Source: Candidatus Nanoarchaeia archaeon (GTDB lineage: Archaea; Nanoarchaeota; Nanoarchaeia; SCGC-AAA011-G17; JAFCDX01). From it: a DNA stretch of 64,000 nt. Below are positions 1-64,000 of the stretch, one piece after another; the first letter of the stretch is position 1, and every line of letters begins with the position of its first letter. The notes beneath the pieces were generated by a model. The model did not search any database. It was not told where the DNA came from and saw nothing but the letters and a program-made list of their open reading frames with translations. Position numbers and translations under genes: made by a program. The stretch spans positions 10,117-74,116 of the forward strand of contig JAQUND010000007.1 in the NCBI GenBank assembly GCA_028717785.1, given 5' to 3'.

Positions 1-43
1 AAAGAAAATATGTGGCAAGTAACACCTAAACAAGGAGCAAGTT

Positions 44-148
44 ATGGCACAGGTACGTAAGTTTTTTAAGATGCAGCCCAAGTGCGTGGTTTATTTGGAT
101 TTCGGTTTTGGCAAGCACCGCCAGGTGTTTAAGAACATGACCTGGTAA
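44..148 (+). CDS. small basic protein, 34 aa
   Basis: ATG follows CAAGGAG at a normal spacing and the frame closes with TAA. The peptide is Lys/Arg/Phe rich. It resembles no family I know. It ends just before the promoter of the next gene. Confidence 0.55.
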   Translation: MAQVRKFFKMQPKCVVYLDFGFGKHRQVFKNMTW

Positions 149-171
149 GGAGCCTGGCTTCACACGATATA
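142..171 (+). promoter_or_regulatory. early-type promoter P1
   Basis: -35 CTGGTA (142-147), 18-nt spacer, -10 GATATA (166-171). It drives the gene at 192 and overlaps the stop codon of the gene before it. Confidence 0.7.
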
Positions 172-191
172 GCAACTAACAAGGAGTTGTT

Positions 192-470
192 ATGTGGGAT
201 GACAGCAACGAACGCGAAATGAGAGCGCAGCAGGCGGCTGAGGCACTGCCCGAAATTACTCAAATTGACATACTTACGTTTGAAACATGCCAGTTTGATA
301 CGTGCAGGCCGTGTATGCCCAGTGAACGATACGACAAGTGTATGCGTATAGCTGCTGACAAGCGAGCGGCTGAACAAATGCTTAAGCAGCTCGAAACTAC
401 GCTTGATGAAATTGCACGAGAGGAAACTGATTTTCGTATTTACGAACAGAGAGAGAGGGACCCAATATGA
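192..470 (+). CDS. hypothetical acidic/helical protein with Cys cluster, 92 aa
   Basis: Start chosen at ATG 192 after AAGGAG, right behind promoter P1. The product is mostly charged helix with a central Cys group (CQFDTCRPC) that could bind metal. Its TGA overlaps the ATG of the next gene (ATGA), so the two are translationally coupled. No family recognised. Confidence 0.75.
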   Translation: MWDDSNEREMRAQQAAEALPEITQIDILTFETCQFDTCRPCMPSERYDKCMRIAADKRAAEQMLKQLETTLDEIAREETDFRIYEQRERDPI

Positions 471-1387
471 GAACAGGCGACGAGAAAAAACCGACAAGCA
501 CTGTGTGCATGGCTATGACAAGCAGCAGTGGTACGTGGCTCAATGGCGCAATGGTACCCCAGCACCATTATGTGAGCTTACAAATAAAGGACCCTGACGA
601 CAGGCTGATAGCAAGGGTAGCGCTTACTTTCGAGCAGATGACCAGGATGCTCATGTATAATGGAGAGGTGCCCTGTACCCTGGAGCGTTACCGTGGTATG
701 GATGGCCAGTTGATAGTGGAGCAAGTTGAGCGGCCTAAAACGGTGCGGAGCCGGATGAAAGAGCGCTTGGGAGATAGCCGCCAGGAGCTGCGCAGCAGGA
801 TAGCCGACTTGAAGAAAGATTTGTACGAGGCTGTGGCTGGTGGGAGTGCTGGTAAGAGGAAACTGGAAGACTTTTTGTCGCAGGCTGATACCATATTGAG
901 CCATTTTGGCGAGAATGACGATTTCGTTGTGCAGCAGGCTGAAGAGGAACTGGGCACAATGCAAACACAGGTTGCTTGCCAACTGGGAGTATTTTTGCAG
1001 ACTCAGCACGGGTTGAACGTGGATGAAAGTACCCTGGTTAAGTTGTTGCCGGTAGGTGAAGCAAGCAATTTACTTGCAGACAAGAGTGCAGCACCAGTAG
1101 TGACCGGGTACAAGCCGAAAGCACGTGTGACTAAGGATGTATACGGGATGTGTGCTATGGAAGTTGCTGACGCAATAAACGGGCACTTGAGAACATGGGA
1201 AGCGACACCCTGGAATAAGCAACAAGGAGAGCACCAGCCGTTATTTGGCGCCAGTGCAACGCACAAGGGTAACAAAGTTGAAATACGGTATGTGAGTTTC
1301 CAGGGTACGCATAGCTTGACGCTTAAAGCTGCTCAAGATTACTTGGTTGGTTTAAACAATGCAAAAGAATTTAAACGACACTTTTAG
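467..1387 (+). CDS. hypothetical phage protein, 306 aa
   Basis: Second gene of the P1 unit, coupled by an ATGA overlap to the gene before. The N-terminal part (1-90) looks beta-rich. Residues 90-170 are a charged helical or coiled-coil segment, and the C-terminal third has alternating strands and helices. No catalytic motif is visible and function is unknown. A hairpin terminator follows at 1415-1438. Confidence 0.85.
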   Translation: MRTGDEKKPTSTVCMAMTSSSGTWLNGAMVPQHHYVSLQIKDPDDRLIARVALTFEQMTRMLMYNGEVPCTLERYRGMDGQLIVEQVERPKTVRSRMKERLGDSRQELRSRIADLKKDLYEAVAGGSAGKRKLEDFLSQADTILSHFGENDDFVVQQAEEELGTMQTQVACQLGVFLQTQHGLNVDESTLVKLLPVGEASNLLADKSAAPVVTGYKPKARVTKDVYGMCAMEVADAINGHLRTWEATPWNKQQGEHQPLFGASATHKGNKVEIRYVSFQGTHSLTLKAAQDYLVGLNNAKEFKRHF

Positions 1388-1414
1388 AAATAAAGAACTA
1401 ACAAGTATAAAATG

Positions 1415-1438
1415 AGCCAGGGTAACCTTGGCTTTTTT
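1415..1438 (+). terminator. intrinsic terminator
   Basis: The hairpin GCCAGGG/CCTTGGC is followed by TTTTTTG. The -35 of the next promoter (TTGGCT, 1428-1433) is inside the descending arm, so terminator and promoter are fused. Confidence 0.75.
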
Positions 1439-1457
1439 GTTTTGAGCGCACGATATG
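1428..1457 (+). promoter_or_regulatory. early-type promoter P2
   Basis: TTGGCT, 18-nt spacer, GATATG. It drives the gene at 1481. Confidence 0.65.
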
Positions 1458-1480
1458 GTTAGAGTAATAAAGGAGAGAGT

Positions 1481-1852
1481 ATGAACACGCAAAATGAACG
1501 TAGCCGATTGTGCGAGGTTTTTTTGGCTGAGTGTGGTGTTGACCTTGAGCACCCGGAGCAAATACCGCAGGTGATGATTGAGTTGGCACATAAAGTGGCA
1601 AACGTGATCATCGCTTTGCTCGACATACCCAACCATAAAATCCTATACCTTACAACTTGTAGCCTAGCGAGTGGGCTGCGTGAAATTATAACAAGGTTTG
1701 GGATAACTTACAACAAAGCAGTGCACGAGACACTTGTGGAAGCTGTTAATCAGCGTTTAATGCATGGCAACGATGTTGAGTTTGAGTGGAGTGAGCGGCA
1801 GTACGAGCACTTTGTGCAATGGAAGCCGGAGTATGAAAGAGCAACCGCCTGA
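1481..1852 (+). CDS. hypothetical protein, 123 aa
   Basis: Strong site AAAGGAGAGAGT before the ATG. The protein is compact and helical, with no recognised family. Its last 20 bases overlap the next small zinc-ribbon gene in another frame. Confidence 0.8.
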   Translation: MNTQNERSRLCEVFLAECGVDLEHPEQIPQVMIELAHKVANVIIALLDIPNHKILYLTTCSLASGLREIITRFGITYNKAVHETLVEAVNQRLMHGNDVEFEWSERQYEHFVQWKPEYERATA

Positions 1853-1976
1853 TAAATGCCCTATTTGTGGCAGCCCCGTAAAAATGTACGAGACTGGACG
1901 TGCATTGTGCGAGGCGCCCAGTTGCGAGTATGAATGGTTTGGGTATAGGCAGAATTACGAACAACACGCGATATAG
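1833..1976 (+). CDS. zinc-ribbon small protein, 47 aa
   Basis: Two cysteine pairs are visible: CPICG near residue 9 and CEAPSC near residue 27, a typical zinc ribbon. ATG 1833 is preferred over an upstream in-frame ATG at 1764 because the homology-like ribbon starts here and coupling to the previous stop explains translation. The stop TAG (1974-1976) is also the end of promoter P3's CGATATAG. Confidence 0.7.
   Translation: MKEQPPDKCPICGSPVKMYETGRALCEAPSCEYEWFGYRQNYEQHAI
1946..1975 (+). promoter_or_regulatory. early-type promoter P3
   Basis: TAGGCA, 18-nt spacer, GATATA. It lies inside the 3' end of the zinc-ribbon gene and drives the gene at 1997. Confidence 0.65.
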
Positions 1977-1996
1977 CAAATAACAAAGGAGGGATA

Positions 1997-2338
1997 ATGG
2001 GGAAAGTATATGACCCGCCCGAGGGTATGGATGCTCCCAAATGGGACCATACAGTGTCCAGGGAAGAGAACATAGCACGGGAACATGCTTTTGTTGAACA
2101 GGTGAAGGCCTGGGCAAAGGAGCATGGTAAATGGCCCGAAGCCGGAGAAGAAATCAGTTTTGGCGTGGCTGACGGAGATGCCCGCTACATAATTGTAAGT
2201 TTAGCCCCGGTAGTACTAATACACCTGCCACTCGGTGATGCTTATCAATACCCGTTTGCACACAGACTGACAGCTAAGGATATACGGGGTATGTTGGCGT
2301 TGCACCATAAAGTTGCAGCAGTTTTGGCAAAACGGTGA
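1997..2338 (+). CDS. hypothetical protein, 113 aa
   Basis: ATG follows AAAGGAGGG. Soluble mixed alpha/beta protein, no recognised family. Monocistronic between P3 and P4. Confidence 0.8.
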   Translation: MGKVYDPPEGMDAPKWDHTVSREENIAREHAFVEQVKAWAKEHGKWPEAGEEISFGVADGDARYIIVSLAPVVLIHLPLGDAYQYPFAHRLTAKDIRGMLALHHKVAAVLAKR

Positions 2339-2353
2339 GAAACACACGATATT
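2324..2353 (+). promoter_or_regulatory. early-type promoter P4
   Basis: TTGGCA, 18-nt spacer, GATATT. It drives the DUF932 gene. The leader is longer than usual (about 35 nt). Confidence 0.65.
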
Positions 2354-2393
2354 GCTTTTGTAACCAACAAACCTTTAACCAAGGAGCAGAGTT

Positions 2394-3272
2394 ATGAAGG
2401 CGATTCAGTACGACCTTGGCGGAGTTACCACTGCCGAAGAAGCGCTCGATAAGAGCGAAAGTAAATGGACTGCGATACTCGTTCCCATGCAGACGATCGC
2501 CGATGGCGATATCTCAGCCGGTATCAAAATCCCCGACAACAAAGCCGTTTTACGGAGTGACAACCATGGAGTCATCGGTCTTGTGGGCGATCGCTACACT
2601 CCACTGCAGAATTCCTTTGCATATTCCTGGTTCGATACGGTGTGTCAACAGAACAACGCCAAATACACCAGCGCATATGTGATCGACGGCGGCCGGAAAC
2701 TGATTCTGGAAGCTACCGTGGGCGATCCGATCACGATCCGCAAGGGCGATGAAGTTTATCGCAAAATTCAGCTGATCAATACCTTCGACGGTTCTTATCC
2801 TTTTACAGCGATCTACCGTGTCTGGCGCCAGATATGCGAGAACGGCATGATGGGCTGGGCGAGCGAAAACAAGTGCAAAGTACACCACACCAAAAACGGC
2901 GAGATCAAGGCCGGTGAAGCATTACGGATCCTGGCCGCCGGAACCGCTTACTTCGAAAAGTTCGAAGCAACCTGCCGGAAACTTGCACAGGTGATATGTG
3001 ATGCGGCAATGGTTGACAAATTCATTAAGGAATGCTTCAGCGGCGCAGAGGGCGGGACCCGCCAGAAAAACCTGATAAACAAGGTGACCGAACTTTACGA
3101 AGCCGGTAAGGGCACCGGGCAGGGGACGTTGTACGACTTGTACAACGGTTATATCGAGTGGATTGATCATTTCCGGAGCGCGGATGCGGAAACACGGCTG
3201 GCAAACAGCGTGCTGGGCGCCAGTTACCTGAAAGAGGAAGCCTGGAAAACGGCGGTTGCACTGGCGAACTAA
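2394..3272 (+). CDS. DUF932 phage/plasmid-like protein (TIGR03299 type), 292 aa
   Basis: The arrangement matches the DUF932 family: an N-terminal region with GLVGDRYTPLQN, a central strand-rich region ending in a conserved R-x-x-C-x-N (RQICENGMMG), and a helical C-terminal half ending in the NSVLGA/W segment. Family length is about 250-350 aa. The molecular function is unknown; members are common in phages and plasmids. GC and codon use are richer than in neighbours (many GCC, CTG, ATC), which suggests a different history. The terminator-like hairpin downstream carries the next -35. Confidence 0.85.
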   Translation: MKAIQYDLGGVTTAEEALDKSESKWTAILVPMQTIADGDISAGIKIPDNKAVLRSDNHGVIGLVGDRYTPLQNSFAYSWFDTVCQQNNAKYTSAYVIDGGRKLILEATVGDPITIRKGDEVYRKIQLINTFDGSYPFTAIYRVWRQICENGMMGWASENKCKVHHTKNGEIKAGEALRILAAGTAYFEKFEATCRKLAQVICDAAMVDKFIKECFSGAEGGTRQKNLINKVTELYEAGKGTGQGTLYDLYNGYIEWIDHFRSADAETRLANSVLGASYLKEEAWKTAVALAN

Positions 3273-3321
3273 AGCAAGTAGCAAACCTTTTATAGCTGGG
3301 GCGCATATTGGTTGGGCGCCC

Positions 3322-3350
3322 TTGGCTGTTTTTAAACAATACACGATATA
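3322..3350 (+). promoter_or_regulatory. early-type promoter P5
   Basis: TTGGCT, 17-nt spacer, GATATA. The -35 lies in the T-rich tail of the hairpin after the DUF932 gene. Confidence 0.7.
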
Positions 3351-3371
3351 GAAAGTAACAGGAGGTGATAT

Positions 3372-3704
3372 ATGGCTGTAGTCGTTATGGCCCTGATCAC
3401 GATTCCGATTATATACATAGTAACTTTCTTTTGGAAGTTGCTCTGTCATGTTGTACCCATATTGGAATGGGTGGGGATAATTGCCGTGCTGGTTGGTTGC
3501 CCGGTATTTGCAAGTGCAGTTTTGAAATATGGAGCACCAACAGAACCAGGGTTTGAAACCATGTTTACCTTTATAGGTACTATGGTTATATACTTGATTG
3601 TGTGGTTAGTGCTCTGGTTGCTTACCAGCCCTTTGCACATGTTGTTTGGCATGTTTAAAATGGCAAAAGAGAAGCCCAAGTTTGAAGAGCCAGTAACTAC
3701 GTAA
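3372..3704 (+). CDS. small multi-pass membrane protein, 110 aa
   Basis: SD AGGAGGTGAT precedes the ATG. Three hydrophobic segments are visible (about residues 2-20, 27-45, 59-85), with a Lys-rich C-terminal tail. Probably in the inner membrane. Function unknown. Confidence 0.8.
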   Translation: MAVVVMALITIPIIYIVTFFWKLLCHVVPILEWVGIIAVLVGCPVFASAVLKYGAPTEPGFETMFTFIGTMVIYLIVWLVLWLLTSPLHMLFGMFKMAKEKPKFEEPVTT

Positions 3705-3727
3705 ATAAAAGTTTCTCTCCTTGTTGA

Positions 3728-3765
3728 AGCCGTATTGGCGGGTGCCAAGCGGCTTTTTTTGTTAT
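3728..3765 (+). terminator. intrinsic terminator
   Basis: Stem AGCCG...CGGCT with inner TTGGC/GCCAA, followed by TTTTTTTG. Confidence 0.75.
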
Positions 3766-3773
3766 ATAAATAG

Positions 3774-3803
3774 TTGGCAAACATGAAAAGGAAACGCGAT
3801 ATA
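3774..3803 (+). promoter_or_regulatory. early-type promoter P6
   Basis: TTGGCA, 18-nt spacer, GATATA. Drives the gene at 3827. Confidence 0.75.
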
Positions 3804-3826
3804 GCACGTAACAGGAGGATTATTTT

Positions 3827-4033
3827 ATGATTGTACGTGCTGAGGATTTTGCAAACAAGCAAATTTTTATGTGCTTAGTAGAAGAAGCACAGGCAGCCGG
3901 TAAAATACCGAAAGGCCCGTTGAGTTTTGACGAGGGAGACAACGTGGTTGACTTGGACGCACTTGAATTAGAAGTAAGGGTGTCAAGTGCAGTTGATACA
4001 ATGATGGAAACCCAGCAAATCCCACGACCCTAA
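3827..4033 (+). CDS. hypothetical acidic protein, 68 aa
   Basis: SD AGGAGGATT before the ATG. Small acidic soluble protein, no recognised family. Monocistronic unit. Confidence 0.75.
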   Translation: MIVRAEDFANKQIFMCLVEEAQAAGKIPKGPLSFDEGDNVVDLDALELEVRVSSAVDTMMETQQIPRP

Positions 4034-4035
4034 CA

Positions 4036-4064
4036 TTGGCTAAACAGCGAGAACTCACGATATA
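4036..4064 (+). promoter_or_regulatory. early-type promoter P7
   Basis: TTGGCT, 17-nt spacer, GATATA. The leader contains the direct repeat GTTAGTGTAAGG/CACTAACAAGG before the rIIA-like start. Confidence 0.7.
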
Positions 4065-4100
4065 GTTAGTGTAAGGAAAAACACTAACAAGGAGAGAGCA

Positions 4101-6278
4101 ATGAAGTTAGCAGGCAAACCGACAACCGTAACGACGAGCGCTGTATTCCAAGAGCTCAGTTTCGGTATCAAAGAAGCTGATATGGGCTTGATACTCGAAA
4201 TACTGCGCAGCAAGTTGTACAGTAACCCAATTGGTGCAATTTGCAGGGAAGTGAGCAGCAATTCCAGAGACGCCAACCGTGAAGCTGAAAACAACGTACC
4301 GATCGAAATTGGTATTGCCAACAGCCACTTGAGCATGAGCGACATGGTGATATACTTTAAGGATTTCGGTACTGGTATATCTCCTGAACGCATGGCTGAT
4401 GTGTTTGTCAACTACGGGAGTTCAACCAAGAGAGAGAGCGACACTTTCACTGGTGGCTTTGGCTTGGGCGCCAAAACGCCTTTCAGTTACACAGACAATT
4501 TTACGATCGAAACAATCGTTGCTGGTATCAAGTATACTTATGTGGCTGCAATCGAACAGGGCCGCAAGGGCAAAATATACTGCATTGATACGGCTGAAAC
4601 GCAAGAAGCTAACGGTACAACGATACTGGTCCCGATCAAATCAGGCGACCGTACTAACTTTGAGCAGGAATGCTACAAAGCAACTATCTTCTGGCCGATG
4701 CGCCCGGTATACAAAAACTTCGGGCTCAAACTTGAACGCCTCAAAATCGAAACGGTGCTTGACAACGACCAATTCATGATAGTCAAGCAGGATTTCCTGG
4801 GTCAGGGATATGGGTTGTTGCTTGACGGTATCTTCTACCCGATTTCAAGTTCACAAATCAACTGGGCAGGACACACCATTTATGACCACCAAGTCATATT
4901 CAAGTTTCCGGTTGGTGTGCTTACAATAAGTGCTAACCGGGAACATGTCCAGTACGACGAGAAAACAAAGAGCGCAATCAATCTTGCTTTTGTGGCTTTT
5001 ATAAATGAAGTCAAGTCTGTCTATCAAACTGAGTTCAAGAAATGCACTACCTGGTTACAGGCTGCTTTGTTTTATCAGAGCACAAAACAAGGGACGCTTT
5101 ACAAGTACCTTGATGCACATTTATCAGGTAGTGACCCGTACTGGAAAGAGGTTAAGAACTTTGACGGCCGGCAGTTAAGTTTGCGGCTTGACAGTCACTT
5201 CCAGACGCTCCAGTTTTTCGATGTAGAGAACGACAACGGGAAAGTTACCAGAACAAAAACGACAGAGATTGGCGATGCACTCCTTAAAGGTAGAGTTTTC
5301 TTGTTCGATGCAACAATGGCTTATATACCTTTAAAGGATGCAACAATCTTTGCTGGCGGTAATGAATACATGGCCATTCGGCCAACGGAACCCAAGTACT
5401 TGCGGTACAATGAACTGAATAAAGATGAGCGCAAGTCAATCAACAAGGGTTACCGCCGGTACCGCAAGGACCTGAAAGCACTTGCAAAGCTGGGTATTGC
5501 ATACAGCTTGTATAGCCATGTTGAAAAGATGAAGGTGACCAAAGAAGCTGCAGCAAAGATCCCAAGCGTGCGGCAACCTGATACATTGAAGGTGTGGATC
5601 CAGTATTTTAGCAATGCAGGGTCTTATTCCCGGCGTCATGGTTCAAGCAGCAAACCGGGTACTTATCAATATATCAAAGTGGATGGAAATCAGGTTGCAA
5701 GCGAGAGCGGCTCGCCATTCACCCTTGCTAACTATGCTCTAGTGCTTGTCGATGATATCCTCCAGATACCGAATATAGCATATGAGGATGCTGAGTACCG
5801 GATGCTGAGAATTGCAATGAATGCGAAACTGGTGCCTGAATTCAATGTGATTTATGCGAACAGGAACAGAGGCGCACGGTTGCTGGGGCTGATTGAAAGC
5901 CTTGATGCAAAACGCAAGTTGCTTACGCCAGCGATAATTACCAAGTTGGTTGATGCAAGTAATATTTCAACTGTGGTTGGTGACAAGACATGGTTGTGGA
6001 CTTACACTTACACAAGCAAAACTTTTACTGACCTGATGGCTACGATAAAGAGTTTGACAATAAATCTTGACATTTCAATGCCCAGTGACTTGATGGAGAA
6101 ATATGCGGCATCAAGCCAGTTGAGCACGTTGAAAGCACAAGTCGAAACCATGTACAAGACATTCCCAATGCTTAGCTTGTTGAGCCGCTACGAACTTGAG
6201 TATAGTGGGAAAACAGTGGTACAAGAATACATAAATGACCGTGAAACTATCCTTATGCAGGCCGGTAAACTGGTGTAA
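4101..6278 (+). CDS. rIIA: rIIA-like protein, GHKL-type ATPase domain, 725 aa
   Basis: The N-terminal 200 residues carry the GHKL/Bergerat ATP-binding motifs. These are the N-box helix with REVSSNSRDA, the DFGTGIS box, and the glycine box GGFGLGAKTPF. This is the layout of T4 rIIA, which has about the same length. In T4 the rIIA/rIIB pair is membrane-associated and counters host exclusion such as Rex; that role is inferred here. The matching rIIB-like gene lies 880 bp downstream rather than directly adjacent. The long C-terminal part has no motif I recognise. A strong terminator follows at 6316-6352. Confidence 0.85.
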   Translation: MKLAGKPTTVTTSAVFQELSFGIKEADMGLILEILRSKLYSNPIGAICREVSSNSRDANREAENNVPIEIGIANSHLSMSDMVIYFKDFGTGISPERMADVFVNYGSSTKRESDTFTGGFGLGAKTPFSYTDNFTIETIVAGIKYTYVAAIEQGRKGKIYCIDTAETQEANGTTILVPIKSGDRTNFEQECYKATIFWPMRPVYKNFGLKLERLKIETVLDNDQFMIVKQDFLGQGYGLLLDGIFYPISSSQINWAGHTIYDHQVIFKFPVGVLTISANREHVQYDEKTKSAINLAFVAFINEVKSVYQTEFKKCTTWLQAALFYQSTKQGTLYKYLDAHLSGSDPYWKEVKNFDGRQLSLRLDSHFQTLQFFDVENDNGKVTRTKTTEIGDALLKGRVFLFDATMAYIPLKDATIFAGGNEYMAIRPTEPKYLRYNELNKDERKSINKGYRRYRKDLKALAKLGIAYSLYSHVEKMKVTKEAAAKIPSVRQPDTLKVWIQYFSNAGSYSRRHGSSSKPGTYQYIKVDGNQVASESGSPFTLANYALVLVDDILQIPNIAYEDAEYRMLRIAMNAKLVPEFNVIYANRNRGARLLGLIESLDAKRKLLTPAIITKLVDASNISTVVGDKTWLWTYTYTSKTFTDLMATIKSLTINLDISMPSDLMEKYAASSQLSTLKAQVETMYKTFPMLSLLSRYELEYSGKTVVQEYINDRETILMQAGKLV

Positions 6279-6315
6279 CTATCAATCAGCGCGAATAGGC
6301 ACAGGCATATATTAA

Positions 6316-6352
6316 AAGTTGGGGTAAGGGGAAACCATTACCCCAACTTGTG
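6316..6352 (+). terminator. intrinsic terminator after rIIA-like gene
   Basis: AGTTGGGGTAA/TTACCCCAACT makes an 11-bp stem, followed by a short T-rich tail. Confidence 0.75.
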
Positions 6353-6370
6353 TTTATGCTAAACGGGCTG

Positions 6371-6400
6371 CGGGCAGTATGCAAAAAGACGCACGATATA
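6371..6400 (+). promoter_or_regulatory. early-type promoter P8
   Basis: Variant -35 CGGGCA, 18-nt spacer, GATATA. The same CGGGCA variant recurs before 18726. Confidence 0.6.
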
Positions 6401-6419
6401 GTTAGTACAAGGAGAAAAC

Positions 6420-6713
6420 ATGGATAAAACTATAGCGACAGTTACGGCTTATGCACGACAATATCCTTTTGAAGCGAACAGCACGCTCGCTGAAATGACA
6501 AGCAGAAACAGGCTCAATTATGTTGCCATTGATGTGCTTGGTCATCCTGTCATGATCACCTTCGAAGAAGATGCCTATGGTACATGGCGCAAAAAGGTAA
6601 GAATCTTTGGCTTCACAGACCAAACGACAATACAAGAAATCCTCAAAGAAGTCGATACAAGTGTTGAATTCGAATGCATGGTCTATTCAAGATTGATGGA
6701 CCCTGAAGAATAA
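6420..6713 (+). CDS. hypothetical protein, 97 aa
   Basis: CAAGGAG then ATG. Mixed alpha/beta protein, no recognised family. The stop lies inside the -35 of the following RNA promoter. Confidence 0.75.
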   Translation: MDKTIATVTAYARQYPFEANSTLAEMTSRNRLNYVAIDVLGHPVMITFEEDAYGTWRKKVRIFGFTDQTTIQEILKEVDTSVEFECMVYSRLMDPEE

Positions 6714-6742
6714 TGGCAATTTGCACGTGGACGTGTGATATA
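6713..6742 (+). promoter_or_regulatory. early-type promoter P8b for a structured RNA
   Basis: ATGGCA, 18-nt spacer, GATATA. No start codon with an SD follows within 150 nt; instead a folded region and a terminator follow. Confidence 0.55.
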
Positions 6743-6748
6743 AAGCTA

Positions 6749-6900
6749 TACCGGAGCATACGAGACCGGAATGATTACCGCAAGGTAAAAACACGCAAAG
6801 TATGAGCTCCGGTAGACTCATCTAATGGATACCTACGAAGCCCATTGGACATCCAGGGGTAGCCCTCAACCAGCGAGTCGCAAGGAGGGCCTTTTTTTTA
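6749..6900 (+). ncRNA. structured RNA candidate A with own promoter and terminator
   Basis: The transcript predicted from P8b begins with the stem CCGGAG (6751-6756)/CTCCGG (6807-6812). This encloses ATAC/GTAT and a TTACC-GCAA-GGTAA tetraloop hairpin, then further pairings, and ends in GCCCTC/GAGGGC followed by eight T (6862-6899). No convincing ORF lies inside. The motif CTCCGGTAGAC recurs in the candidate at 11729. It could be a phage regulatory RNA; function unknown. Confidence 0.5.
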
Positions 6901-6914
6901 CACTGGAGGAACAA

Positions 6915-7085
6915 ATGCCCGATAAAGGTCCACCTAAAAATATGAAGAGAGCTTATGCCACATCTAAAGGTCCAATGCACTGGAATGAAGCATATCAAAA
7001 ATATCGAGGTTTTATAAACGGTAAATACAAGATGATCACCGTATTGCAGATGCAAAGGATGATAGGATCTTCCAGTGCAAAGTGA
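6915..7085 (+). CDS. hypothetical basic protein, 56 aa
   Basis: ATG 6915 follows CTGGAGGAAC. The longer in-frame ATG at 6825 lies inside the structured RNA and lacks an SD. Basic, Met/Lys-rich. It is located just behind a terminator and has no promoter of its own, so expression would need read-through. Confidence 0.55.
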   Translation: MPDKGPPKNMKRAYATSKGPMHWNEAYQKYRGFINGKYKMITVLQMQRMIGSSSAK

Positions 7086-7099
7086 AGTTCAGGCAAATG

Positions 7100-7128
7100 T
7101 TGGCACTCGAGAAAAAAGAAGCGATATA
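7100..7128 (+). promoter_or_regulatory. early-type promoter P9
   Basis: TTGGCA, 17-nt spacer, GATATA. Drives the rIIB-like gene. Confidence 0.75.
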
Positions 7129-7157
7129 GCTAAGGAACATTAACAAGGAGAGTTTAT

Positions 7158-8243
7158 ATGGCAAATTGGTTGTCCACAGGTAATTACCTGATAGTATCGG
7201 TAGGGTCAATGTGGCCCATTACCCTGGAAATCGGTTCCGAGAAGTATGCAAGAATCATGCCGTTTCTCACATCCGGCGCAAGTGACGATGAAATACTTGC
7301 TCAGCTGGATGTCGCCAAGAAAATCGAAAACTACGGCCAGGGCGAATTCAGCGTTGACCGCGATGCTGGCACCGTCATGATCGACGGCAATGAAGTGCAC
7401 GATTCCATCACCGACCGTATTATCGACTTCGCAAGAAAAGAGCTGCCGTACTTACCGCTGCTCAATTTCTGGCGGAATATCCAGTCGAATCCCAGTGAGG
7501 AAAGCAAAGAGCATTTGTTTTTCTTCCTGGAAGCCAACAAGATGGTCATCACACACGACGGTTGCTTCCTGGCATACAAGGGCGTGAACCGCAACGATAA
7601 AGGCGATCTGGTAGACGCTTATACTGGTAACTTCTGCAATAATATCGGTGCAGTGGTTACCATGGACCGTGCCAGAGTCAACCCGAGCCGCAGAGAAACT
7701 TGCAGCAACGGCTTGCATGTTGCTGCTTTCGACTACGTCTGGAGTCAGTATAACCATAACGTCAAGATCGAGGTCAAGGTAAATCCCCGAGACGTGGTTG
7801 CGGTGCCTGAAGACTACAACAACCAGAAAATGCGGGTATGCCGCTACGAGGTTGTGTCACTCAACGCTGGCAAGGAAATTGACCCGAACGCAATTCCATT
7901 GCTGGACCACGCCACCGAGAAATCCATGCGCCGGAACAGTGAAAAGAAAGAAACCGGAACCAAGAAGGCCAACAAGAAAGTTGTGCGGGCTGAGATGGCC
8001 AGAATTCACGCTGACAAGATAGCCGAACTCAAGACGACGCAATCCGGTGGTAAAATTTCACTGGACGGACTCACCGGGAACGAAATCATCGAGATTACAC
8101 TGGCCCTTATCCAGAATCTTCCGGGCGAAAGTGTACCTGCAGAACTTGCGGGTTTAGCAAGTACAAACCCGAAAAACAAGAAGAGCATTGTGCGCAAGGC
8201 AAGCTCCATTCTGGCCGGTGCCGGTTTCTTTCCGGAGCCGTAA
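7158..8243 (+). CDS. rIIB: rIIB-like protein, 361 aa
   Basis: The central region (residues about 95-240) matches the T4 rIIB core closely. It has NPSEESKEHLFFFLE, the EDG-like THDGCFLAYKGV, the cluster TMDRARVNPSRRETCSNGLHV, and KVNPRDVVAVPEDYNNQKMRVCRYEV. A Lys-rich linker and a short helical C-terminal domain follow, making it about 50 aa longer than T4 rIIB. By homology it should act with the rIIA-like protein at the membrane. It has its own promoter, unlike the T4 pair, where the two genes are adjacent. Confidence 0.88.
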   Translation: MANWLSTGNYLIVSVGSMWPITLEIGSEKYARIMPFLTSGASDDEILAQLDVAKKIENYGQGEFSVDRDAGTVMIDGNEVHDSITDRIIDFARKELPYLPLLNFWRNIQSNPSEESKEHLFFFLEANKMVITHDGCFLAYKGVNRNDKGDLVDAYTGNFCNNIGAVVTMDRARVNPSRRETCSNGLHVAAFDYVWSQYNHNVKIEVKVNPRDVVAVPEDYNNQKMRVCRYEVVSLNAGKEIDPNAIPLLDHATEKSMRRNSEKKETGTKKANKKVVRAEMARIHADKIAELKTTQSGGKISLDGLTGNEIIEITLALIQNLPGESVPAELAGLASTNPKNKKSIVRKASSILAGAGFFPEP

Positions 8244-8261
8244 ACAAGATTCCTCTCGTTC

Positions 8262-8303
8262 TCTCCTTGGGGGCGTACCAGTTAGGCTGGGCGCTCTTTT
8301 TGT
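8262..8303 (+). terminator. terminator after rIIB-like gene
   Basis: GC-rich hairpin (GGGGGCG...GGGCGCTC region) followed by TTTTTG. The T-run leads into the next -35 at 8304. Confidence 0.55.
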
Positions 8304-8332
8304 TTGGCACCGCAATTGCAACTCACGATATA
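8304..8332 (+). promoter_or_regulatory. early-type promoter P10
   Basis: TTGGCA, 17-nt spacer, GATATA. Confidence 0.75.
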
Positions 8333-8354
8333 GCTTCTAACAAGGAGAGACTTC

Positions 8355-8738
8355 ATGGACACAAACACAAACAAAAAAGCAATTCTGCTTTCTAAAGCAA
8401 TTGGCATAATGCGTATCCTTTTGACAGGTTACAAGGACGTGTCAAGGGAGTTGATATGGGACAAGGCTGCTCAAATCACCTGTATGTCCGACTTCGAATG
8501 TTTCGCAATTGATGAAATTGCCACTGCATGTGCCAATCAATATCATATTGAATCCTTTGATGCAATGCTCGCTTCAAGCATTACTACGGGCCTGACGAGC
8601 AAGGCGCAACGAGCGCCAAGGAGACATAAAAGGCACCGTCAGCCTGATATGCTAGACCGGCTCTCTGCTATGCTCGCTCGTAAAGAAGCAACCGGATACA
8701 GTTGGCAGGAAGATGAAATGCCGGATAAGGACTGGTAA
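8355..8738 (+). CDS. hypothetical protein, 127 aa
   Basis: CAAGGAGAGACTTC then ATG. Helical, with a basic patch (RAPRRHKRHR) at about residues 91-100 that could contact nucleic acid. Start of a two-gene unit. Confidence 0.75.
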   Translation: MDTNTNKKAILLSKAIGIMRILLTGYKDVSRELIWDKAAQITCMSDFECFAIDEIATACANQYHIESFDAMLASSITTGLTSKAQRAPRRHKRHRQPDMLDRLSAMLARKEATGYSWQEDEMPDKDW

Positions 8739-8739
8739 T

Positions 8740-8913
8740 ATGACTGCAAAAGAAAAAGAATACAAGCTTTTCAAGTTGTTCATGGCAACTAAAAAAGCAA
8801 ATGAAAGCAATATTGTTTTCAAAGTGCCAGCTGCAAAATGGGCAAAACAAGTTGGGTTGCCGGTTGCAAAAGTAAAGCGTCTTGTTGCTTTAATGAATGA
8901 AGGTAATTGGTAA
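8740..8913 (+). CDS. small basic helical protein, 57 aa
   Basis: ATG 8740 sits 2 nt after the stop of the previous gene, with AAGGA upstream. The in-frame ATG 8713 would be buried in the previous gene. The C-terminal half (WAKQVGLPVAKVKRLVALM) looks like a helix-turn-helix, so DNA binding is possible. Confidence 0.6.
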   Translation: MTAKEKEYKLFKLFMATKKANESNIVFKVPAAKWAKQVGLPVAKVKRLVALMNEGNW

Positions 8914-8935
8914 CCCCCAAAAAACTCTCGATATA
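8907..8935 (+). promoter_or_regulatory. early-type promoter P11
   Basis: TTGGTA, 17-nt spacer, GATATA. Its -35 covers the stop codon of the gene ending at 8913. Confidence 0.65.
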
Positions 8936-8957
8936 GTTTTTAACAAGGAGAGATGTT

Positions 8958-9329
8958 ATGGGCTATAAACCACAAGGACCCGACATATTTACCCTCAAGC
9001 AAGGGTACGTCGAGTGCGTCTCTGGCTCAGGGCACACATACAAAGTTACCCATGACAGTTGCAACTGCAAGGGCTTTGGGTTCCGCAAGTTGTGCAGGCA
9101 CTACCGTCAAGCAGAAAAAAAGGGCTATCTTAACAACCTTGAAGCTCAAATTGCTGCCACATATAATCGGACAGAATTCTCTGGTGCCATGAAAAAATCT
9201 CGTATGGATGCAATAAGAGCTTGGCTCGATAAGAAAAACATACGATATAAACCGCAGGACGTTATTGATATCGAAAAAATCATGACAGCAACTACAACGC
9301 CGCAAGAAGTAATGGCGTTTTTCTTTTAA
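8958..9329 (+). CDS. SWIM-type zinc finger protein, 123 aa
   Basis: Residues about 24-50 show the SWIM pattern CxC...CxH (CNCKGFG...LCRHY) after a strand that ends in S-G-x-T-Y-x-V. The C-terminal half is helical. SWIM domains bind DNA or protein partners. A second small SWIM protein is encoded at 10215. Confidence 0.7.
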   Translation: MGYKPQGPDIFTLKQGYVECVSGSGHTYKVTHDSCNCKGFGFRKLCRHYRQAEKKGYLNNLEAQIAATYNRTEFSGAMKKSRMDAIRAWLDKKNIRYKPQDVIDIEKIMTATTTPQEVMAFFF

Positions 9330-9337
9330 GGAGAGAT

Positions 9338-9391
9338 ATGGACGCGCAGCAAGAGCGTATAATGGTCAAACGTTTTTTTAAAAAAAATTAA
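9338..9391 (+). CDS. possible 17-residue peptide
   Basis: AAGGAGAGAT places a strong ribosome site directly before ATG 9338, overlapping the previous stop. The frame ends after a TTTTTTT-AAAAAAAA stretch with TAA. It may be a leader or degraded gene rather than a functional peptide. Confidence 0.3.
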   Translation: MDAQQERIMVKRFFKKN

Positions 9392-9419
9392 GGCAGTCAA
9401 AAACTAAACACTCGATATT
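9390..9419 (+). promoter_or_regulatory. early-type promoter P12
   Basis: AAGGCA, 18-nt spacer, GATATT. It precedes a 400-nt GC-rich stretch without a well-supported gene. Confidence 0.5.
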
Positions 9420-9424
9420 AATAA

Positions 9425-9800
9425 GGTACAAAACAACGCCCCGGGGTACCGGCAAAAAAACCCGAGGGGCCATTTCTGAACAATCGGCGAGAGGGACCGC
9501 GAAATGTTGAATGGTTTTTTTATTATCGATGATCGCCAGAACGCGGCCGAGACTATCCGAATGATTGCCAGGACGCTGGCAACCGCCGCGGTGGCTCTGG
9601 TCCCCTGCAGCCGAATCGACGCCAAACCGACGCGAACCATCGTACTGCGGCTGGTGCCGCAAGGGTATCCAACCGGATTCCTTTAAGGCAAGAGTTTTCT
9701 AAACCACCGTTGAACAAACCGGCGTCGGTCGAATTACTACGAATCGGGGCTCCAGTCAACCAAAAAGCAATGTTGGCTGGGCCTCAACTTGTTTTAGCTC
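9425..9800 (+). other. GC-rich transcribed(?) segment without clear gene
   Basis: Behind P12 lies a region far richer in GC than its flanks. It starts with a GCCCC/GGGGC hairpin at about 9435-9470. One frame, 9504-9686, could encode 60 aa starting MLNGFFIIDD but has no SD. Candidates are a structured RNA, a decayed gene or a leaderless small protein. It ends near the T-rich stretch before promoter P13. Confidence 0.35.
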
Positions 9801-9817
9801 AATGGCTGTTGTTTTGT

Positions 9818-9846
9818 TTGGCAACCCAATTGCTACTCGCGATATA
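9818..9846 (+). promoter_or_regulatory. early-type promoter P13
   Basis: TTGGCA, 17-nt spacer, GATATA. Confidence 0.75.
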
Positions 9847-9873
9847 ATTCTTATCAACAAAGGAGAGAAAACA

Positions 9874-10158
9874 ATGCACGCACACGAACGTACCGAACTC
9901 GAACTCCACGTGATTGACCACTTTTCGAAGCAAGCCGAACAGAGCGACTGGCAGGAACTCGATCCCAACGAACATTGCTTGCAGGAATTCTACCACGGCT
10001 ACTCAGAAAACAAGAGCGCCTATGCAAGCACTCCTGAAGAAATCGAATTGATCGATGATTGCATCCGGATTCTGGCTGCCGACATTGAAGGCTCACTTGA
10101 CTACAACGCCAATGACTGTGCAACGGTAATAAAGGCGCTTGAAACCTTTGGCCTGTAA
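9874..10158 (+). CDS. hypothetical acidic protein, 94 aa
   Basis: AAAGGAGAGAAAACA precedes ATG 9874, chosen over the in-frame ATG 9802 that lies upstream of the promoter. Acidic helical protein, no recognised family. Confidence 0.75.
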   Translation: MHAHERTELELHVIDHFSKQAEQSDWQELDPNEHCLQEFYHGYSENKSAYASTPEEIELIDDCIRILAADIEGSLDYNANDCATVIKALETFGL

Positions 10159-10185
10159 GGCAGTTGTTACATAACTCACGATATA
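10157..10185 (+). promoter_or_regulatory. early-type promoter P14
   Basis: AAGGCA, 17-nt spacer, GATATA. Begins at the stop codon of the preceding gene. Confidence 0.65.
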
Positions 10186-10214
10186 GCTATTACACCAATA
10201 ACAAGGAGAGAGTT

Positions 10215-10529
10215 ATGAACAACGCAATAGCAACAACCAATTACCTGGTGCCGGCAGCCGCAGTTGAAACATTCCCGGATGACAGCCGATACAAATGCCG
10301 CTTCAACGTGCGGTCCCAGTCAAGCAATTCGCTTTACCGGGTTTCCTTCGATTCAGCCGGCGGCTACTGGACGTGCAGTTGCCGGGGCAATATCCGTCAT
10401 GGCTCATGCAAACATCTTGATTCCATGGGCCTTAAGGGTCGCAAATACGGGCGCTCACGACTCGAAGATGCTATCAAAACTGCACCGGCAATTGCGGCAC
10501 CCAGACTCGCCATCGCTCATGCAGCGTAA
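10215..10529 (+). CDS. SWIM-type zinc finger protein, 104 aa
   Basis: Residues 33-65 hold a SWIM-like finger (Y-R-V-S-F then WTCSCRGN and SCKHLDSMGL). Start at 10215 after AACAAGGAGAGAGTT; an in-frame ATG at 10164 lies in the promoter. Probably interacts with nucleic acid. Analogous to the gene at 8958 but not obviously a close paralogue. Confidence 0.7.
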   Translation: MNNAIATTNYLVPAAAVETFPDDSRYKCRFNVRSQSSNSLYRVSFDSAGGYWTCSCRGNIRHGSCKHLDSMGLKGRKYGRSRLEDAIKTAPAIAAPRLAIAHAA

Positions 10530-10552
10530 GCCGGACTAACACAACAAGTAAT

Positions 10553-10582
10553 TGAGGGCCATGGGTCTACCTGTGGCTCTAT
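10553..10582 (+). terminator. probable terminator
   Basis: GAGGGCCA/TGGCTCT stem with a 12-nt loop, followed by a short T-rich stretch. Confidence 0.5.
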
Positions 10583-10611
10583 TTGTATGTGCTACACTGG
10601 GTCGTAGCTAT

Positions 10612-10641
10612 GTGGCAGTTTTACTGAGTTTCTGCGATATT
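10612..10641 (+). promoter_or_regulatory. early-type promoter P15
   Basis: GTGGCA, 18-nt spacer, GATATT. The upstream GTCGTAGCTATGT is repeated before P20. Confidence 0.6.
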
Positions 10642-10664
10642 GATGCATGTAATAAGGAGGTTCT

Positions 10665-11042
10665 ATGGTAAGGGTAATGGCTCCCAAAACAGTTGCCTTG
10701 AGCGCCGTAGATAAAGAACTTTCCTCACGAGCTATAGCAGATAATCTTGAAGCCAATCCACAGCAAGTCGAGGGCGCATTAAGTATTTCGGACGGCACCA
10801 CTACTGGTACGTTATCGTTCTTCAAAAAACAACACCACAGCATTTCCTGGTTTGTCGTCAAGACAGAAAAAGAAACCGTGTATGTATTCACGGACGAGGG
10901 CAAGTTCAAATACGCTGGCAAACTGCGTACAAAACTGGGCAAGAAAATCCTGGAAGTCTATGATGACATATTTTTCGCGGTCTTGTCCAAGTTGACTGAC
11001 TCTCAAGAGTGGACTGCAAACTTGCCTGCTTACACTCGGTAA
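10665..11042 (+). CDS. hypothetical protein, 125 aa
   Basis: TAAGGAGGTTCT then ATG. Strand-rich C-terminal half with charged surface, no recognised family. Confidence 0.75.
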   Translation: MVRVMAPKTVALSAVDKELSSRAIADNLEANPQQVEGALSISDGTTTGTLSFFKKQHHSISWFVVKTEKETVYVFTDEGKFKYAGKLRTKLGKKILEVYDDIFFAVLSKLTDSQEWTANLPAYTR

Positions 11043-11065
11043 CTCTCTCTGTAGCTCACGATATA
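11036..11065 (+). promoter_or_regulatory. early-type promoter P16
   Basis: Weak -35 TCGGTA, 18-nt spacer, GATATA. Confidence 0.55.
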
Positions 11066-11086
11066 GTTACTAACAAAGGAGAGAGT

Positions 11087-11329
11087 ATGGCAAACAAAAT
11101 TACACCCAAAAAAGATGGCGATCAACTTGGTTGTACGGACATGGATGCTCCGGAAGAGTACACCCCTGAGCAACTTTCAAGGGTACACGACTTGCTACTG
11201 GTTGCTCAACGGCTTGAAGACAGTGCAAATGTACCCATGTTGACAACACAAACGTTCAGGTTGCTCCCGGAAACGCTCAAGTTGGAGTTCAACTACTCCA
11301 ATTGGAAATACCGGCAACTCAAACAGTAA
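11087..11329 (+). CDS. hypothetical protein, 80 aa
   Basis: AAAGGAGAGAGT before ATG 11087; an upstream in-frame ATG at 11009 lies in the previous gene. Small soluble helical protein, no recognised family. Confidence 0.7.
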   Translation: MANKITPKKDGDQLGCTDMDAPEEYTPEQLSRVHDLLLVAQRLEDSANVPMLTTQTFRLLPETLKLEFNYSNWKYRQLKQ

Positions 11330-11340
11330 CCCACGATATA
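11311..11340 (+). promoter_or_regulatory. early-type promoter P17
   Basis: CCGGCA, 18-nt spacer, GATATA, inside the 3' end of the previous gene. Confidence 0.6.
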
Positions 11341-11363
11341 GCTACTAACAAGGAGAGATAACC

Positions 11364-11714
11364 ATGCCACGAACCAGAACCGGCAAACCAAAGCGCAATA
11401 TCTGGAAAGACTCTTCACCCTACGGTACATACAACGGTGAAGCTGGCAACCCAGAGCAATGGGCGCAAGCATTCAATTTCATAAAAATGAGCCGAGAACA
11501 AGCGCTTCAGATCCTCCAGCATGGAGAATCTCCTCACATTATTTTGGGCGTGTCTGAAACTGCCACCGTTACTGAAATCCGTAAAGCAATGGCTAGACTG
11601 GTGCTCAAATACCGGCAAGGCAATTTTTCTCATGATGCCAGTAACGCCAATGATAAGAATCGTGCAATGTTTGATAAAGTAATGGCAGCTTACATGTTGC
11701 TGAGCGATAAATAA
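11364..11714 (+). CDS. degenerate J-domain protein, 116 aa
   Basis: Residues about 55-115 follow the DnaJ fold: HIILGVSETATVTEIRKAM (helix I/II), LVLKYRQGN, then FDKVMAAYMLLSD (helix IV). The HPD tripeptide that stimulates Hsp70 ATPase is absent; the loop reads GNFSHDASN. It could bind DnaK without activating it, or only resemble a J-domain. Followed by the structured element at 11729. Confidence 0.6.
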   Translation: MPRTRTGKPKRNIWKDSSPYGTYNGEAGNPEQWAQAFNFIKMSREQALQILQHGESPHIILGVSETATVTEIRKAMARLVLKYRQGNFSHDASNANDKNRAMFDKVMAAYMLLSDK

Positions 11715-11728
11715 CAAGGCAGCTTAAC

Positions 11729-11850
11729 AAAGCTCCCTTGCACAACAGCCATTCTGCTGGTTGGGGCGGCATGCGGAGTTTCCCAAGTACTCAAATACTT
11801 CGGAAACTCCGGTAGACATGCCAAACGTAAAATGCGGGGAGCTTTGTTTG
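11729..11850 (+). ncRNA. structured RNA candidate B / complex terminator
   Basis: Closing stem AAAGCTCCC (11729-11737)/GGGAGCTTT (11837-11845). Inside is a long hairpin GGCATG...CATGCC with GGAGTTTCC/GGAAACTCC and AAGTA/TACTT. The sequence CTCCGGTAGAC is shared with candidate A. The 3' side ends in TTTGTTTG, so it can terminate the J-like gene transcript and perhaps yield a stable small RNA. Confidence 0.5.
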
Positions 11851-11876
11851 GCTGTAACTCAACAGCGCACGATATA
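11848..11876 (+). promoter_or_regulatory. early-type promoter P18
   Basis: TTGGCT, 17-nt spacer, GATATA. Confidence 0.7.
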
Positions 11877-11902
11877 GCTAGTAACAAAGGAGAGAAACCA
11901 TT

Positions 11903-12310
11903 ATGAAACTCAAAGATTTTCAGAAAAAATGCCCCGGTGTACGCCTGCAGTTAGGCGAACTCGAAGTTGATCAGACAGCACTCATTGAACGTGACTTCTT
12001 CGAACATGCTACCCGAGATAATTATCGAGTCGAAGCAATCCAGTACATGACCAAACACGACATCGACTGGCACTCGACTTGTAATAGTATCTTCGACGTC
12101 ATGAAACTCTTCATCAAGATCAAATGTCCCAAATGCCATAAAAACATGGAGAGTACAGGCGGCGGTGGTAATGGCCACGTGAGTTCAATGCGTTATGTTT
12201 GCTCTTGCGGCACGGAAGCGAACTTGACCATGCCTAACGATGGCTTGAGCATCAACTTCAAAGAAGAAGAAAAAACACGAAGTAATGCCAATTGCAGGTC
12301 GGGCAAATGA
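11903..12310 (+). CDS. zinc-ribbon protein, 135 aa
   Basis: AAAGGAGAGAAACCATT then ATG. A zinc ribbon is seen at about residues 75-102: CPKC then CSC. Function unknown. First of three genes coupled by ATGA overlaps. Confidence 0.75.
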   Translation: MKLKDFQKKCPGVRLQLGELEVDQTALIERDFFEHATRDNYRVEAIQYMTKHDIDWHSTCNSIFDVMKLFIKIKCPKCHKNMESTGGGGNGHVSSMRYVCSCGTEANLTMPNDGLSINFKEEEKTRSNANCRSGK

Positions 12311-12402
12311 AACACCCAAAAGCAAAATACTTGCTGCTCATACTTGTTATGTGCAGCACAGTTGCTTTTATCGGCGGCATGCTGGTAGGGAGATGTTTAT
12401 GA
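12307..12402 (+). CDS. single-pass membrane micropeptide, 31 aa
   Basis: ATG overlaps the previous TGA (ATGA). One hydrophobic helix (LLLILVMCSTVAFIGG) is preceded by Lys residues, a typical N-in membrane anchor. Its stop again overlaps the next start, which supports real translation despite the small size. Confidence 0.6.
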   Translation: MKHPKAKYLLLILVMCSTVAFIGGMLVGRCL

Positions 12403-12614
12403 GCAATGTAGCTGATACTTTACTGGAAACAGCTGAAGCCGTTATAAACCAGCTGGGTCTCAATGAAGAAACTGTTGACCGAGTGCAAGAGATTATCCTC
12501 GACAATTTCCTGCCACTTGACGACGACTTGCTTGTCATTGAGTATTTCAAAGACATTGTCCTTTGCCCAAGATGCTCCTCTTTACTTGGGCCCCAATGTG
12601 ACTGCCCGCATTAA
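12399..12614 (+). CDS. small acidic protein with C-terminal Cys cluster, 71 aa
   Basis: Third gene of the coupled trio, ATG 12399 with GGGAG upstream. Acidic helical body, then CPRCSS...CDCPH, which may bind zinc. No recognised family. Confidence 0.65.
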   Translation: MSNVADTLLETAEAVINQLGLNEETVDRVQEIILDNFLPLDDDLLVIEYFKDIVLCPRCSSLLGPQCDCPH

Positions 12615-12642
12615 TGGCAAAACAGTATAAACTCACGATATA
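12614..12642 (+). promoter_or_regulatory. early-type promoter P19
   Basis: ATGGCA, 17-nt spacer, GATATA. Confidence 0.65.
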
Positions 12643-12664
12643 GCTTCTAACAAGGAGAGATATC

Positions 12665-12742
12665 ATGGGTTACTGTCACGAACACAGAAAACATTTCAAG
12701 GCAGCCCAGCCAAAATTGAGCGACATAGTGAACGTACTTTAA
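12665..12742 (+). CDS. short ORF, 25 aa
   Basis: Canonical leader CTAACAAGGAGAGATATC before ATG. Peptide rich in His/Lys. May be a leader peptide for the gene at 12757, which has its own SD 15 nt downstream. Confidence 0.5.
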   Translation: MGYCHEHRKHFKAAQPKLSDIVNVL

Positions 12743-12756
12743 CCAAAGGAGTTTCT

Positions 12757-13401
12757 ATGGCCAAAAGAAAAGCAGATCCAGTTGCCGTTGCAACGGCAAA
12801 TACCGATCTGTCATTCGAACAAATGGTCGGCACATCCACAATTTCCCCGGATGCCGTCAAATCCAAGGACAAAAAACCTGTCATCAAGCTGGATGCGGCT
12901 CAGTCAGCAAAACTGGAGAAAATGCTGAAAGCCAAACGCGAAATGAAAGCCGCCGAAGGTACCTTCCGGTCCGAGGAAGGACCCCTGCTGGAACTCTGCT
13001 TGAACCGCCAGGATACCGACGGCCTTGCAGGCGATTTTTCCGGGTCCTATTCAGTACTGAGCGACGACGGCAAGACGAAAGCCACCTTCATCTCCCAGGA
13101 CAAGTTCTCAGTTTCAACCGACGCAATCGACACACTCAAGGTCTTGCTCGGCGACCAGTTCGCTGTCGAAGTCAAGACAAAACCGATTGTCACCCTCAAA
13201 CCCGAAGTTTTCGAGGATGCTGTCTTGAAAGCAGAGCTGACAAAATTGCTCGGTGCCAACTTCAGCAAGTTCTTCCAGACGGTCATGAAGTACGAACTGA
13301 AGGAAGGTTTCGATGAACGGCTCTACAAAATTGCCGGCAATGCTGCCAATGTGGCACAACTCCGGGCACTCTGTGGCAAATCCAAACCTTATATCAAATA
13401 A
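12757..13401 (+). CDS. hypothetical protein, 214 aa
   Basis: AAAGGAGTTTCT then ATG; transcribed from P19. A charged N-terminal region and helix (about 45-70) are followed by a strand-rich domain and a helical C-terminus. GC-rich codon use, like the DUF932 and 13928/17607 genes. No recognised family. Confidence 0.8.
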   Translation: MAKRKADPVAVATANTDLSFEQMVGTSTISPDAVKSKDKKPVIKLDAAQSAKLEKMLKAKREMKAAEGTFRSEEGPLLELCLNRQDTDGLAGDFSGSYSVLSDDGKTKATFISQDKFSVSTDAIDTLKVLLGDQFAVEVKTKPIVTLKPEVFEDAVLKAELTKLLGANFSKFFQTVMKYELKEGFDERLYKIAGNAANVAQLRALCGKSKPYIK

Positions 13402-13415
13402 CTTTCTCTCCTTAC

Positions 13416-13450
13416 AGCCAAGGGCCCTACGGGGCCCAGCGCTGTTTTAT
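13416..13450 (+). terminator. intrinsic terminator
   Basis: CAGC...GCTG enclosing GGGCCC/GGGCCC, followed by TTTTATT. Confidence 0.65.
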
Positions 13451-13515
13451 TGCACTACACTTAATGGTACAATATATAATAACGACTTGTTGTGCTACGC
13501 ACAGTCGTAGCTATG

Positions 13516-13544
13516 TTGGTAGTTACTCAAAATCTCTCGATATA
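13516..13544 (+). promoter_or_regulatory. early-type promoter P20
   Basis: TTGGTA, 17-nt spacer, GATATA. Shares upstream GTCGTAGCTATGT with P15. Confidence 0.65.
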
Positions 13545-13574
13545 GTTTTTAACAACTAACAAGGAGAGAGAGTT

Positions 13575-13736
13575 ATGGAACGCACACAAAAAACAAAATA
13601 CCAGATACCAGTAAGTATCCCGTTCCTGGGTGGACGGCCTGACCGTGACACAGTAATTGGCCAAGAAGACTTTCTCAATCTGGCAATCGCTCTCAACACT
13701 GCAAGTTCGCTGGACGAATTCTTCTTTCTAACTTAA
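13575..13736 (+). CDS. hypothetical protein, 53 aa
   Basis: CAAGGAGAGAGAGTT before ATG. Small soluble protein, no recognised family. Terminator follows. Confidence 0.65.
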   Translation: MERTQKTKYQIPVSIPFLGGRPDRDTVIGQEDFLNLAIALNTASSLDEFFFLT

Positions 13737-13739
13737 TAC

Positions 13740-13797
13740 ACATGGTAGGTAGCCAATGGGTGCTCAACACCCTTGTAACTCCCTACCTTTTTTGTTT
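13740..13797 (+). terminator. terminator of the GGTAGGTAGCCAA type
   Basis: GGTAGGTAGCCAA ... CTCCCTACC followed by TTTTTTG. The same layout recurs at 15556-15612. Confidence 0.65.
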
Positions 13798-13857
13798 GTG
13801 CTCAAGCGCTTGCGTGCGCGCTATACGCGCGTAGCAGCAATACTACAAGTAAGTACA

Positions 13858-13887
13858 TTGGCAGGTCCTGCAAAAACATGCGACATA
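13858..13887 (+). promoter_or_regulatory. early-type promoter P21 (GACATA variant)
   Basis: TTGGCA, 18-nt spacer, GACATA. The leader is about 40 nt, longer than most. Confidence 0.6.
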
Positions 13888-13927
13888 ACCTCTATCAGGA
13901 GGAACACAACCTTTTCAAGGAGTTACT

Positions 13928-14212
13928 ATGAGTAAAGCAGTTGCCGCCATTGACCTGAATGCCGTTACGCTGCCCAAGGGCGTGGAAATGAAACTCGGCA
14001 AATCCGCGATCACGTTCATCCGCGGTGAAAAGAAAGCGGTGCTCAAGGGCCGGGCCCTGGAAGTCACCAACACGCCCAAGACGCTCAAGCGCATTGAAGC
14101 GTACTCCGAGGAAATCATCGAAAAATGCCACCTCGGCGCGATCAAGGGCGTCGTCCGTGGCGTGGCCGATGCCATCGACCTGACCAAAATCCTGGCCGCC
14201 TATTACAAGTAA
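13928..14212 (+). CDS. hypothetical basic protein, 94 aa, paralogue of 17607
   Basis: CAAGGAGTTACT then ATG. Shares with the product of 17607 the stretch LPxGVEM...TFIRGEKKAxLKGRALE, then EKCHLGxxxGxxxGVxDxxDLxKILAxY. The shared core is about 75 residues, basic at one face. This copy lacks the Lys/Ala-rich tails of its paralogue. Possibly nucleic-acid binding; function unknown. Confidence 0.75.
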   Translation: MSKAVAAIDLNAVTLPKGVEMKLGKSAITFIRGEKKAVLKGRALEVTNTPKTLKRIEAYSEEIIEKCHLGAIKGVVRGVADAIDLTKILAAYYK

Positions 14213-14234
14213 GCTGCCAATTCCACGGGCAGGA

Positions 14235-14268
14235 AGAGCTCTGGTTAACTCCAGGGCTCTTTTTGTTT
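14235..14268 (+). terminator. intrinsic terminator
   Basis: AGAGCTCTGG/CCAGGGCTCT followed by TTTTTG. Confidence 0.75.
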
Positions 14269-14269
14269 T

Positions 14270-14299
14270 ATGGCGGCTAGCACTTTTACTCTCGATATA
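14270..14299 (+). promoter_or_regulatory. early-type promoter P22
   Basis: ATGGCG, 18-nt spacer, GATATA. Confidence 0.6.
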
Positions 14300-14320
14300 G
14301 TTAGTACAAGGAGATAAAGT

Positions 14321-14470
14321 ATGAACTTTGAACTTCAAATCGAATCAAAACTCAAACTGCTCCACGTAGTACAAAAAGCTGGCGTGACTGAACAAGTACG
14401 TCAACTCAACAGAGAAATAATCGACTTGTATGTCTTGCATGCAATCCTCAAGAAAGAGGGCAGACAATGA
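14321..14470 (+). CDS. small helical protein, 49 aa
   Basis: CAAGGAGATAAAGT then ATG. Highly helical, probably a coiled-coil or helical hairpin. First of three genes joined by ATGA overlaps. Confidence 0.65.
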   Translation: MNFELQIESKLKLLHVVQKAGVTEQVRQLNREIIDLYVLHAILKKEGRQ

Positions 14471-14535
14471 GCGCTCAACTTGATCTTGAATGGATTGCAC
14501 AAATAGGCGAAGAAAAACTCAAGCCATGGCAATGA
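14467..14535 (+). CDS. micropeptide, 22 aa
   Basis: ATGA overlaps at both ends (14467 and 14532) suggest a translated link in a coupled chain. No other evidence of function. Confidence 0.45.
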   Translation: MSAQLDLEWIAQIGEEKLKPWQ

Positions 14536-14684
14536 ACTGGGCAAGAGACTATGCAAGAATGTGCCGTGTCCCGCTGCAAGTCGCCATCAATTGCGCCGTT
14601 ACAAGTGATGCAGGGCCTTATATACACCAAGGTATGCTTTTGCTCAAACGCGATTTGGCAAAGCCCGCTCAACGCTCGATATAG
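14532..14684 (+). CDS. hypothetical protein, 50 aa
   Basis: Start ATG 14532 overlaps the previous TGA. The stop TAG is the terminal TAG of promoter P23's CGATATAG. An earlier in-frame start at 14490 would be inside the previous gene. Confidence 0.5.
   Translation: MNWARDYARMCRVPLQVAINCAVTSDAGPYIHQGMLLLKRDLAKPAQRSI
14655..14683 (+). promoter_or_regulatory. early-type promoter P23
   Basis: TTGGCA, 17-nt spacer, GATATA, contained in the 3' end of the previous gene. Confidence 0.7.
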
Positions 14685-14711
14685 CTTCTATCACCAACAA
14701 GGAGAGAAACG

Positions 14712-15119
14712 ATGGATAAGAAAATTCGAAAGACTGCTGAAGAAATACAAGCAAACAAGGGTCTTGCAATTCGAAGGTCCGTTATCAAAGAGTATATCTA
14801 TGCTGTGGCGCCAGTGACTGCCAAAGAGATTTATTCCTACCTGAAGTCACAGGGTATGGAATGTGAAATGTATGAAATTGCCACACAGCTTTCCGGCTTG
14901 ATCCATGAAGGCCTTATTGAAGTTGGTGATGAAGGGAATACATTCCAGCCATCAAGCGATGAGACACGAAAATGTCTTGCAGTTGATAAAGCAAGACTCA
15001 AAGCTGCCGAAGATGCTCTTGACATGGTAATGAATGACGAAGAACTGGCAGACAGCATGCCAAACAGCGTACAAAAAGCAATTGATCAATGGCATGCATG
15101 CCGGAAACGCTCGATATAG
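14712..15119 (+). CDS. winged-helix-like protein, 135 aa
   Basis: CAAGGAGAGAAACG then ATG. Residues about 28-80 look like a winged helix: helix (VIKEYIYAVAP), VTAKEIYSYLKS, EIATQLSGLIHEGLIEVGDE with a short wing. A helical acidic C-terminus follows. Putative regulator. Its TAG stop is part of promoter P24. Confidence 0.6.
   Translation: MDKKIRKTAEEIQANKGLAIRRSVIKEYIYAVAPVTAKEIYSYLKSQGMECEMYEIATQLSGLIHEGLIEVGDEGNTFQPSSDETRKCLAVDKARLKAAEDALDMVMNDEELADSMPNSVQKAIDQWHACRKRSI
15089..15118 (+). promoter_or_regulatory. early-type promoter P24
   Basis: ATGGCA, 18-nt spacer, GATATA. Confidence 0.65.
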
Positions 15120-15148
15120 CTCTTATCAAACAAAAGGAGAGCAAAACT

Positions 15149-15517
15149 ATGAACGAACAACAAGCACACGCTCAAGGCCTGCATTTCACGGGCATCTATT
15201 CATCTGACAAAGAAGAAGTCAAGACGCGCATTGCCAATGATCGCAAAAAGTACTCTAAGGCAAGAATCGTACTTGTCAACGTGCCACACAGCAAGTTGAG
15301 CCGCTCAGGCCCTGGCATGGGCTACAGCGCTTACGCTGACGATATCTACTCTGCCTATGACTTGATTGAGCATGCGGGTGATGTTCATCAAGATCATGCT
15401 GATCGCATGGCAGCGATCGAAGCTGAATATAAAAAGAAACTTGCTGGGGAAGAAACTCGGTTCACGGACTTGGCTGCAAAAGTCATGACTGCCAGAGAAA
15501 AAATTGCAGCCGCATAA
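15149..15517 (+). CDS. hypothetical protein, 122 aa
   Basis: AAAAGGAGAGCAAAACT before ATG 15149; the in-frame 15089 start lies upstream of the promoter. Alpha/beta N-terminal part and a charged C-terminal helix. No recognised family. Confidence 0.75.
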   Translation: MNEQQAHAQGLHFTGIYSSDKEEVKTRIANDRKKYSKARIVLVNVPHSKLSRSGPGMGYSAYADDIYSAYDLIEHAGDVHQDHADRMAAIEAEYKKKLAGEETRFTDLAAKVMTAREKIAAA

Positions 15518-15555
15518 CAAGCGAAATTCACCTCAAAATCTCTCTCTCCTTTAAC

Positions 15556-15612
15556 TGGTAGGTAGCCAATGAGTGCCCAGGCAGGGCGCCTTTGGCTCCT
15601 ACCTTTTTTGTT
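15556..15612 (+). terminator. terminator of the GGTAGGTAGCCAA type
   Basis: GGTAGGTAGCCAA...TTTGGCTCCTACC followed by TTTTTTG, the same family as 13740-13797. The following 130 nt hold only short low-complexity GTATACAAGCG-like repeats. Confidence 0.65.
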
Positions 15613-15747
15613 TTTATAAGTGCTATAGTGCGTATACAAGCGCAGGCGTATGCAAGTACAAGAGCGTATAACGCGTAAGCAAGCAAGTTTAGCAAATACA
15701 CTACCCCGATCTCCCTGCACAAGCCCTCGCCGTTTAGCAGTATTAAC

Positions 15748-15777
15748 TATATCGCCCGAAACTGTGTTGGTTGCCAA
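15748..15777 (-). promoter_or_regulatory. minus-strand early-type promoter
   Basis: On the minus strand TTGGCA (15777-15772), 18-nt spacer, GATATA (15753-15748). It diverges from P25 and their -35 boxes overlap in TTGGTTGCCAA. No credible minus-strand gene follows, so its transcript would be antisense to 15.1-15.7 kb. Confidence 0.5.
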
Positions 15778-15796
15778 ACACAAAACGCACGATATC
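15767..15796 (+). promoter_or_regulatory. early-type promoter P25
   Basis: TTGGTT, 18-nt spacer, GATATC. Confidence 0.55.
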
Positions 15797-15825
15797 AACT
15801 CTACACCACAACAAAGGAGAGAGTT

Positions 15826-15891
15826 ATGGTTATGGGGATCTACTTGGTTGGCATTCTGGTGCTCATGGGCGTTGGAGCAATTGAGGGCTAA
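15826..15891 (+). CDS. hydrophobic micropeptide, 21 aa
   Basis: Canonical leader ACAAAGGAGAGAGTT then ATG. Almost the whole peptide is one hydrophobic helix (YLVGILVLMGVGA), so a membrane micropeptide is likely. Confidence 0.5.
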   Translation: MVMGIYLVGILVLMGVGAIEG

Positions 15892-15950
15892 GGGTTGGCG
15901 GTCAAACCGCCCCCTTACGTTATTACGCTTAACAAGGAGAAAATGACACC

Positions 15951-16280
15951 ATGAATGTCTTAAATTCGCACATGCACATTCTCACAAAAGAAACCCTGGC
16001 TGCCATATTGCCCAAACGGTTTACAGCTGTATTTCTTGACCACCAAGACAGCGACTCTACCATACCCTCAATTTTTGCCACCATATATGACAGAATCAAC
16101 GATGAGGAGATTGACTTTGTCATTTATCCGAGTGGCAGAATCCATTCGATCCATGGGTTCAAGTTGAACCCTATAAGCCCAATACTCCAGTGGGAGGGTC
16201 AAATCAAAAACTTGGCTGACTTGCAACTGGCTATCGAACAAATCGAACTATGGCAGCCACTGGACCTGACAACGATATAG
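15951..16280 (+). CDS. hypothetical protein, 109 aa
   Basis: AACAAGGAGAAAATGACACC precedes ATG. Alpha/beta protein without recognised family. Stop TAG belongs to promoter P26. Confidence 0.7.
   Translation: MNVLNSHMHILTKETLAAILPKRFTAVFLDHQDSDSTIPSIFATIYDRINDEEIDFVIYPSGRIHSIHGFKLNPISPILQWEGQIKNLADLQLAIEQIELWQPLDLTTI
16250..16279 (+). promoter_or_regulatory. early-type promoter P26
   Basis: ATGGCA, 18-nt spacer, GATATA. Confidence 0.65.
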
Positions 16281-16306
16281 TTATTGCACAACAAAGGAGA
16301 GAGTTA

Positions 16307-16586
16307 ATGAACGCTTTCTGGTATCATTGCTACCAGTCTGCCGAGCTTGTACCAAGTTGCCAGAAATTTGAAAGCCAAAGAAATTATCGATATCCGGGAT
16401 GAGAACGACAAGTCAAGAGTCCCGGTCAAACTCACGACTGCCAATGATCTCAGCGAAGAAAATGTGCTCGATTTCCTCGAGGACAATGACCTTGGCAGAT
16501 CTTCGATCGACTTCTATGGCATCGAAAACTTCGCCAAAACTCAAACCGGTTATACCTTTATCCTAGTGTTCTGGTACAATCCCTAA
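16307..16586 (+). pseudogene. possible frameshifted gene, about 93 aa if joined
   Basis: A canonical SD (AAAGGAGAGAGTTA) and ATG 16307 open a frame that stops after 31 codons. The well-formed downstream frame (open from 16311, ending 16586) has no ATG or SD at its beginning. A +1 shift near 16346-16350 would join them into one protein of normal composition. This is a natural indel, a sequencing error or programmed frameshifting; I cannot tell which. Confidence 0.5.
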
Positions 16587-16589
16587 GCA

Positions 16590-16637
16590 CATTCAAGCTC
16601 ATGCCCATAGGTTACCTATAGGTGGGAGCTTTGTGTT
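16590..16637 (+). terminator. probable terminator
   Basis: AGCTC...CATAGGT/CCTATAGGTGGGAGCT stem followed by TTGTGTTT. Confidence 0.5.
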
Positions 16638-16659
16638 TGCTCGTCGGGCCCGCGCTGAT

Positions 16660-16689
16660 TTGGCAAGCCCACTAAAAACCCGCGATATA
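16660..16689 (+). promoter_or_regulatory. early-type promoter P27
   Basis: TTGGCA, 18-nt spacer, GATATA. Confidence 0.75.
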
Positions 16690-16716
16690 GTAATTGTACT
16701 CAACAAAGGAGAGAAA

Positions 16717-16905
16717 ATGGCTGAAGTAACCAGGACCCTATATCCGAAACGTATGCGCAACCGTGAAATCGAAGAGAGCATCCGGTTGGCAATGGCGCAG
16801 TTCCAGGTTGAAAAAGCCGCAATCATGGCTGCCAGGGGCAAGACTCCCCGCATCGAATTCCCCAGTGCAATCCGGCTTGACCAGAGAACGGCGGCTGCCA
16901 ACTAG
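16717..16905 (+). CDS. small basic helical protein, 62 aa
   Basis: AAAGGAGAGAAA then ATG 16717. Rich in Arg/Ala, mostly helical; no recognised family. Confidence 0.7.
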   Translation: MAEVTRTLYPKRMRNREIEESIRLAMAQFQVEKAAIMAARGKTPRIEFPSAIRLDQRTAAAN

Positions 16906-16932
16906 GCAGCCTTTTCTCCCACTGGCGATATA
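16903..16932 (+). promoter_or_regulatory. early-type promoter P28
   Basis: TAGGCA, 18-nt spacer, GATATA; starts at the previous stop codon. Confidence 0.6.
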
Positions 16933-16950
16933 GCTCTTATCGGAGGGAAC

Positions 16951-17196
16951 ATGGATACAAAAATGCGGGCTGCTCTAAAAGCCGGAATCGAAGAATACTC
17001 AGGTGCTCAAGTACAAAGTATGCAAGTACACCTGGACCCACAGGTACCTGGCACTTATGCCATACGAACAAGATACCAAGGTGAAAAAGAGTATTGTGAC
17101 TGGTTGATTGTCGGGTACTTTTCAGTCTTGTCTGCCAAAGAAATAAGCCACAAACTTGACGAATGCAAGTTGGCCACCTGTTTCTGGCAACCTTAA
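16951..17196 (+). CDS. hypothetical protein, 81 aa
   Basis: CGGAGGGAAC then ATG, a leader form shared with the next gene. Alpha/beta, no recognised family. Confidence 0.7.
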   Translation: MDTKMRAALKAGIEEYSGAQVQSMQVHLDPQVPGTYAIRTRYQGEKEYCDWLIVGYFSVLSAKEISHKLDECKLATCFWQP

Positions 17197-17213
17197 ATTC
17201 TTCTTGTGATATA
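17184..17213 (+). promoter_or_regulatory. early-type promoter P29
   Basis: CTGGCA, 18-nt spacer, GATATA, inside the 3' end of the previous gene. Confidence 0.6.
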
Positions 17214-17235
17214 CTTCATATCGGAGGAATCAAAC

Positions 17236-17535
17236 ATGGACGAAAAAGTGACCATACATCCAATAGAGAGAATTTCTCTCTACACCCAAGTCAGGGTGCC
17301 CTCGTACGAAATGCGCGGCGCCATTGGTGCCATGCTTGCCAAAGCCAGATACAAAAACGGCTATGACTACAATTTGGCATTGCAGGGCAATCACAACGAA
17401 TACAATGGCTACCTTGTCGGAGTTATTGCCAAAGAGTATAGCCGCCATGCTGCCATACTTGCAAAAATACGCAAGTATTTATTGGCAACTTGCACCAGTT
17501 ACATTACTGAAGACACAGTCAAGATCTATCAATAA
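17236..17535 (+). CDS. hypothetical protein, 99 aa
   Basis: ATCGGAGGAATCAAAC then ATG 17236. Helical, basic in the C-terminal half; no recognised family. Confidence 0.7.
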   Translation: MDEKVTIHPIERISLYTQVRVPSYEMRGAIGAMLAKARYKNGYDYNLALQGNHNEYNGYLVGVIAKEYSRHAAILAKIRKYLLATCTSYITEDTVKIYQ

Positions 17536-17537
17536 CT

Positions 17538-17567
17538 CTGGCAGTAAGCAAGCAAACAAACGATATA
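17538..17567 (+). promoter_or_regulatory. early-type promoter P30
   Basis: CTGGCA, 18-nt spacer, GATATA. Confidence 0.65.
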
Positions 17568-17606
17568 TCTACTATCAACAACAATAAACCTTTTCAAGGA
17601 GAGTTT

Positions 17607-18035
17607 ATGAGCAGCAAGAAAACAACCAAAACCGCGAAACCCGCAACCAAGGCGCCGGTTGCCAAAGCAGTCAAGGCCGAAAAAGCCGCCAAGCCCGAAA
17701 TTGACGTCAAGGAACTGGCGCTCCCCAACGGTGTCGAAATGACCGCCCAAAAAACCTGCATCACCTTCGTCCGGGGCGAAAAGAAAGCCATCCTCAAGGG
17801 CAGAGCGCTCGAACTCACCAGCGTGCTCAAGGAACTCGGCGACCGGGTCAAGGTTTTCACGGATGCTCAGATCGAAAAATGCCACCTTGGCAGCGTGCGC
17901 GGAATCATCGCCGGTGTGGAGGACACGGTTGACCTCAACAAGATCCTGGCGAAATACTTCAAGCAAAGCAGCAAGAAGACGACCAAAACTGCCAAAGCAC
18001 CGGCCGCCGACACCACCGCCCTGGCAACTGCCTAA
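17607..18035 (+). CDS. basic protein with Lys/Ala-rich tails, 142 aa, paralogue of 13928
   Basis: CAAGGAGAGTTT then ATG. The core (about 35-115) aligns with the product of 13928. An N-terminal tail of Lys/Ala/Thr repeats (SSKKTTKTAKP...) and a C-terminal tail (SSKKTTKTAKAPAA) are reminiscent of histone-H1-like or nucleoid-type proteins. DNA binding is inferred from composition only. Confidence 0.75.
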   Translation: MSSKKTTKTAKPATKAPVAKAVKAEKAAKPEIDVKELALPNGVEMTAQKTCITFVRGEKKAILKGRALELTSVLKELGDRVKVFTDAQIEKCHLGSVRGIIAGVEDTVDLNKILAKYFKQSSKKTTKTAKAPAADTTALATA

Positions 18036-18054
18036 GGCGCTTTCCCTTCACCCT

Positions 18055-18080
18055 GGGGCCTACGGGCCCCGTTTTGTTTT
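18055..18080 (+). terminator. intrinsic terminator
   Basis: GGGGCC/GGCCCC with a TACG loop, followed by GTTTTGTTTTT. The -35 of P31 begins at its end. Confidence 0.7.
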
Positions 18081-18109
18081 TGGCAATCAGATTGTTTTCT
18101 TGCGATATA
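18080..18109 (+). promoter_or_regulatory. early-type promoter P31
   Basis: TTGGCA, 18-nt spacer, GATATA. Confidence 0.75.
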
Positions 18110-18151
18110 ATTACTATCAAAGGAAAAACCACTTAACAAAGGAGAGAGGGT

Positions 18152-18589
18152 ATGGAAATCAGCAAGAAAACGGTCACGGTCAAGTCCAAGAAACTCAAGT
18201 CATTGGTAATCACCGACCTCACCCTTAAAGCTTTCGAAACCAAAAACTGGAAAAACCGCTTGCCCAACAAACTGCCGGAACTCCGCGATCTCAAAAATGA
18301 GGGCTTGACAATCACCTTTGGCTGTGACCAGGCACTCTACGACAAAATCAAGCATGCCTACGACAATCCCACCGAGGAACACCGGGAATATGAGACGTCC
18401 GAGGGCGTCAAGATCACTGCCAAAGACATGTCAGTCCGGGAATACTGGGATGACTTGCGGTACTTCGATTTCACCTACCATGGCAGGGATGACTGCTTTG
18501 TGGACTCCTACTACACCAACTTCAAATTCGACGACAAAAAACTGACAATCTCCTTCACCATTCATTATGACGAAACCAGCGACACCTAA
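18152..18589 (+). CDS. hypothetical protein, 145 aa
   Basis: CAAAGGAGAGAGGGT then ATG. Charged, Tyr/Asp-rich C-terminal half with alternating strands. No recognised family. Terminator at 18618-18655. Confidence 0.75.
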   Translation: MEISKKTVTVKSKKLKSLVITDLTLKAFETKNWKNRLPNKLPELRDLKNEGLTITFGCDQALYDKIKHAYDNPTEEHREYETSEGVKITAKDMSVREYWDDLRYFDFTYHGRDDCFVDSYYTNFKFDDKKLTISFTIHYDETSDT

Positions 18590-18617
18590 CAGCGACCTGG
18601 TTTAGCACACCGCAAGC

Positions 18618-18655
18618 CAAGGGCCTATATATTACATGGGCCCTAACTTGTTTTA
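18618..18655 (+). terminator. probable terminator
   Basis: AAGGGCC/GGGCCCT stem with a 12-nt AT-rich loop, followed by TTGTTTT. Confidence 0.55.
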
Positions 18656-18669
18656 TGCTAGTCGGTTTG

Positions 18670-18699
18670 CGGGCAGTGTCTCTCCTTACTTGCGATATA
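18670..18699 (+). promoter_or_regulatory. early-type promoter P32
   Basis: CGGGCA, 18-nt spacer, GATATA. Confidence 0.6.
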
Positions 18700-18725
18700 C
18701 TTACTATCAACAAAAAGGAGAGTTT

Positions 18726-18971
18726 ATGTACGTCATTTTAACTTCGGAACAACATCACACTCTTTTGACAAGATACCCGGACGATGACATCTTGAAAAAA
18801 CTCAAGATAACATACACTTTCGACGAAGCCAGAAAATATGCCGATGACTGGTTAATGTCAACCCCAGCTCCAACGAAACTCGAATTTGTCAAAAGCTTGC
18901 GCACTGCCACAAACATTGGGCTCTATGAAGCAGTACAAATCTACGACCAGCTAATTGGCAGGTACAAGTAA
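18726..18971 (+). CDS. hypothetical protein, 81 aa
   Basis: AAAAGGAGAGTTT then ATG 18726. Helical C-terminus resembling a ribosomal L7/L12-like or other small helical hairpin (KSLRTATNIGLYEAVQ), not assignable. Confidence 0.7.
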   Translation: MYVILTSEQHHTLLTRYPDDDILKKLKITYTFDEARKYADDWLMSTPAPTKLEFVKSLRTATNIGLYEAVQIYDQLIGRYK

Positions 18972-18984
18972 AACAAGCGATATA
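18955..18984 (+). promoter_or_regulatory. early-type promoter P33
   Basis: TTGGCA, 18-nt spacer, GATATA, in the end of the previous gene. It is the last recognised copy in the window. Confidence 0.7.
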
Positions 18985-19010
18985 ACTCTTGTACAACAAA
19001 AGGAGAGTTT

Positions 19011-19235
19011 ATGCACAATTCAACAACAAACAAAGGAGAGCAAATGCAAGTCAACCTAATCAAAACCGATGAAGAAACTCAAGCCACCTTCACCAAAAGA
19101 ATTGCCAAAATCCTCAATGCCCTGGCAAAAAAAGGAATCAACATCACCACGGTTTCTTTCGATGCTCCCACCAAAAACAAGAACCAGGAAATCACAGTTA
19201 TAAATACTATAACCCCGGCAGGCACATTTGAATAA
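19011..19235 (+). CDS. hypothetical protein with two in-frame start sites, 74 or 63 aa
   Basis: Two SD-ATG pairs occur in one frame: AAAAGGAGAGTTT-ATG 19011 and CAAAGGAGAGCAA-ATG 19044. The second leader may be a duplicated copy of the first. Small alpha/beta protein, no recognised family. Confidence 0.7.
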   Translation: MHNSTTNKGEQMQVNLIKTDEETQATFTKRIAKILNALAKKGINITTVSFDAPTKNKNQEITVINTITPAGTFE

Positions 19236-19239
19236 CCCT

Positions 19240-19375
19240 ACCTATGGTCTATATACCCCCTCTAGACAGGCATGCTAGAGGGCCTTCTAGATACCTTCTG
19301 GTGCAGGTATAGGGAGGTATACTCGAGGGGGTACCAGGGCCCCCGTAGCGAGTCGCCTAAGCAGAGGGTTCAAGT
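19240..19375 (+). terminator. multi-hairpin cassette at the strand switch
   Basis: Successive perfect stems are seen: CCCTCTAG/CTAGAGGG, ATACCT/AGGTAT, GGGGG/CCCCC and GCGA/TCGC. It separates the plus-strand early block from the minus-strand block. It could be a bidirectional terminator or a structured RNA; AGCGAGTCGC is also present in RNA candidate A. Confidence 0.5.
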
Positions 19376-19515
19376 TGGCTCAGTTTGATTGGGTTGAAAG
19401 AGTTGATAGGGTGATTCTATTAAGCAGAGACCTTAAGAAAATTGATAGGGATAGCTTACTTGTCTTTGCGGTTCAAGATGATTGGGTTGATAGAGTTGTT
19501 AGGGTTATGTTTTTA
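19365..19515 (+). repeat. imperfect direct repeat
   Basis: GATTGGGTTGAAAGAGTTGA (from about 19388) recurs as GATTGGGTTGATAGAGTTGT (from about 19480), each preceded by GGTTCAAG. The short ORF across it (19375-19593) has no SD and is not called. Confidence 0.5.
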
Positions 19516-19537
19516 CTTTATATATCGAGGAGCATTA

Positions 19538-20128
19538 CTATTCAAACTTTTTCTTTTTTTTGTTTGTTTCTAGTTTTGATATGTCCCAAATAAAATGATC
19601 AACTAGTCTTTCGGGTGTGTGTTTGTTTGCGGGTTGTTTAGTTATGATAAAGTGTTCAAAGGATTCGCGTAGGTTAGGTATGTGTTTGAAGTAGTGGAGC
19701 ACATTTTTGTGCAAGTCTGCTTTGTTTGTTGACGTGTCATACAAGTGTTTTTGTATTTTGCGTAGGGTTTCAGTATCAAGGTGGCCATGTGCAGTTGTGA
19801 GTTCGAATGGCAGGTTAATTGTTTCTTGTTTTATTTTGGGTTCTACAACGACATAGAGCGTGCTAGGTACGTGGCGTACTGTGTAGTCTGGTAGTTTTTG
19901 TTGTAGTGTTTTGAGGTGTTTGTCAATGGTAATAAGGCTGTCAAAGTCGATTTTGTAAGAATCGTTGATTGATGGTGTGACAGTGGTGTTGTTGGGTAGT
20001 AGTGTTTTTAGTTGTGCGAGCATGTCGTCATTGCCTCCTTGTTTAGTTTGGGCACGTGTATGTCGCACGTTTATGTTTGTGTTGCCAAGTATGTTGCAAA
20101 TAGTACAATGGGCCGCATGTTTATGCAT
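19538..20128 (-). CDS. hypothetical protein, 196 aa
   Basis: AAAAAGGAGTTGTT before ATG 20128. An N-terminal Cys/His cluster (HKHAAHCTIC) may bind metal; the rest is helical with a Lys-rich C-terminus. Last gene of the minus block. Confidence 0.75.
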   Translation of the reverse strand: MHKHAAHCTICNILGNTNINVRHTRAQTKQGGNDDMLAQLKTLLPNNTTVTPSINDSYKIDFDSLITIDKHLKTLQQKLPDYTVRHVPSTLYVVVEPKIKQETINLPFELTTAHGHLDTETLRKIQKHLYDTSTNKADLHKNVLHYFKHIPNLRESFEHFIITKQPANKHTPERLVDHFIWDISKLETNKKKKKFE

Positions 20129-20213
20129 AACAACTCCTTTTTAGGGGTGTGTTATGATAAACACAGTAAATAATTAATTTTTTGTAATTGTAATTTTTAG
20201 TGTTAATTAGGCC

Positions 20214-20465
20214 TTATTTGTGTTTGTCTATTTTGATACGTGAGCCAGTTAGGACATTGTAGCAATTGCAGCCAGTGACATAAAAGCCATTGGAGTCTGT
20301 GGCTGTGAACCCTGTAGCTAGGTCATTTTTCCAGCATGAGAAAGGCCTGTAGCCTGTAATGGTTATATTTTTGTAACCCTGTTTAGTAAGTATTTGTATG
20401 GTGCCTTTAGGGTCTGTGCAGGCTATAAGCAATGCAATTGTAATGAGTAAATAGATTTTACGCAT
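20214..20465 (-). CDS. small lipoprotein, 83 aa
   Basis: Start 20465 follows GAAGGAGAATAATT. The N-terminus is a lipoprotein signal: MRKIYLL...LLIAC, with Cys as the lipidated residue. The mature part is about 68 residues, with a strand-rich pattern and further Cys residues. Phage-encoded lipoproteins often alter the host surface; that role is not proven here. Confidence 0.75.
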   Translation of the reverse strand: MRKIYLLITIALLIACTDPKGTIQILTKQGYKNITITGYRPFSCWKNDLATGFTATDSNGFYVTGCNCYNVLTGSRIKIDKHK

Positions 20466-20469
20466 ATAA

Positions 20470-20721
20470 TTATTCTCCTTCTCGTACAAAACGTTTTGCA
20501 AGTAATGTTGCAACACCAATATCTATTTCTAGCTTATGTCTTGTATAGAGATCAATGGCTAATTTTTTGATTTCTTCGTCTTCAAATGCAATGAGCCACC
20601 AGACTGGACATGAAAGTCTACCACATTCAATACCTACACAAGCGCATGGGCCACTTGGTAATGGGTATCCATAAATAATAGCAAACCGATTAGCAATTAC
20701 TTTGAGCAACTGTGTTTGCAT
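20470..20721 (-). CDS. hypothetical Cys-rich protein, 83 aa
   Basis: A central Cys cluster (CACVGIECGRLSC) is followed by a helical C-terminus. Overlaps or abuts neighbours by a few bases, in an operon-like run. Confidence 0.65.
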   Translation of the reverse strand: MQTQLLKVIANRFAIIYGYPLPSGPCACVGIECGRLSCPVWWLIAFEDEEIKKLAIDLYTRHKLEIDIGVATLLAKRFVREGE

Positions 20722-20724
20722 AAG

Positions 20725-20985
20725 TTACCAATTACCAGTAAAAACAGCTACAACTTGATTGAGTTTTGAAATTGTGTCTATTTTTTGAGGGAACACTATT
20801 TTGTGCCTGTCACAGATGTTGTCCCGTCTTGCTTTCGGTATTTCGAGCATTCTGACAATAGTTATAAAGCAATCATTCATATCGAATTCGAGAAAAATGA
20901 GTTCGTGTACTCTTTTTGAGTATATGTTTTTTAAGGTAGTCGGGATAAACCCTTGTTGTTTTAAAATTAGGGGCGTGATTTGCAT
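20725..20985 (-). CDS. hypothetical protein, 86 aa (copy 1 of a duplicated gene)
   Basis: Near-identical (about 87 percent by eye) to the gene at 25908-26168. Both share the core HELIFLEFDMNDxFIT and end in VFTGNW. Function unknown. Part of a duplicated block. Confidence 0.75.
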   Translation of the reverse strand: MQITPLILKQQGFIPTTLKNIYSKRVHELIFLEFDMNDCFITIVRMLEIPKARRDNICDRHKIVFPQKIDTISKLNQVVAVFTGNW

Positions 20986-20990
20986 AGTGT

Positions 20991-21218
20991 TTAAACACGT
21001 TCTGTTAGTAATTTGGGCCAGATGTCGATGACTATGTAGTGGTGCGCTTTAAGGTGGCTACGGGCTTTGTTGAAAATCCGTTTATAGTACTTAGGAGCTA
21101 TGGTTATAGTGTGCCCTGTATGGTGGCGCACCAATTGTTTGATGTGTTTGCCTGGTTGGCCGATAATGACTACCATACGTGCAATGATATGGTCTGGGAG
21201 CAGGTCATAGTTTAACAT
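20991..21218 (-). CDS. KH-like small RNA-binding candidate, 75 aa
   Basis: VVIIGQPGKHIKQLVRHHTG has the GxxG loop and following helix of a KH domain, with basic residues around it. The domain would be minimal. RNA binding is an inference. No copy exists in the second duplicated block. Confidence 0.45.
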   Translation of the reverse strand: MLNYDLLPDHIIARMVVIIGQPGKHIKQLVRHHTGHTITIAPKYYKRIFNKARSHLKAHHYIVIDIWPKLLTERV

Positions 21219-21277
21219 AGCAGCTTAAATCGATGCTAATTGAAAGAGTTGCCAAGGGTGTGACTTGCATAGTATTG

Positions 21278-21619
21278 CTATGCATGATGACACCATTTAT
21301 CGAATGCAACTGAATCAGGATATGACATATGTATAGAACTGCGTCCCGCAACAAAAGCATCATAAAGAGCGACTTTGTTGGTAGCTGGTTCTTTGATTTC
21401 TTGATATTTGAATTTGCCATTTATGTCAAAGTATAGAATGGTGTAGAACCCCGCATGGCCTTGTATTTTCGAGCGTTTGGAAACTATATTAGGAACAGAA
21501 AGCATAAGGTTAGTACCATGCTCGTGTTTTTCTAATTCGGGTTTGATGCCAACTCTGTTGTAGAGAGCAATAAATTTGTCTAAATCAGAAGAAGTGTCGA
21601 TTGTCAGGTCGGTAATCAT
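21278..21619 (-). CDS. hypothetical protein, 113 aa (copy 1 of a duplicated gene)
   Basis: The first about 77 residues match the gene at 26178-26411, including YNRVGIKPELEKHEHGTN and LSVPNIVSKRSKIQG. This copy has an extra C-terminal 35 residues. Function unknown. Confidence 0.75.
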   Translation of the reverse strand: MITDLTIDTSSDLDKFIALYNRVGIKPELEKHEHGTNLMLSVPNIVSKRSKIQGHAGFYTILYFDINGKFKYQEIKEPATNKVALYDAFVAGRSSIHMSYPDSVAFDKWCHHA

Positions 21620-21705
21620 GATTTTAGATATCGAGGAATGTTTTTAATGTTGCCAATTTAATAGTTGTAAAGTTTTTATAATTTTTAAGTAAAAAGGAGG
21701 TCTTT

Positions 21706-23469
21706 ATGAGTTCTATACCATTGTTACCTGAGACTGAAAGAGTTATTAAATTGACTCCAAATAATGATCTTGTTCCTGCTGTTATAAATAGTATTGATCA
21801 GTTGTTTAGTGTTTCAGATTTATCTAATACAAAATTCGATTTATGGAAAACTGTTGCTTCCACAGCCGAAAAAATTGGAGTTGTTGATAGCATTACAGGA
21901 TTAGAAGTTTCAAGATATATCGATACAAACTATAATATTTCTACTCCAGCAGGTTCATTATGGTTTTTAGGTTCAGCACAACAGAATCGGTTTTATTATT
22001 TACAAGCTGGTGCAAGTTTATCTAAAGACAATTCTACTTCGGTATTCACATCTACAGGTCATGTTGCTTCTAATGGTTATATGGAAGCTTCAGGACCAAA
22101 TTTAATGAATAGGTGCGCTGGTAATATTGATGGCGTTCCTCATTCTCATGGTGTTAGTGTGTCATATGATAAAGCTGGAAAGATCGATAGAGGTCTTGGG
22201 TTCGATAGTACTTCCAGCATAGCAACCTTCAATGAACCTGTTGGAATACCTATTGATGGAAAAACAAAATTTTCTGTTAAGATGTTGATGAAAAAAACAA
22301 CAGCAGATTCATTAAGTTGTTGGGCTGTTCATGGCACGGGATTTCGTATTTTTATGACGAACATCTCTACATGTGTGTTTACTTTCGATGCTTTGAATTT
22401 TGCTTTTGTAGTAGACTTAACGGGTATTATTACAAACGATAATTGGTTTTTGATTGATGTTGTTGGTGATTTGACTCAAGTAGATGATGATCATACAATT
22501 CAAAATAATAAACGATTTAAGGTTTTTATAGATGGTGTCCGAATTAATGGAACATTTACAGCGGACGTCTCTTCTATATACCCAAATAATCCCGGACAAG
22601 CTTTTCAGTTCGGTCTTACTGGTATGTCATTTATTGGTGTTCTTGATGAAACTCGTGTTATCCTTGACAGAGCAGAAACAGAAAATGAGATTGTGTGGAG
22701 GTATAACAATTGGTTTAATCAATCGACATACTGGATAGTTACTGTACAACCTATAATATTATCTGTGGTATCATTAGGTTCGAAAAAATGGAAAGTGACC
22801 GGGAGTGGTTTTATACCAGAATTAACAGATCCAACAGGAACTATTGGAGGAACGGCTTTTATAATTGAAAGCGTAACAGATACGGAAATCATATTGCAAC
22901 AGGGTGAAAATACTCCAATAGGCGAACAAATTCTTGTTATACATAATAGTGATAATGAGACTGACAATGAAACAATAGTGGTGCCTGATATAGATGAACC
23001 AAATTGGGCATTTGGTTATCCTAAGCAAGATTCTGTTACAATGCAAAACGCAAATTTTCTTATAAAATTAGATGAACAATGTGTTGTTTATTATGTAGTA
23101 TTGCCTGAAAAATCTGTAGCACCAACGTCACAACAAGTTAGAGCAGGAACTGATGCTTATGATGAACATGTACATTCAGGTAGTTTTTCAGCTTCTGATA
23201 TAGAGACTTATGCTCAAATCAAACAACTTTCTTCTGGACAAATATTTGATATTTATTTTGTAGCTGAAGATCTTGCATTACCGCCAAATCTACAAACAGA
23301 ACCAGTTAAAAGAACAATAAGTACTGCAAGAAAAATTCCTATAAATCCTGACAAACCTGGAGTAAATTTTTATAATTTGTCTATTGCTGGAAATTCTGAT
23401 TTAGATTTTATAGTTTCAGACATAAGAAGATTTTATAGTGGTCTTGCATTACCTGATATGAAGAAATAG
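21706..23469 (+). CDS. LamG/IPT-domain adhesin or tail-fibre-like protein, 587 aa
   Basis: AAAAAGGAGGTCTTT then ATG. About residues 150-345 look like a concanavalin/LamG jelly-roll with the typical WF-x-I-D-V-V-G...VFIDG and G-x-LDETR ending. Residues about 350-425 resemble an IPT/TIG domain (GSGFIPEL...GTIGGT). Residues about 430-540 resemble the Fn3-like repeat with YYVVLP...APTSQQVRAGT found in phage and bacterial surface proteins. The only plus-strand gene in this minus-strand block, so independently transcribed. Likely a virion or surface-binding protein. Confidence 0.65.
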   Translation: MSSIPLLPETERVIKLTPNNDLVPAVINSIDQLFSVSDLSNTKFDLWKTVASTAEKIGVVDSITGLEVSRYIDTNYNISTPAGSLWFLGSAQQNRFYYLQAGASLSKDNSTSVFTSTGHVASNGYMEASGPNLMNRCAGNIDGVPHSHGVSVSYDKAGKIDRGLGFDSTSSIATFNEPVGIPIDGKTKFSVKMLMKKTTADSLSCWAVHGTGFRIFMTNISTCVFTFDALNFAFVVDLTGIITNDNWFLIDVVGDLTQVDDDHTIQNNKRFKVFIDGVRINGTFTADVSSIYPNNPGQAFQFGLTGMSFIGVLDETRVILDRAETENEIVWRYNNWFNQSTYWIVTVQPIILSVVSLGSKKWKVTGSGFIPELTDPTGTIGGTAFIIESVTDTEIILQQGENTPIGEQILVIHNSDNETDNETIVVPDIDEPNWAFGYPKQDSVTMQNANFLIKLDEQCVVYYVVLPEKSVAPTSQQVRAGTDAYDEHVHSGSFSASDIETYAQIKQLSSGQIFDIYFVAEDLALPPNLQTEPVKRTISTARKIPINPDKPGVNFYNLSIAGNSDLDFIVSDIRRFYSGLALPDMKK

Positions 23470-23485
23470 TATGAGTAATTTAGTG

Positions 23486-23851
23486 TTACTCTGAGCATTG
23501 CTTTTTGACGCTTGGTAATGTTGGTAAATTTTGCCACCAGATAACACCATCTAGAGGTACTGAAGTATAACCCCAGAACGTATCGCCTTCTTCTGTTGGT
23601 ACAGCTGGTATACGCCACCCTATATTGTCTGTCAGTCCTGTATCACTTTGTCTCAAACCTTTTTCGTTTAATGTGCTTATGTCTTTCTGTTGTTCTTTGG
23701 CAGCACAAGGTGCACATGCTAAAGTTTGATGGTTAAGGAAAGTCTGATATTCTCTCCATAGTTTGCAGTTTGTAGCGCCACAAGTGCATTTATAGCCTGG
23801 TGGTGTAGTTGCTTGAGCGTAATTAGTTTTGCCGAAAGATGTCATGTCCAT
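23486..23851 (-). CDS. zinc-binding hypothetical protein, 121 aa
   Basis: Cys pattern CTCGATNC...CAPC in the N-terminal half suggests a zinc-binding site; the C-terminal half is Trp-rich. Convergent with the LamG gene. Confidence 0.65.
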   Translation of the reverse strand: MDMTSFGKTNYAQATTPPGYKCTCGATNCKLWREYQTFLNHQTLACAPCAAKEQQKDISTLNEKGLRQSDTGLTDNIGWRIPAVPTEEGDTFWGYTSVPLDGVIWWQNLPTLPSVKKQCSE

Positions 23852-23853
23852 AA

Positions 23854-24105
23854 TTAACCTACTGCTTTCTCGTTTTCATGTCTAAGAGCATCTAGTGTAT
23901 CCTTGACACCGCATTTGTAGACTGAGATAGCATCTGGTCTTGGTGTTTTGATGAGCATAAGCATGTCAGTAAAGTCAGGTACAGATTGTTGAGCATCGAA
24001 ATTGTTTATATAATCAAGGACTTTGGCTAGCCAAACATTGAGTTTGTTTTGATCCTTTGATTGATGGATAGCTTTGTATTCAAAGAGAAGTGCAATGGGA
24101 TTCAT
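23854..24105 (-). CDS. hypothetical helical protein, 83 aa
   Basis: AAAAGGCTAATATC before ATG 24105. Helical, no recognised family. Confidence 0.65.
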   Translation of the reverse strand: MNPIALLFEYKAIHQSKDQNKLNVWLAKVLDYINNFDAQQSVPDFTDMLMLIKTPRPDAISVYKCGVKDTLDALRHENEKAVG

Positions 24106-24109
24106 GATA

Positions 24110-24451
24110 TTAGCCTTTTAGAAAGTTGGGTTCCCAGTGATAGTTGCCGTTTACGAGGACATAGAGGAGTGATGTAAATTCTTCTTCTCTTATTTCATCA
24201 CCGGTAAAGGGCCGTATTGAAACTAAACTGAAGTCGTCGTCTCTGGCTTTAACTACTATTTTTTCGCAAAAATCCTTTTTGTCTCATGCAACTTTTGGTT
24301 CGCCGTACCAGCAATTACGTTCAAGCAGTTTGATTTTTATGCCAGCAATCTGACCTTGCATTGGGCCGTCTATAAATTTTGTGACATTGGCTTCTGGTAA
24401 TCGTTTCAAATCATCAAAAGAATTTAATTTAAACATGATATTATCAGACAT
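24110..24451 (-). pseudogene. gene interrupted by one in-frame TGA (113 codons)
   Basis: AGAAAGGAGTAAT precedes ATG 24451. The frame runs 55 codons to a TGA at 24286-24284 and then continues for 57 more codons, with normal composition, to TAA. The context (EPKVA-stop-DKKDF) would fit Trp. It is a point mutation, sequence error or UGA recoding. Confidence 0.55.
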
Positions 24452-24452
24452 A

Positions 24453-24971
24453 TTACTCCTTTCTACTCAGCGTAACTGCAAGTATATAGTCTTCATTTGT
24501 TAGTTGCAGGTTTACAAGCACAACAGTATAATCATTACGTTCAGTCGGGTGTGTTGAATAACCAGTGCCCAAGTAAGTTTTTATAAAAGGACTTAGATTA
24601 TTAGTTTTTGGGCTATATATTTTTGTGTAAGTGTATATAGATGGATCTGTGGTGTCAAAGATATAATTAGGTAATGAGTTTATTGCATATTTAGATATGT
24701 TTTCAGAGAAAATAAAAACTGGCGTAATGCCGTAGTAGATATTATTTGGGTTGAGTGGACAAGTGTATCGAGTAGCTAACAAGGGCGTATTGTCTATATT
24801 AAGCGTTGTTAAAATGTTAAACGGGTTCCAGTGGTCTTGAAACAGGAGCGGAACTATGTTTTTATCAGGTAATGAAGCATTTAAGTCTTGTATAGAGTGA
24901 ATTATGTGTTGTTTGTTGTAAGGCAGATCAGGTAGTGAGCTGGATTGTGTAATAATTTTGATAGTGTTCAT
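24453..24971 (-). CDS. hypothetical protein, 172 aa
   Basis: ATG overlaps the stop of the exchanger gene (ATGA). Asn/Tyr-rich, strand-rich protein, no recognised family. Confidence 0.7.
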   Translation of the reverse strand: MNTIKIITQSSSLPDLPYNKQHIIHSIQDLNASLPDKNIVPLLFQDHWNPFNILTTLNIDNTPLLATRYTCPLNPNNIYYGITPVFIFSENISKYAINSLPNYIFDTTDPSIYTYTKIYSPKTNNLSPFIKTYLGTGYSTHPTERNDYTVVLVNLQLTNEDYILAVTLSRKE

Positions 24972-25897
24972 TTAGATACTCCAGTAAGTACAAGAACGAT
25001 ATAGATTATGTAAATGCCTAGCAAAATTACGCCTTGTTGTTTTGTTATGGTGCCCGAGCGTGTAGGGTAGCAGGTAAATAGACAAAGCGTGCTGAAAGCA
25101 AGTGGTACAATGATTGAAGTTACAGGTTGATTGATAGGGTTAATAATAGCAGCAAGTGGTATGATGAACGAGCCGTTGAATATGTTACTGCCGATAATAG
25201 TGCCTAAGCTTATATCGTCGTGGCCCCGTAATTTTGAAATAATAGTTGTAGCAAGTTCTGGTACTGATGTGCCAACAGCAACAATAGTTGCACCTATGAT
25301 GAACGAACTAATACCGAATGTAGCTGCTATATTGCTTGCACCATGAACTATACATTTGCCAGCTGTAATGAGTAATATAAGCCCAAGCGTACAGAAAAGC
25401 AAAATGAGTCCTGGATGTAAAGTAGAAATCTGTGCTTGCTGTTTTTTATGTTTGATGATATGGAGTATTGTAAAAATAAGCCAGGTTAAGAAAATAGATA
25501 TAGTGATGATACCGTCAAGACGCGAGAAATTATTGTCAATGAAAAGCAAGAGTGTAAGTAAAGGTATGAATAATGCAACAGGAAAATCACGTTTAATGCT
25601 TTCTCTTGTCGTTTTTATGTTTGAGATTAAAAGAGCAATAGCAAGTATTAAAGCTATGTTGACGACATTGCTGCCGAGGCAGTCACCAAGAGAGATTTGA
25701 GGTGTACCAGAAAGAGCTGAATTGATTGCGACAGATAGTTCTGGGCTTGATGTAGCAAAAGCAGCAATTGTAACACCTATTATAGCAGGTGAAATACGTG
25801 CCCAGCGTCCAAGTCCTACAGCGCCTCGCACAAAAAGGTCGCCGCCAAGTCCAGCAATAGCTATGCCAACAAATAGTATTATGAAATTGATTAACAA
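24968..25897 (-). CDS. Na+/Ca2+ exchanger (CaCA superfamily, YrbG-like), 309 aa
   Basis: Start is TTG 25897, seven bases after AAGGAG. About ten membrane helices. Both CaCA alpha repeats are present: alpha-1 with GVTIAAFATSSPELSVA...SLGDCLGSN, and alpha-2 with GATIVAVGTSVPELATT...SLGTIIGSN. The acidic residues after SP and VP bind the cations in this family. Length matches bacterial YrbG proteins. Predicted to exchange Na+ or H+ for Ca2+ in the host membrane. It is unusual cargo for a phage; it sits beside one copy of a duplicated block. Confidence 0.85.
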   Translation of the reverse strand: MLINFIILFVGIAIAGLGGDLFVRGAVGLGRWARISPAIIGVTIAAFATSSPELSVAINSALSGTPQISLGDCLGSNVVNIALILAIALLISNIKTTRESIKRDFPVALFIPLLTLLLFIDNNFSRLDGIITISIFLTWLIFTILHIIKHKKQQAQISTLHPGLILLFCTLGLILLITAGKCIVHGASNIAATFGISSFIIGATIVAVGTSVPELATTIISKLRGHDDISLGTIIGSNIFNGSFIIPLAAIINPINQPVTSIIVPLAFSTLCLFTCYPTRSGTITKQQGVILLGIYIIYIVLVLTGVSK

Positions 25898-25907
25898 AAA
25901 TGTCTCC

Positions 25908-26168
25908 TTACCAATTACCAGTAAAAACAGTAATGACTTGATTGAGTTTTGAAATTGTGTCTATTTTTTGCGGGAGCACAATTTTATGTCTGTCGCAGAT
26001 GTTGTTTCGCCTTGCTTTCGGTATTTCGAGCATTCTGACTATTGTTATGAAATGGTCATTCATGTCGAATTCAAGAAAAATGAGTTCATGTACTCTTTTA
26101 AAGTATATGTCTTTTTGTGTAGATGCTGTGAACCCTTGTTGTTTTAAGATCAGGGGCGTGACTTGCAT
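25908..26168 (-). CDS. hypothetical protein, 86 aa (copy 2)
   Basis: Paralogue of 20725-20985, differing at roughly 11 positions. It lies immediately upstream of the exchanger gene. Confidence 0.75.
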   Translation of the reverse strand: MQVTPLILKQQGFTASTQKDIYFKRVHELIFLEFDMNDHFITIVRMLEIPKARRNNICDRHKIVLPQKIDTISKLNQVITVFTGNW

Positions 26169-26177
26169 AGTTATTGT

Positions 26178-26411
26178 TTATTCTTGGATTTCTTGGTATT
26201 TGAATTTGCCGTTTGTGTCAAAGTGTAGTGTGGTGTAGAACCCCTCGTAGCCTTGTATTTTCGAACGTTTGGAAACTATATTAGGAACAGAAAGCGTGAG
26301 GTTCGTGCCATGCTCGTGTTTTTCTAATTTAGGTTTAATGCCGACTCTGTTGTAGAGCGCAATAAATCTGTCTAAATCGGAAGAAGTGTCGATTGTTGAG
26401 TCTGTAATCAT
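26178..26411 (-). CDS. hypothetical protein, 77 aa (copy 2, shorter)
   Basis: Matches the first 77 residues of the 21278 product, then stops with YQEIQE. It may be a truncated duplicate. Confidence 0.65.
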   Translation of the reverse strand: MITDSTIDTSSDLDRFIALYNRVGIKPKLEKHEHGTNLTLSVPNIVSKRSKIQGYEGFYTTLHFDTNGKFKYQEIQE

Positions 26412-26414
26412 GGT

Positions 26415-26618
26415 TTAGCAGCTCCCAAAATTTGTTGATTTGAACATAGGATTGTTATTGTCTGGTGAAAAATGTAGTTGTTCAAGTCTATTTAGGTCAT
26501 CAGCACTTACTAGATCAGGATTTATGTTGACATATAGCGTGTCATGTTCACAATGTGTTGGAAATTGTGGACAACCGTATTTTGATAAAATTTGTAGAGC
26601 TTCAATTAATTCTTCCAT
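26415..26618 (-). CDS. hypothetical protein, 67 aa
   Basis: Acidic small protein, with LIEALQILSKYGCPQF suggesting an alpha/beta fold. No recognised family. Confidence 0.6.
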   Translation of the reverse strand: MEELIEALQILSKYGCPQFPTHCEHDTLYVNINPDLVSADDLNRLEQLHFSPDNNNPMFKSTNFGSC

Positions 26619-26664
26619 AATTTGTATCTATCGTAAGTTTGTTATGTTACTACCAAATATTTTT

Positions 26665-27141
26665 TCATATTGTTTTACCAATACGCGTATTGAGCGTTCT
26701 ATATGAATTCGTAGTATAGTTAGTTATTTCAGCATATAAGAAACTGACAAGGTCACAGAAAAATTCTTCTTGTTTACTCGTATTGATAGTAGGTTTGTCG
26801 TTTTTATTGAATATGGTGGAGTGGTAGGATAGAGCTGCATGACTACATTCGTGTATGATTAATGGGTGTGCTAGAGCTTGAAATGTAAGCGCTATGGTGC
26901 CTATTTTCTTATTATTGCTTATATTGACAAGGTATGCACCGCTTAATTTGCTTGCTTTTGCTGTTCTGGGTTTGCCTTCATATTTATCGACGAAGGATAT
27001 CAAGTCTTTGGGATTATTGTAAATATGTACTATGAAATAGTGATTACGTATCGCTATTTTGAGACGATGGTATTTTTTAAACAGCATACATGTTGTTTTT
27101 ATGTCTTTAAAACTGAGAAAATTGTCTTTTTTATGCGTCAT
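26665..27141 (-). CDS. putative zinc metallopeptidase-like protein, about 158 aa
   Basis: The motif HECSHA about residue 100, followed by an E-x-x-x-C-D region (KQEEFFCDLVSFL), resembles the HExxH...E active site of small metallopeptidases. The frame is open up to 27360, but the upstream part overlaps the next gene and is Cys/Tyr-rich without an SD, so a start at 27141 (MTHKKDN) is preferred. Confidence 0.5.
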   Translation of the reverse strand: MTHKKDNFLSFKDIKTTCMLFKKYHRLKIAIRNHYFIVHIYNNPKDLISFVDKYEGKPRTAKASKLSGAYLVNISNNKKIGTIALTFQALAHPLIIHECSHAALSYHSTIFNKNDKPTINTSKQEEFFCDLVSFLYAEITNYTTNSYRTLNTRIGKTI

Positions 27142-27214
27142 GCTGGTTTTATAAACAAAGATAAAGCAAGAGAAATAAAAATGTGTTTTTTCTCTGTATG
27201 CTGTTATGATAGCT

Positions 27215-27445
27215 TTATGAAGCATATTTGGATTTTTTGTCAAAGGTGTCATAAGTGAGCATGGATACATATTGTATAACAAAGATACTAATGCATGCGA
27301 TATGCAGCCCGATTGTGAAAGTATTTGATATGACAAATCGTATGATGAATGAGACAACAAAAAACGACAGACACACCCAAAAGCTTCTGTTACGGTTTGT
27401 ATTGCCGCAATAGATGCACAGTTTGATCAAGAATGATTTAATCAT
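27215..27445 (-). CDS. small membrane protein, 76 aa
   Basis: Two hydrophobic helices. ATG overlaps the stop of the upstream gene (ATGA), which supports translation. Confidence 0.6.
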   Translation of the reverse strand: MIKSFLIKLCIYCGNTNRNRSFWVCLSFFVVSFIIRFVISNTFTIGLHIACISIFVIQYVSMLTYDTFDKKSKYAS

Positions 27446-27650
27446 GATATTTTTCTACGATTGATTGTATGGTGACCAGATCCCATGAATCTGGGTTACT
27501 GTCTACAAGACATTCAGTTTGCCATAAGGGACAAGTAAGTTTAGCTGTTTGGCACGGATAAACTGTTCGATGTGGATAAGTTGAGCAAATAGGGGGTTTG
27601 CATGGGCACTTTGGGAATTGAATGCAAATTTGTTTGATTTTCGATAGCAT
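27438..27650 (-). CDS. Cys/Pro-rich small protein, 70 aa
   Basis: Eight Cys in the first 50 residues, including CPCKPPIC and CPLWQTEC. Coupled to the membrane protein downstream. Unknown function. Confidence 0.55.
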   Translation of the reverse strand: MLSKIKQICIQFPKCPCKPPICSTYPHRTVYPCQTAKLTCPLWQTECLVDSNPDSWDLVTIQSIVEKYHD

Positions 27651-27683
27651 AATAGATACCCTTTAGAATGGTGTTGGGTGTGT

Positions 27684-27960
27684 CTATGTAATCACCTTAT
27701 GGGCTTTGTTTTGTTTGGCCCGTGGTGCCCGCGCTGATTGTAGCATGGATATGTCGAGTATACTGTAGCCCAACCGCCACGGTTCGAACGTGATTTCAGT
27801 AGAGCGTTGACGCGTCACTCTAACGGACGGTAAACCCTGCTTCGCATATTGTACTACTTGAATGGAGATGCATCCCCAAAACAAAGTTCCGATATGCTCA
27901 GCCGACCCGGTGAGGGGGCTATTGCATACTGTTATCATAGTATGAAAATCGTAGATAATT
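27684..27960. other. GC-rich island without secure gene
   Basis: About 52 percent GC by eye in an AT-rich neighbourhood. It contains a T-arm-like CACG-TTCGAAC-CGTG hairpin on the minus strand, a TGACGCGTCA palindrome and a TAGAG/CTCTA stem. A 107-codon minus frame (27684-28007) crosses it without an SD. Could be a decayed gene, a structured RNA or a recent insertion. Confidence 0.35.
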
Positions 27961-27978
27961 GATAGGGTTGCCATATTT

Positions 27979-28203
27979 TTAATACATAGTAAAAAAATAA
28001 TAACCATTGTAGGCAGGATCTATAATTTTTTTGAGTTCTGCATTGAAATGAGTTCTGTTTATACTGTTTGCGTCTTTGCTGTGAACCATAATTTGTGTAG
28101 CATTATTGACAATGGCAGTTTCGTACAGAAAAGAACGTATGAGAGAAATTGTTTCTGATGAAACTTCATTAGCAATGAGCAAGTTTGTTTGTGTTGTTTT
28201 CAT
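27979..28203 (-). CDS. hypothetical protein, 74 aa
   Basis: AAGGAATTAAAAC before ATG 28203. Helical N-terminal half. No recognised family. Confidence 0.6.
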   Translation of the reverse strand: MKTTQTNLLIANEVSSETISLIRSFLYETAIVNNATQIMVHSKDANSINRTHFNAELKKIIDPAYNGYYFFTMY

Positions 28204-28330
28204 GTTTTAATTCCTTATCATCTGGGCTCTGTTGTGTTTCTACATGGAATCGATAGCCGCAATGGTCGCATAATTCCCAACCATGCCATAGAATATCACC
28301 AATATCATGATTGCAACGTCTACACTTCAT
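28169..28330 (-). CDS. zinc-ribbon small protein, 53 aa
   Basis: CRRC at residue 3 and CDHCG near residue 21 make a zinc ribbon followed by a charged tail. It overlaps the next gene by 35 nt. No clear SD. Confidence 0.5.
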   Translation of the reverse strand: MKCRRCNHDIGDILWHGWELCDHCGYRFHVETQQSPDDKELKHENNTNKLAHC

Positions 28331-28410
28331 GTCTAATTATATTAGAAATCACATGAAATAGAATTTTTATAGAGTTTTTATACGTGTAAGTTTATGAAAA
28401 GGAAATAGAT

Positions 28411-28896
28411 ATGAATTATGAAAAAATAGTACGTGAAGTTGTTGCTTTTGCATCCGAAAAAACACGAATTGAATTTGAAAAATTTGTCAAGAACGACAAA
28501 GATGTAAAAGCTATTTATGCTGAATTTATTGTTAATAGACATGTACCCTACATGGATGTCATTGACATGATAAAGGGCAATAAAGATTTACCTGAAGGGT
28601 TTAAAGAAAAATTTATAGGATACCATAAGGAGTTTGGGAAAAAGAAAGAACAATTTAGTAAAGAAAATGCTGATCTTGTTGCTCAAATTGATAAGTTTAT
28701 GATCATAAACAAGTATAAAGATCTTTCAAGGGATGAGACTTATCAATCATTTAAAGCTGTAAAAGAATTTATTAAACAAGTTGTAGAGACAATAAAGGCT
28801 AAAGGTTTTGATTCTATAAATTTATGGCAATATAGGTTGTTGTATGTTAAGAATTTGTTGTTCAATAGTATTGCATGGTGTAGGGCCACAGCATAG
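28411..28896 (+). CDS. hypothetical helical protein, 161 aa
   Basis: AAAAGGAAATAGAT then ATG. Highly charged and helical. Ends in TAG; if amber is suppressed the frame adds 17 codons (WDRIIEIL-type helix) before TAA. Confidence 0.75.
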   Translation: MNYEKIVREVVAFASEKTRIEFEKFVKNDKDVKAIYAEFIVNRHVPYMDVIDMIKGNKDLPEGFKEKFIGYHKEFGKKKEQFSKENADLVAQIDKFMIINKYKDLSRDETYQSFKAVKEFIKQVVETIKAKGFDSINLWQYRLLYVKNLLFNSIAWCRATA

Positions 28897-28959
28897 ATTG
28901 CAACCTGGTGTACAAGTAAATTTTGGGATAGAATTATAGAGATCTTGTAATGTTTGCAT

Positions 28960-29778
28960 TTAGATTCTGAATGCTCTTTTTGCGGATAGTTTTTTGCGGC
29001 TTATTGATGTTATTATTTTTTCGCAGTTATCGACTATAGTTTCCCATTGGTCTGCTCCTGCATTATTTATTTGCATTGCAATAATGTGTACTCTTTCATT
29101 AAAAGCTTTTACTGCGTCAAGCACTTTTCCATTTTTGTCAAAAGCAGGTGGACCACCAGTAGTCGAAATGCTACTCAATATATCAATTGGGATTACATGT
29201 TTTGCTTTATTGAAAGCTGCATCAATATCAGCTTTGAAAGTAACTTCACCACCATTTGCTGTAATAAGAATATCTAATGAATCTGTGAAAGCATTAGAGT
29301 ATCTTTCTTGATTTTGAGCCACGTATATAGGAATGTCAATATCTTCCCTGACATATTTTAAATACTTGGGACAACTGTGTCCAAGCAATGGTAATCCAAA
29401 TTTTTTAGCAGTGTTATTTATAGCGAGATCAACACCAATATCTGAGGCTCCATTGGCAAGTCTAATACTAATACCTCTGAAATAATGTTGTAATTTTTCA
29501 ATTGCATGAGAAAGAAGAAATTCACAAGCAGCTTCATAAGCTCCAAATTGTATTCCCCATTCAGAACAACGTTCTGGAGTAATAGTTGAGAATCCATTCA
29601 TACCCAGAACGATTACGTCTTCTCCTGACAAGACTTCATTATAAGCTCGAGTATATTCATCAGGCATATAGATTTTTGTTTTGATTTTTTTTGTAAAACT
29701 AGAGTCGGTTTCAGAAGATAATGTCGTAACATTGTCTTTTCTTGAAACAATTAGACCATTATCAGAAAAAGTTTCCAT
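28960..29778 (-). CDS. Rossmann-like (SLOG/LOG-like) protein, 272 aa
   Basis: A beta-alpha core shows VIVLGMNGFSTI, RLANGASDIGVDLAI, and then ILITANGGEVTFKADIDAA, recalling SLOG or LOG nucleotide-binding folds with their GG and G-x-G-x-D elements. The family assignment is tentative. First gene of a five-gene minus run with HNH, CxxCxxCC and RHH-like genes. Confidence 0.5.
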   Translation of the reverse strand: METFSDNGLIVSRKDNVTTLSSETDSSFTKKIKTKIYMPDEYTRAYNEVLSGEDVIVLGMNGFSTITPERCSEWGIQFGAYEAACEFLLSHAIEKLQHYFRGISIRLANGASDIGVDLAINNTAKKFGLPLLGHSCPKYLKYVREDIDIPIYVAQNQERYSNAFTDSLDILITANGGEVTFKADIDAAFNKAKHVIPIDILSSISTTGGPPAFDKNGKVLDAVKAFNERVHIIAMQINNAGADQWETIVDNCEKIITSISRKKLSAKRAFRI

Positions 29779-29779
29779 T

Positions 29780-30067
29780 TTATTTCTTTTTCTTCTCCTT
29801 CATACATACACCGAATTTTTGTTTTCGAATCCATTTGATCCAAGTTTTTATCTTAGGATGTTCAAGTAGTTTTTCGAGAGTATTGTAGGAATCTCTTAAC
29901 TCATTATTTGTGAAAAGCAAATGGATTTGATTTCCACAATCAATGCATACTAGAATTGTTTTTCCGCCTTTACCACCTTTTGAAGCAGGAGTCAGATGGT
30001 GTTTTTCTAAAAATTTTTCTGGTGTTTCTCTCCTGCAAATTGAACAGGTCGTTATTTCTGAGAGCAT
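29780..30067 (-). CDS. HNH-type nuclease-like protein, 95 aa
   Basis: CSIC, then EKHHLTPASKGG, then CIDCGNQIHLLF gives the zinc-supported HNH beta-beta-alpha fold, with HH as the catalytic pair and a final His. Overlaps the next gene upstream by 16 nt. Could be a homing or packaging-type nuclease. Confidence 0.7.
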   Translation of the reverse strand: MLSEITTCSICRRETPEKFLEKHHLTPASKGGKGGKTILVCIDCGNQIHLLFTNNELRDSYNTLEKLLEHPKIKTWIKWIRKQKFGVCMKEKKKK

Positions 30068-30303
30068 AGTAACTCTCTTATTTTATTTTTTCTTCTAATA
30101 TTTCCAATTGTTGATGAACAGCCAGTATCAAATGCTGGCGAGAAATTAGAAAATGGATTTTGTTTGATTTCATCATATTTCGAACATTTATTATTGACGG
30201 TTAAATAATTACACTGGTGAGTGATAGGGTTCCAATCACCAAAGGGACAAGGACCAAGCGTGCAACAAAAGCCGCATTGAACGCATTCAAGGGTTTCAAA
30301 CAT
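30052..30303 (-). CDS. YkgJ-type CxxCxxCC metal-binding protein, 83 aa
   Basis: CVQCGFCCTLGPCPFG near the N-terminus and CNYL...CSKYDEI downstream follow the UPF0153/YkgJ cysteine pattern, predicted to chelate Zn or Fe. Shorter than many family members. Confidence 0.7.
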   Translation of the reverse strand: MFETLECVQCGFCCTLGPCPFGDWNPITHQCNYLTVNNKCSKYDEIKQNPFSNFSPAFDTGCSSTIGNIRRKNKIRELLCSQK

Positions 30304-30619
30304 TTACTCTCGTAGTTGTTTTTGTTGTATGTTTCAATTTTTCAAGCAAAGAACCGACATGTTCATTTGCTAGTTTTCTTGCTTTACGTTCAGAACAAAT
30401 TGGAGGATTTGGGTAATCTTTTGAAGACAAACATGTTACTATATGTTTTATAATTTCTGTTTTACGGTCGTCTCTTGGTTGTTTTTTACCGAATAAAGCA
30501 TATTCGATACCTTTGAAGTATTGAATTGCAGGGGGATTGACAACGACAGAAGGGTCGACAGTGCATTTATGCGTGTCTTGTGGACTTGAAGCTTCTATTG
30601 TAATAGTAATAGTTTTCAT
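30296..30619 (-). CDS. hypothetical protein, 107 aa
   Basis: Short overlaps with both neighbours (ATGA at 30616-30619; 8 nt at 30296). Strand-rich start and basic C-terminus; no recognised family. Confidence 0.65.
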   Translation of the reverse strand: MKTITITIEASSPQDTHKCTVDPSVVVNPPAIQYFKGIEYALFGKKQPRDDRKTEIIKHIVTCLSSKDYPNPPICSERKARKLANEHVGSLLEKLKHTTKTTTRVNV

Positions 30620-30861
30620 AATTCAAGTTCGACCTCTTTGTAATTTTTATTTTCTGGATTAGCAATATAAAAATGATAGTTTAATAATTTCCATTCATGT
30701 AAGCGTTTAAAAATATCTAAAGAATAACACATTAAGTCTGTAACAGTCTCAAACTTAAGGTCGCCTTTTAATTTTAAAACGTCCTTCATCTGATTAGGTT
30801 TCAGCCGTAATGAAATTATCTTAGACTTATTTTCTTTATTAGGCCTTGAAATTTTAAGCAT
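30616..30861 (-). CDS. ribbon-helix-helix-like protein, 81 aa
   Basis: KIISLRLKPNQMKDVLKL followed by a helix fits a ribbon-helix-helix DNA-binding motif. It may regulate the run of genes downstream. Tentative. Confidence 0.5.
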   Translation of the reverse strand: MLKISRPNKENKSKIISLRLKPNQMKDVLKLKGDLKFETVTDLMCYSLDIFKRLHEWKLLNYHFYIANPENKNYKEVELEL

Positions 30862-30865
30862 ATTA

Positions 30866-30949
30866 TTAATAAATCACAATAGCATTTTTATTTTGCCAAT
30901 TCGTGCTTATCTGCTTTTTACGATTTGAAAGTTTTAGTGACTCGATCAT
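30866..30949 (-). CDS. short ORF, 27 aa
   Basis: AAAAAGGAAACAAAAAT precedes ATG 30949, a reasonable SD. The peptide is basic. Too short to judge. Confidence 0.35.
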   Translation of the reverse strand: MIESLKLSNRKKQISTNWQNKNAIVIY

Positions 30950-31140
30950 ATTTTTGTTTCCTTTTTGAAATTTTTAGATTATATTTAAAAGGAAAGCAAA
31001 TATAAACTTTTAAAAAGAGACAAAAATGCAGTAGATTATTGGTTTTATATAGGTAAGAGTTTTTAAACCTCTGTAAGTCTCCCGTTTTTATTGTAACTGT
31101 ATCTTCAAACAGAACTCAAAACAATAATAAACAGGAGACT
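30950..31140. promoter_or_regulatory. divergent intergenic region
   Basis: AT-rich gap between the minus run and the plus-strand unit at 31145. It is expected to hold divergent promoters; TTGTAACTG and TATAAA-like stretches are present but no motif is secure. Confidence 0.3.
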
Positions 31141-31144
31141 AGCA

Positions 31145-31444
31145 ATGTCAAAGATATTAAATCTCAAAAATTATTTAAAAGAACAAGCTGCAATCATAAG
31201 AACTCTGACAGCAGAACTCAAACTTTATCAAAAAAGTAATAGTGGTGCTGACGGAGGTTATTTTAAACAATTAAAATATTTGGCAAAAGATTATCGTTTA
31301 CATCATATAGCTTACAGTCTTTTGAAAGGAAAGACTTATGAACAAATTGAAAAATGTTGTGCTGAAAATAATAAACCTGATATGGCCAAAGTCCAGGAGA
31401 TCAAAAATGCCTACACTGAAAATGTATGTGTTAGTGCGTGCTGA
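31145..31444 (+). CDS. hypothetical phage protein, 99 aa
   Basis: ACAGGAGACTAGCA then ATG. The segment LHHIAYSLLKGKTYEQIEKCC has the look of a small helical DNA- or protein-binding motif seen in phage proteins, but I cannot name it. Overlaps the start of the next gene. Confidence 0.7.
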   Translation: MSKILNLKNYLKEQAAIIRTLTAELKLYQKSNSGADGGYFKQLKYLAKDYRLHHIAYSLLKGKTYEQIEKCCAENNKPDMAKVQEIKNAYTENVCVSAC

Positions 31445-31712
31445 TCTTTCTGAGACATATCGTATTGTGCAGGGCAGTCATGCCCTTGCGCAATACGCGC
31501 TTGATTTCCCTGAACAATTCAAAATTTGGGGAAATTCAACAATTGTCTTTCTCAAAGTTCGTAACTTGCTTGAACTGAAAGCATGGCACGCAAAAGTATC
31601 TGAATCTGGGAAAATCCATAGGAGTTTTCACGAACCTGATCTTGAAGGCCAATTAACTGCAATTGCATGTTATGACGATGGAATTATTTTTAAGGAATTA
31701 AAAACAGCATAA
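31407..31712 (+). CDS. PTH2-like (peptidyl-tRNA hydrolase 2 fold) protein, 101 aa
   Basis: Start 31407 after CAGGAGATCAAAA. The order YVLVRADLS, QGSHALAQYAL, STIVFLKVRNLLEL and FHEPDLEGQLTAIACY parallels the PTH2 fold: core strand, QxxHA helix, central strand, EPD loop and final strand. PTH2 releases peptides from tRNA. It ends one base before the tRNA at 31714, so tRNA and enzyme are probably co-transcribed. Confidence 0.6.
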   Translation: MPTLKMYVLVRADLSETYRIVQGSHALAQYALDFPEQFKIWGNSTIVFLKVRNLLELKAWHAKVSESGKIHRSFHEPDLEGQLTAIACYDDGIIFKELKTA

Positions 31713-31713
31713 A

Positions 31714-31785
31714 GCCCTTATGGCTTAATGGTAAAGCGGCCGTCTCTAAAACGGTGTCTATCTCAGTTCGAATCTGGGTAAGGGC
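31714..31785 (+). tRNA. tRNA with anticodon CUA (amber suppressor candidate)
   Basis: Acceptor GCCCTTA/TAAGGGC, D-arm GCTT-AATGGTA-AAGC, anticodon arm GCCGT-CTCTAAA-ACGGT, T-arm CTCAG-TTCGAAT-CTGGG; all stems pair. The anticodon CTA (31746-31748) reads UAG. CCA is not encoded. Its charged amino acid is unknown. Confidence 0.85.
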
Positions 31786-31786
31786 A

Positions 31787-32176
31787 TTATAATAAAAAGA
31801 TTCTTGTTTGATTTAAATGTTCTTGTTTTGTTATGTCAAAAACAGCAGGAATTTGATCTTGTTTGGGAGTAATAAACCCATTTTTTTCATAAAAGCGAAA
31901 TTGTTTTTCTGTTTCTCCATCATAACCACCTGGAGTAACAAGAATACTTTTTCCTTTTTTCTTTTTTATTTCTTCGATTAAAATTTTCAATAAATGAGAA
32001 CCAAGACCCTGGTTTCTATAACCATCAGGTCTAACAAGAGCTCTAGTAATCATCCAATGATTTGGGATAATCTGATCAGATTCTACACATGCATTATGTC
32101 CAAGATTTTCTACCCAATAAATAGAAATACATGTATCAGAAACACTGACAGATATTTTGCCCAAATCTAAATTCAT
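31787..32176 (-). CDS. GNAT-family N-acetyltransferase, 129 aa
   Basis: The acetyl-CoA loop RNQGLGSHLLK and the preceding strand (ITRALVRPDGY) define motif A, and FYEKNGFI defines motif B. Substrate unknown. Convergent with the tRNA. Confidence 0.75.
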   Translation of the reverse strand: MNLDLGKISVSVSDTCISIYWVENLGHNACVESDQIIPNHWMITRALVRPDGYRNQGLGSHLLKILIEEIKKKKGKSILVTPGGYDGETEKQFRFYEKNGFITPKQDQIPAVFDITKQEHLNQTRIFLL

Positions 32177-32652
32177 TTTGAATTATGAGAAGGACTAACA
32201 ATTTGAATATTATTTGTTGGAAAAAAATCAAGATAATCCCAATGGTTTATGTCCCAGAGGCCTTTTAAACAAGTGATTGGTTTGTTATTTTTGTCATAAA
32301 TTATGAATTCTAGCATAAGAGTTTGTGTTTGATCCCAGCGTTCAAAAAAATGTTTACTGTATTCGCTACCAGTTTGTTCTGTGTATTCGATTAAACCTGA
32401 ATTTTCACTCTCTTCTCCAATATAAACAGTTTTTTTATTTGAGTCAATTAAAACCAGTTTTGCCATTTCTTTCATGATTTTTGCCCAACGGAATTCGATT
32501 GTTTCAAGTTCATGGGGAGAGAATCCAAATGAAGCAATTATCATTGCAGCACAACAGACAGGGACATCTTTTTTTACAAAAAAATCATGATTTGGATGAT
32601 CTGTTGCAATTGTCCATTTTGTTGTAGTTAAATAGACAGTAATATCACTCAT
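32173..32652 (-). CDS. hypothetical protein, 159 aa
   Basis: Coupled to the GNAT gene by an ATGA overlap. Strand-rich with many Trp; no recognised family. Confidence 0.7.
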   Translation of the reverse strand: MSDITVYLTTTKWTIATDHPNHDFFVKKDVPVCCAAMIIASFGFSPHELETIEFRWAKIMKEMAKLVLIDSNKKTVYIGEESENSGLIEYTEQTGSEYSKHFFERWDQTQTLMLEFIIYDKNNKPITCLKGLWDINHWDYLDFFPTNNIQIVSPSHNSK

Positions 32653-32677
32653 ATTTATATAATATCCTTCATTATTT

Positions 32678-33220
32678 TTATTTTGCCAATTGTTTTGCTG
32701 TTATGAATCCAGCAACAGTACCACATAAATGTGCCTCCCATGAAACACCCGGGAAAATAGGCAGGAGCCCAATAAGTAGAGATGTCCCGTAAGTTATACA
32801 AATTAAAATTGAAAGAATTAAAGGAAAAAATTGTTTTTTAAAGATTCCAAAGAATATAATGAAACTTGCAAGACCGAAGATTAAAAGGCTTGCACCAACA
32901 TGGTAAGAATTACGACCTACAAGCCATAGAAAGAATCCGCCTAAAGTGGAAATACTTGTTACAATTTCTAAATTTTTTGAAAAGAAGAATGAAACAATAC
33001 AAAGTAAAATAATAATGGGTATTGTATTGCTAATAAGATGAAACAAATTTGCATGAAGAAAGGGCATAAGAAGAATTCCTATAAGACCTTCTATATGTCT
33101 TGGTAGAATGCCATATTTATTAAAATTTATAGGTATAATAAGAGCATCAATAAAAAACACAAGCCACATAATAAAAGCAAATTGAAGGGGGAAAATTAGT
33201 TTATTCATTATATTGCTCAA
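32678..33220 (-). CDS. rhomboid-family intramembrane protease-like protein, 180 aa
   Basis: Six hydrophobic helices. Rhomboid signatures are visible: HANLFHLISN (the HxxxN of helix 2), HVGASLLIFGL (GxS catalytic serine) and WEAHLCGTVAG (catalytic His). The catalytic Ser-His dyad appears intact. Predicted to cleave membrane proteins in the host membrane. Unusual in phages. Confidence 0.75.
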   Translation of the reverse strand: MSNIMNKLIFPLQFAFIMWLVFFIDALIIPINFNKYGILPRHIEGLIGILLMPFLHANLFHLISNTIPIIILLCIVSFFFSKNLEIVTSISTLGGFFLWLVGRNSYHVGASLLIFGLASFIIFFGIFKKQFFPLILSILICITYGTSLLIGLLPIFPGVSWEAHLCGTVAGFITAKQLAK

Positions 33221-33707
33221 TTAAAAAGTTGTAAAATCTTAATATTAATTCACGTTTCATAATATGCATGTAATTATAGAAATATTTATCTATAAAATCT
33301 TGGTTTTTCTCAAAAGGTTTTAAAAGTCCTTTTTTTCTATATTTAATTGCTAATTTTATTAGACTGTCATCCCCATTATAACAAATAACTTCATCCTCTT
33401 CAAAACATTGTACTGTTTTTAAAAAACTATCAAAGGGTGAACCTTTGAGAAACTCTAAATGGAAACCATCATCTTTTACTTCTATACAAAGTCTACAATA
33501 ATTGCTAAATTTGCTTTCTAAAGAAATAATACCCCAATATGCTGTTCCAATACCTAAAGTTTTTTCTAAGTCATTAAGTTTCTCTTTCCATATAGATAGA
33601 CTTTTGTCACATTGTTCTATTTTTGTTCTAATAATAGAATGGGACAATTTTGATTTTTTGATCTGTCCACAAAATTTTTCAAACTTTATTTGAACTAAAT
33701 CGTCCAT
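33201..33707 (-). CDS. hypothetical protein, 168 aa
   Basis: Overlaps the rhomboid gene start by 20 nt, so likely co-translated. Charged helical protein, no recognised family. Confidence 0.65.
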   Translation of the reverse strand: MDDLVQIKFEKFCGQIKKSKLSHSIIRTKIEQCDKSLSIWKEKLNDLEKTLGIGTAYWGIISLESKFSNYCRLCIEVKDDGFHLEFLKGSPFDSFLKTVQCFEEDEVICYNGDDSLIKLAIKYRKKGLLKPFEKNQDFIDKYFYNYMHIMKRELILRFYNFLIEQYNE

Positions 33708-33836
33708 AAGTTGCTCTATTCTAAATAATTATACTGAAAACAAAATTAGCCCTTGTAGTTTTTTTAGATATAAATTAAAGTAAGTCGTTAGAAAGTATGT
33801 GCATTATTAATTCAAATTAAAAGAAAGGAGTTCAGA

Positions 33837-34607
33837 ATGAAAATAGCACCTTTTCATTTTGTGCTTTGTTTGTCAGTACTCATAGGTGTTTCTGATATTA
33901 TTGCTCGTGGATCGACCAGTTCATCAAGGAGCAGTAGCAGTTCTAGATCGTCAGGCTCGAGTTTCAGAAGTTCAAGCTCGAGCCCATCAAGGTCAAACAG
34001 CGGTTCAACATTCAGAAGCAGTTCAGGGACAACAAAAAAAGCTACGGCACCAACATCTTCATCTATAGGTTCACGTAAAAATTCGGGCTCATCTTTTTCT
34101 TCATCAGGTACTTCGAAATCTACGAAACCCAGAGCTGTTTCGACAAGTACACTCGACAGACAAACTCGAAAAACTATGGCGCAAAAAAATACGACGGCAA
34201 TAAAAACGTACGGCACTAAAGCTTCAGCTGAAACTGCATATCGTCAAAAAATGGCTAATGCAAATAAATTTACGACTCCGACTGCTCCTACAACGACACC
34301 TGACTATATACCGAAGACTGTTGTATATAATGGTTCTTCAGTACCAGTAACCTATGGACAACTGCCAGGAGGTGGTTATGGATATGGTCGTGTCGATCCA
34401 ACCACAAATATGCTTGTGGCACTTGTTGCAGCTGATATGATTGCTGACAACATGACGATGGCACACCATGGTTATGGTGAGTGGGATAACTATGGAAAAC
34501 CAATTCGACATACACCAGTGTCAGGAACTGCTGTTCTGATTACATTCTTGGTAATCATTGGTGTGATTGTTTGTGCTGCTATCTTCTTAAGAAAGAAGTT
34601 CTCATGA
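33837..34607 (+). CDS. secreted Ser-rich protein with C-terminal membrane anchor, 256 aa
   Basis: AAAGGAGTTCAGA then ATG. A signal peptide (1-24) ends in a short-residue cleavage site. Residues 26-110 are Ser/Thr/Arg low complexity. A Gly/Tyr-rich middle and a single hydrophobic helix (about 230-250) ending in RKKFS follow. First gene of the PspA-containing module; its stop overlaps the next start. Confidence 0.75.
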   Translation: MKIAPFHFVLCLSVLIGVSDIIARGSTSSSRSSSSSRSSGSSFRSSSSSPSRSNSGSTFRSSSGTTKKATAPTSSSIGSRKNSGSSFSSSGTSKSTKPRAVSTSTLDRQTRKTMAQKNTTAIKTYGTKASAETAYRQKMANANKFTTPTAPTTTPDYIPKTVVYNGSSVPVTYGQLPGGGYGYGRVDPTTNMLVALVAADMIADNMTMAHHGYGEWDNYGKPIRHTPVSGTAVLITFLVIIGVIVCAAIFLRKKFS

Positions 34608-35197
34608 AAACTATTAAAGAGTATCTTGGGTTTGGGAAAAACGACATTGTTACTTTAAGCGATCTTCAAACCCAAACTGAATTTAATATGTTAAGTGTCG
34701 ATTTTATAATCACTGAGGTCAGAACTTATAAAGAACCAAGCAGTTATTTTACCTATACCTGCTATTTTGCTTCTTATAAACCATCTGTCGGTGATGAACA
34801 AACAATCATGCTTATGGTCAGACAAATCGGGGCAAATTTTGATCTTCGGGTTTTTTATATGGATTCAAGTGGTCCATCTGAAGATTTTGTCCCATTGTTT
34901 GATGCACTCAAGGATGATCTGATTGATCGGTTCAATGCAACTCTTCATTTCGGTGAAGATGATGTAGAAGTCACGTGGGATCGTCAAGGTGATAGCAAGT
35001 TTGGGATTGAAACAAAGTCGACACAATCCGGTGAGAGCGACCCGAAAACTATTGCTGAATATTTTACAGCTGATGATTCTCGTGGTAATCCTCATTGTTT
35101 TATTGAATGGACAGGCAATAAGCTTGGGGGGTTCATTGAAGTGTGGTACGGATGTGAAGTACGTGTTGATGATGTTGAGTTGTTACACAATCATTAA
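34604..35197 (+). CDS. hypothetical protein (DUF4178/DUF2491-like candidate), 197 aa
   Basis: ATG 34604 overlaps the previous TGA. Acidic strand-rich protein. Position between a membrane protein and PspA recalls the YjfK (DUF2491) or DUF4178 partners of PspA in bacterial operons, but the family is inferred from context more than from sequence. Confidence 0.65.
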   Translation: MKTIKEYLGFGKNDIVTLSDLQTQTEFNMLSVDFIITEVRTYKEPSSYFTYTCYFASYKPSVGDEQTIMLMVRQIGANFDLRVFYMDSSGPSEDFVPLFDALKDDLIDRFNATLHFGEDDVEVTWDRQGDSKFGIETKSTQSGESDPKTIAEYFTADDSRGNPHCFIEWTGNKLGGFIEVWYGCEVRVDDVELLHNH

Positions 35198-35212
35198 ATG
35201 AAAGGGTGAAGT

Positions 35213-35617
35213 ATGACAGTGTCAACAATTGAAATCCAGAATGCTTCTATTGTTCTGGGAATGTTGTGCGACATCGAAGGAATTGCCTACAACCAGACTC
35301 GAGAAGATATTTTCGAAGTCAGGGGACCTGAAGGTTTTTCCTGTCTTATTGATGTCGAACCGACTTTAGTGTGCATTGCATCAGAAATCTGTGATGTGCC
35401 TGAAGATGAATCAAAACAGTTTTTGCTGTTCAAATACCTGCTTGAACTCAATCATCAGGCAGTTCATGGTAAATTCTCTTCGGATGGCAAAAAAGTCTAC
35501 TTCAAGGAAAATCTTGAAATCGCAAATCTCGATCTCAATGAGCTTGAGGCTGCTCTCGGTTGGACGCTCGGTATGGTTAAACAAGGCGTCGAAAAAATTT
35601 CAACAATTGTCGAATAG
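35213..35617 (+). CDS. YjfI/DUF2170- or YbjN-like protein, 134 aa
   Basis: AAAGGGTGAAGT then ATG. The protein has the small alpha/beta layout of type III chaperone-like/YbjN/DUF2170 proteins (FEVRGPEGFSCLIDVEPT, then LLFKYLLELNHQA). In E. coli the equivalent gene yjfI precedes the PspA homologue yjfJ. Family call is tentative. Confidence 0.55.
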   Translation: MTVSTIEIQNASIVLGMLCDIEGIAYNQTREDIFEVRGPEGFSCLIDVEPTLVCIASEICDVPEDESKQFLLFKYLLELNHQAVHGKFSSDGKKVYFKENLEIANLDLNELEAALGWTLGMVKQGVEKISTIVE

Positions 35618-35632
35618 AAAGAAGGTGAGAGT

Positions 35633-36316
35633 ATGGGAAAAGGTGGCGGTTTTTTCAGTCTGTTTACAAACATCGGAAAAGTTGCTGATGCAAGAGCTCA
35701 GAAAGCAGCAGATGGGATTGCAGCAGAACATGCTGTCGATTTCGGCAAACAAGATCTTGCTCAGTTACGCAGTGATATTGATAAGGTCAAGGGAAATATC
35801 GGATCAATCAAAGGCGAAATTGCGATTCTTGAAGACAAGAAGCATGATTTTGAAAACCAAATTAAAAAACATGACGACGATGCCAAAGCTCTTATGGCTG
35901 CAAAAAATGAGCAACTTGCTGAGCAACATTGCCTGGCTGCCGAGAGTCTCGAGAAGCAGGTGACTTCAATTGAAGAGGCGCTCAAGGTACAGCGAGGGTT
36001 GCTCGAAGAACAGCAGGCGACTCGACGTGATCTTGAAAACGCCTTGCAGCAGGCTGAAACGGATCTTGTTACGCTCAAAGCAATGACTGATGCGGCTTCA
36101 GCTAATGAGAAACTTGCAACAATCACTTCAAATTCCGGAGCATCGGCGCTTTCTTCATTTAATACTCGAAAAGAAGAAGCAAGGAAACGTCTGATTAAAA
36201 GTCAGACAATGAAAGAATCAGGTACTTCTGAATCACTTGAAAATCAAACGAGACAGGCGCTCGGAACATCAGGTGTTTCAGCTCGTATGGCTCGTTTGAA
36301 GTCTACGTCTACTTAA
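35633..36316 (+). CDS. PspA/IM30 family protein, 227 aa
   Basis: AAGGTGAGAGT then ATG. Long coiled-coil from about residue 40 to 150 with alternating Glu/Lys/Gln, an N-terminal short amphipathic start (GGGFFSLFTNIGKV) and a helical tail, as in PspA/Vipp1 (typical length 220-250). PspA oligomers coat stressed inner membranes and help keep the proton gradient. Part of a plus-strand module with membrane proteins. Confidence 0.75.
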   Translation: MGKGGGFFSLFTNIGKVADARAQKAADGIAAEHAVDFGKQDLAQLRSDIDKVKGNIGSIKGEIAILEDKKHDFENQIKKHDDDAKALMAAKNEQLAEQHCLAAESLEKQVTSIEEALKVQRGLLEEQQATRRDLENALQQAETDLVTLKAMTDAASANEKLATITSNSGASALSSFNTRKEEARKRLIKSQTMKESGTSESLENQTRQALGTSGVSARMARLKSTST

Positions 36317-36386
36317 TAGAGATAACGGGTAGGGGACTCGGAAATGGGAGTCCCTTTACTTTTAAGCAAAATTAAAAGGAGGTTGT

Positions 36387-37190
36387 GTGCGTTATCCAAT
36401 TGAAAGTGCATCAAGCATCCCTGGAAGCGGGCAGGCTTTCTACATACATTTACTCGAAAATGTGCATGTACCTGCAAAATTAGGCCATGAGCTTTGGCTC
36501 CGTGGTTGTCAAGTTCTTGTTGACAAAGCTGACCATCCATTTTGTGGGTTTTTCCCTGTTGGAAAAACACTCAAAATAATGTATGGCGGGAGCGAAATGA
36601 CTGAATATACATTCACAGGTGAAGAACAGAATCCTGTGTTTGTGAAAGATCTTTCCTCCGAAGCTATGGTCGAACTGGGGATTTCATCAAAGGCCAAACC
36701 AGATGATAAAGTATTCAATCCGTTTTTTCGCCCTTATGAACAACTTTCCATTGCGCGGAGACAGGCCAATGAACTTCCGACACTTGCTCTCGCAAAAGCA
36801 ATTTGCGCATTTTTAAGCGTAAAAGACCCGATTTTTACAGAGAAAGATGTCGCTGAAATGCTGGGAGCTGCAATGCGTTCTGCAAACTCGGAGGAAATGC
36901 GGTATTTGTTGCATACGAATCATGTAACATGGTGTGCAGCTCGATTCATTGCATCAGGCACTATGGAAACAGATATTAAAAAGAATTTCTATGGTGTTCA
37001 GACGCTCGATTTTTATCTCAAAGATATCGGTACAATAATGTCCCCAATATTGTATTCTTTTGCAATGCTGGGGATCGATCCTGTAGAGATGATCAAGTTA
37101 CTCGATTATGATCTATGGAATATTGACAAAGCCGCAGCTGATATGCAAAAATGTATGCGTAATAAGTTGACGGCAAAGAAAGTTGCTTAA
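36387..37190 (+). CDS. hypothetical protein, 267 aa
   Basis: GTG start after AAAAGGAGGTTGT. N-terminal strand-rich domain (about 1-90), then a helical domain. No recognised family. Always expected with its neighbours because the spacing is tight on both sides. Confidence 0.75.
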   Translation: MRYPIESASSIPGSGQAFYIHLLENVHVPAKLGHELWLRGCQVLVDKADHPFCGFFPVGKTLKIMYGGSEMTEYTFTGEEQNPVFVKDLSSEAMVELGISSKAKPDDKVFNPFFRPYEQLSIARRQANELPTLALAKAICAFLSVKDPIFTEKDVAEMLGAAMRSANSEEMRYLLHTNHVTWCAARFIASGTMETDIKKNFYGVQTLDFYLKDIGTIMSPILYSFAMLGIDPVEMIKLLDYDLWNIDKAAADMQKCMRNKLTAKKVA

Positions 37191-37210
37191 TGAAGGGAAT
37201 AGAGACAAGT

Positions 37211-38251
37211 ATGAAGAGTTTTGTTGTATTGTTTATATTACTTGTCTCTTTTTCAGTTTCTTCTGATACTTTAAAAGTTGCGGTCTATGATTTTCCTCCT
37301 TGTGTTATTCTTGAACAAGGGAAAAATCCGACAGGCTTTGACGTTGAAGTATTTGAGGAAATTGCAAAAAGAGCAAAATTAGATATTAAGTATGAAATAC
37401 CGGCTACTTTCTCAGAACTTTTAGATGGGATGCAAAATGGTATTTATGATGCTGCAATTTCTGGAATTACTATCACTGGGGAAAGAGAAGCCAAATTTGA
37501 TTTCTCACACCCTTATTTGAATTCCGGTTTAAGTATTTGTGTCAATAAAGATAAAGAAGTAAATATCTTGAATGTTTTGATTCTTTATTTCAAGCAAATG
37601 GGTACTCCTTTTAAAATATTTGGTGTTTTTTTACTTCTAGGTATTATTGGCATATGGGTTGTAGAACGGGGTAGACTATTTCATAAAAATCCAATTAAAG
37701 GTGCAGGTGACGGGCTATATTGGATCATAACTACAATTACAACAGTAGGTTATGGAGACAAAACACCACAAACTCCAATAGGTAAATTTATCACTATTAT
37801 TGTTATGCTAGTCGGGATTGGGTTTATTTTCCCGTACATTATTGCTTCTATGAATACAGCTTTGACTACGGAAAAAACGGAATCAGCTATAAATTCTGTA
37901 CAAGATTTAATCGAGAAAAAAGTTGCTACGGAAAAAGGGACAACAGCAGAAGCTTATGTCAAAGGAATGAGTTGCATAGGTACATATACAGAAAAAATCG
38001 AAGATGCATATGATTTGCTTGCAAATAATAAAGTTGATGCTGTTATTTTCGATATGCCTACTTTAAAATATTATGTGAGTAATGCTGGGAAAAAAAGGTG
38101 TAAAATTGCAGGCGAAATGTTTGACAAACAATCCTATGGGTTTGCTTTAAAACAAGATAGCCCATATAGAGAATCATTAAATGAACATCTTGTAGATTTT
38201 ATGAGAACAGATTTATACTGGCGTCTTTATGCGAGGTGGTTTGGTGAATAA
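37211..38251 (+). CDS. glutamate-receptor-type ligand-gated potassium channel (GluR0-like), 346 aa
   Basis: Signal peptide (MKSFVVLFILL...). A periplasmic binding domain of the SBP_bac_3 type is split in two lobes (LKVAVYDFPPCV...GFDVEVFEEIA and DAVIFDMPTLKYYV). Between them are two membrane helices and a pore loop with the potassium filter TVGYGD. This is the architecture of prokaryotic GluR0. The ligand is unknown. A start at 37190 (ATGA-type overlap) is the alternative. Predicted to change host membrane potential upon ligand binding. Confidence 0.85.
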   Translation: MKSFVVLFILLVSFSVSSDTLKVAVYDFPPCVILEQGKNPTGFDVEVFEEIAKRAKLDIKYEIPATFSELLDGMQNGIYDAAISGITITGEREAKFDFSHPYLNSGLSICVNKDKEVNILNVLILYFKQMGTPFKIFGVFLLLGIIGIWVVERGRLFHKNPIKGAGDGLYWIITTITTVGYGDKTPQTPIGKFITIIVMLVGIGFIFPYIIASMNTALTTEKTESAINSVQDLIEKKVATEKGTTAEAYVKGMSCIGTYTEKIEDAYDLLANNKVDAVIFDMPTLKYYVSNAGKKRCKIAGEMFDKQSYGFALKQDSPYRESLNEHLVDFMRTDLYWRLYARWFGE

Positions 38252-38426
38252 ATTTGGCTGGTCTTTAAGTGTTTTTTCTGTGATGTGTCTTGTTTTTGCT
38301 ATTCTTGCAATTCATAAAAATGGAATTTCTTTTTACCATTATTTTTCAATACCAAGTATATGTTTTTTGTTCTTACTTGGGTTATTTATTATTTTATCTG
38401 AGAAAAGAAAAAGGAAGCACAAATGA
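38244..38426 (+). CDS. two-helix membrane protein, about 60 aa
   Basis: GTG 38244 with AGGTGG upstream is preferred; an ATG at 38229 lies deeper in the channel gene. Two hydrophobic helices and a Lys/Arg-rich tail (SEKRKRKHK). Stop overlaps the next ATG. Confidence 0.6.
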   Translation: MNKFGWSLSVFSVMCLVFAILAIHKNGISFYHYFSIPSICFLFLLGLFIILSEKRKRKHK

Positions 38427-39052
38427 TTACATGGTTAGCTTCAATTTTTGCTTTGGGTACAGTGTGGTTCTTTATATTTACAGGAATCTGGATAATTCTT
38501 CTTTTTTACTGTGTGGAGAAAGAATTTGTCTTTTGGTCGGGTTTCAACATTGTTCTTTATTTTTTATTTTTTCAAATTATAGTTAGAAAAGACGTATTTG
38601 GATGGATTGCTCAAAATCCTACAAAATCATTTTTATTTCTTTTAGGGTATATATTGATTGGGTTTATATGGTCATTTATCAAATGGTGGCTTTTTGTCAA
38701 CAAAAAAGCATTGCAATATAAAATAGACAGATTTAACTGGCTTACACGAGCAAAAGAACATGGAAATATTCAAAACCTCAAAGACGAAATAACAATAGAT
38801 ACACCAGTTCCGAGCTATTTATTAGAAGAATGGAGAAGACATTCCTGTTTATCAGTACCTAAGGTGATCGATCATAAGAAAACAATTTCTCACTGGGTTA
38901 TTTATTGGCCAATTTCTGCTCTTTGGTCTCTTTTAGATGATTTCATAAGAAAAACAATTTCAATGATTATAGTAAAAATACGTTTCCTATACGACAATGT
39001 TACAAAGAATGCATTTAAGGGCACAGAAGAACTTACTAATAGAAAATCCTAA
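38423..39052 (+). CDS. multi-pass membrane protein, 209 aa
   Basis: Three or more N-terminal helices rich in Phe/Trp, then a soluble middle part and a further hydrophobic segment. Coupled by ATGA to the gene before. Probably an accessory protein of the channel/PspA module. Confidence 0.65.
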   Translation: MITWLASIFALGTVWFFIFTGIWIILLFYCVEKEFVFWSGFNIVLYFLFFQIIVRKDVFGWIAQNPTKSFLFLLGYILIGFIWSFIKWWLFVNKKALQYKIDRFNWLTRAKEHGNIQNLKDEITIDTPVPSYLLEEWRRHSCLSVPKVIDHKKTISHWVIYWPISALWSLLDDFIRKTISMIIVKIRFLYDNVTKNAFKGTEELTNRKS

Positions 39053-39088
39053 AGAACATTTTTGAGTGTGCTAAACGGGGTCGCTACT

Positions 39089-39277
39089 ATGTTTGGTCCA
39101 AAGATGGGTTCGTGGTCAGTCTATAGCAAAAAAGATCCAAGATGGAATAATAGTGGAAGAGCTGAGGGTCTTTGTTGTACGGGTGGCCCTCAAGAAATGC
39201 AAGATTGGATTAAAGAATGTGAAAGAAAGTATGGCAAGCGCCCTGTAGATTTGACTGCATCATTTATGAAAGATTAA
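39089..39277 (+). CDS. hypothetical protein, 62 aa
   Basis: ATG 39089 preferred over an unsupported TTG at 39062. Soluble with CC pair. Convergent with the next gene. Confidence 0.5.
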   Translation: MFGPKMGSWSVYSKKDPRWNNSGRAEGLCCTGGPQEMQDWIKECERKYGKRPVDLTASFMKD

Positions 39278-39744
39278 ATTTTTCTAACAAGTTTTTGTTT
39301 CATCCTCATAGTTTCAACCCATAAAACAAGCAGATCAGGTTTCCCGTTTTTATAGATTGTCATGACTCTATCAAAATTTGAGCCATGTCTCAATTCAATA
39401 ATAATATCATAAGTGGATAAATTGTAAGTTGCAAGAATTTTTATAATGTAAAAAGATTCTCCATTTTTTGAGACTTCATAATAAGTAATAGAATCGAACG
39501 AATAAATTTCGTTGGCTGTATCCCCAATAAGGATAATCTGTTTGTCTTTTGCGTAACCGATTTTTTCAGGTTGCATTTCCTTAATTATATGCCCTGAGTC
39601 TGCTCCACCAGAAGCAAATATTGGGCCCGTGTACGCAGAGCTCATGACTGAATCAGTTTCATCATATCTAACCGAGTCATAAATACTTAACACATTGGCC
39701 TGGGTAATCATAAAGATACTGAAGACAAAAAGTAATGATTTCAT
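39274..39744 (-). CDS. secreted hypothetical protein, 156 aa
   Basis: Start 39744 after AGGAGGAAATT gives a signal peptide (KSLLFVFSIFMITQANV). The longer frame to 39822 lacks an SD and hides the signal. Mature part is strand-rich. Confidence 0.7.
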   Translation of the reverse strand: MKSLLFVFSIFMITQANVLSIYDSVRYDETDSVMSSAYTGPIFASGGADSGHIIKEMQPEKIGYAKDKQIILIGDTANEIYSFDSITYYEVSKNGESFYIIKILATYNLSTYDIIIELRHGSNFDRVMTIYKNGKPDLLVLWVETMRMKQKLVRKI

Positions 39745-39860
39745 AATTTCCTCCTGTTGCTGTTTATATCGAATGTTCTTTTCCTTCTGCCATAAGTTTT
39801 TTGTCTTGTTTTTATAACTCACTTTAATAAAACTTTAGAAACTTTAGAAGGAGTACATAA

Positions 39861-40484
39861 ATGAATTATGAATTGTTACTTAAAGCTACCGTCAGAGAAG
39901 CCAAGAAAAAATACTCTCCCAAAGACTTAGCCAAAGAATTGGGAATTAGTCTGACCCCTCAGAATGCTGCAGATATCGTCAAAAAATATCTGAATGCCAA
40001 TGTTCATGAGGCAAAGATTAAGAATCCTAAAATCAGGAATCTAGCTGCTCTAGCTGCTCTTCTTGCTGCAGGTTTTATTTCAGCTGTACAAGCGCAAAGC
40101 GAACCGATTACAGTAAAGACGCCTTTTGGGACAAAAACATATTCGGTAAAAGATTTGAAACATTTGCAAAAAACTGATGCAAAAACTTTTGCTACTATTA
40201 TGGAAATGGTTCAGAAACAAAATGATGCTTTTAGCAAGGGCGTATATGAAAGAGCAATGGGTTACACTACAGATAAAGCTCCTGCAGGCTATGAAAAAGC
40301 GACAAAAGGAATTGAAGAACTTTCTGACGAGTTTGGTAATTCAGGAAGATTGATTACTTATACCGATGGTACAAAAGAACTTGAAGGTGATATTCTTCAC
40401 GGTGGTGTTAGTTTCAGGAAGAAACTCGAACAACGTGGTGAAATTGCTCCGGGTGGTGGCCAATACGCTAAAGCGGCTCAGTAG
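39861..40484 (+). CDS. hypothetical protein with internal hydrophobic segment, 207 aa
   Basis: AGAAGGAGTACATAA then ATG. A basic HTH-like N-terminus (KDLAKELGISLTPQNAADIVKKY) and an Ala/Leu-rich hydrophobic stretch ending in VQAQS near residue 77, which could be an internal signal or cleavage site. Compare virion proteins that are matured by proteolysis; unproven. Confidence 0.7.
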   Translation: MNYELLLKATVREAKKKYSPKDLAKELGISLTPQNAADIVKKYLNANVHEAKIKNPKIRNLAALAALLAAGFISAVQAQSEPITVKTPFGTKTYSVKDLKHLQKTDAKTFATIMEMVQKQNDAFSKGVYERAMGYTTDKAPAGYEKATKGIEELSDEFGNSGRLITYTDGTKELEGDILHGGVSFRKKLEQRGEIAPGGGQYAKAAQ

Positions 40485-40519
40485 TCTCCTTGATGAATGA
40501 TGGATCAAAAGGGACAGGC

Positions 40520-42913
40520 TTAATTGTCTGTTCCTTTTGAGTCTTTCATATTCATTATAGGTTTAAGTCTGTCGATAATATTTGCAGTTGGACCTATAGC
40601 TTCTTCAATAATCATGGGGTTTTTATAAGCATTGGGCGCTTCATCAAGTGTCGACATGTTCACAGATGTCGAAAAAATCCCTTCCATTTGAGTTTCAAAA
40701 TCATTTAGTTTCAAAGTTTTTTTTGCTTGAGCACGTGACATGAAACGCCCAGCACCATGGGGTGCTGAAAAGTTCCACTCAGTGTTTGATTTCCCAGTAC
40801 AGACAAGAATACCATCTCGCATATTAAAAGGAATTATCATTCTTTCATTTTCATAGGACCTGATGGCACCTTTTCTGATTATGAAATCTTCAAAATCAAT
40901 AAAATTATGCACAGTTTCAATTGTGTCAATAGGCTCTATTTTGAGAATCTCAATTATCTTTCGGGAAATCAGCTCTCTATTTGTTTGTGCATAAATTTGC
41001 GCAAAAACCATATCAAAAAGATAAGCTTGTGCATCTTCTTCTTCAAGATAACAAAGGTCATCAGAAAAATTCAAAGTTACCGGAGCCTTTTCTTTTATAG
41101 TTTTTATTGCATCAAAAAGTTCTTTGCCTTTAAGAGTAAGTTTGAGATTTGCAATTTCTGTTTTTCTGTCGTCTCTCCCAGTTCTTTTCAGTTTTTTGAC
41201 GGCAATATCTTGCCAATATTCGCAGATACATTTTCCAAAATTTCGAGAACCTGTATGAATAGTGAGCCAATAATGATTGTTGGTCGAAAGACCGAGCTCA
41301 ATAAAATGATTTCCACCACCCAAAGAACAAAGACTTTTGATTGCTCTTCCAAGATCGCAACCAATTGATTTGCATTTTTGTTCAAACCAGGGAAAATCAA
41401 AATGAGGCAAAGAAATTCGAGTATTGAATTTTTCTTGATAAGAAACAGCAAATTTTTGAGCTGCTACATTGGTTTGTTTCCATGGGAATTCTTTAACAAA
41501 ATCAATAACAGATTTTTCGTTAATATCAAAGCCAAATGGGATTCTTTGACGAATTTTGTGATCAAGTTCTTGTAATGGTAAAGATAAATTTGAACCAATG
41601 TTGAATGTTCTCATACCGCAATTATGAACAAAAACTCCTGCAGATAATGCAAAATTACTATGTTCTTCGACTCGTAAACAATAAACTTTAGTGGGTTCAC
41701 AAGAAATTGTTTCAATAGATTTAATTTTATGGTTTTTGATTTGTTTGAATTCTTGAAATGTAAGCCCCTCATGTTTTTTTCTATGAGCATTTACTGCAAT
41801 TGGACTTGTAATTTTTTTATTACAGATCGGGCAAATATAAGTTCTATGTGCAATTTCTTTTGATTTTTCTTTTCCTTTAATAGACTTATTATATCTAACA
41901 AATGATACTTTTCCTCTTTGTCCTGCTGTTTTTGATTGTTCTTTAAATTTTTCTGTCTGACAATATACTCTAAAATTTTCTGCTGAAGCAGCATTTCTCT
42001 TTTTTTGAAATTCAGAGTTTTTACTTAATTTTTTCATTTTTTTAGATGACATTTTTCGAAACTTGTCATAATGTCTTTGCCAAGAGATTTTCCAACCTGA
42101 CTTACCTTGTTTATTTAATTCAGAAGCATGATCAGCATGTATTTTCCAATGTGTAAGCCAGGAAACTCTTTCTAAATTGGTTGGGTTATTGTCAAATTTA
42201 TTGAAATTTTTGTGATGTCTAACAAATATTTTTAATGAATTTTGTACATTTTTTCTTGTGTTATAATCGTCTGCTAAACAATGAACATAATCATATTTAT
42301 TAGTTTTAGGATTATAGACAACTAAATAATCCGTGTTTTTTAAATAATTTGATTTTGTTGAAATATTTTTTACTTGTTTTGCCTTTTTAATATAGAGAGG
42401 AAATAAAGAAACTCCTGCTTCAAGATTTTTTGCTTCTATTTCTTTTTGGTTTAATAAAAAGAAGATATGATCTTCAGTACAATAAATAATTTCGTCATTA
42501 TCAAGAATAATTTTGACTAATTTTGTGACAATTTTTGTGAAAAATATAGATAAAATTTTTGTAATAATGATATTTCCAAGAGGATCTTTTGCAAAGCAAA
42601 AGTTTTCTTTTCCTTCTTCTTGTTCTTTGATGAGATCCAAGAAGTTCAATTTTCTGTTATCTGCAAGTTCTACTTTAGTTTCTCCAATGAAACAACCAAT
42701 ATCCACGCCGATTACATTAGGAATGATTTTTTCTGTCATTGGCATTGTGAAACCTACGACAGAGCCTTTTCCAGCATGTGTATCGGGCATGATTGCTATA
42801 GGATTTGTAAAAACAGGATGATTAAGAAAGCCTATAATTTGTGAAGTACAGGCTTCCTCAACGTAATCAATCATAATTTTTGCTGTCGTATATTTACCAT
42901 TCATTTCATACAT
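40520..42913 (-). CDS. rtcB: RtcB RNA-splicing ligase precursor with intein, 797 aa
   Basis: Exteins (439 aa) carry RtcB signatures: PDTHAGKGSVVGFT, NVIGVDIG|CGMRTF, GGGNHFIELG, HTGSRNFGK and SAPHGAGRFMSR with the guanylylated His. RtcB joins 2',3'-cyclic phosphate or 3'-phosphate RNA ends to 5'-OH ends with GTP and Mn2+, as in tRNA splicing and repair. The intein splits GVDIG and the metal-binding Cys of CGM, the same point used by the Pyrococcus RtcB intein as I recall it. SD AAGGAAGCTCT is upstream. No archease gene was seen in this window. Confidence 0.93.
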   Translation of the reverse strand: MYEMNGKYTTAKIMIDYVEEACTSQIIGFLNHPVFTNPIAIMPDTHAGKGSVVGFTMPMTEKIIPNVIGVDIGCFIGETKVELADNRKLNFLDLIKEQEEGKENFCFAKDPLGNIIITKILSIFFTKIVTKLVKIILDNDEIIYCTEDHIFFLLNQKEIEAKNLEAGVSLFPLYIKKAKQVKNISTKSNYLKNTDYLVVYNPKTNKYDYVHCLADDYNTRKNVQNSLKIFVRHHKNFNKFDNNPTNLERVSWLTHWKIHADHASELNKQGKSGWKISWQRHYDKFRKMSSKKMKKLSKNSEFQKKRNAASAENFRVYCQTEKFKEQSKTAGQRGKVSFVRYNKSIKGKEKSKEIAHRTYICPICNKKITSPIAVNAHRKKHEGLTFQEFKQIKNHKIKSIETISCEPTKVYCLRVEEHSNFALSAGVFVHNCGMRTFNIGSNLSLPLQELDHKIRQRIPFGFDINEKSVIDFVKEFPWKQTNVAAQKFAVSYQEKFNTRISLPHFDFPWFEQKCKSIGCDLGRAIKSLCSLGGGNHFIELGLSTNNHYWLTIHTGSRNFGKCICEYWQDIAVKKLKRTGRDDRKTEIANLKLTLKGKELFDAIKTIKEKAPVTLNFSDDLCYLEEEDAQAYLFDMVFAQIYAQTNRELISRKIIEILKIEPIDTIETVHNFIDFEDFIIRKGAIRSYENERMIIPFNMRDGILVCTGKSNTEWNFSAPHGAGRFMSRAQAKKTLKLNDFETQMEGIFSTSVNMSTLDEAPNAYKNPMIIEEAIGPTANIIDRLKPIMNMKDSKGTDN
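41621..42694 (-). mobile_element. intein with HNH homing endonuclease inside rtcB, 358 aa
   Basis: Begins with Cys (CFIGETKVEL), has block B TEDH, and ends VFVHN before the extein Cys: a class 1 intein. The insert carries an HNH region (VRHHKNFNKFDNNPTNLERVSWLTHWKIHADH is split by me as HH...NN...H...H) and a C2H2 finger (CPIC...HRKKH) for DNA recognition. Splicing residues look intact. Confidence 0.88.
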
Positions 42914-43086
42914 AGAGCTTCCTTCATTGCTTCGAAAGCATCAGAACTACATTCTTTACAGTCTTTTCTTTTAGGATCATATTTCCTGTTTTTACAAGCT
43001 TTAGGTTCTCCGCATGTTGCAGATGCTCTATTACAATTTTCTAATCTTAGCATTGCTTTTGATTTGAATTTTAGAAAAGTATTCAT
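42901..43086 (-). CDS. Cys-rich small protein, 61 aa
   Basis: Seven Cys, including CKNRK and CKECSSD; metal binding is likely. Overlaps the rtcB start by 13 nt, so translationally linked to it. Confidence 0.6.
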   Translation of the reverse strand: MNTFLKFKSKAMLRLENCNRASATCGEPKACKNRKYDPKRKDCKECSSDAFEAMKEALCMK

Positions 43087-43106
43087 ACTTTCTATGTCGT
43101 AAGCAA

Positions 43107-43556
43107 TTAATGAACTGCCATTTGTTTTCTTAAAATTTCTCGTGTTTCCATTAAAATTTTACCAAGCATGTTTTTGCCCGTACCACTACTTCCACAGCCC
43201 CAATAAGAATCAATATGTGAGTCTTCAATAATTTCTTCATCACCAGTGCCAAGTAGAAGAGCTTTTAGTTCAGGATAAGTAGAAAATTTAGCAAGAACAC
43301 ATTTTCTCATTACATCGTCTTTTATTGATTCCCAATCTTTTCTTAAAGGTATGGATCTATCTCTACCTAATTCTGCAGCTTCTCTTGGTGTTGCTGCATT
43401 TGCAATCATTTCAAAACGTACTGTATTTACATATTTTTGTGCTTGAAAATAATGTTCTGTAGTTTTCCAAGTATAGCCATCAAGTTTGAATGTATGGCGA
43501 GAAAAATTCGAAAACGCACCAAAAGGTTCTTTAATTTTATAGAATTTGATAGGCAT
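43107..43556 (-). CDS. NADAR/YbiA-like N-glycosidase, 149 aa
   Basis: GGAGAAGTTCAA precedes ATG. Typical NADAR order: FYKIKEPFGAFSNFSRHTF, TTEHYFQAQKY, AATPREAAELGRDR, MRKCVLAKF, and the end SYWGCGSSGTGKNMLGKILMETR. Members hydrolyse riboflavin intermediates or remove ADP-ribose from guanine in DNA/RNA. In a genome with a PARP gene the second role is attractive. Length is normal. Confidence 0.85.
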   Translation of the reverse strand: MPIKFYKIKEPFGAFSNFSRHTFKLDGYTWKTTEHYFQAQKYVNTVRFEMIANAATPREAAELGRDRSIPLRKDWESIKDDVMRKCVLAKFSTYPELKALLLGTGDEEIIEDSHIDSYWGCGSSGTGKNMLGKILMETREILRKQMAVH

Positions 43557-43573
43557 TTGAACTTCTCCAATGA

Positions 43574-43816
43574 TTATTGTGTTGATTTTACTGCTTCAGG
43601 TTCTTCTGAAATTGATGAGACAGTAGCTTCTGTGTCTTTCAATAGTCTGGCATATACGCCCTTGCCAACATAGACTACAGATCCTGCCTTGATATTAATT
43701 TTAGTTTCTTTGGCATCCTTTCCTGCGACTTCTTTGAAGATGCTATTGATGCCTTTCCCTAAAAGATCCATGCATTCATCAAGTTTTTCGAAAGCTTTTT
43801 CAAAATGCGTGTTCAC
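43574..43816 (-). CDS. hypothetical protein, 80 aa
   Basis: GTG start after AAGGAGGCTCGA. Helical N-terminus, then a strand-rich part. No recognised family. Confidence 0.65.
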   Translation of the reverse strand: MNTHFEKAFEKLDECMDLLGKGINSIFKEVAGKDAKETKINIKAGSVVYVGKGVYARLLKDTEATVSSISEEPEAVKSTQ

Positions 43817-43972
43817 TCGAGCCTCCTTAGATAAATTAATTGTTTTTAGTCATAATGCCTTATTGGTATTATATTTGAATATGCTAGACTGTGTTCTAGT
43901 ATGGTTCATGTAATTAACTTATATACTTTTTATTTATTTTCAAGTTGCTTGTAAAAAGATAAAAAGGATTAT

Positions 43973-44215
43973 ATGCAAATAACGCCAAGATTACAAACTG
44001 AAATAGTAGAATATTTGTGGCAAGAAATGAATAATTTACCTAAAGGGCCACAATTAACAAACGAATCAAACAAAAATGATGTTATAGCAGCTGCAATGTC
44101 GAGAGGTGTTAGATTAGGTATGAGTAGAGCAATTACAATAATCAATTATTGGAATAAGCCGAATAAAGGTAAAGTTCATGCAAGATTAAACAGTTCACAA
44201 GAAATTGAAGGGTAA
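43973..44215 (+). CDS. hypothetical protein, 80 aa
   Basis: AAAAAGGATTAT then ATG. Helical small protein; no recognised family. First of a plus-strand run. Confidence 0.65.
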   Translation: MQITPRLQTEIVEYLWQEMNNLPKGPQLTNESNKNDVIAAAMSRGVRLGMSRAITIINYWNKPNKGKVHARLNSSQEIEG

Positions 44216-44216
44216 T

Positions 44217-44711
44217 ATGGGAAAATACATCTGGTGGGTAGTAACTCTATCTTTGACTATTTTAGTTTATTGCGATAAAATTTTTGATATGAAAGCTTGG
44301 TATGTCGATAATTTAGTAAAAATGTTTTTCGTCTATAATGTTCTTATGGCATCATTAACGTTTTTAATGGTCATTTTACTTAGTTATCTATCCAGACATA
44401 TAGAGTCGATTACAACCAGTCATGAAAAAACTTTAAATTTATCTAAAGAATTTGAAAAACCGCTTTTCCAAATTTCAAAAGTTATTTCTGTTTTAGTGAC
44501 AGTTTTTTATGGAGTTACTGGGTGTTGGTGGTTTTTTACTTTTAGTTGTATTCAAATTTGTTCTATTCTTATTATGACTCAACAAACAAAAGATATAGTA
44601 AAGTCATATAAAGCAGCCCATCCAGAAGCTAAGATGCCAGAAACAGATGAACCCGAAAAAAAGAAAAAAGTCGACAAGAAAGCAAAATTTAAGTTTTTGA
44701 AGGAAACATGA
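44217..44711 (+). CDS. membrane protein with cytoplasmic Lys-rich tail, 164 aa
   Basis: About four hydrophobic helices (7-22, 38-62, 95-125) and a C-terminal tail of Glu/Lys repeats. Start 44217 immediately after the previous stop. Stop overlaps the next ATG. Confidence 0.65.
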   Translation: MGKYIWWVVTLSLTILVYCDKIFDMKAWYVDNLVKMFFVYNVLMASLTFLMVILLSYLSRHIESITTSHEKTLNLSKEFEKPLFQISKVISVLVTVFYGVTGCWWFFTFSCIQICSILIMTQQTKDIVKSYKAAHPEAKMPETDEPEKKKKVDKKAKFKFLKET

Positions 44712-45040
44712 ATAATAAAATTAATTTTATTTCAGATATTGAAGTTGAACCCGTAGAATTCATAAAAAAACTTACAAACGAATATACACAAGTCGTAAGA
44801 AGTTTAGACGTTCATCTAAATTCTCGTAGGGTTCTTTCTAAGAAATGGGATGATATAGTTGATGATCCGGAATATGTTCTTATTGAAGACAATGGGAGTT
44901 TTAAAATAAGAGCAAAAACTGACAGGATCATTCTTGTGACAGTCGATAACAAAGAATTGGCAGAAAATATTATTATTCTTATGAATCTTGCTTTTAGAGA
45001 AGGCGCAAAACAGATTATACGTGTCCTTGAAACGTTATAG
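44708..45040 (+). CDS. hypothetical protein, 110 aa
   Basis: Coupled by ATGA to the membrane protein. Alpha/beta, acidic; no recognised family. Confidence 0.65.
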   Translation: MNNKINFISDIEVEPVEFIKKLTNEYTQVVRSLDVHLNSRRVLSKKWDDIVDDPEYVLIEDNGSFKIRAKTDRIILVTVDNKELAENIIILMNLAFREGAKQIIRVLETL

Positions 45041-45094
45041 GTAGTTTAACTTTTAACTAACGATATGAGTTATTGCAACATAGGGAGGTTCTCA

Positions 45095-45304
45095 ATGGAA
45101 GTTATTCTATGTCCGAAATCAAGAAACTTAGTTGATAAGGACGTATGTGTTGCTTTGCAAAATTTATCGAAGCCTATGGCAGAAATCTTTGCCAGGAAAA
45201 TTTGTAAAACCGTAAACGGGTGTCCTCATGAAGGTTTATGTACTGCTTTTGAATCAGGCTGGATGGCAGTCGGAGAATTTGTCTCTTCAATGAAAGAAGA
45301 ATAA
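45095..45304 (+). CDS. hypothetical Cys-containing protein, 69 aa
   Basis: Start 45095 after GGGAGGTTCTCA. Cys at CKTVNGCPHEGLC may bind metal. Overlaps next start by one base. Confidence 0.6.
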   Translation: MEVILCPKSRNLVDKDVCVALQNLSKPMAEIFARKICKTVNGCPHEGLCTAFESGWMAVGEFVSSMKEE

Positions 45305-45492
45305 TGAATTGCCCTATAAAAGATTGTGTCTTACATAAAGATTGCGAGATTTTAGAAATCATTAGAAAAGCGCCTAAAAATGCTGCATCTTGTTCTTATT
45401 TTAAAAGCCAAGCTCAGGTTGATAAAAAGAAAAGAAAACAAGAAAAACATGCTGCTGATTTAGAGGCAGCAAAGAAAAGAAAGAAGAAATAA
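45304..45492 (+). CDS. basic Cys-containing protein, 62 aa
   Basis: TAATG junction with previous gene. CPIKDCVLHKDC at the N-terminus and a Lys-rich helical tail. Could be a small nucleic-acid binder. Confidence 0.55.
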   Translation: MNCPIKDCVLHKDCEILEIIRKAPKNAASCSYFKSQAQVDKKKRKQEKHAADLEAAKKRKKK

Positions 45493-45525
45493 TTTTTGTA
45501 TTGATTTTATCTCTTTCTTTTTTTC

Positions 45526-45852
45526 ATGGAAGATGCACCTAAAAAATATGACCCAAATGATGATCCTACTTCTAAAGAGTATCTGTCTCTACATTCTGCT
45601 CCCTGGTTGACAAAACATGTAGCTTCGCTTCTTGCTATTTTTGCTTTATTTCTGACATTTGGTCTTTTCTTTATTTTGATTTATTTTCCTTTGGACCCTG
45701 CAAAAAAAGATATTGCAATTTACATTTTGGGAGTCTTGTCAGCTATAATCACACAAATATTTTCTTTTTATTTTGGATCTTCAAAAGATTCAGAAGTTAA
45801 AAACAGAATGCTACATAGACAGATGTCAAAAAATAACGAAAAAAATGATTGA
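45526..45852 (+). CDS. two-helix membrane protein, 108 aa
   Basis: Acidic N-terminus, two hydrophobic helices (about 33-55 and 63-82) and a basic C-terminus: the topology of class II holins, but also of many small membrane proteins. No clear SD. Confidence 0.55.
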   Translation: MEDAPKKYDPNDDPTSKEYLSLHSAPWLTKHVASLLAIFALFLTFGLFFILIYFPLDPAKKDIAIYILGVLSAIITQIFSFYFGSSKDSEVKNRMLHRQMSKNNEKND

Positions 45853-45944
45853 CAAGTATTGTATATTTAGACTAAAGATTTACTAGATTAGATTTCCTTC
45901 CTTACTTATTAATTCAAAACAAATTTGCTTTTTAAGGAGGGAAT

Positions 45945-46361
45945 ATGGTATACTCATTTTTTCTTTTTTGTCTTGTAAAAAACAAACCAATAATCGATGA
46001 CCTAGAACTAAACACTGATATTGATTTGGATTACTCGCAATTCAAGTTGAAATGTCGTGTTGGGTCAGAAAAAATTGGACTCCCAATTATTTCTTATGCT
46101 GATCAGTTTTTTGCTGATATAAAACTTAAAGTTTATGACTATATGTCAAAAGAATTGAAAAAAGGAAAGACAAAAGATAATGTTCTTGTAACAACATTTA
46201 TAGCTAAAGACACAAGAATTGATTTATCAAGATTGATAAAAGGTGAGACTGTCGATGATTATCTTTTAGAGTTCGTTCAAAATTGTAATACGACAAGAGT
46301 TTTATATAGTCCAATTGTCATATATGACCATATAAAGAATGCTGAACAGCTTGTATTCTAA
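45945..46361 (+). CDS. hypothetical protein, 138 aa
   Basis: TTAAGGAGGGAAT then ATG. Alpha/beta with a charged middle; no recognised family. Confidence 0.7.
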   Translation: MVYSFFLFCLVKNKPIIDDLELNTDIDLDYSQFKLKCRVGSEKIGLPIISYADQFFADIKLKVYDYMSKELKKGKTKDNVLVTTFIAKDTRIDLSRLIKGETVDDYLLEFVQNCNTTRVLYSPIVIYDHIKNAEQLVF

Positions 46362-46411
46362 CTCTTTTTTCTTGTTTTTATAAAACATAGAAAGAAAAAG
46401 GAGATTCAAAA

Positions 46412-47005
46412 ATGGATGTTATAAGCGTTGATCTTAGTAAGAAAGAAAAATCTTTTGCTCACTGGTTAGCTAAAGTTTTGAATTCTCTTGACAAAAAATC
46501 TGTTGACGAAATGAAGGAAATGATTTCTAAATCAAGAGATGAAGGAGTAAATGTTAGTGAACAATATTTAGAAAATGTAATTACGACAATTGATAGTTTT
46601 AGTGGTAATAAGAATAAAGTTTTGAAATATCTTGGCAATATAATGCTTAAAGGTGCTGATCTTGGAGTTATTTCTTCGATCGAATTAATGGCTAAAGTTG
46701 CTGAGTATTACGGTTCAATGGATGAATTCATAGTTGATTTTACAATTAGAGAATCTGCTTTAATAAAATCTTCTGATTTGGTTTCTAATTTGAAAGAAAC
46801 TTGGGAAAAAGCAAATGGTGACATAAATACATTTTCAAAACGCGTAATGCCATTTATTGAAAATTATTTGACAAGAAGAAATTCTGCTGCAGATATTAAT
46901 GAAATGCGAAAAGCACTTACACAAGCAACAGAAGGTGCTATACGTTTAGTTAATCGAAATGATGTTTGGTCAGTAACTGAAATTAAAGAACCTGCTATAG
47001 CATAA
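46412..47005 (+). CDS. hypothetical helical protein, 197 aa
   Basis: AAAAGGAGATTCAAAA then ATG. Entirely helical. Converges with the next minus-strand gene, overlapping 11 nt at the ends. Confidence 0.7.
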   Translation: MDVISVDLSKKEKSFAHWLAKVLNSLDKKSVDEMKEMISKSRDEGVNVSEQYLENVITTIDSFSGNKNKVLKYLGNIMLKGADLGVISSIELMAKVAEYYGSMDEFIVDFTIRESALIKSSDLVSNLKETWEKANGDINTFSKRVMPFIENYLTRRNSAADINEMRKALTQATEGAIRLVNRNDVWSVTEIKEPAIA

Positions 47006-47462
47006 TTTCAATACATTCACGCTGGGGAATATCCGAAAGGGTAAGTTCCCCAGTAAAGAACTGCTCTGTTATTCTGTCAATATCTTCTTCTTTATAGTGG
47101 TCAAAATCCAGATAAAGTTCGTTTTTGTTTTTGATTGGATGTATTGTTCCGGTAACTTGGAATGCTGGGGGCATTATGACATCAGGGTCTTTGGAGTCAT
47201 ATTCACGACCATCCCAGATGAGAACCGAGATGTCCGGGTCAATCTCGTGGATTTTCTCGGCAGCTCCTTGGCCACGCATACCATTGAATGCGCGACCACT
47301 TACGTTCCACACATCCATATAAATACATAACTTTTTGAGTTTCCCAGTCTTTGCAAAGCCGATAATTTGTTCGAAGTTGTGTTCGTAAGTAGCAATATCA
47401 GAGCTCAAACTATTTTTGAGTTCTTCACATAGTTCCGGCATACCTGCTGTAAAAATATTCAT
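46995..47462 (-). CDS. receiver-like alpha/beta protein, 155 aa
   Basis: TAGGGAGGCAAT precedes ATG. Strands KKLCIYMDV and DISVLIWDGREY are spaced like a CheY-type fold, but the phosphorylation-site context is not clear. Confidence 0.5.
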   Translation of the reverse strand: MNIFTAGMPELCEELKNSLSSDIATYEHNFEQIIGFAKTGKLKKLCIYMDVWNVSGRAFNGMRGQGAAEKIHEIDPDISVLIWDGREYDSKDPDVIMPPAFQVTGTIHPIKNKNELYLDFDHYKEEDIDRITEQFFTGELTLSDIPQRECIEIML

Positions 47463-47496
47463 ATTGCCTCCCTATAAATTATATCACAATGACAAA

Positions 47497-47709
47497 TTAC
47501 AGATTGCCAAGTTTATAATCAATCCAAAGCTGTAAGACTGTATGTGGACAAAAGTAATTAGAACGAATTCGTTTTATGGTTTTTTGAGTATTGAACCCGG
47601 TATAAAGATACCAATGAAACCAAATATATTCAGAAGCAGCTAGAATGAAGAGGATAACTATGAGCCGCCATTTAAAATATAAATATTCGATTTTTTCGAA
47701 ACGATTCAT
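47497..47709 (-). CDS. small membrane protein, 70 aa
   Basis: Start 47709 after TGGAGGTACT. One hydrophobic helix rich in aromatic residues. Confidence 0.6.
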   Translation of the reverse strand: MNRFEKIEYLYFKWRLIVILFILAASEYIWFHWYLYTGFNTQKTIKRIRSNYFCPHTVLQLWIDYKLGNL

Positions 47710-47773
47710 AGTACCTCCATCGAGCAATTTCGAAAGAGACTTTTAATACTGCCAAAAAATATTTTGGGATTTA

Positions 47774-48382
47774 TTATGAAGGGATATCGCGTTGTTTAAA
47801 AGTGTTTGCCAAACGTACTTTTGTAATAAGTTTAGCAAATGAATCGTCATAAAGCATTCTTGTAGGTACCCAATTTGAAAATGTTTCATAACAAGGAGCA
47901 CACATAATACAAGAAGTTTTTTCTGATGTGACTCCCATAAGACGATCACCAAACATTTCTTGCTTTTTTGATTTTAAAAATTCATGGACATTAAAATTTT
48001 CTTCTTTGACACTTCGTATCATTCCCTCCATTGAAGCTTCTGTTTGTTTGTCAATATTTTTAAAAAGATCATCTCTTGATAAAGTTTCTAAACCACAAAT
48101 ACAGCATTTTTTCCCATTTTTCCATTTTTTGTCTTCCCACCCCCAAATATAATCGTTGTCAGGGAAAGGAAGAAATCCATGTAATAAATGTATTGCAAAA
48201 GGCTTTGATTTTTCTGTACAGAAAAGCGTCTCAAATTTTTCAAATTCTGGTGCTGTTAAGCGAGCAGGTTGCTGATATTGTTGTTTTATTTCTTGTTTGA
48301 GAGGTTCAGCAACAGCTGTTGTTTGTCTTTGTTCTTCTTTAGCTAATTTTGCTTTTATGAGAGCATCTTGTAGATTGTGCAT
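47774..48382 (-). CDS. zinc-binding hypothetical protein, 202 aa
   Basis: Two CxxC-type pairs (CCICG and CIMCAPC) flank a helical insert, suggesting a split zinc site. N-terminal 55 residues are a Gln/Lys-rich helix. Last gene of the large minus operon. Confidence 0.65.
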   Translation of the reverse strand: MHNLQDALIKAKLAKEEQRQTTAVAEPLKQEIKQQYQQPARLTAPEFEKFETLFCTEKSKPFAIHLLHGFLPFPDNDYIWGWEDKKWKNGKKCCICGLETLSRDDLFKNIDKQTEASMEGMIRSVKEENFNVHEFLKSKKQEMFGDRLMGVTSEKTSCIMCAPCYETFSNWVPTRMLYDDSFAKLITKVRLANTFKQRDIPS

Positions 48383-48388
48383 GTGGCC

Positions 48389-49123
48389 TCAAAATTGTGA
48401 GTCATGAAAAGCTTGCATATATTGTTCGGATAAATCTTCTTCTATTATATTAGGTGAAGGGTTTTGTTGTGCAAAAAGAATTGCTTCATCGATAATTGTG
48501 TCTAAAATAGGATTGTAACCATAAATAGCTTTCCAAATCATAAATGAGACGCGTTCGCAACCTGATGTACTATGACCCATAGACATTATACTATGTTTTG
48601 TCCAAGTCCATGCATTACGTTCAAAATGTAAAGAATAAAAATCTCCATAACCTAATGCAGCATTATGAGAGTTAAGAGAAGTCTTGATTAGAGTTGTATC
48701 TGCAGAACCTATCAATACAGAATATCTCCAAATACCATCAGAATCAACTACGGGTGTGTCATGAGATATCTGTCGCCACATTTCATTGACTCTTACTTTA
48801 TCTTTTTCAAATTCTCTAATACTTTTAAATGTTGCTCTTGTTGCTTCTTTTTTATTTGAAATTTTTGACATTCTTGCTATAGAAAAATCTTGTTGATGAT
48901 TAAAATGAACTGATATTGATAAATGATATTTTCTACCTATTTTATAAAGTTCTAAATGATATGGAAATGAATTTTTGAATTGTAGGGTTTTAATATCTGC
49001 ATAAAATCTACCAGGATCCGCGTGCCATTCGTCATCATAGCCTGTTCCACCATGACAGCACCAAAAATTCCTGACAAAGCTGTTATCGCGTGACCGCATA
49101 GCACATATTTTTAATTCAGTCAT
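48389..49123 (-). CDS. hypothetical protein, 244 aa
   Basis: Coupled by ATGA to the methyltransferase-like gene. Trp/His-rich alpha/beta protein; no recognised family. Confidence 0.7.
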   Translation of the reverse strand: MTELKICAMRSRDNSFVRNFWCCHGGTGYDDEWHADPGRFYADIKTLQFKNSFPYHLELYKIGRKYHLSISVHFNHQQDFSIARMSKISNKKEATRATFKSIREFEKDKVRVNEMWRQISHDTPVVDSDGIWRYSVLIGSADTTLIKTSLNSHNAALGYGDFYSLHFERNAWTWTKHSIMSMGHSTSGCERVSFMIWKAIYGYNPILDTIIDEAILFAQQNPSPNIIEEDLSEQYMQAFHDSQF

Positions 49124-49782
49124 ATAGACACCTTATCCCAAACATAAATTATGTTCTTGGTAGGCTCGACTGATCTACTATACAACCAAGGGAATTGGTA
49201 TGCCTTATGGGGTAAGTCAAGAATCTTTTTTTTATTATGCACTTTTTCATTGCCAATAATGATATATTGATCGACACGTTTTAAAATCCATCCTTCATCT
49301 ACACCATACATATTCCCACCACGGTCATGTTCTTGCATAGTGTATTTATGAGTAACCCAACACCCAAGTACTATTTTGGGTTTATATTTGTAGACTGCAT
49401 CTTTTGCAGTTATTTTTTCGACATCGTTTGGATATTTCACTGTCGGTTGACCCATCATACTGTAGTAGTTCTGTATTTGAGGGTCATCCATTAATTTAGA
49501 GTCTGTTGCTGGAATTTTCAAATATCTAGCAAGTGCTCCATGTCCGGCACCAATTTCGATCATTTTAGAAAGATCAAAATTGTCTTTTAACCAATTGGCT
49601 AATTCAATTGTCGGGAAACAATAGAAACCATACTTGTGTCCAAAAATAGCCAAATGGTTCGATGGTATTTGCGCCAATGTTTCTGCAGGCACAACTTGCA
49701 GTAATCCATTACACATCAGGATGTCATCTAAATAAGAGACATCCTGATTATTAAGAACTTTACAAGGTCCGAATAAATTCAT
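49120..49782 (-). CDS. SAM-dependent methyltransferase-like protein, 220 aa
   Basis: ATG 49782 forms a TAATG junction with the previous gene. Motif I is clear: MIEIGAGHGALARYL. A following acidic strand and IVLGCWVTHKY (motif IV position) fit a class I methyltransferase. Substrate unknown; RNA is plausible from the neighbours. Confidence 0.65.
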   Translation of the reverse strand: MNLFGPCKVLNNQDVSYLDDILMCNGLLQVVPAETLAQIPSNHLAIFGHKYGFYCFPTIELANWLKDNFDLSKMIEIGAGHGALARYLKIPATDSKLMDDPQIQNYYSMMGQPTVKYPNDVEKITAKDAVYKYKPKIVLGCWVTHKYTMQEHDRGGNMYGVDEGWILKRVDQYIIIGNEKVHNKKKILDLPHKAYQFPWLYSRSVEPTKNIIYVWDKVSI

Positions 49783-50369
49783 TATGGCTTCTCGAAATGC
49801 AGGCAACCATTTTCGACATAGGCCATGACTGGACCGTCACCGAAACCGAGACAACTACGACGGAATGTAATACGTCCATCTGAATGGACGATGTTTCCGT
49901 CTGTCAAGGGCGTTGTACCATTGATGATGATTTTGGAATTGTCAACCATGTCGCCGGGATTCCAGCCGAGTTGTCTGACGATGGAAGCAGGGATACGAAG
50001 TCTGGCATTGCAATCGGAACGAACTTTTGTTTTTTGTGAGTTTGTCGACGGAGTTGTTCCCGGAAAATTGACGGTATTTTGCGGGGGCATTGCGCTCTGA
50101 TTTCTTCTTTTGTAATCATTGGGATCTGAACCCATGGGATGATACAAGAAAGCGGTTGCCGGACCATTGGACGTTTGAACATCGATAAGAGTTGTTGCAT
50201 ACCCTTGCAGGACAACCAATGCGTTTTGTCTGAGCCAGGCAGCAACTATGGAATTTTTCACCCAGTGCTGATCTTCTTTGATGGAGTTTCCGATGTCTAC
50301 CGATGTAAACATTCCTCCTTGGGCACCGAATTGCTCGACTTTTGCTTGGATGATAGAATCATCAGACAT
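49782..50369 (-). CDS. winged-helix/AbrB-like two-domain protein, 195 aa
   Basis: ATAAGGAGGTTCT precedes ATG. The first about 75 residues are helical with a strand (possible winged helix). The C-terminal domain holds CNARLRIPASIVRQLGWNPGD, similar to AbrB/SpoVT swapped-hairpin proteins. GC content is higher than that of neighbours. May regulate the operon. Confidence 0.45.
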   Translation of the reverse strand: MSDDSIIQAKVEQFGAQGGMFTSVDIGNSIKEDQHWVKNSIVAAWLRQNALVVLQGYATTLIDVQTSNGPATAFLYHPMGSDPNDYKRRNQSAMPPQNTVNFPGTTPSTNSQKTKVRSDCNARLRIPASIVRQLGWNPGDMVDNSKIIINGTTPLTDGNIVHSDGRITFRRSCLGFGDGPVMAYVENGCLHFEKP

Positions 50370-50378
50370 AGAACCTCC

Positions 50379-51791
50379 TTATTTGGTCATTTCAACCAGA
50401 TATGTTAAAGTGGCTTGTTGCAATTTGAAAACAATAAATTCGTCATTATATAACGATCTTCCTTTTTGAGCATGAATTGAGTCATATCCATGTGGTATTC
50501 CAGAATACCGAGCGTCATGGGCTACAAATGTTTTTCCCATAGCAACATTTGCAAGAAATAAGAAAGAATTTGAATTTTTATTGCCACGTCCGCCCCAAAA
50601 TCCTGTAGAGTAATTAAGAGATTTCGTCGATGCATTAGCAAAATAAATACCATCACCGAACATACGACCTGTGACATGACCGGCATTGCATGAAGGGATG
50701 ATCAGACCCCCCTTGAGAATACTCAAAATATTGCCATTTTTTGAGCCATGGAAGAGTTCATGTTGGTTACCGAATTGTTTTTCAGTTTTTTCAAATCTTG
50801 CTCTTTCTGCAGGTATTTTGATTTTGAAAACGTTTTTAGGTTTCCAGTTCCACACATCAGAACCACGATGATTTCCCGCTTTTGTTGTCGTAATATAGGA
50901 GTAAATTCGATCAATTTCTCTTTTGTCGGAAACTATTTCGATATCTGTACCAAGAGCGCGTTTTTGTTGTGCGGCATTTTGCATGGCGGCACCCATTGTA
51001 ACAGCTGATTCAAGGTTGTCAAGCAATTCGAATTCTTCGGCGAGTTTTGCCGCAGAAAGAATCCAGTCATCTTTTGTTATTTTGTGTCCAAAGGGATGGG
51101 GAATCATGGAGAAATATTTTGCATTGTGATCTCGAGTCAATTGATTGTCGGGGTTGATTTCGTCATTAACCATCAGAGATTTCAAAGACATAAGTGGGAC
51201 TCTTGCATTTGCCACATGTTCTTTTGTGACGGGACCCAGGGGAGTTTCAAACCCATTTGATGTTAGTTTCAAGGTTGTCAATGTAGAAATGGTATGGATG
51301 TTTTCATCGACAATTTGACGGATAATTCGAGCAACTTCCGGATTGGAATAAGAGTCAACAACATCATCTTTTTTGACTGAAACAGTAATGCCAACATTTT
51401 TTCCGCGGACATTGACAGAGCCAACCGTGGGTGCGAATGTCTCGACCAATTCATATTTTTCAACACGGTTTCCACCGAGTTCGCTTTCTTTTTTCTTGCC
51501 TTTGAGTTTTGAAGCGAGGATAACTTCAAATTCACGATCTGCTGTTGAAAGATCGAGAGGTCTACCGAGGTATTCATCGCGGACTTCATAAACATCGGTT
51601 TTTCCGAGACGGCCATAATGAGTAAATAACCGATATTGACCTTTAGAATTTTTTTGAAGCTCTATTGAATAGAACTTGTTGTTGTTTCCTTCAGGGTTGC
51701 CGCAGAATAAAACTTTATGTTTTACTGTTTCTGTAAAACCATCGTTTTCAGGTCCTGACACTTTCCGGGATTTTAACAGTTTTTCCGCCAT
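50379..51791 (-). CDS. WGR-PARP ADP-ribosyltransferase, 470 aa
   Basis: AGGAGACTCAA then ATG. Residues about 25-130 form a WGR-like domain (NKFYSIELQ...THYGRLGKTD). Residues about 170-290 are a helical PARP regulatory-like region (ETPLGPVTKEHV). The catalytic domain (about 330-470) has ELFHGSK, GDGIYFANASTKSLNY and NDEFIVF, i.e. the H-Y-E triad of poly-ADP-ribose polymerases. Predicted to sense damaged nucleic-acid ends and ADP-ribosylate protein or nucleic acid. GC-rich relative to its neighbours. Confidence 0.88.
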   Translation of the reverse strand: MAEKLLKSRKVSGPENDGFTETVKHKVLFCGNPEGNNNKFYSIELQKNSKGQYRLFTHYGRLGKTDVYEVRDEYLGRPLDLSTADREFEVILASKLKGKKKESELGGNRVEKYELVETFAPTVGSVNVRGKNVGITVSVKKDDVVDSYSNPEVARIIRQIVDENIHTISTLTTLKLTSNGFETPLGPVTKEHVANARVPLMSLKSLMVNDEINPDNQLTRDHNAKYFSMIPHPFGHKITKDDWILSAAKLAEEFELLDNLESAVTMGAAMQNAAQQKRALGTDIEIVSDKREIDRIYSYITTTKAGNHRGSDVWNWKPKNVFKIKIPAERARFEKTEKQFGNQHELFHGSKNGNILSILKGGLIIPSCNAGHVTGRMFGDGIYFANASTKSLNYSTGFWGGRGNKNSNSFLFLANVAMGKTFVAHDARYSGIPHGYDSIHAQKGRSLYNDEFIVFKLQQATLTYLVEMTK

Positions 51792-52260
51792 TTGAGTCTC
51801 CTATCGTTTCTATACAGTCCCAATCTTCATCTAAAATATCTTTCAAAGTTTGCTGAAACAATAGATGTGATTGAAATATTTTTTCTGGTGGAACTTTTGA
51901 GCCAAATGTTCTAGCATTAACTCTTGAAACAGCCACATTTGGGTCTGTAGGAAAAAGAATTGCTTTGCGTTTAAAATCCGATACTTGAAGAGGAAGAGCC
52001 CCAAGAAAGTCTCTTCTTAAAAATGTACTTGTGTTAGTTGCATCAAATGTTATTGAAATATTATTTACTAAAGCCCAACGTGTTGTGTATTTTGCAATAT
52101 TCCAAACAGTCTCTTCTTGACTATGATTTGAAATATCACCAGTTAAATATAATCGTATTGAATCAGGACAGACAACATAAGTTTTTCGAGGTTGTATGTT
52201 TAGCCAAGTAGATTTCCCAGAACCGGGAATACCGATCAACATATTGAACCAAATATCCAT
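51748..52260 (-). CDS. polynucleotide-kinase-type P-loop kinase, 170 aa
   Basis: Walker A GIPGSGKSTW at the N-terminus, then VCPDSIR and FDATNTSTFLRRDFL as in AAA_33/T4 Pnk kinase domains. No phosphatase domain. It would phosphorylate 5'-OH nucleic-acid ends. Joined to the ThiF gene by a one-base overlap and to PARP by 44 nt. Confidence 0.8.
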   Translation of the reverse strand: MDIWFNMLIGIPGSGKSTWLNIQPRKTYVVCPDSIRLYLTGDISNHSQEETVWNIAKYTTRWALVNNISITFDATNTSTFLRRDFLGALPLQVSDFKRKAILFPTDPNVAVSRVNARTFGSKVPPEKIFQSHLLFQQTLKDILDEDWDCIETIGDSNGGKTVKIPESVRT

Positions 52261-52892
52261 TATATTCTCGAAATTTTGAAGTCTTTTAAAGTTATCACGA
52301 AATTACGCTTTTCACCTGTTTCTAAATATGCTATTAATATCTCTGTCGCTACAGCAATAGCCAACAAAATTATATTCCTTGCTAAAGGATATTCACATAT
52401 ATCCATATTAGTTACTTCATCAGGCACTCTGTATTTTTCGTTCCAGATTATTTCAGCATAATCTTGGAACAAACCAATATGCAAACAATCAATGTTATTT
52501 TCTTTACAATATTCTGTTATCAATTTTCTACTTGGTACATTGTCAAAGCCATCAATAACTAAACTTGAAGGCTCTATAAGATTAAGATTTGATTTATCAA
52601 GTTTTTTAGAAATTGCAGTAATTTGCGTATTGAGAACTTCAAACATTCTATTTCTTAATGCTGTTACTTTAAGCTGTCCAATCTCTCTTGAGCTCCATAT
52701 TTGTGTATGTCTATTTCCATCTTCAACTCTGTCAAAATCTATTACGGAAATTTTTTTGAAGCCTTGACGGATCAAATTATCGACAAGATTAGAACCTATA
52801 GCTCCAGCACCACACATAGTAATAGAAAATTTTGACATCATTTCGAATAATACTTTTTCCCGATATAGTTCTTCATGTTTGAAAGTACTCAT
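52260..52892 (-). CDS. ThiF/E1-like adenylyltransferase (PRTRC-ThiF type), 210 aa
   Basis: Rossmann motif GAGAIGSNLVDNLIRQG, then VIDFDRVEDGNRHTQ and VIDGFDNVPSR define the E1/ThiF ATP site. A candidate thioester Cys is in MDICEYPLARN. It should adenylate the C-terminal Gly of a ubiquitin-like partner; the candidate is the product of 56023. Confidence 0.88.
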   Translation of the reverse strand: MSTFKHEELYREKVLFEMMSKFSITMCGAGAIGSNLVDNLIRQGFKKISVIDFDRVEDGNRHTQIWSSREIGQLKVTALRNRMFEVLNTQITAISKKLDKSNLNLIEPSSLVIDGFDNVPSRKLITEYCKENNIDCLHIGLFQDYAEIIWNEKYRVPDEVTNMDICEYPLARNIILLAIAVATEILIAYLETGEKRNFVITLKDFKISRI

Positions 52893-53125
52893 TTTATCTC
52901 TCTTTCAATATCCCATGCAGGTCTGAATTTATCAAGTACTATATATCCTCTTGACATAGCTTTCTCTTGGAATTTTTTAAATGAACATTCCAAAATTATT
53001 TCCTGTTTTTCGTTACTGTCATAAAATTCGGCAGATATAGAACATAAGCGAGCTGCACATCCTGTTTTCTTTTCTATATACACTTTTTCTTTTGTTGCAT
53101 AGACATTATAAGGAAATTTAGACAA
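52889..53125 (-). CDS. hypothetical protein, 78 aa
   Basis: TTG start without SD, coupled by ATGA to thiF at its end. Strand-rich, with one central helix. It may be joined to the small upstream ORF by recoding (TAG and TGA lie between in the same frame). Confidence 0.5.
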   Translation of the reverse strand: MSKFPYNVYATKEKVYIEKKTGCAARLCSISAEFYDSNEKQEIILECSFKKFQEKAMSRGYIVLDKFRPAWDIEREIK

Positions 53126-53149
53126 TGCTCATTTTTTTCTTTCTTTTTT

Positions 53150-53257
53150 CTAATTTTTTCCTGAGCTTTTTATTAAATAATGCACCTTTATTTTCATAGA
53201 AGCAAGCCAGTTAATAACATCTTCAGGAGTTTCTTTTTTGAACCCTTTATTTTTCAT
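53150..53257 (-). CDS. short ORF, 35 aa
   Basis: ATGA overlap with the JAB gene end. Sequence TPEDVINWLAS looks like a real helix. Stops at TAG. Confidence 0.45.
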   Translation of the reverse strand: MKNKGFKKETPEDVINWLASMKIKVHYLIKSSGKN

Positions 53258-53667
53258 AGAATTCCAATATAAAAATGTTTGATTAGTTTATCTCTCATAA
53301 TTGGTTGGTAGTTCACATTGCCGCCAGGCCAACGTTTAAATAAATAACAATTTCTCCAAAGAAATTCTCTTCTTTTTTTATGGTCATACATGATCCCACA
53401 AATCAATGGGCGTTCTAAAGTTCTAACCCAAGAACGCATTGTTTTTTTGTCTTCTTTGCTTGGATTCAAAGTAACCGTAGTTGGATGGGTATGAAACCAC
53501 CCGATGATAAATTTTGACAAACCTTTTCGCCAATCAAATTCTACAGCAAACTCTTCACCTTCATCCAAATATTTAAGCCAACCGAAAATAAATTTTCCAA
53601 TTTTAAAACCGTATAATGTCCAGCATCTTTCTTTAAAAGTTGTGAGTTCTATGGATTCTTCCTGCAT
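53254..53667 (-). CDS. JAB/JAMM metallopeptidase (PRTRC-A-like), 137 aa
   Basis: The JAMM zinc motif is intact: GWFHTHP...LNPSKEDKKTM, with HxH, Ser and Asp at the expected spacing, and an upstream Glu in EFAVEFD. JAB enzymes cleave ubiquitin-like proteins after Gly-Gly. Start overlaps the previous gene end by 35 nt. Confidence 0.9.
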   Translation of the reverse strand: MQEESIELTTFKERCWTLYGFKIGKFIFGWLKYLDEGEEFAVEFDWRKGLSKFIIGWFHTHPTTVTLNPSKEDKKTMRSWVRTLERPLICGIMYDHKKRREFLWRNCYLFKRWPGGNVNYQPIMRDKLIKHFYIGIL

Positions 53668-54478
53668 GCTGACCCTCTCTCATAACTGTTATAAGACTTT
53701 TTAAATCATATTTTCTATCTTCACCAGACAAACAAATTCCAGCAGTTATTACGCTATGACTTTCGTTTTTACTCACATGGCTTGTATATTGTTGTCCATC
53801 GACAATATAAGTTACGCTGAAATGGTCGCTTTTTTCCGTAAATTTTATAAATTCGCCACCAGCATGTTCAACATCATCTTTAAGAGATGTCTTCTTTTTG
53901 TCAATTACAAGTTTTTTATCAAGTGTAACTCTTAAAGTATAAGCAATTTTTTCTTCGATTGTCAAACCCGAATAATTAATTTTCTTTGAATCGACAACTT
54001 TCAACAATTTCTCTCTTAAATATGATGCCTTTGAAATGTCATTTGAATAATCCAATTGATGGTACCAGAAATTTGCGCCATCAAAACGCACAATGACTCT
54101 GTCAAAATCTTGAACTGAATCATCAGTAAGATACACAGGGATCATTTGCTCAAATGGAAGTTTTAAATTATTTGATTTTTCGGGTATACCAAAATAAACG
54201 TTATTTTTTTTCATTACAAGAATAAAACGAATCTTGGTTAGAAACTTCAAATAAGTATCGATATCAGAAAGATCAGCCTGTTCGACAGTTTTTGCTGTCT
54301 TTCTGTCTATGGATTGTATTTTATACCAACCTGGAGTTTTTTGCGAAATTTTGAATTTATAAACAATGCCTTCGATCTTGGTGGCTACATATTCATTAAA
54401 AAAAATAGGGGAGATAAACTCTTGAATAGCCGCTTCTTTCTCCCCTACTTTTTTAATAAGATCAAAAACATTAGACAT
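53633..54478 (-). CDS. E2-like / PRTRC-B-like protein candidate, 281 aa
   Basis: Start 54478 overlaps the stop of the vWA gene by 8 nt. N-terminal half strand-rich (FKISQKTPGWYKI). The C-terminal end ITAGICLSGEDRKYDLKSL places one Cys in a context resembling prokaryotic E2/PRTRC-B ends. Assignment rests mainly on its place between JAB and the Ubl-TROVE pair. Confidence 0.5.
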   Translation of the reverse strand: MSNVFDLIKKVGEKEAAIQEFISPIFFNEYVATKIEGIVYKFKISQKTPGWYKIQSIDRKTAKTVEQADLSDIDTYLKFLTKIRFILVMKKNNVYFGIPEKSNNLKLPFEQMIPVYLTDDSVQDFDRVIVRFDGANFWYHQLDYSNDISKASYLREKLLKVVDSKKINYSGLTIEEKIAYTLRVTLDKKLVIDKKKTSLKDDVEHAGGEFIKFTEKSDHFSVTYIVDGQQYTSHVSKNESHSVITAGICLSGEDRKYDLKSLITVMREGQHAGRIHRTHNF

Positions 54479-56021
54479 AAGACTTTCGAATCGGAAGTGG
54501 AAAGTCCATAATTTCATAAACAAGGTCTAACTTTGATTTACGAGAAAGCAAAGGTATCAGACCTGAAAGTCCATAGTAGTCATTTCCTGATGGTTCATAT
54601 GAATCAAAAGAAATTCCTGCGTTTTTAAGCGAAGTACTGAGTCCAGTTTTTTTGTCACCTACTCTTACGATAATAATTGCAGGAGTTACTTTCATTTCCT
54701 GTACATACTTTGGAAATACATCAGCAAATCGTGGATTCTGGTTTTCATCCTCATCAGTCACAATAATGAGCTGTTCAGCATATAATTTATACCTGATCAT
54801 GAAATCAAGAGCACAACCAACTGAAGTTCTACCGCTTGCATGGATTGGCGCAAATGCTTTTTCCCAAGCAGTTAATGTATTTTCACTTGCTTTAACAGCT
54901 TGTGCCATAGTATCAAATGCGACACCGAACAAATCAGCTTCCATTGAACCACAAATTGTTGCAGCAATCTGTTTTCCAACTTGAATTGCAACATCCATAG
55001 AACCTGATCTGTCAATGAGCAACCCAGTAGAAACTTTGATTGACCCAGATTTTTTGATTTGCTTATCAGCAATTTCATCCAACTGCTTGAGAACAGTTTC
55101 GTCTTTGACTCTTCCTGTCTGCTTAGCTCTTTTGGATTTGAGAGCAGTTACATTCTTTGCTGTTTTTGCTGCTTCAAGTTTTTCTGTGATCAATTTTTTT
55201 GTTCCAGGATTATCCATTGCACCTTTTTCTTGCAAAGAAGCAATGTTTGTAATAATTTCCTGAGCAGTCATGTTATTGATCAAAGCAATCAAAATAGATG
55301 GCGTAATTTTATCTCTCAAACCTACTGCAATAGTGTAAGGAATTTTATGTTGCACCATCAGATTGGCTGCTTTCTCAGGCGTATCAGCTTCTCTGATTTG
55401 TTTGAAAACAGTAAGTTTGCTATCTTCAGGAAATTTTTCTTCAAACAGGATTTGTTGTGCTCTTGGACAAGGTTTGATCTGAACACCTTTACCTGCATAA
55501 AAAGATTTCAAATCATTGAAATTTGTCAGAGCAACAGAATCAAATCTATCATTGTCTTTTTCAAGCCAACGAACATATCTTTCGATTTCAGTTCGAAGTA
55601 TGTTTGGGATATTTTTGATAAGACCAACTTGTTTCTTAGAATTTTTGATCTCATCAATCATTTTCTTTCCGCGTTTGACTTGTTCACCCGTCTTTTCCCT
55701 CAGAGTGATTTTCTTCCCTTTAATGAAACTGAGAATTTTGATTTTCATAAAGGGAGCTTGATTTTGAAAAAGAGCAATACCTGTTTCGCGATTGTCCAAG
55801 AAAGGATCTGTGATCAACATGGCTGTGAAAACTTCATTATGATCACGAAGATCACCATTCTTTTTGTACCATGCAGCAAGATGTGCATAGAACACAGGAT
55901 CTTTCTCTCTCATTTCTGCATGAATTTTTTGCAATTCACCCGTGTCTCGATGAGGACAGGTCATAAATGAGTTGAGGATTTTAACCCTGATGTCTTGTTC
56001 TTTTTTTACCATAGTTGTCAT
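54471..56021 (-). CDS. TROVE-like/vWA (Ro60-like) protein, 516 aa
   Basis: Start 56021 after GGGGAGGTCATTAAA; an upstream frame to 56105 lacks an SD. Residues about 1-300 are helical repeats comparable to the TROVE ring of Ro60/Rsr. Residues about 325-500 are a vWA domain with the MIDAS set DRSGSM, GRTSVG and TDEDEN. Ro proteins bind Y RNAs and misfolded or damaged RNAs. The SD lies in the Gly-Gly codons of the Ubl gene. Confidence 0.8.
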   Translation of the reverse strand: MTTMVKKEQDIRVKILNSFMTCPHRDTGELQKIHAEMREKDPVFYAHLAAWYKKNGDLRDHNEVFTAMLITDPFLDNRETGIALFQNQAPFMKIKILSFIKGKKITLREKTGEQVKRGKKMIDEIKNSKKQVGLIKNIPNILRTEIERYVRWLEKDNDRFDSVALTNFNDLKSFYAGKGVQIKPCPRAQQILFEEKFPEDSKLTVFKQIREADTPEKAANLMVQHKIPYTIAVGLRDKITPSILIALINNMTAQEIITNIASLQEKGAMDNPGTKKLITEKLEAAKTAKNVTALKSKRAKQTGRVKDETVLKQLDEIADKQIKKSGSIKVSTGLLIDRSGSMDVAIQVGKQIAATICGSMEADLFGVAFDTMAQAVKASENTLTAWEKAFAPIHASGRTSVGCALDFMIRYKLYAEQLIIVTDEDENQNPRFADVFPKYVQEMKVTPAIIIVRVGDKKTGLSTSLKNAGISFDSYEPSGNDYYGLSGLIPLLSRKSKLDLVYEIMDFPLPIRKSYV

Positions 56022-56022
56022 T

Positions 56023-56274
56023 TTAATGACCTCCCCATCTCGCATTGGGACGTACGGTGATATTTCCGTTCGAGTTGATTTCGACAAAATGAGCTTCAAA
56101 TTCATTTTGATTCACATCATAATGATTTGCTAAAGCTCGTTTTACAATTTCTGGTGTCATATTTCTTGGTTCAGGATTTGTTACTCCCAGAGCTTCATGT
56201 CTATCTGGTCTGAACACTTCGTCAAACTCAAGATCTTCATTTCTTCCGCCGTAAACAACATGGATCGTTGACAT
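56023..56274 (-). CDS. ubiquitin-like modifier candidate (PRTRC-C-like), 83 aa
   Basis: Beta-hairpin (IHVVYGGRNEDLEFDEVF), helix (TPEIVKRALANHY) and final strands ending RWGGH. The size and layout suit a beta-grasp or PRTRC-C protein. The end Gly-Gly-His would give a free Gly-Gly after removal of one residue, as JAB processing predicts. First gene of the operon. Confidence 0.7.
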   Translation of the reverse strand: MSTIHVVYGGRNEDLEFDEVFRPDRHEALGVTNPEPRNMTPEIVKRALANHYDVNQNEFEAHFVEINSNGNITVRPNARWGGH

Positions 56275-56341
56275 AGTTCATTCCTTTCTTTTGCTTGTTG
56301 CTCTATTTCTATATTTTAACTTGTAAAATTCTAAAAATAAT

Positions 56342-56380
56342 GCTAAAAACAAAAGAGGGCTCTTTTGATTGAGCCCTCTT
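56342..56380 (-). terminator. terminator of the tRNA array
   Basis: GAGGGCTC/GAGCCCTC with an 8-nt loop, followed on the minus strand by TTTTGTTTTT. It separates the tRNA array from the Ubl operon. Confidence 0.8.
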
Positions 56381-56439
56381 CTTCATCGTGAATTTTAAAA
56401 TTTAAGTCATGTCTGAGTTCTGAGAGCTGTTTTCTTTGT

Positions 56440-56514
56440 CCAATTAGCAGTTGGGTGCCTTAAACCACTCGGCCATACTCCACCGCCGGTGGAGCAGTCA
56501 GATTTGAACTGACG
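56440..56514 (-). tRNA. circularly permuted tRNA-Ser (GCU)
   Basis: The 3' half comes first on the minus strand (56514-56488: T-arm GTCAG-TTCAAAT-CTGAC, then TGCTCCACC). After a GGC linker (56487-56485) the 5' half follows (56484-56440: GGTGGAGTA, D-arm TGGCCGAGTGGTTTAAGGCA, anticodon arm CCAA-CTGCTAA-TTGG). Acceptor TGGAGTA/TGCTCCA pairs across the linker. The break falls in the long variable arm. Needs cutting at the linker, and ligation or a tolerated nick in the variable arm. Confidence 0.75.
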
Positions 56515-56602
56515 AAAAAAATGTAAGCTTCCAAGGTTAAAAGACATGACTTATTTTTTCCTTATTTAAAAGACAAGTGTTCGAGTTATAAATGCTATTT
56601 TT

Positions 56603-56678
56603 TGGTCGCTTTTCCTGGATTTGAACCAAGAACGAATTGTTCCAATAACAATTGCTCTACCAATTGAGCTTAAAAGCA
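56603..56678 (-). tRNA. tRNA-Gln (UUG)
   Basis: Normal order: acceptor TGCTTTT/AAAAGCG, D-arm GCTC-AATTGGTA-GAGC, anticodon arm ATTGT-TATTGGA-ACAAT, T-arm CTTGG-TTCAAAT-CCAGG, encoded ACCA end. Confidence 0.85.
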
Positions 56679-56757
56679 TGTAAGCACTTAGAGTTAAAGA
56701 ACACTTGTTTATTTTTCAAAATTAAAACTGCTCGAGTTACGTATGCTATTTTTTACT

Positions 56758-56845
56758 TTCCCCCACCAAGAAAACACATATTTTCTTAGCGGGGGAATGA
56801 CGAATCGAACGTCAAACTTCGGTTTGGTGAACTAAAGTTATATCC
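56758..56845 (-). tRNA. tRNA-like element, apparently permuted, identity unresolved
   Basis: T-arm TGACG-TTCGATT-CGTCA (56814-56798) and 3' acceptor strand TTCCCCC (56797-56791) precede the 5' acceptor strand GGGGGAA (56764-56758). They are joined by a 10-bp hairpin with TATGTG loop. About 31 nt upstream of the T-arm could hold a partial D and anticodon arm, but I cannot fold a standard 7-base loop, so the amino acid is unknown. It may be decayed. Confidence 0.45.
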
Positions 56846-56932
56846 ATGTAAGCACCCGATGTTAAAGAGCAGTTTTAAAAATTTATTTTCAATTTGAAAT
56901 GAACAAATGCTCGAGTTGTAAATGCTAGTTTT

Positions 56933-57008
56933 TGGCTACTTTTTCAGGATTCGAACCTGAGACTTATCGCTTAATAGGCAATCGCTCTACCAGCTGAGCT
57001 ACAAAGTA
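56933..57008 (-). tRNA. tRNA-Asn-like with anticodon AUU
   Basis: Acceptor TACTTTG/AAAAGTA (one mismatch), D-arm GCTC-AGCTGGTA-GAGC, anticodon arm ATTGC-CTATTAA-GCGAT, T-arm TCAGG-TTCGAAT-CCTGA, encoded GCCA. The loop gives anticodon ATT, where GTT would be normal. Confidence 0.8.
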
Positions 57009-57041
57009 ATGTAAGCACTTGCTGTTAAAGAGCATTTGTTC

Positions 57042-57300
57042 TAGAATAAATATATATCAAAGTTAGCAAAAGTAACAATTATTTTTAAAAAATATTTTTT
57101 ATTTTCATTTTAAACCAATAAGGTGGTATAATCTATAATATAAGGATAAGGGTAGATATTTGTTGGTTAGATAGATTTGATTTACTCTCAATTAAATTCC
57201 TTCCTATCAAAATTAAATTAACTTGACGATTTCTGGAACATTGATTAATTCAAAAGTTGTTCTGGATGTTTTTTTGCTGCCCATAACAATGGGAGGGAAT
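57042..57300. promoter_or_regulatory. divergent intergenic region between tRNA array and TPR gene
   Basis: On the plus strand GGTATAAT (TATAAT 57127-57132) is a good extended -10 for the TPR gene, leaving a leader of about 165 nt. On the minus strand AT-rich TATATATTTATT lies just before the first tRNA unit and probably holds its promoter. Confidence 0.45.
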
Positions 57301-60300
57301 ATGAAAACATTAAAATTTTTCTTGATTTTCTTAGTCGCTATTGCAAGTTTTGCCGACAAGAAACTTGATGGTCTTCTTTTTAAAAAAGATTATAAGCAAG
57401 TTATCAAATATATTGAGACAAACTATAAAGTGCAAGACGAAGAAACTACTTATGCTTATGGTTTTGCACATGAAAATCTCGGCTTTGATGAAAAAGCAAT
57501 TGCTTGCTATCTGTCTTTATATAGACTTTATCCTTCTAATTGTCTTGTTCTAACTTCTCTTGCTAGAGTCTATTGTAAAATCGGTCTTTGCGAAAGAGCT
57601 TATGAATTCTCTTCTAAATGCGTACAAAAAGACTCAATTACTGAAAGTTACAAACTTCAACATGCTAGTATCTGTTACAAAATTAGAAGGTATGATGAGG
57701 CCCAAAAATGGTTCGAAAAAATTAGAACAACAAAAGAAGCTAAAGAAGCATTGGGCACAATTTACTATGAAAGAAAATTGTATAAACAAGCTATTCCCTA
57801 TTTATTGAAACAATATTCACTTAAAAAAGATGATGCAATTGCACTCCGTCTTTCATTATGTTATGCGGCTCTTGGTCAATCTGATTCTTCATTATTGTAT
57901 TTGAAAACTGTAAACAATATTTCTATAGAGGACAGACTCAAACTTGCTAGACTTTATATCTCAAAAGGACAATGCCAAGAAGCTTTTGTTGAGTACAATA
58001 AACTCCAAGTACAAAGTTTTCAATATGAAGATTTGACAAATCAAGGGAAATGCTTAGAAGAACAAAAAAATATTTCAAGAGCTCTTGCTTTTTATGAAGC
58101 AGCAACAAAAAAAGCTGATGCCAAACAAGCATTGCAGCTTAAATTGAAAATAGCAAAAATATACATGAATTTGAAAGATTATGTAAGTGTTTTGAAATAT
58201 GTAAAAGAATTTGAAGTGTTAAACGCAGGTCTTGAATACAATAGACTTATAGCCCAATACTATGCAACTACAAATGATTATGCTAAAATTGAATTATATG
58301 CAAATAAAGTTTTAAGAGTTGACTCATCAGCTATTCCAATGTATTTCCTGTTGATCGATGCTTATGAAAAACAGAATTATAAGACAAAAGCAAAAAAAAT
58401 AGCAGTTCGGCTTTCAAAACAAAAAGATACGCCAGAAAATGCTTTGCAACTTGGTGATTACTATTATGAAAACAAAAATTATGATAAAGCTCAAAAATAT
58501 TACGAAAAGACATATATTTTTAGAGAAAATTTTGATGTTCTTGAAAGAATAGCGATTTGTGCTTTCAAACAACAAGATTATGATAAAGCAAAAGATGCTT
58601 CTGAAACACTTTTAAGAAAAGGAGCTGCTTCCAATAAATGCAGAGAAATAATCTATAAAATTGCTCTTGACAAAAAGAAATATCAAAAAGCAATTGAACA
58701 ACTTGAAATTCTTGTGAAATTTACGCCAAGCCTTGAGCAATACAAAGATTTAGCAGTTTGTTATAGAGAGACAAATAGAAAAGAACAACTATTTGTTATA
58801 GACACTAAAATTGTAGAACTCGATTCTAAAGACATAGAATCTAGAGAAAGACTTGCAAATTCTTATTATGCAACTGAAAAAAACGCTCAGGCATTGAAAC
58901 ACTATTATGAATTAGAAAAACTTAGAGTTTTCAATGTCACAGACTATTTCAAAATTGTTACATTGCTAGGGAAAGCAAAAGACAATCAGAATTCCATTGT
59001 GTATCTAAAAAAGATCCTGAATCTTGATGCTCAAAATGTAGATGCTCATAAAAAATTAGCTGATGTCTATTTCAAACTTAAAGATTATGACAATGCCTAT
59101 CTAGAATACAACAAAACAATGACATTAGCTTATTCAAGAATAGACTATCTCAAGAATTTCAGCTATGTAGTCATAATCAAGAAAAATGTCTCAGAAATTA
59201 TAAGAATCTGCAATAGAGCTTTAGTGACAAAACAAGCTGATAGTTTGGTTATAATAAGCCTTGCTAATACTTATTATGATATGGGGAGCTACACAAAAGC
59301 ATTGAATGTCTACAATAAATTACAACAAGAAAAAATCACGGCACCTATTATTCTAAAAATAGCTATTTGTCAAGAAAGAACTGGTGCGATTTCAAATGCA
59401 ATAGCTTCTTATGAACAATATGTCAATCTTGTACAAACAGCAAAAAACGAATACTTCAACCTTGCAGCTCTTTATCTTAAACAAGGTAAAAAAGATTTAG
59501 AAATGAGCACGTACAAATCTTATCTTGCAAAATATAAAAATGATAAATTGAGTTTAAAAGTAGGAGTATACTCTTATGAAAAAGAAGACTACAAGTCAGC
59601 AGTAAAATACTTTGCTCTAGCAAATATTATAGGCAATGCTGATCAAAGTTTTATATATGGCAGAGCGCTTTTCATGACTAAAGAATATGATAATGCAATT
59701 TCAATTTTGACTATGTGTACGAAATTCAACAGTTATTCTAGAATAGCTGAAGTTTATAGACTCATAGCTGTTTCTCATGAAAATTTGAAAAATATAGAAA
59801 AAGCAATCAAGTTCTATAAACTCTATTGTCAAATCAATACTAGAGATTCTACATATTTCTACCACATGGGAAGATTACAAGAACAGCTACATGTCAATCT
59901 TGCAAAAGACATCTATGTAGCCAATACAAAAAGATTCTATTATGATTATAGAAACTATGAAAGACTAAGTGGAATTTATTTCAAGCTTGGGGATTATAAG
60001 AGAGCTCAGTATAACTTTGAAAAAACAAAAGCATTGAAAGACACTATTTCAGTAGATATGCTTTCAAAACTAGCATATTGCTACAAACAGAACGGCAACA
60101 GAGTTTTGGAAATAAAGACATATAAAGAGATTTTGGGCAGAGACAGTAAGAACTTTAATGCAAACAAGGAACTCGGCATCTATTGTTATGAAGTAGGCGA
60201 ACTACATGAAAGTCTAGCCTATCTACGAATGGCGAAGGCACAAAACAATTCTGACCCTGATATGTTATATATACTGGGCAAAATCTATTTGAAGGATGCC

Positions 60301-60900
60301 TATTCGAGTGAAGGCTTTGAATTCTTGCAAACAGCAAAACAACAAAAATCTAAAGACACAACAATAAGACTATATCTAATTGACTCTTACAAAAGATTCT
60401 CTAAATACAATGAAGCAAAAAATGAAACAGAACAATTGCTTGCAATAAACAGGAGTTTTACAAATCTAGATATCTATGCAAAAATTCTATATCAATTGAA
60501 GGATTATGCTGGTGCTGAAAATATAGCTGTAGAAATGAGAAAGAAAGAGCCGCAAGATATTAATTTAATGATGTTCTTAGCTCAAATCAAAATTGAGCAA
60601 GGCAATCTTGATGATGCTTTGGAATATTGCAAAATGGTTTCTTATGTTGATTCTAGATATGCTCCAGCAATTTGTAAAAGAGCTGACATCTATATGTTGA
60701 AAAAAGACAACGAAACAGCAAGAGAGTATTACAATAAAGCTATTTCAATAGATCCGAAATATGCTATGTCATATTATGGGCTTGGAATGATTTGTAAATT
60801 TAATGGCGAAATCAAAACTTATACTGAATATATAACAAAAGCTGTGGCGTTAGACTCGACAAATACTATCATAGCAGAAGAACTTAAAAGGACAAAATAA
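57301..60900 (+). CDS. secreted giant TPR-repeat protein, 1199 aa
   Basis: GGGAGGGAAT before ATG 57301; the frame extends to 57223 without ATG. Signal peptide (MKTLKFFLIFLVAIASFA). The rest is about 30 helical 34-residue repeats with TPR positions such as A-x-x-Y-E-x-A and Y-x-K-A-x-x-Y. Tyr/Lys-rich. TPR arrays hold protein complexes; a periplasmic or outer-surface role is inferred. The next gene starts on its last base. Confidence 0.88.
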   Translation: MKTLKFFLIFLVAIASFADKKLDGLLFKKDYKQVIKYIETNYKVQDEETTYAYGFAHENLGFDEKAIACYLSLYRLYPSNCLVLTSLARVYCKIGLCERAYEFSSKCVQKDSITESYKLQHASICYKIRRYDEAQKWFEKIRTTKEAKEALGTIYYERKLYKQAIPYLLKQYSLKKDDAIALRLSLCYAALGQSDSSLLYLKTVNNISIEDRLKLARLYISKGQCQEAFVEYNKLQVQSFQYEDLTNQGKCLEEQKNISRALAFYEAATKKADAKQALQLKLKIAKIYMNLKDYVSVLKYVKEFEVLNAGLEYNRLIAQYYATTNDYAKIELYANKVLRVDSSAIPMYFLLIDAYEKQNYKTKAKKIAVRLSKQKDTPENALQLGDYYYENKNYDKAQKYYEKTYIFRENFDVLERIAICAFKQQDYDKAKDASETLLRKGAASNKCREIIYKIALDKKKYQKAIEQLEILVKFTPSLEQYKDLAVCYRETNRKEQLFVIDTKIVELDSKDIESRERLANSYYATEKNAQALKHYYELEKLRVFNVTDYFKIVTLLGKAKDNQNSIVYLKKILNLDAQNVDAHKKLADVYFKLKDYDNAYLEYNKTMTLAYSRIDYLKNFSYVVIIKKNVSEIIRICNRALVTKQADSLVIISLANTYYDMGSYTKALNVYNKLQQEKITAPIILKIAICQERTGAISNAIASYEQYVNLVQTAKNEYFNLAALYLKQGKKDLEMSTYKSYLAKYKNDKLSLKVGVYSYEKEDYKSAVKYFALANIIGNADQSFIYGRALFMTKEYDNAISILTMCTKFNSYSRIAEVYRLIAVSHENLKNIEKAIKFYKLYCQINTRDSTYFYHMGRLQEQLHVNLAKDIYVANTKRFYYDYRNYERLSGIYFKLGDYKRAQYNFEKTKALKDTISVDMLSKLAYCYKQNGNRVLEIKTYKEILGRDSKNFNANKELGIYCYEVGELHESLAYLRMAKAQNNSDPDMLYILGKIYLKDAYSSEGFEFLQTAKQQKSKDTTIRLYLIDSYKRFSKYNEAKNETEQLLAINRSFTNLDIYAKILYQLKDYAGAENIAVEMRKKEPQDINLMMFLAQIKIEQGNLDDALEYCKMVSYVDSRYAPAICKRADIYMLKKDNETAREYYNKAISIDPKYAMSYYGLGMICKFNGEIKTYTEYITKAVALDSTNTIIAEELKRTK

Positions 60901-61943
60901 TGCCAAGTTCAATTCAGCACACGCCCTTTTTGATGAATCTGACTGTGCTTGTCATTGATGATGATCGTACAGAGTTAGATGTTCTCAAATTGTTTGTCGA
61001 CAATCATGGAGGTCATTGCTTTGTTGCTGAATCATTACCTAAAGCAATAGAACTTATAGAAGCTCATCAATTTGATGTAGCTCTTTGCGATATTTGCCTT
61101 GACAATGGTTGCTCTGGGTTTGATTTTATAGATCAAGCTAGTGGAATTGACCCTGAATTGACAATTATTTTAACTACAGGTTACAACACAGATCAATTTA
61201 TTACTACAATTATAAAAAAGAATATATATGCATTTTTGAGTAAACCTTTTCAACTCATGACTTTAGGTTTGTTACTGTTACAAGCTTCTCGTAATACAAG
61301 GAATCTAAGGAGAAACACACATCTAGCAGAAAACCTGCGTACAAAAATAGTTGCAATTCAAAAAGAGAGAGATAAAATTTTCTTTAATACTTTGACAGCA
61401 TTGACAAATGCTCTAGAACAAAAAGATGAGTACACAAAAAACCATTCAGAAATGGTAGGTGAACTCTCAGAGAAAATTTGTTGGGAATATTCTGATGACT
61501 CAAACTTTATTGAAGATGTTACTATAGCAGGCAGACTACATGACATTGGGAAAATTGGTATAAGAGACGAAATACTTTTTAAAAAAGATAAATTGTCAGA
61601 TGAAGAATATGAACTCATTAAACATCACTCAGAAATGTCATATAAAATTATTAAACCAGTCGATGCTGTCGGGAAAATAAGTGATTATGTCTTGCATCAC
61701 CATGAACGTTGGAATGGTGAAGGTTACCCACATAAATTGAAAGAAAAAGCAATACCTGCTGGTGCTCGTATTCTTGCTGTTGCTGACACTTTCAATGCAT
61801 TGGTTTCAAATAGACCTTATAGAAAAGCACAAGACATAGAATATGCTTTGCAAATTTTATTTGATGGACGTGGAATTCTTTTTGATGCTGAAATAGTAGA
61901 AATTCTTTACAAAATCATTAAAACAAAAAGGTTGGATTCATGA
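60900..61943 (+). CDS. response regulator with HD-GYP domain, 347 aa
   Basis: Receiver domain (about 10-130) with DDD, phospho-Asp in ALCDICLDNG, Thr in LTTGY and Lys in LSKPF. HD-GYP domain (about 165-340) with HSEMV, GRLHDIGKIG, HHSEMSY, HHHERWNGEGYP and AVADTFNALVS. Predicted to hydrolyse cyclic di-GMP when phosphorylated. TAATG junction with the TPR gene suggests one operon. This is uncommon in phages. Confidence 0.9.
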   Translation: MPSSIQHTPFLMNLTVLVIDDDRTELDVLKLFVDNHGGHCFVAESLPKAIELIEAHQFDVALCDICLDNGCSGFDFIDQASGIDPELTIILTTGYNTDQFITTIIKKNIYAFLSKPFQLMTLGLLLLQASRNTRNLRRNTHLAENLRTKIVAIQKERDKIFFNTLTALTNALEQKDEYTKNHSEMVGELSEKICWEYSDDSNFIEDVTIAGRLHDIGKIGIRDEILFKKDKLSDEEYELIKHHSEMSYKIIKPVDAVGKISDYVLHHHERWNGEGYPHKLKEKAIPAGARILAVADTFNALVSNRPYRKAQDIEYALQILFDGRGILFDAEIVEILYKIIKTKRLDS

Positions 61944-62326
61944 GTAAAATAAATGATTCTGCACAACAAGGCGTGTATTTCTTTCTTTGTCCAGGTTGTA
62001 ATTGTGCTCATTGGTTTTCTACAAGTGGTTTTACACCTGCACAAGCCTTAACAGACACTGTCCCTAAAGGACCTGTATGGACTTGGAATGGTGATAGAGA
62101 AAAACCAACAATTAGAGCTTCTATTTTAACCAAACATGTAAAAAACCCACCAGGAGATCCGAGTACTTGGGTTTTTGAAAACAATAAAGCTGTTGGTTGC
62201 AAGCAAATAATTTGTCACAGTTTTATAACTGATGGAAAAATTCAATTTCTACCAGATAGTACTCATGAACTAAGTGGTCAAACTGTGGAACTTCTTGATT
62301 GGGACCAAAAAGGTCAAGAGGATTAA
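61940..62326 (+). CDS. DUF6527-like protein, 128 aa
   Basis: ATGA overlap with the HD-GYP gene. Pattern FLCPGCNCAHWF, TWNGDREKPTIRASIL, CHSFITDGKIQFLPDSTHELSGQTVEL fits a phage-borne zinc-binding family I recall as DUF6527, sometimes near ubiquitin-like genes. Function unknown. Confidence 0.7.
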   Translation: MSKINDSAQQGVYFFLCPGCNCAHWFSTSGFTPAQALTDTVPKGPVWTWNGDREKPTIRASILTKHVKNPPGDPSTWVFENNKAVGCKQIICHSFITDGKIQFLPDSTHELSGQTVELLDWDQKGQED

Positions 62327-63330
62327 GATATTTTATTCGGTATTACTTTTTGTTGCATCCAATTATGTTCAGTTTGAACGTGGCCTTTTCTCACCCATTT
62401 GGCTACGTTCTTTCTGAATTTAGAAAAATGTATAACCCCTGAAGTTCTTATCACATAACCTTCGACAAGATCTTTACTCTCATTACAATACTTTTCGAAG
62501 GCTTTCGTAATTGCTTCTGGATCATAAATCCCTCGATAAAAAACAGGAACGGTAGTTAAATCAAGCAGCTCGCAATACTCTACTGTTTCATCCCAACACA
62601 ATGCTTCATTTTTGTCATTCCAAATAGAGAACACATTGAAAAAGCTTGTAAGATGCATATAATGAATTGAATGTTTTGCAAAAAGATTCTCTCCACAAAT
62701 CCTGTATCCTTGTGGTATTTGATATGCAATACTCCCATGCAACGCTTTCACCCATGTTCTTGACTCATGCCCGACAGAATCAATTGACCTAGCATGAATA
62801 TAATCAGGATACATATTGGTGTTTTCACCATCCATCTTTATTGTGCCAACAATTTCTTTTCCAAGAAATGCTGATTCATCTCTGAGTTTCTTGTCATTTT
62901 TCTGGAGCCCAGGAGAATTTGAAAGATGAAATGTTTTCTGATATTTGAAATAAGGAAGAAATAAATGGAGAGAATCTTTTAAAGCTTTTTGCACGTTAGG
63001 TTGTTCAAAAAGTTCACCTTTTAGACGTGTACCATTTGTGTTTACTATATTTCCCCAATGGTCATATTGTTCTTCAAAATCAAAATAATCTGGGAGATAA
63101 ACTTTTGTAATGCAAGCTTTTTCTCTTAATTTGCTGCAAGAAATCTTTGTCTCTTCTGCTTCAATATGATGCTCAGCACAAAGACTTACTCCATTATCAA
63201 GATGATAACCACCATCTTCGAACAGAGAACGATCAATAATATGGTGAGCATCAACAGCAGGAGCACCACACATGACACACTTGTTATTGTCTCGCTTAAA
63301 GACTGATTCTCTGAATTGTGTACGATCCAT
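62323..63330 (-). CDS. HNH-RNA ligase fusion, 335 aa
   Basis: Residues about 1-60 form an HNH zinc module (CVMCG, DAHHIIDRSLF, LCAEHH). Residues about 160-330 form a nucleotidyltransferase ligase domain: IKMDGEN (motif I, Lys nucleophile), RICGENLFAKHSI (motif III), VEGYVIRT (motif IV), FSKFRKNVAKWVRK (motif V), like T4 Rnl2-type RNA ligases. Predicted to seal RNA 3'-OH/5'-phosphate nicks. Confidence 0.85.
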   Translation of the reverse strand: MDRTQFRESVFKRDNNKCVMCGAPAVDAHHIIDRSLFEDGGYHLDNGVSLCAEHHIEAEETKISCSKLREKACITKVYLPDYFDFEEQYDHWGNIVNTNGTRLKGELFEQPNVQKALKDSLHLFLPYFKYQKTFHLSNSPGLQKNDKKLRDESAFLGKEIVGTIKMDGENTNMYPDYIHARSIDSVGHESRTWVKALHGSIAYQIPQGYRICGENLFAKHSIHYMHLTSFFNVFSIWNDKNEALCWDETVEYCELLDLTTVPVFYRGIYDPEAITKAFEKYCNESKDLVEGYVIRTSGVIHFSKFRKNVAKWVRKGHVQTEHNWMQQKVIPNKIS

Positions 63331-63336
63331 AAAAAT

Positions 63337-63516
63337 TTAAGAATTCAAAAGTGTTAAAATTTTTTCTTTTGCTTCTCTGTCAGAGAATTTGAATTTTCTT
63401 GAATATTTGCAAATGCCACATTTTTTATTTCGAGGTTTATAGTCAGAACAATAAGAACCGCAAGTATAACCTTTTTGTATTTCAATTTTTTGTGTAACAC
63501 AAAATCTAAAAATCAT
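63337..63516 (-). CDS. Cys-rich small protein, 59 aa
   Basis: CGSYC and CGIC pairs suggest a zinc knuckle, with a basic helical end. No strong SD. It lies directly upstream of the RNA ligase gene. Confidence 0.5.
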   Translation of the reverse strand: MIFRFCVTQKIEIQKGYTCGSYCSDYKPRNKKCGICKYSRKFKFSDREAKEKILTLLNS

Positions 63517-63569
63517 GTTAGTCGCTTTTTAAAGACTTTTGATTCCATAATTGAAGTATATCTATTTTA

Positions 63570-63887
63570 TTAGACATTTTTGCCAAATATTTTTTCAAAT
63601 TTCGAACTCCATGGGATGACTAGATTTCTGGGCACGCAAACACATGCTGAATGTGTTATAAGACAATTATTTACTTTCAAGTTTTTTTCAATCCATTGTT
63701 CATCGCAAGCATACTCTGTAATCAATGTATCACCATCTTCTCTATAAAGACAAACTCTACCATTAAATAAAGTCAATGTGTCTTTTTCTATATTTATTAC
63801 TCCTATTTTATGGCCATGATATGTGCCAATTCTTTTCATAACATCAATGCAATGTTTTGCTTCATTAAGTTGTTCTGTGAAGGTCAT
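63570..63887 (-). CDS. hypothetical protein, 105 aa
   Basis: Helical start then strand-rich domain (LTLFNGRVCLYRED). No recognised family; no clear SD. Confidence 0.6.
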   Translation of the reverse strand: MTFTEQLNEAKHCIDVMKRIGTYHGHKIGVINIEKDTLTLFNGRVCLYREDGDTLITEYACDEQWIEKNLKVNNCLITHSACVCVPRNLVIPWSSKFEKIFGKNV

Positions 63888-63965
63888 AAAATATTTATAA
63901 TTTATTTTTAAAAATACCTGTACACTTGATTATAATAGTGGTATATTTATTTCAAGGAAACAATT

Positions 63966-64000
63966 ATGAAAACTATTAGGATAGCAAACAGAACCCGCGA
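63966..64000 (+). CDS. partial gene start at window edge
   Basis: CAAGGAAACAATT then ATG; only about 11 codons are inside the window. Confidence 0.5.
   Translation, partial: MKTIRIANRTR

Follow-up and report, generated by a model that had tools for sequence, protein, structure and literature searches.

Permuted tRNA genes are known from red and green algae and from archaea, and their definition includes a bulge-helix-bulge splice site at the junction. The window analyzed here, a stretch of 64,000 nucleotides from what is likely the genome of a giant phage, carries a tRNA-Ser-like element that a preliminary description took for such a gene, and the question is whether its transcript is cut and joined into a working tRNA or remains a tRNA look-alike. 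Coordinates are those of the window and refer to the minus strand unless stated otherwise.

The permuted insert of cassette 4

The element (56403–56553) is the last of four tandem cassettes (56403–57041). Its Y-RNA-like frame encloses an insert that resembles tRNA-Ser(GCU) in circularly permuted form, opened in the variable arm. The 3′ half precedes the 5′ half, and the arms are ordered as T-arm (GUCAG-UUCAAAU-CUGAC), acceptor hairpin (UGCUCCACC-GGC-GGUGGAGUA, sealed, 56476–56496), D-arm (GGCCGAGUGGUUUAAGGC), anticodon arm (CCCAA-CUGCUAA-UUGGA, 56439–56455, with the serine anticodon GCU in the loop CUGCUAA) and half a variable arm (CAAAGAAAA) at the 3′ side, the pairing partner of which, UUUUUUUC, lies 5′ of the T-arm. 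The two ends of the cassette pair into a long stem, the outer helix P1 (5′ strand 56542–56553, 3′ strand 56403–56414), in which 12 of 12 pairs form; the flanking helix described previously is therefore real but longer than the 9 bp given for it. ARAGORN reports no tRNA in the linear order of cassette 4, but with the insert doubled it reports tRNA-Ser(gct), a call obtained in this rotated-insert test from none of 1,000 dinucleotide shuffles of the insert and none of 19,796 random window segments. The permuted tRNA-Ser layout thus stands, as does the pairing of its stems after rotation, except that the anticodon stem forms four of its five pairs and by itself is not better than shuffles. The minimum-energy fold of the cassette (z −2.85) contains the outer helix, T-arm and acceptor hairpin, and the D- and anticodon arms of a tRNA are absent from it.

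Ordinary tRNA-Ser has two bases, U8 and G9, ahead of the D-stem. If the same holds in cassette 4, its 7-bp acceptor would be UGCUCCA/UGGAGUA and CC-GGC-GG would cap it with two extra pairs and a triloop, so that cutting in GGC would give a 9-bp acceptor; the GGC formerly read as a linker between the halves is present, and would on this count be part of the cap. Cassette 4 encodes no CCA, its acceptor end being closed by the GGC cap. Inspected by eye, the junction has internal loops of about 9 and 7 nt and an inner helix of 4–8 bp, with no plain 3-nt bulges.

The array, its Ro60-fold neighbor and their relatives

The preliminary description missed the context of the element: three sibling cassettes lie upstream in the same frame. 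The 5′ part of this frame consists of P1, UUUAAC with three further bases, the inner helix P2 and UACAU, after which the insert begins, and the 3′ part of AGC with four bases, AACUC and the second P1 strand. Cassettes 1 (56901–57041) and 3 (56573–56708) enclose normal-order tRNAs with encoded CCA (by ARAGORN, tRNA-Asn(att) at 56933–57008 and tRNA-Gln(ttg) at 56603–56678), and these are the two that ARAGORN and Rfam detect in the array. Cassette 2 (56722–56878) holds an anticodon-like arm with C33 in its loop (by eye), a T-arm and an acceptor hairpin with a long extension; its insert, in which ARAGORN recognizes no tRNA in any trim, is tentatively read by eye as an apparently permuted tRNA opened in the D-loop. 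The outer helix strands of each cassette pair with each other and are partly compatible across cassettes, the 5′ strand of cassette 3 pairing at 11 of 12 positions with the 3′ strand of cassette 1. Just 3′ of the array lies a terminator-like hairpin with a T tail (56351–56382), a weak signal given one such hairpin against a shuffle mean of 0.5, and the array of the relative L121 is likewise trailed by a similar hairpin. Outside the frame, the plus strand of the window encodes at 31714–31786 a tRNA with anticodon CUA (tRNA-Pyl by ARAGORN), possibly an amber suppressor.

The array sits just upstream of a gene for a Ro60-fold (TROVE and vWA) protein (54471–56105; start 56021 in the database copy), the predicted model of which matches Ro60, Rsr and TROVE structures over nearly its full length. 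The vWA metal-site motif DxSxS (D335, S337, S339) is invariant across 48 sequences, while searches found no Pfam TROVE match (E up to 1) and no curated TROVE profile match in NCBIfam (E up to 0.1). The gene belongs to a conserved neighborhood (52260–56274) that also encodes an 83-aa protein (56023–56274), a weak ubiquitin-like candidate with a beta-beta-alpha-beta-beta model and an invariant Gly near its C-terminus, a conserved 296-aa protein beside the Ro60-fold gene (53633–54523), a JAB-domain protein with a Pfam match below its cut-off (53254–53667) and a ThiF/E1-like protein (52260–52892), which suggests protein conjugation tied to a Ro60 particle. Of 20 loci, some of which end too early to contain neighbors, 13 encode the 83-aa protein, 15 the 296-aa protein, 11 ThiF and 8 JAB; a 78-aa ORF occurs in none, and the kinase and PARP in one (L121). 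RtcB and an RNA ligase are encoded as previously stated, the former with an intein bearing an HNH match (40520–42913) and the latter with a weak HNH match (62323–63330), together with a polynucleotide-kinase-like protein (51748–52260). The same phage-like genome encodes a NADAR-domain protein (window 43107–43556) and a PARP with a WGR domain (window 50379–51791).

Protein searches yielded 4 and 15 viral loci, several on identical or near-identical contigs, and further relatives in one 595-kb uncultured phage and at eight loci in bacterial MAGs. With near-identical contigs counted once, frame cassettes whose insert is tRNA-like or made of two hairpins adjoin the Ro60-fold gene in 12 of 13 distinct viral arrays, and L139 has just one short hairpin 3.2 kb from the gene; the cassettes of L123 were read by eye because their outer helix is short, and the array of L133 lies on the opposite strand. 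The proximity of cassettes to the gene extends over viral relatives whose proteins are 73% to 38% identical. The four cassettes of the window recur in L121 in unchanged order, and the acceptor of L121 cassette 4 (UAUCUCC-UCGGUGA-GGGGAUA, with a GGU cap and no CCA) differs from that of the window on both strands, 7 of 7 pairs being formed in each, while the anticodon arm CCAACUGCUAAUUGGA (GCU) is identical. In cassette 3 of L121 the anticodon loop is defective and CCA is missing.

Frame and recognizable RNA also occur at five of the eight bacterial loci (L141, L144, L145, L146 and L147), with no trusted frame in L142, L143 and L148. Beside two of the bacterial orthologues lie Rfam YrlA matches, at L146 3402–3511 (38.4 bits) and L147 62–126 (36.7 bits), which like all YrlA matches reported here are below the RF02553 gathering score of 69. 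The L146 match has the frame of the window array and runs through GAACGCGC, UCUAAG, CGAGCGAGCG, UACAU, T-arm, acceptor hairpin, D-arm, CUCGCUCG, ACUU and GCGCGUUC; that of L147 lies by eye within such a frame, missed by the frame detector, and L147 has in addition a cassette ordered like cassette 4, anticodon arm included (767–897). Of 201 Chloroflexota genomes scanned for YrlA, 47 had matches, none above the cut-off, and since 6 of 14 control genomes were also positive the scan is loose and its weak matches unspecific; the frame was present in 4 of 20 scan loci, three of them with a Ro60-like gene in the 3-kb stretch, one of which (L158) is the L146 genome again. No Rfam YrlA match was found in the window array (E up to 10) or in L121, L123, L125, L128, L130, L135 and L141, and the cassette is therefore classed as a variant and not as a member of RF02553.

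When 41 curated cassettes were tested by ARAGORN in linear and rotated form, 14 were accepted as linear, 9 after rotation only and 18 in neither form. Arm order assigns 18 permuted cassettes to three topologies: opened in the variable loop (11: window_7459, L121_5556, L125_2413, L128_3328, L129_3013, L133_6567, L133_6769, L135_3143, L135_3331, L137_2665 and L147_767), in the D-loop (4: window_7134, L121_5240, L128_2813 and L129_2697) and on the anticodon side (3: L140_3293, L144_41 and L145_7234). ARAGORN accepted 87, 39 and 125 of 195 trims of the three anticodon-side cassettes, respectively, and 3 of 195 for the D-loop reading of L128_2813, with no support from trimming for those of window_7134, L121_5240 and L129_2697; the variable-loop class is therefore firm, the anticodon-side class fair and the D-loop class tentative. 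The variable-loop form occurs in eight distinct viral arrays (window included) and one bacterial MAG, and its instances are thus not single accidents. Further cassettes have two hairpins or lack a tRNA shape.

Several other elements accompany these cassettes. Two-hairpin inserts in the frame (L128 3184–3284, L129 2513–2631, L133 minus strand 6169–6266, L135 2609–2709 and L140 3001–3089) make up a second, unexplained class within the arrays, and short frame hairpins lacking a tRNA-like head resemble plain Y RNAs (L138 714–771 and 2551–2609; L125 5234–5290). Units in which a hairpin precedes GTGGATTGAAAC or a near variant of it, and which resemble CRISPR repeats, lie between the cassettes of three of the 13 viral arrays, each array having two (L123 5416–5453 and 5559–5596; L129 2826–2855 and 2910–2939; L132 2663–2702 and 2845–2884), and might be cutting sites; none occurs within the window array.

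Tethered look-alike or working tRNA

Because four tandem cassettes share one frame and adjoin a predicted Ro60-fold gene, cassette 4 is likely a YrlA-type Y RNA, that is, a Ro60-held RNA with a stable tRNA look-alike head that is not cut and joined into a working tRNA. The ends of the transcript would pair through the outer helix, an internal loop (UUUAAC/AACUC) and the inner helix into a stem that would serve as the handle for Ro60. As judged from the sequences, this handle would leave the tRNA shape at the acceptor end, the variable loop, the anticodon side or, less surely, the D-loop, and in permuted inserts a hairpin seals the acceptor end. By analogy with YrlA, which is seen by DusA and TruB according to parts of one account (PMC8394870), the head would be seen by tRNA-acting enzymes. 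Since it has an anticodon arm, unlike YrlA, its likeliest job would be that of an adaptor or decoy for host enzymes reading or cutting anticodon arms, a role that the RNA-repair genes of the same genome may accompany. We regard the permuted cassettes as mimics; those in normal order may be either mimics or tRNAs. More tentatively, the whole may be a giant-phage Ro60 display system, in which arrays of anticodon-bearing tRNA shapes, attached to one handle at different corners, would present every tRNA face to host tRNA nucleases and modifying enzymes alongside a ubiquitin-like module and RNA-repair enzymes.

The tRNA features of the cassettes point both ways. On the side of mimicry, the acceptor is hairpin-closed in the 18 permuted cassettes (GNRA caps in four, a UUCG cap in one) and CCA is missing in 15 of them; on that of a tRNA, NCCA follows the acceptor in L128_2813 (inside a long helix), L135_3143 and L140_3293, ends that look as if once or still processed. 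Normal-order cassettes encode CCA in 11 of 17 cases, a count that leaves out L123, L128_2364, L130_2452, L132_2544, L135_2984 and L137_2448 (normal-order or doubtful). U33 is kept in the anticodon loops of 8 of 11 variable-loop cassettes (scripted), which also fits decoding, as does the unchanged GCU arm of cassette 4 in L121. Taken singly, anticodon stems lie within chance, shuffles reaching them in 9–84%. Mimicry is further favored by the anticodon of cassette 1, which differs between the window (AUU) and L121 (UAA), by C33 in cassette 2 (by eye) and by recurrent A34 anticodons, unusual in bacteria (AUU in the window, AAU and AAG in L128, AUU in L129).

A Deinococcus-like Y RNA, the head of which would tether the Ro60 ring to host PNPase for the decay of structured RNA with the anticodon arm incidental, has behind it the published bacterial Y RNA/Rsr model (in parts of PMC8394870 and PMC7790460), but we consider it unlikely, as it leaves unexplained both the anticodon arms with U33 and the several attachment points within one array. 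It is improbable that the frame is a device for processing, such as an RNase III stem, from which ordinary tRNAs are released, the normal-order members becoming translating tRNAs and the permuted ones being broken or two-piece versions: the encoded CCA of most normal-order cassettes and the acceptance of many cassettes as tRNAs by ARAGORN or Rfam would fit such a device, whereas the adjoining Ro60-fold gene, the occurrence of this frame at a bacterial YrlA match next to a gene for the same protein, the recurrence of variable-loop forms and the defective cassette 3 of L121 argue against it.

It is distinctly improbable that cassette 4 is a true permuted tRNA gene, the transcript of which would be cut at the acceptor linker and within the stem and then joined in the variable arm by RtcB or RNA ligase to give a working tRNA-Ser(GCU). 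The acceptance of the rotated insert, the encoded RtcB, ligase and kinase-like protein, the unchanged anticodon arm of L121 beside a changed acceptor and the NCCA of three other permuted cassettes speak for it. The flanking helix is, however, the shared frame of a four-member array by a Ro60-fold gene, and this cut-and-ligate reading is not supported because the frame also encloses whole tRNAs, which need no joining, and a bacterial Rfam YrlA match, and because the acceptor is sealed by GGC (window) or GGU (L121) caps without CCA. The frame further surrounds short hairpins without a tRNA (L138_714 and L138_2551), a GGC cut would leave two surplus acceptor pairs, and sister anticodon loops are odd (C33 by eye in cassette 2; A34 in cassette 1 and L128). 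That the four cassettes, which resemble related duplicates, are functionless debris of tandem tRNA fragments is scarcely credible given the outer helices that pair within each cassette, the acceptor of cassette 4 altered on both strands with its pairing intact and the persistence of cassettes by the gene in viral relatives down to 38% protein identity.

Comparison with YrlA and other known systems

In parts of the literature consulted, the bacterial Y RNA of 6CU1 superposes on tRNA by circular permutation, and bacterial Y RNAs are already known as permuted mimics of tRNA of this kind (PMC11472068); YrlA has D, T and acceptor arms with a basal stem for Rsr, and is a substrate of the modifying enzymes DusA and TruB (PMC8394870); inhibition of an anticodon nuclease is one option proposed for its tRNA mimicry, which lacks an anticodon arm (PMC7790460); and TROVE proteins occur in a small subset of jumbo phages (PMC7824862). 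In the literature searched, which covers few subscription papers, no paper was found that treats Y RNAs carrying an anticodon arm, a Ro60 stem attached at several points, or phage-encoded permuted tRNAs. A 2014 study reportedly described, for more than 250 species of bacteria and phages, Y RNAs located near Ro60, and in view of this and of the limited coverage novelty is claimed for the variant only. The tRNA mimicry of YrlA, the best-known bacterial Y RNA, does without an anticodon arm, and natural heads that have one and differ in stem attachment allow a direct test of why this is so. They also carry a warning, in that software for tRNA detection lists these heads among ordinary phage tRNAs and overlooks those that are permuted.

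Like the cassettes, YrlA (Rfam RF02553; Salmonella PDB 6CU1) has ends that pair into a long stem and is encoded beside a Ro60-family gene; its tRNA-like head is ordered T-arm, acceptor hairpin and D-arm in the Rfam alignment, as in cassette 4, and AcUuG of its consensus resembles AACUC(G) of the frame. Unlike YrlA, the Rfam alignment of which has no anticodon arm, cassette 4 includes one; its stem joins the variable loop, and in other cassettes of the array joins at the acceptor end or, with less certainty, at the D-loop; and four cassettes stand in a row, to which the Rfam model has no match. The Ro60-fold protein is alike in fold over nearly its full length to Ro60/Rsr/TROVE structures (PDB 2nvo, 1yvp and 9l5y, the last from Thermus phage phiLo), but shows 11–15% identity in structure alignments and no Pfam TROVE match, and its gene is accompanied by those for ThiF, JAB and the candidate small ubiquitin-like protein. 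Cassette 4 shares with algal and archaeal permuted tRNA genes a 3′ half encoded ahead of the 5′ half, but lacks CCA, its halves being separated by just a capping triloop, and the same frame encloses unpermuted tRNAs too. As in ordinary phage tRNA arrays with RNA-repair enzymes, tRNA-like genes stand in a row in a genome with RtcB, kinase and ligase; in contrast to these, the array has a common frame and a Ro60-fold gene, and the anticodon of cassette 1 varies (AUU in the window, UAA in L121) while the GCU of cassette 4 is kept.
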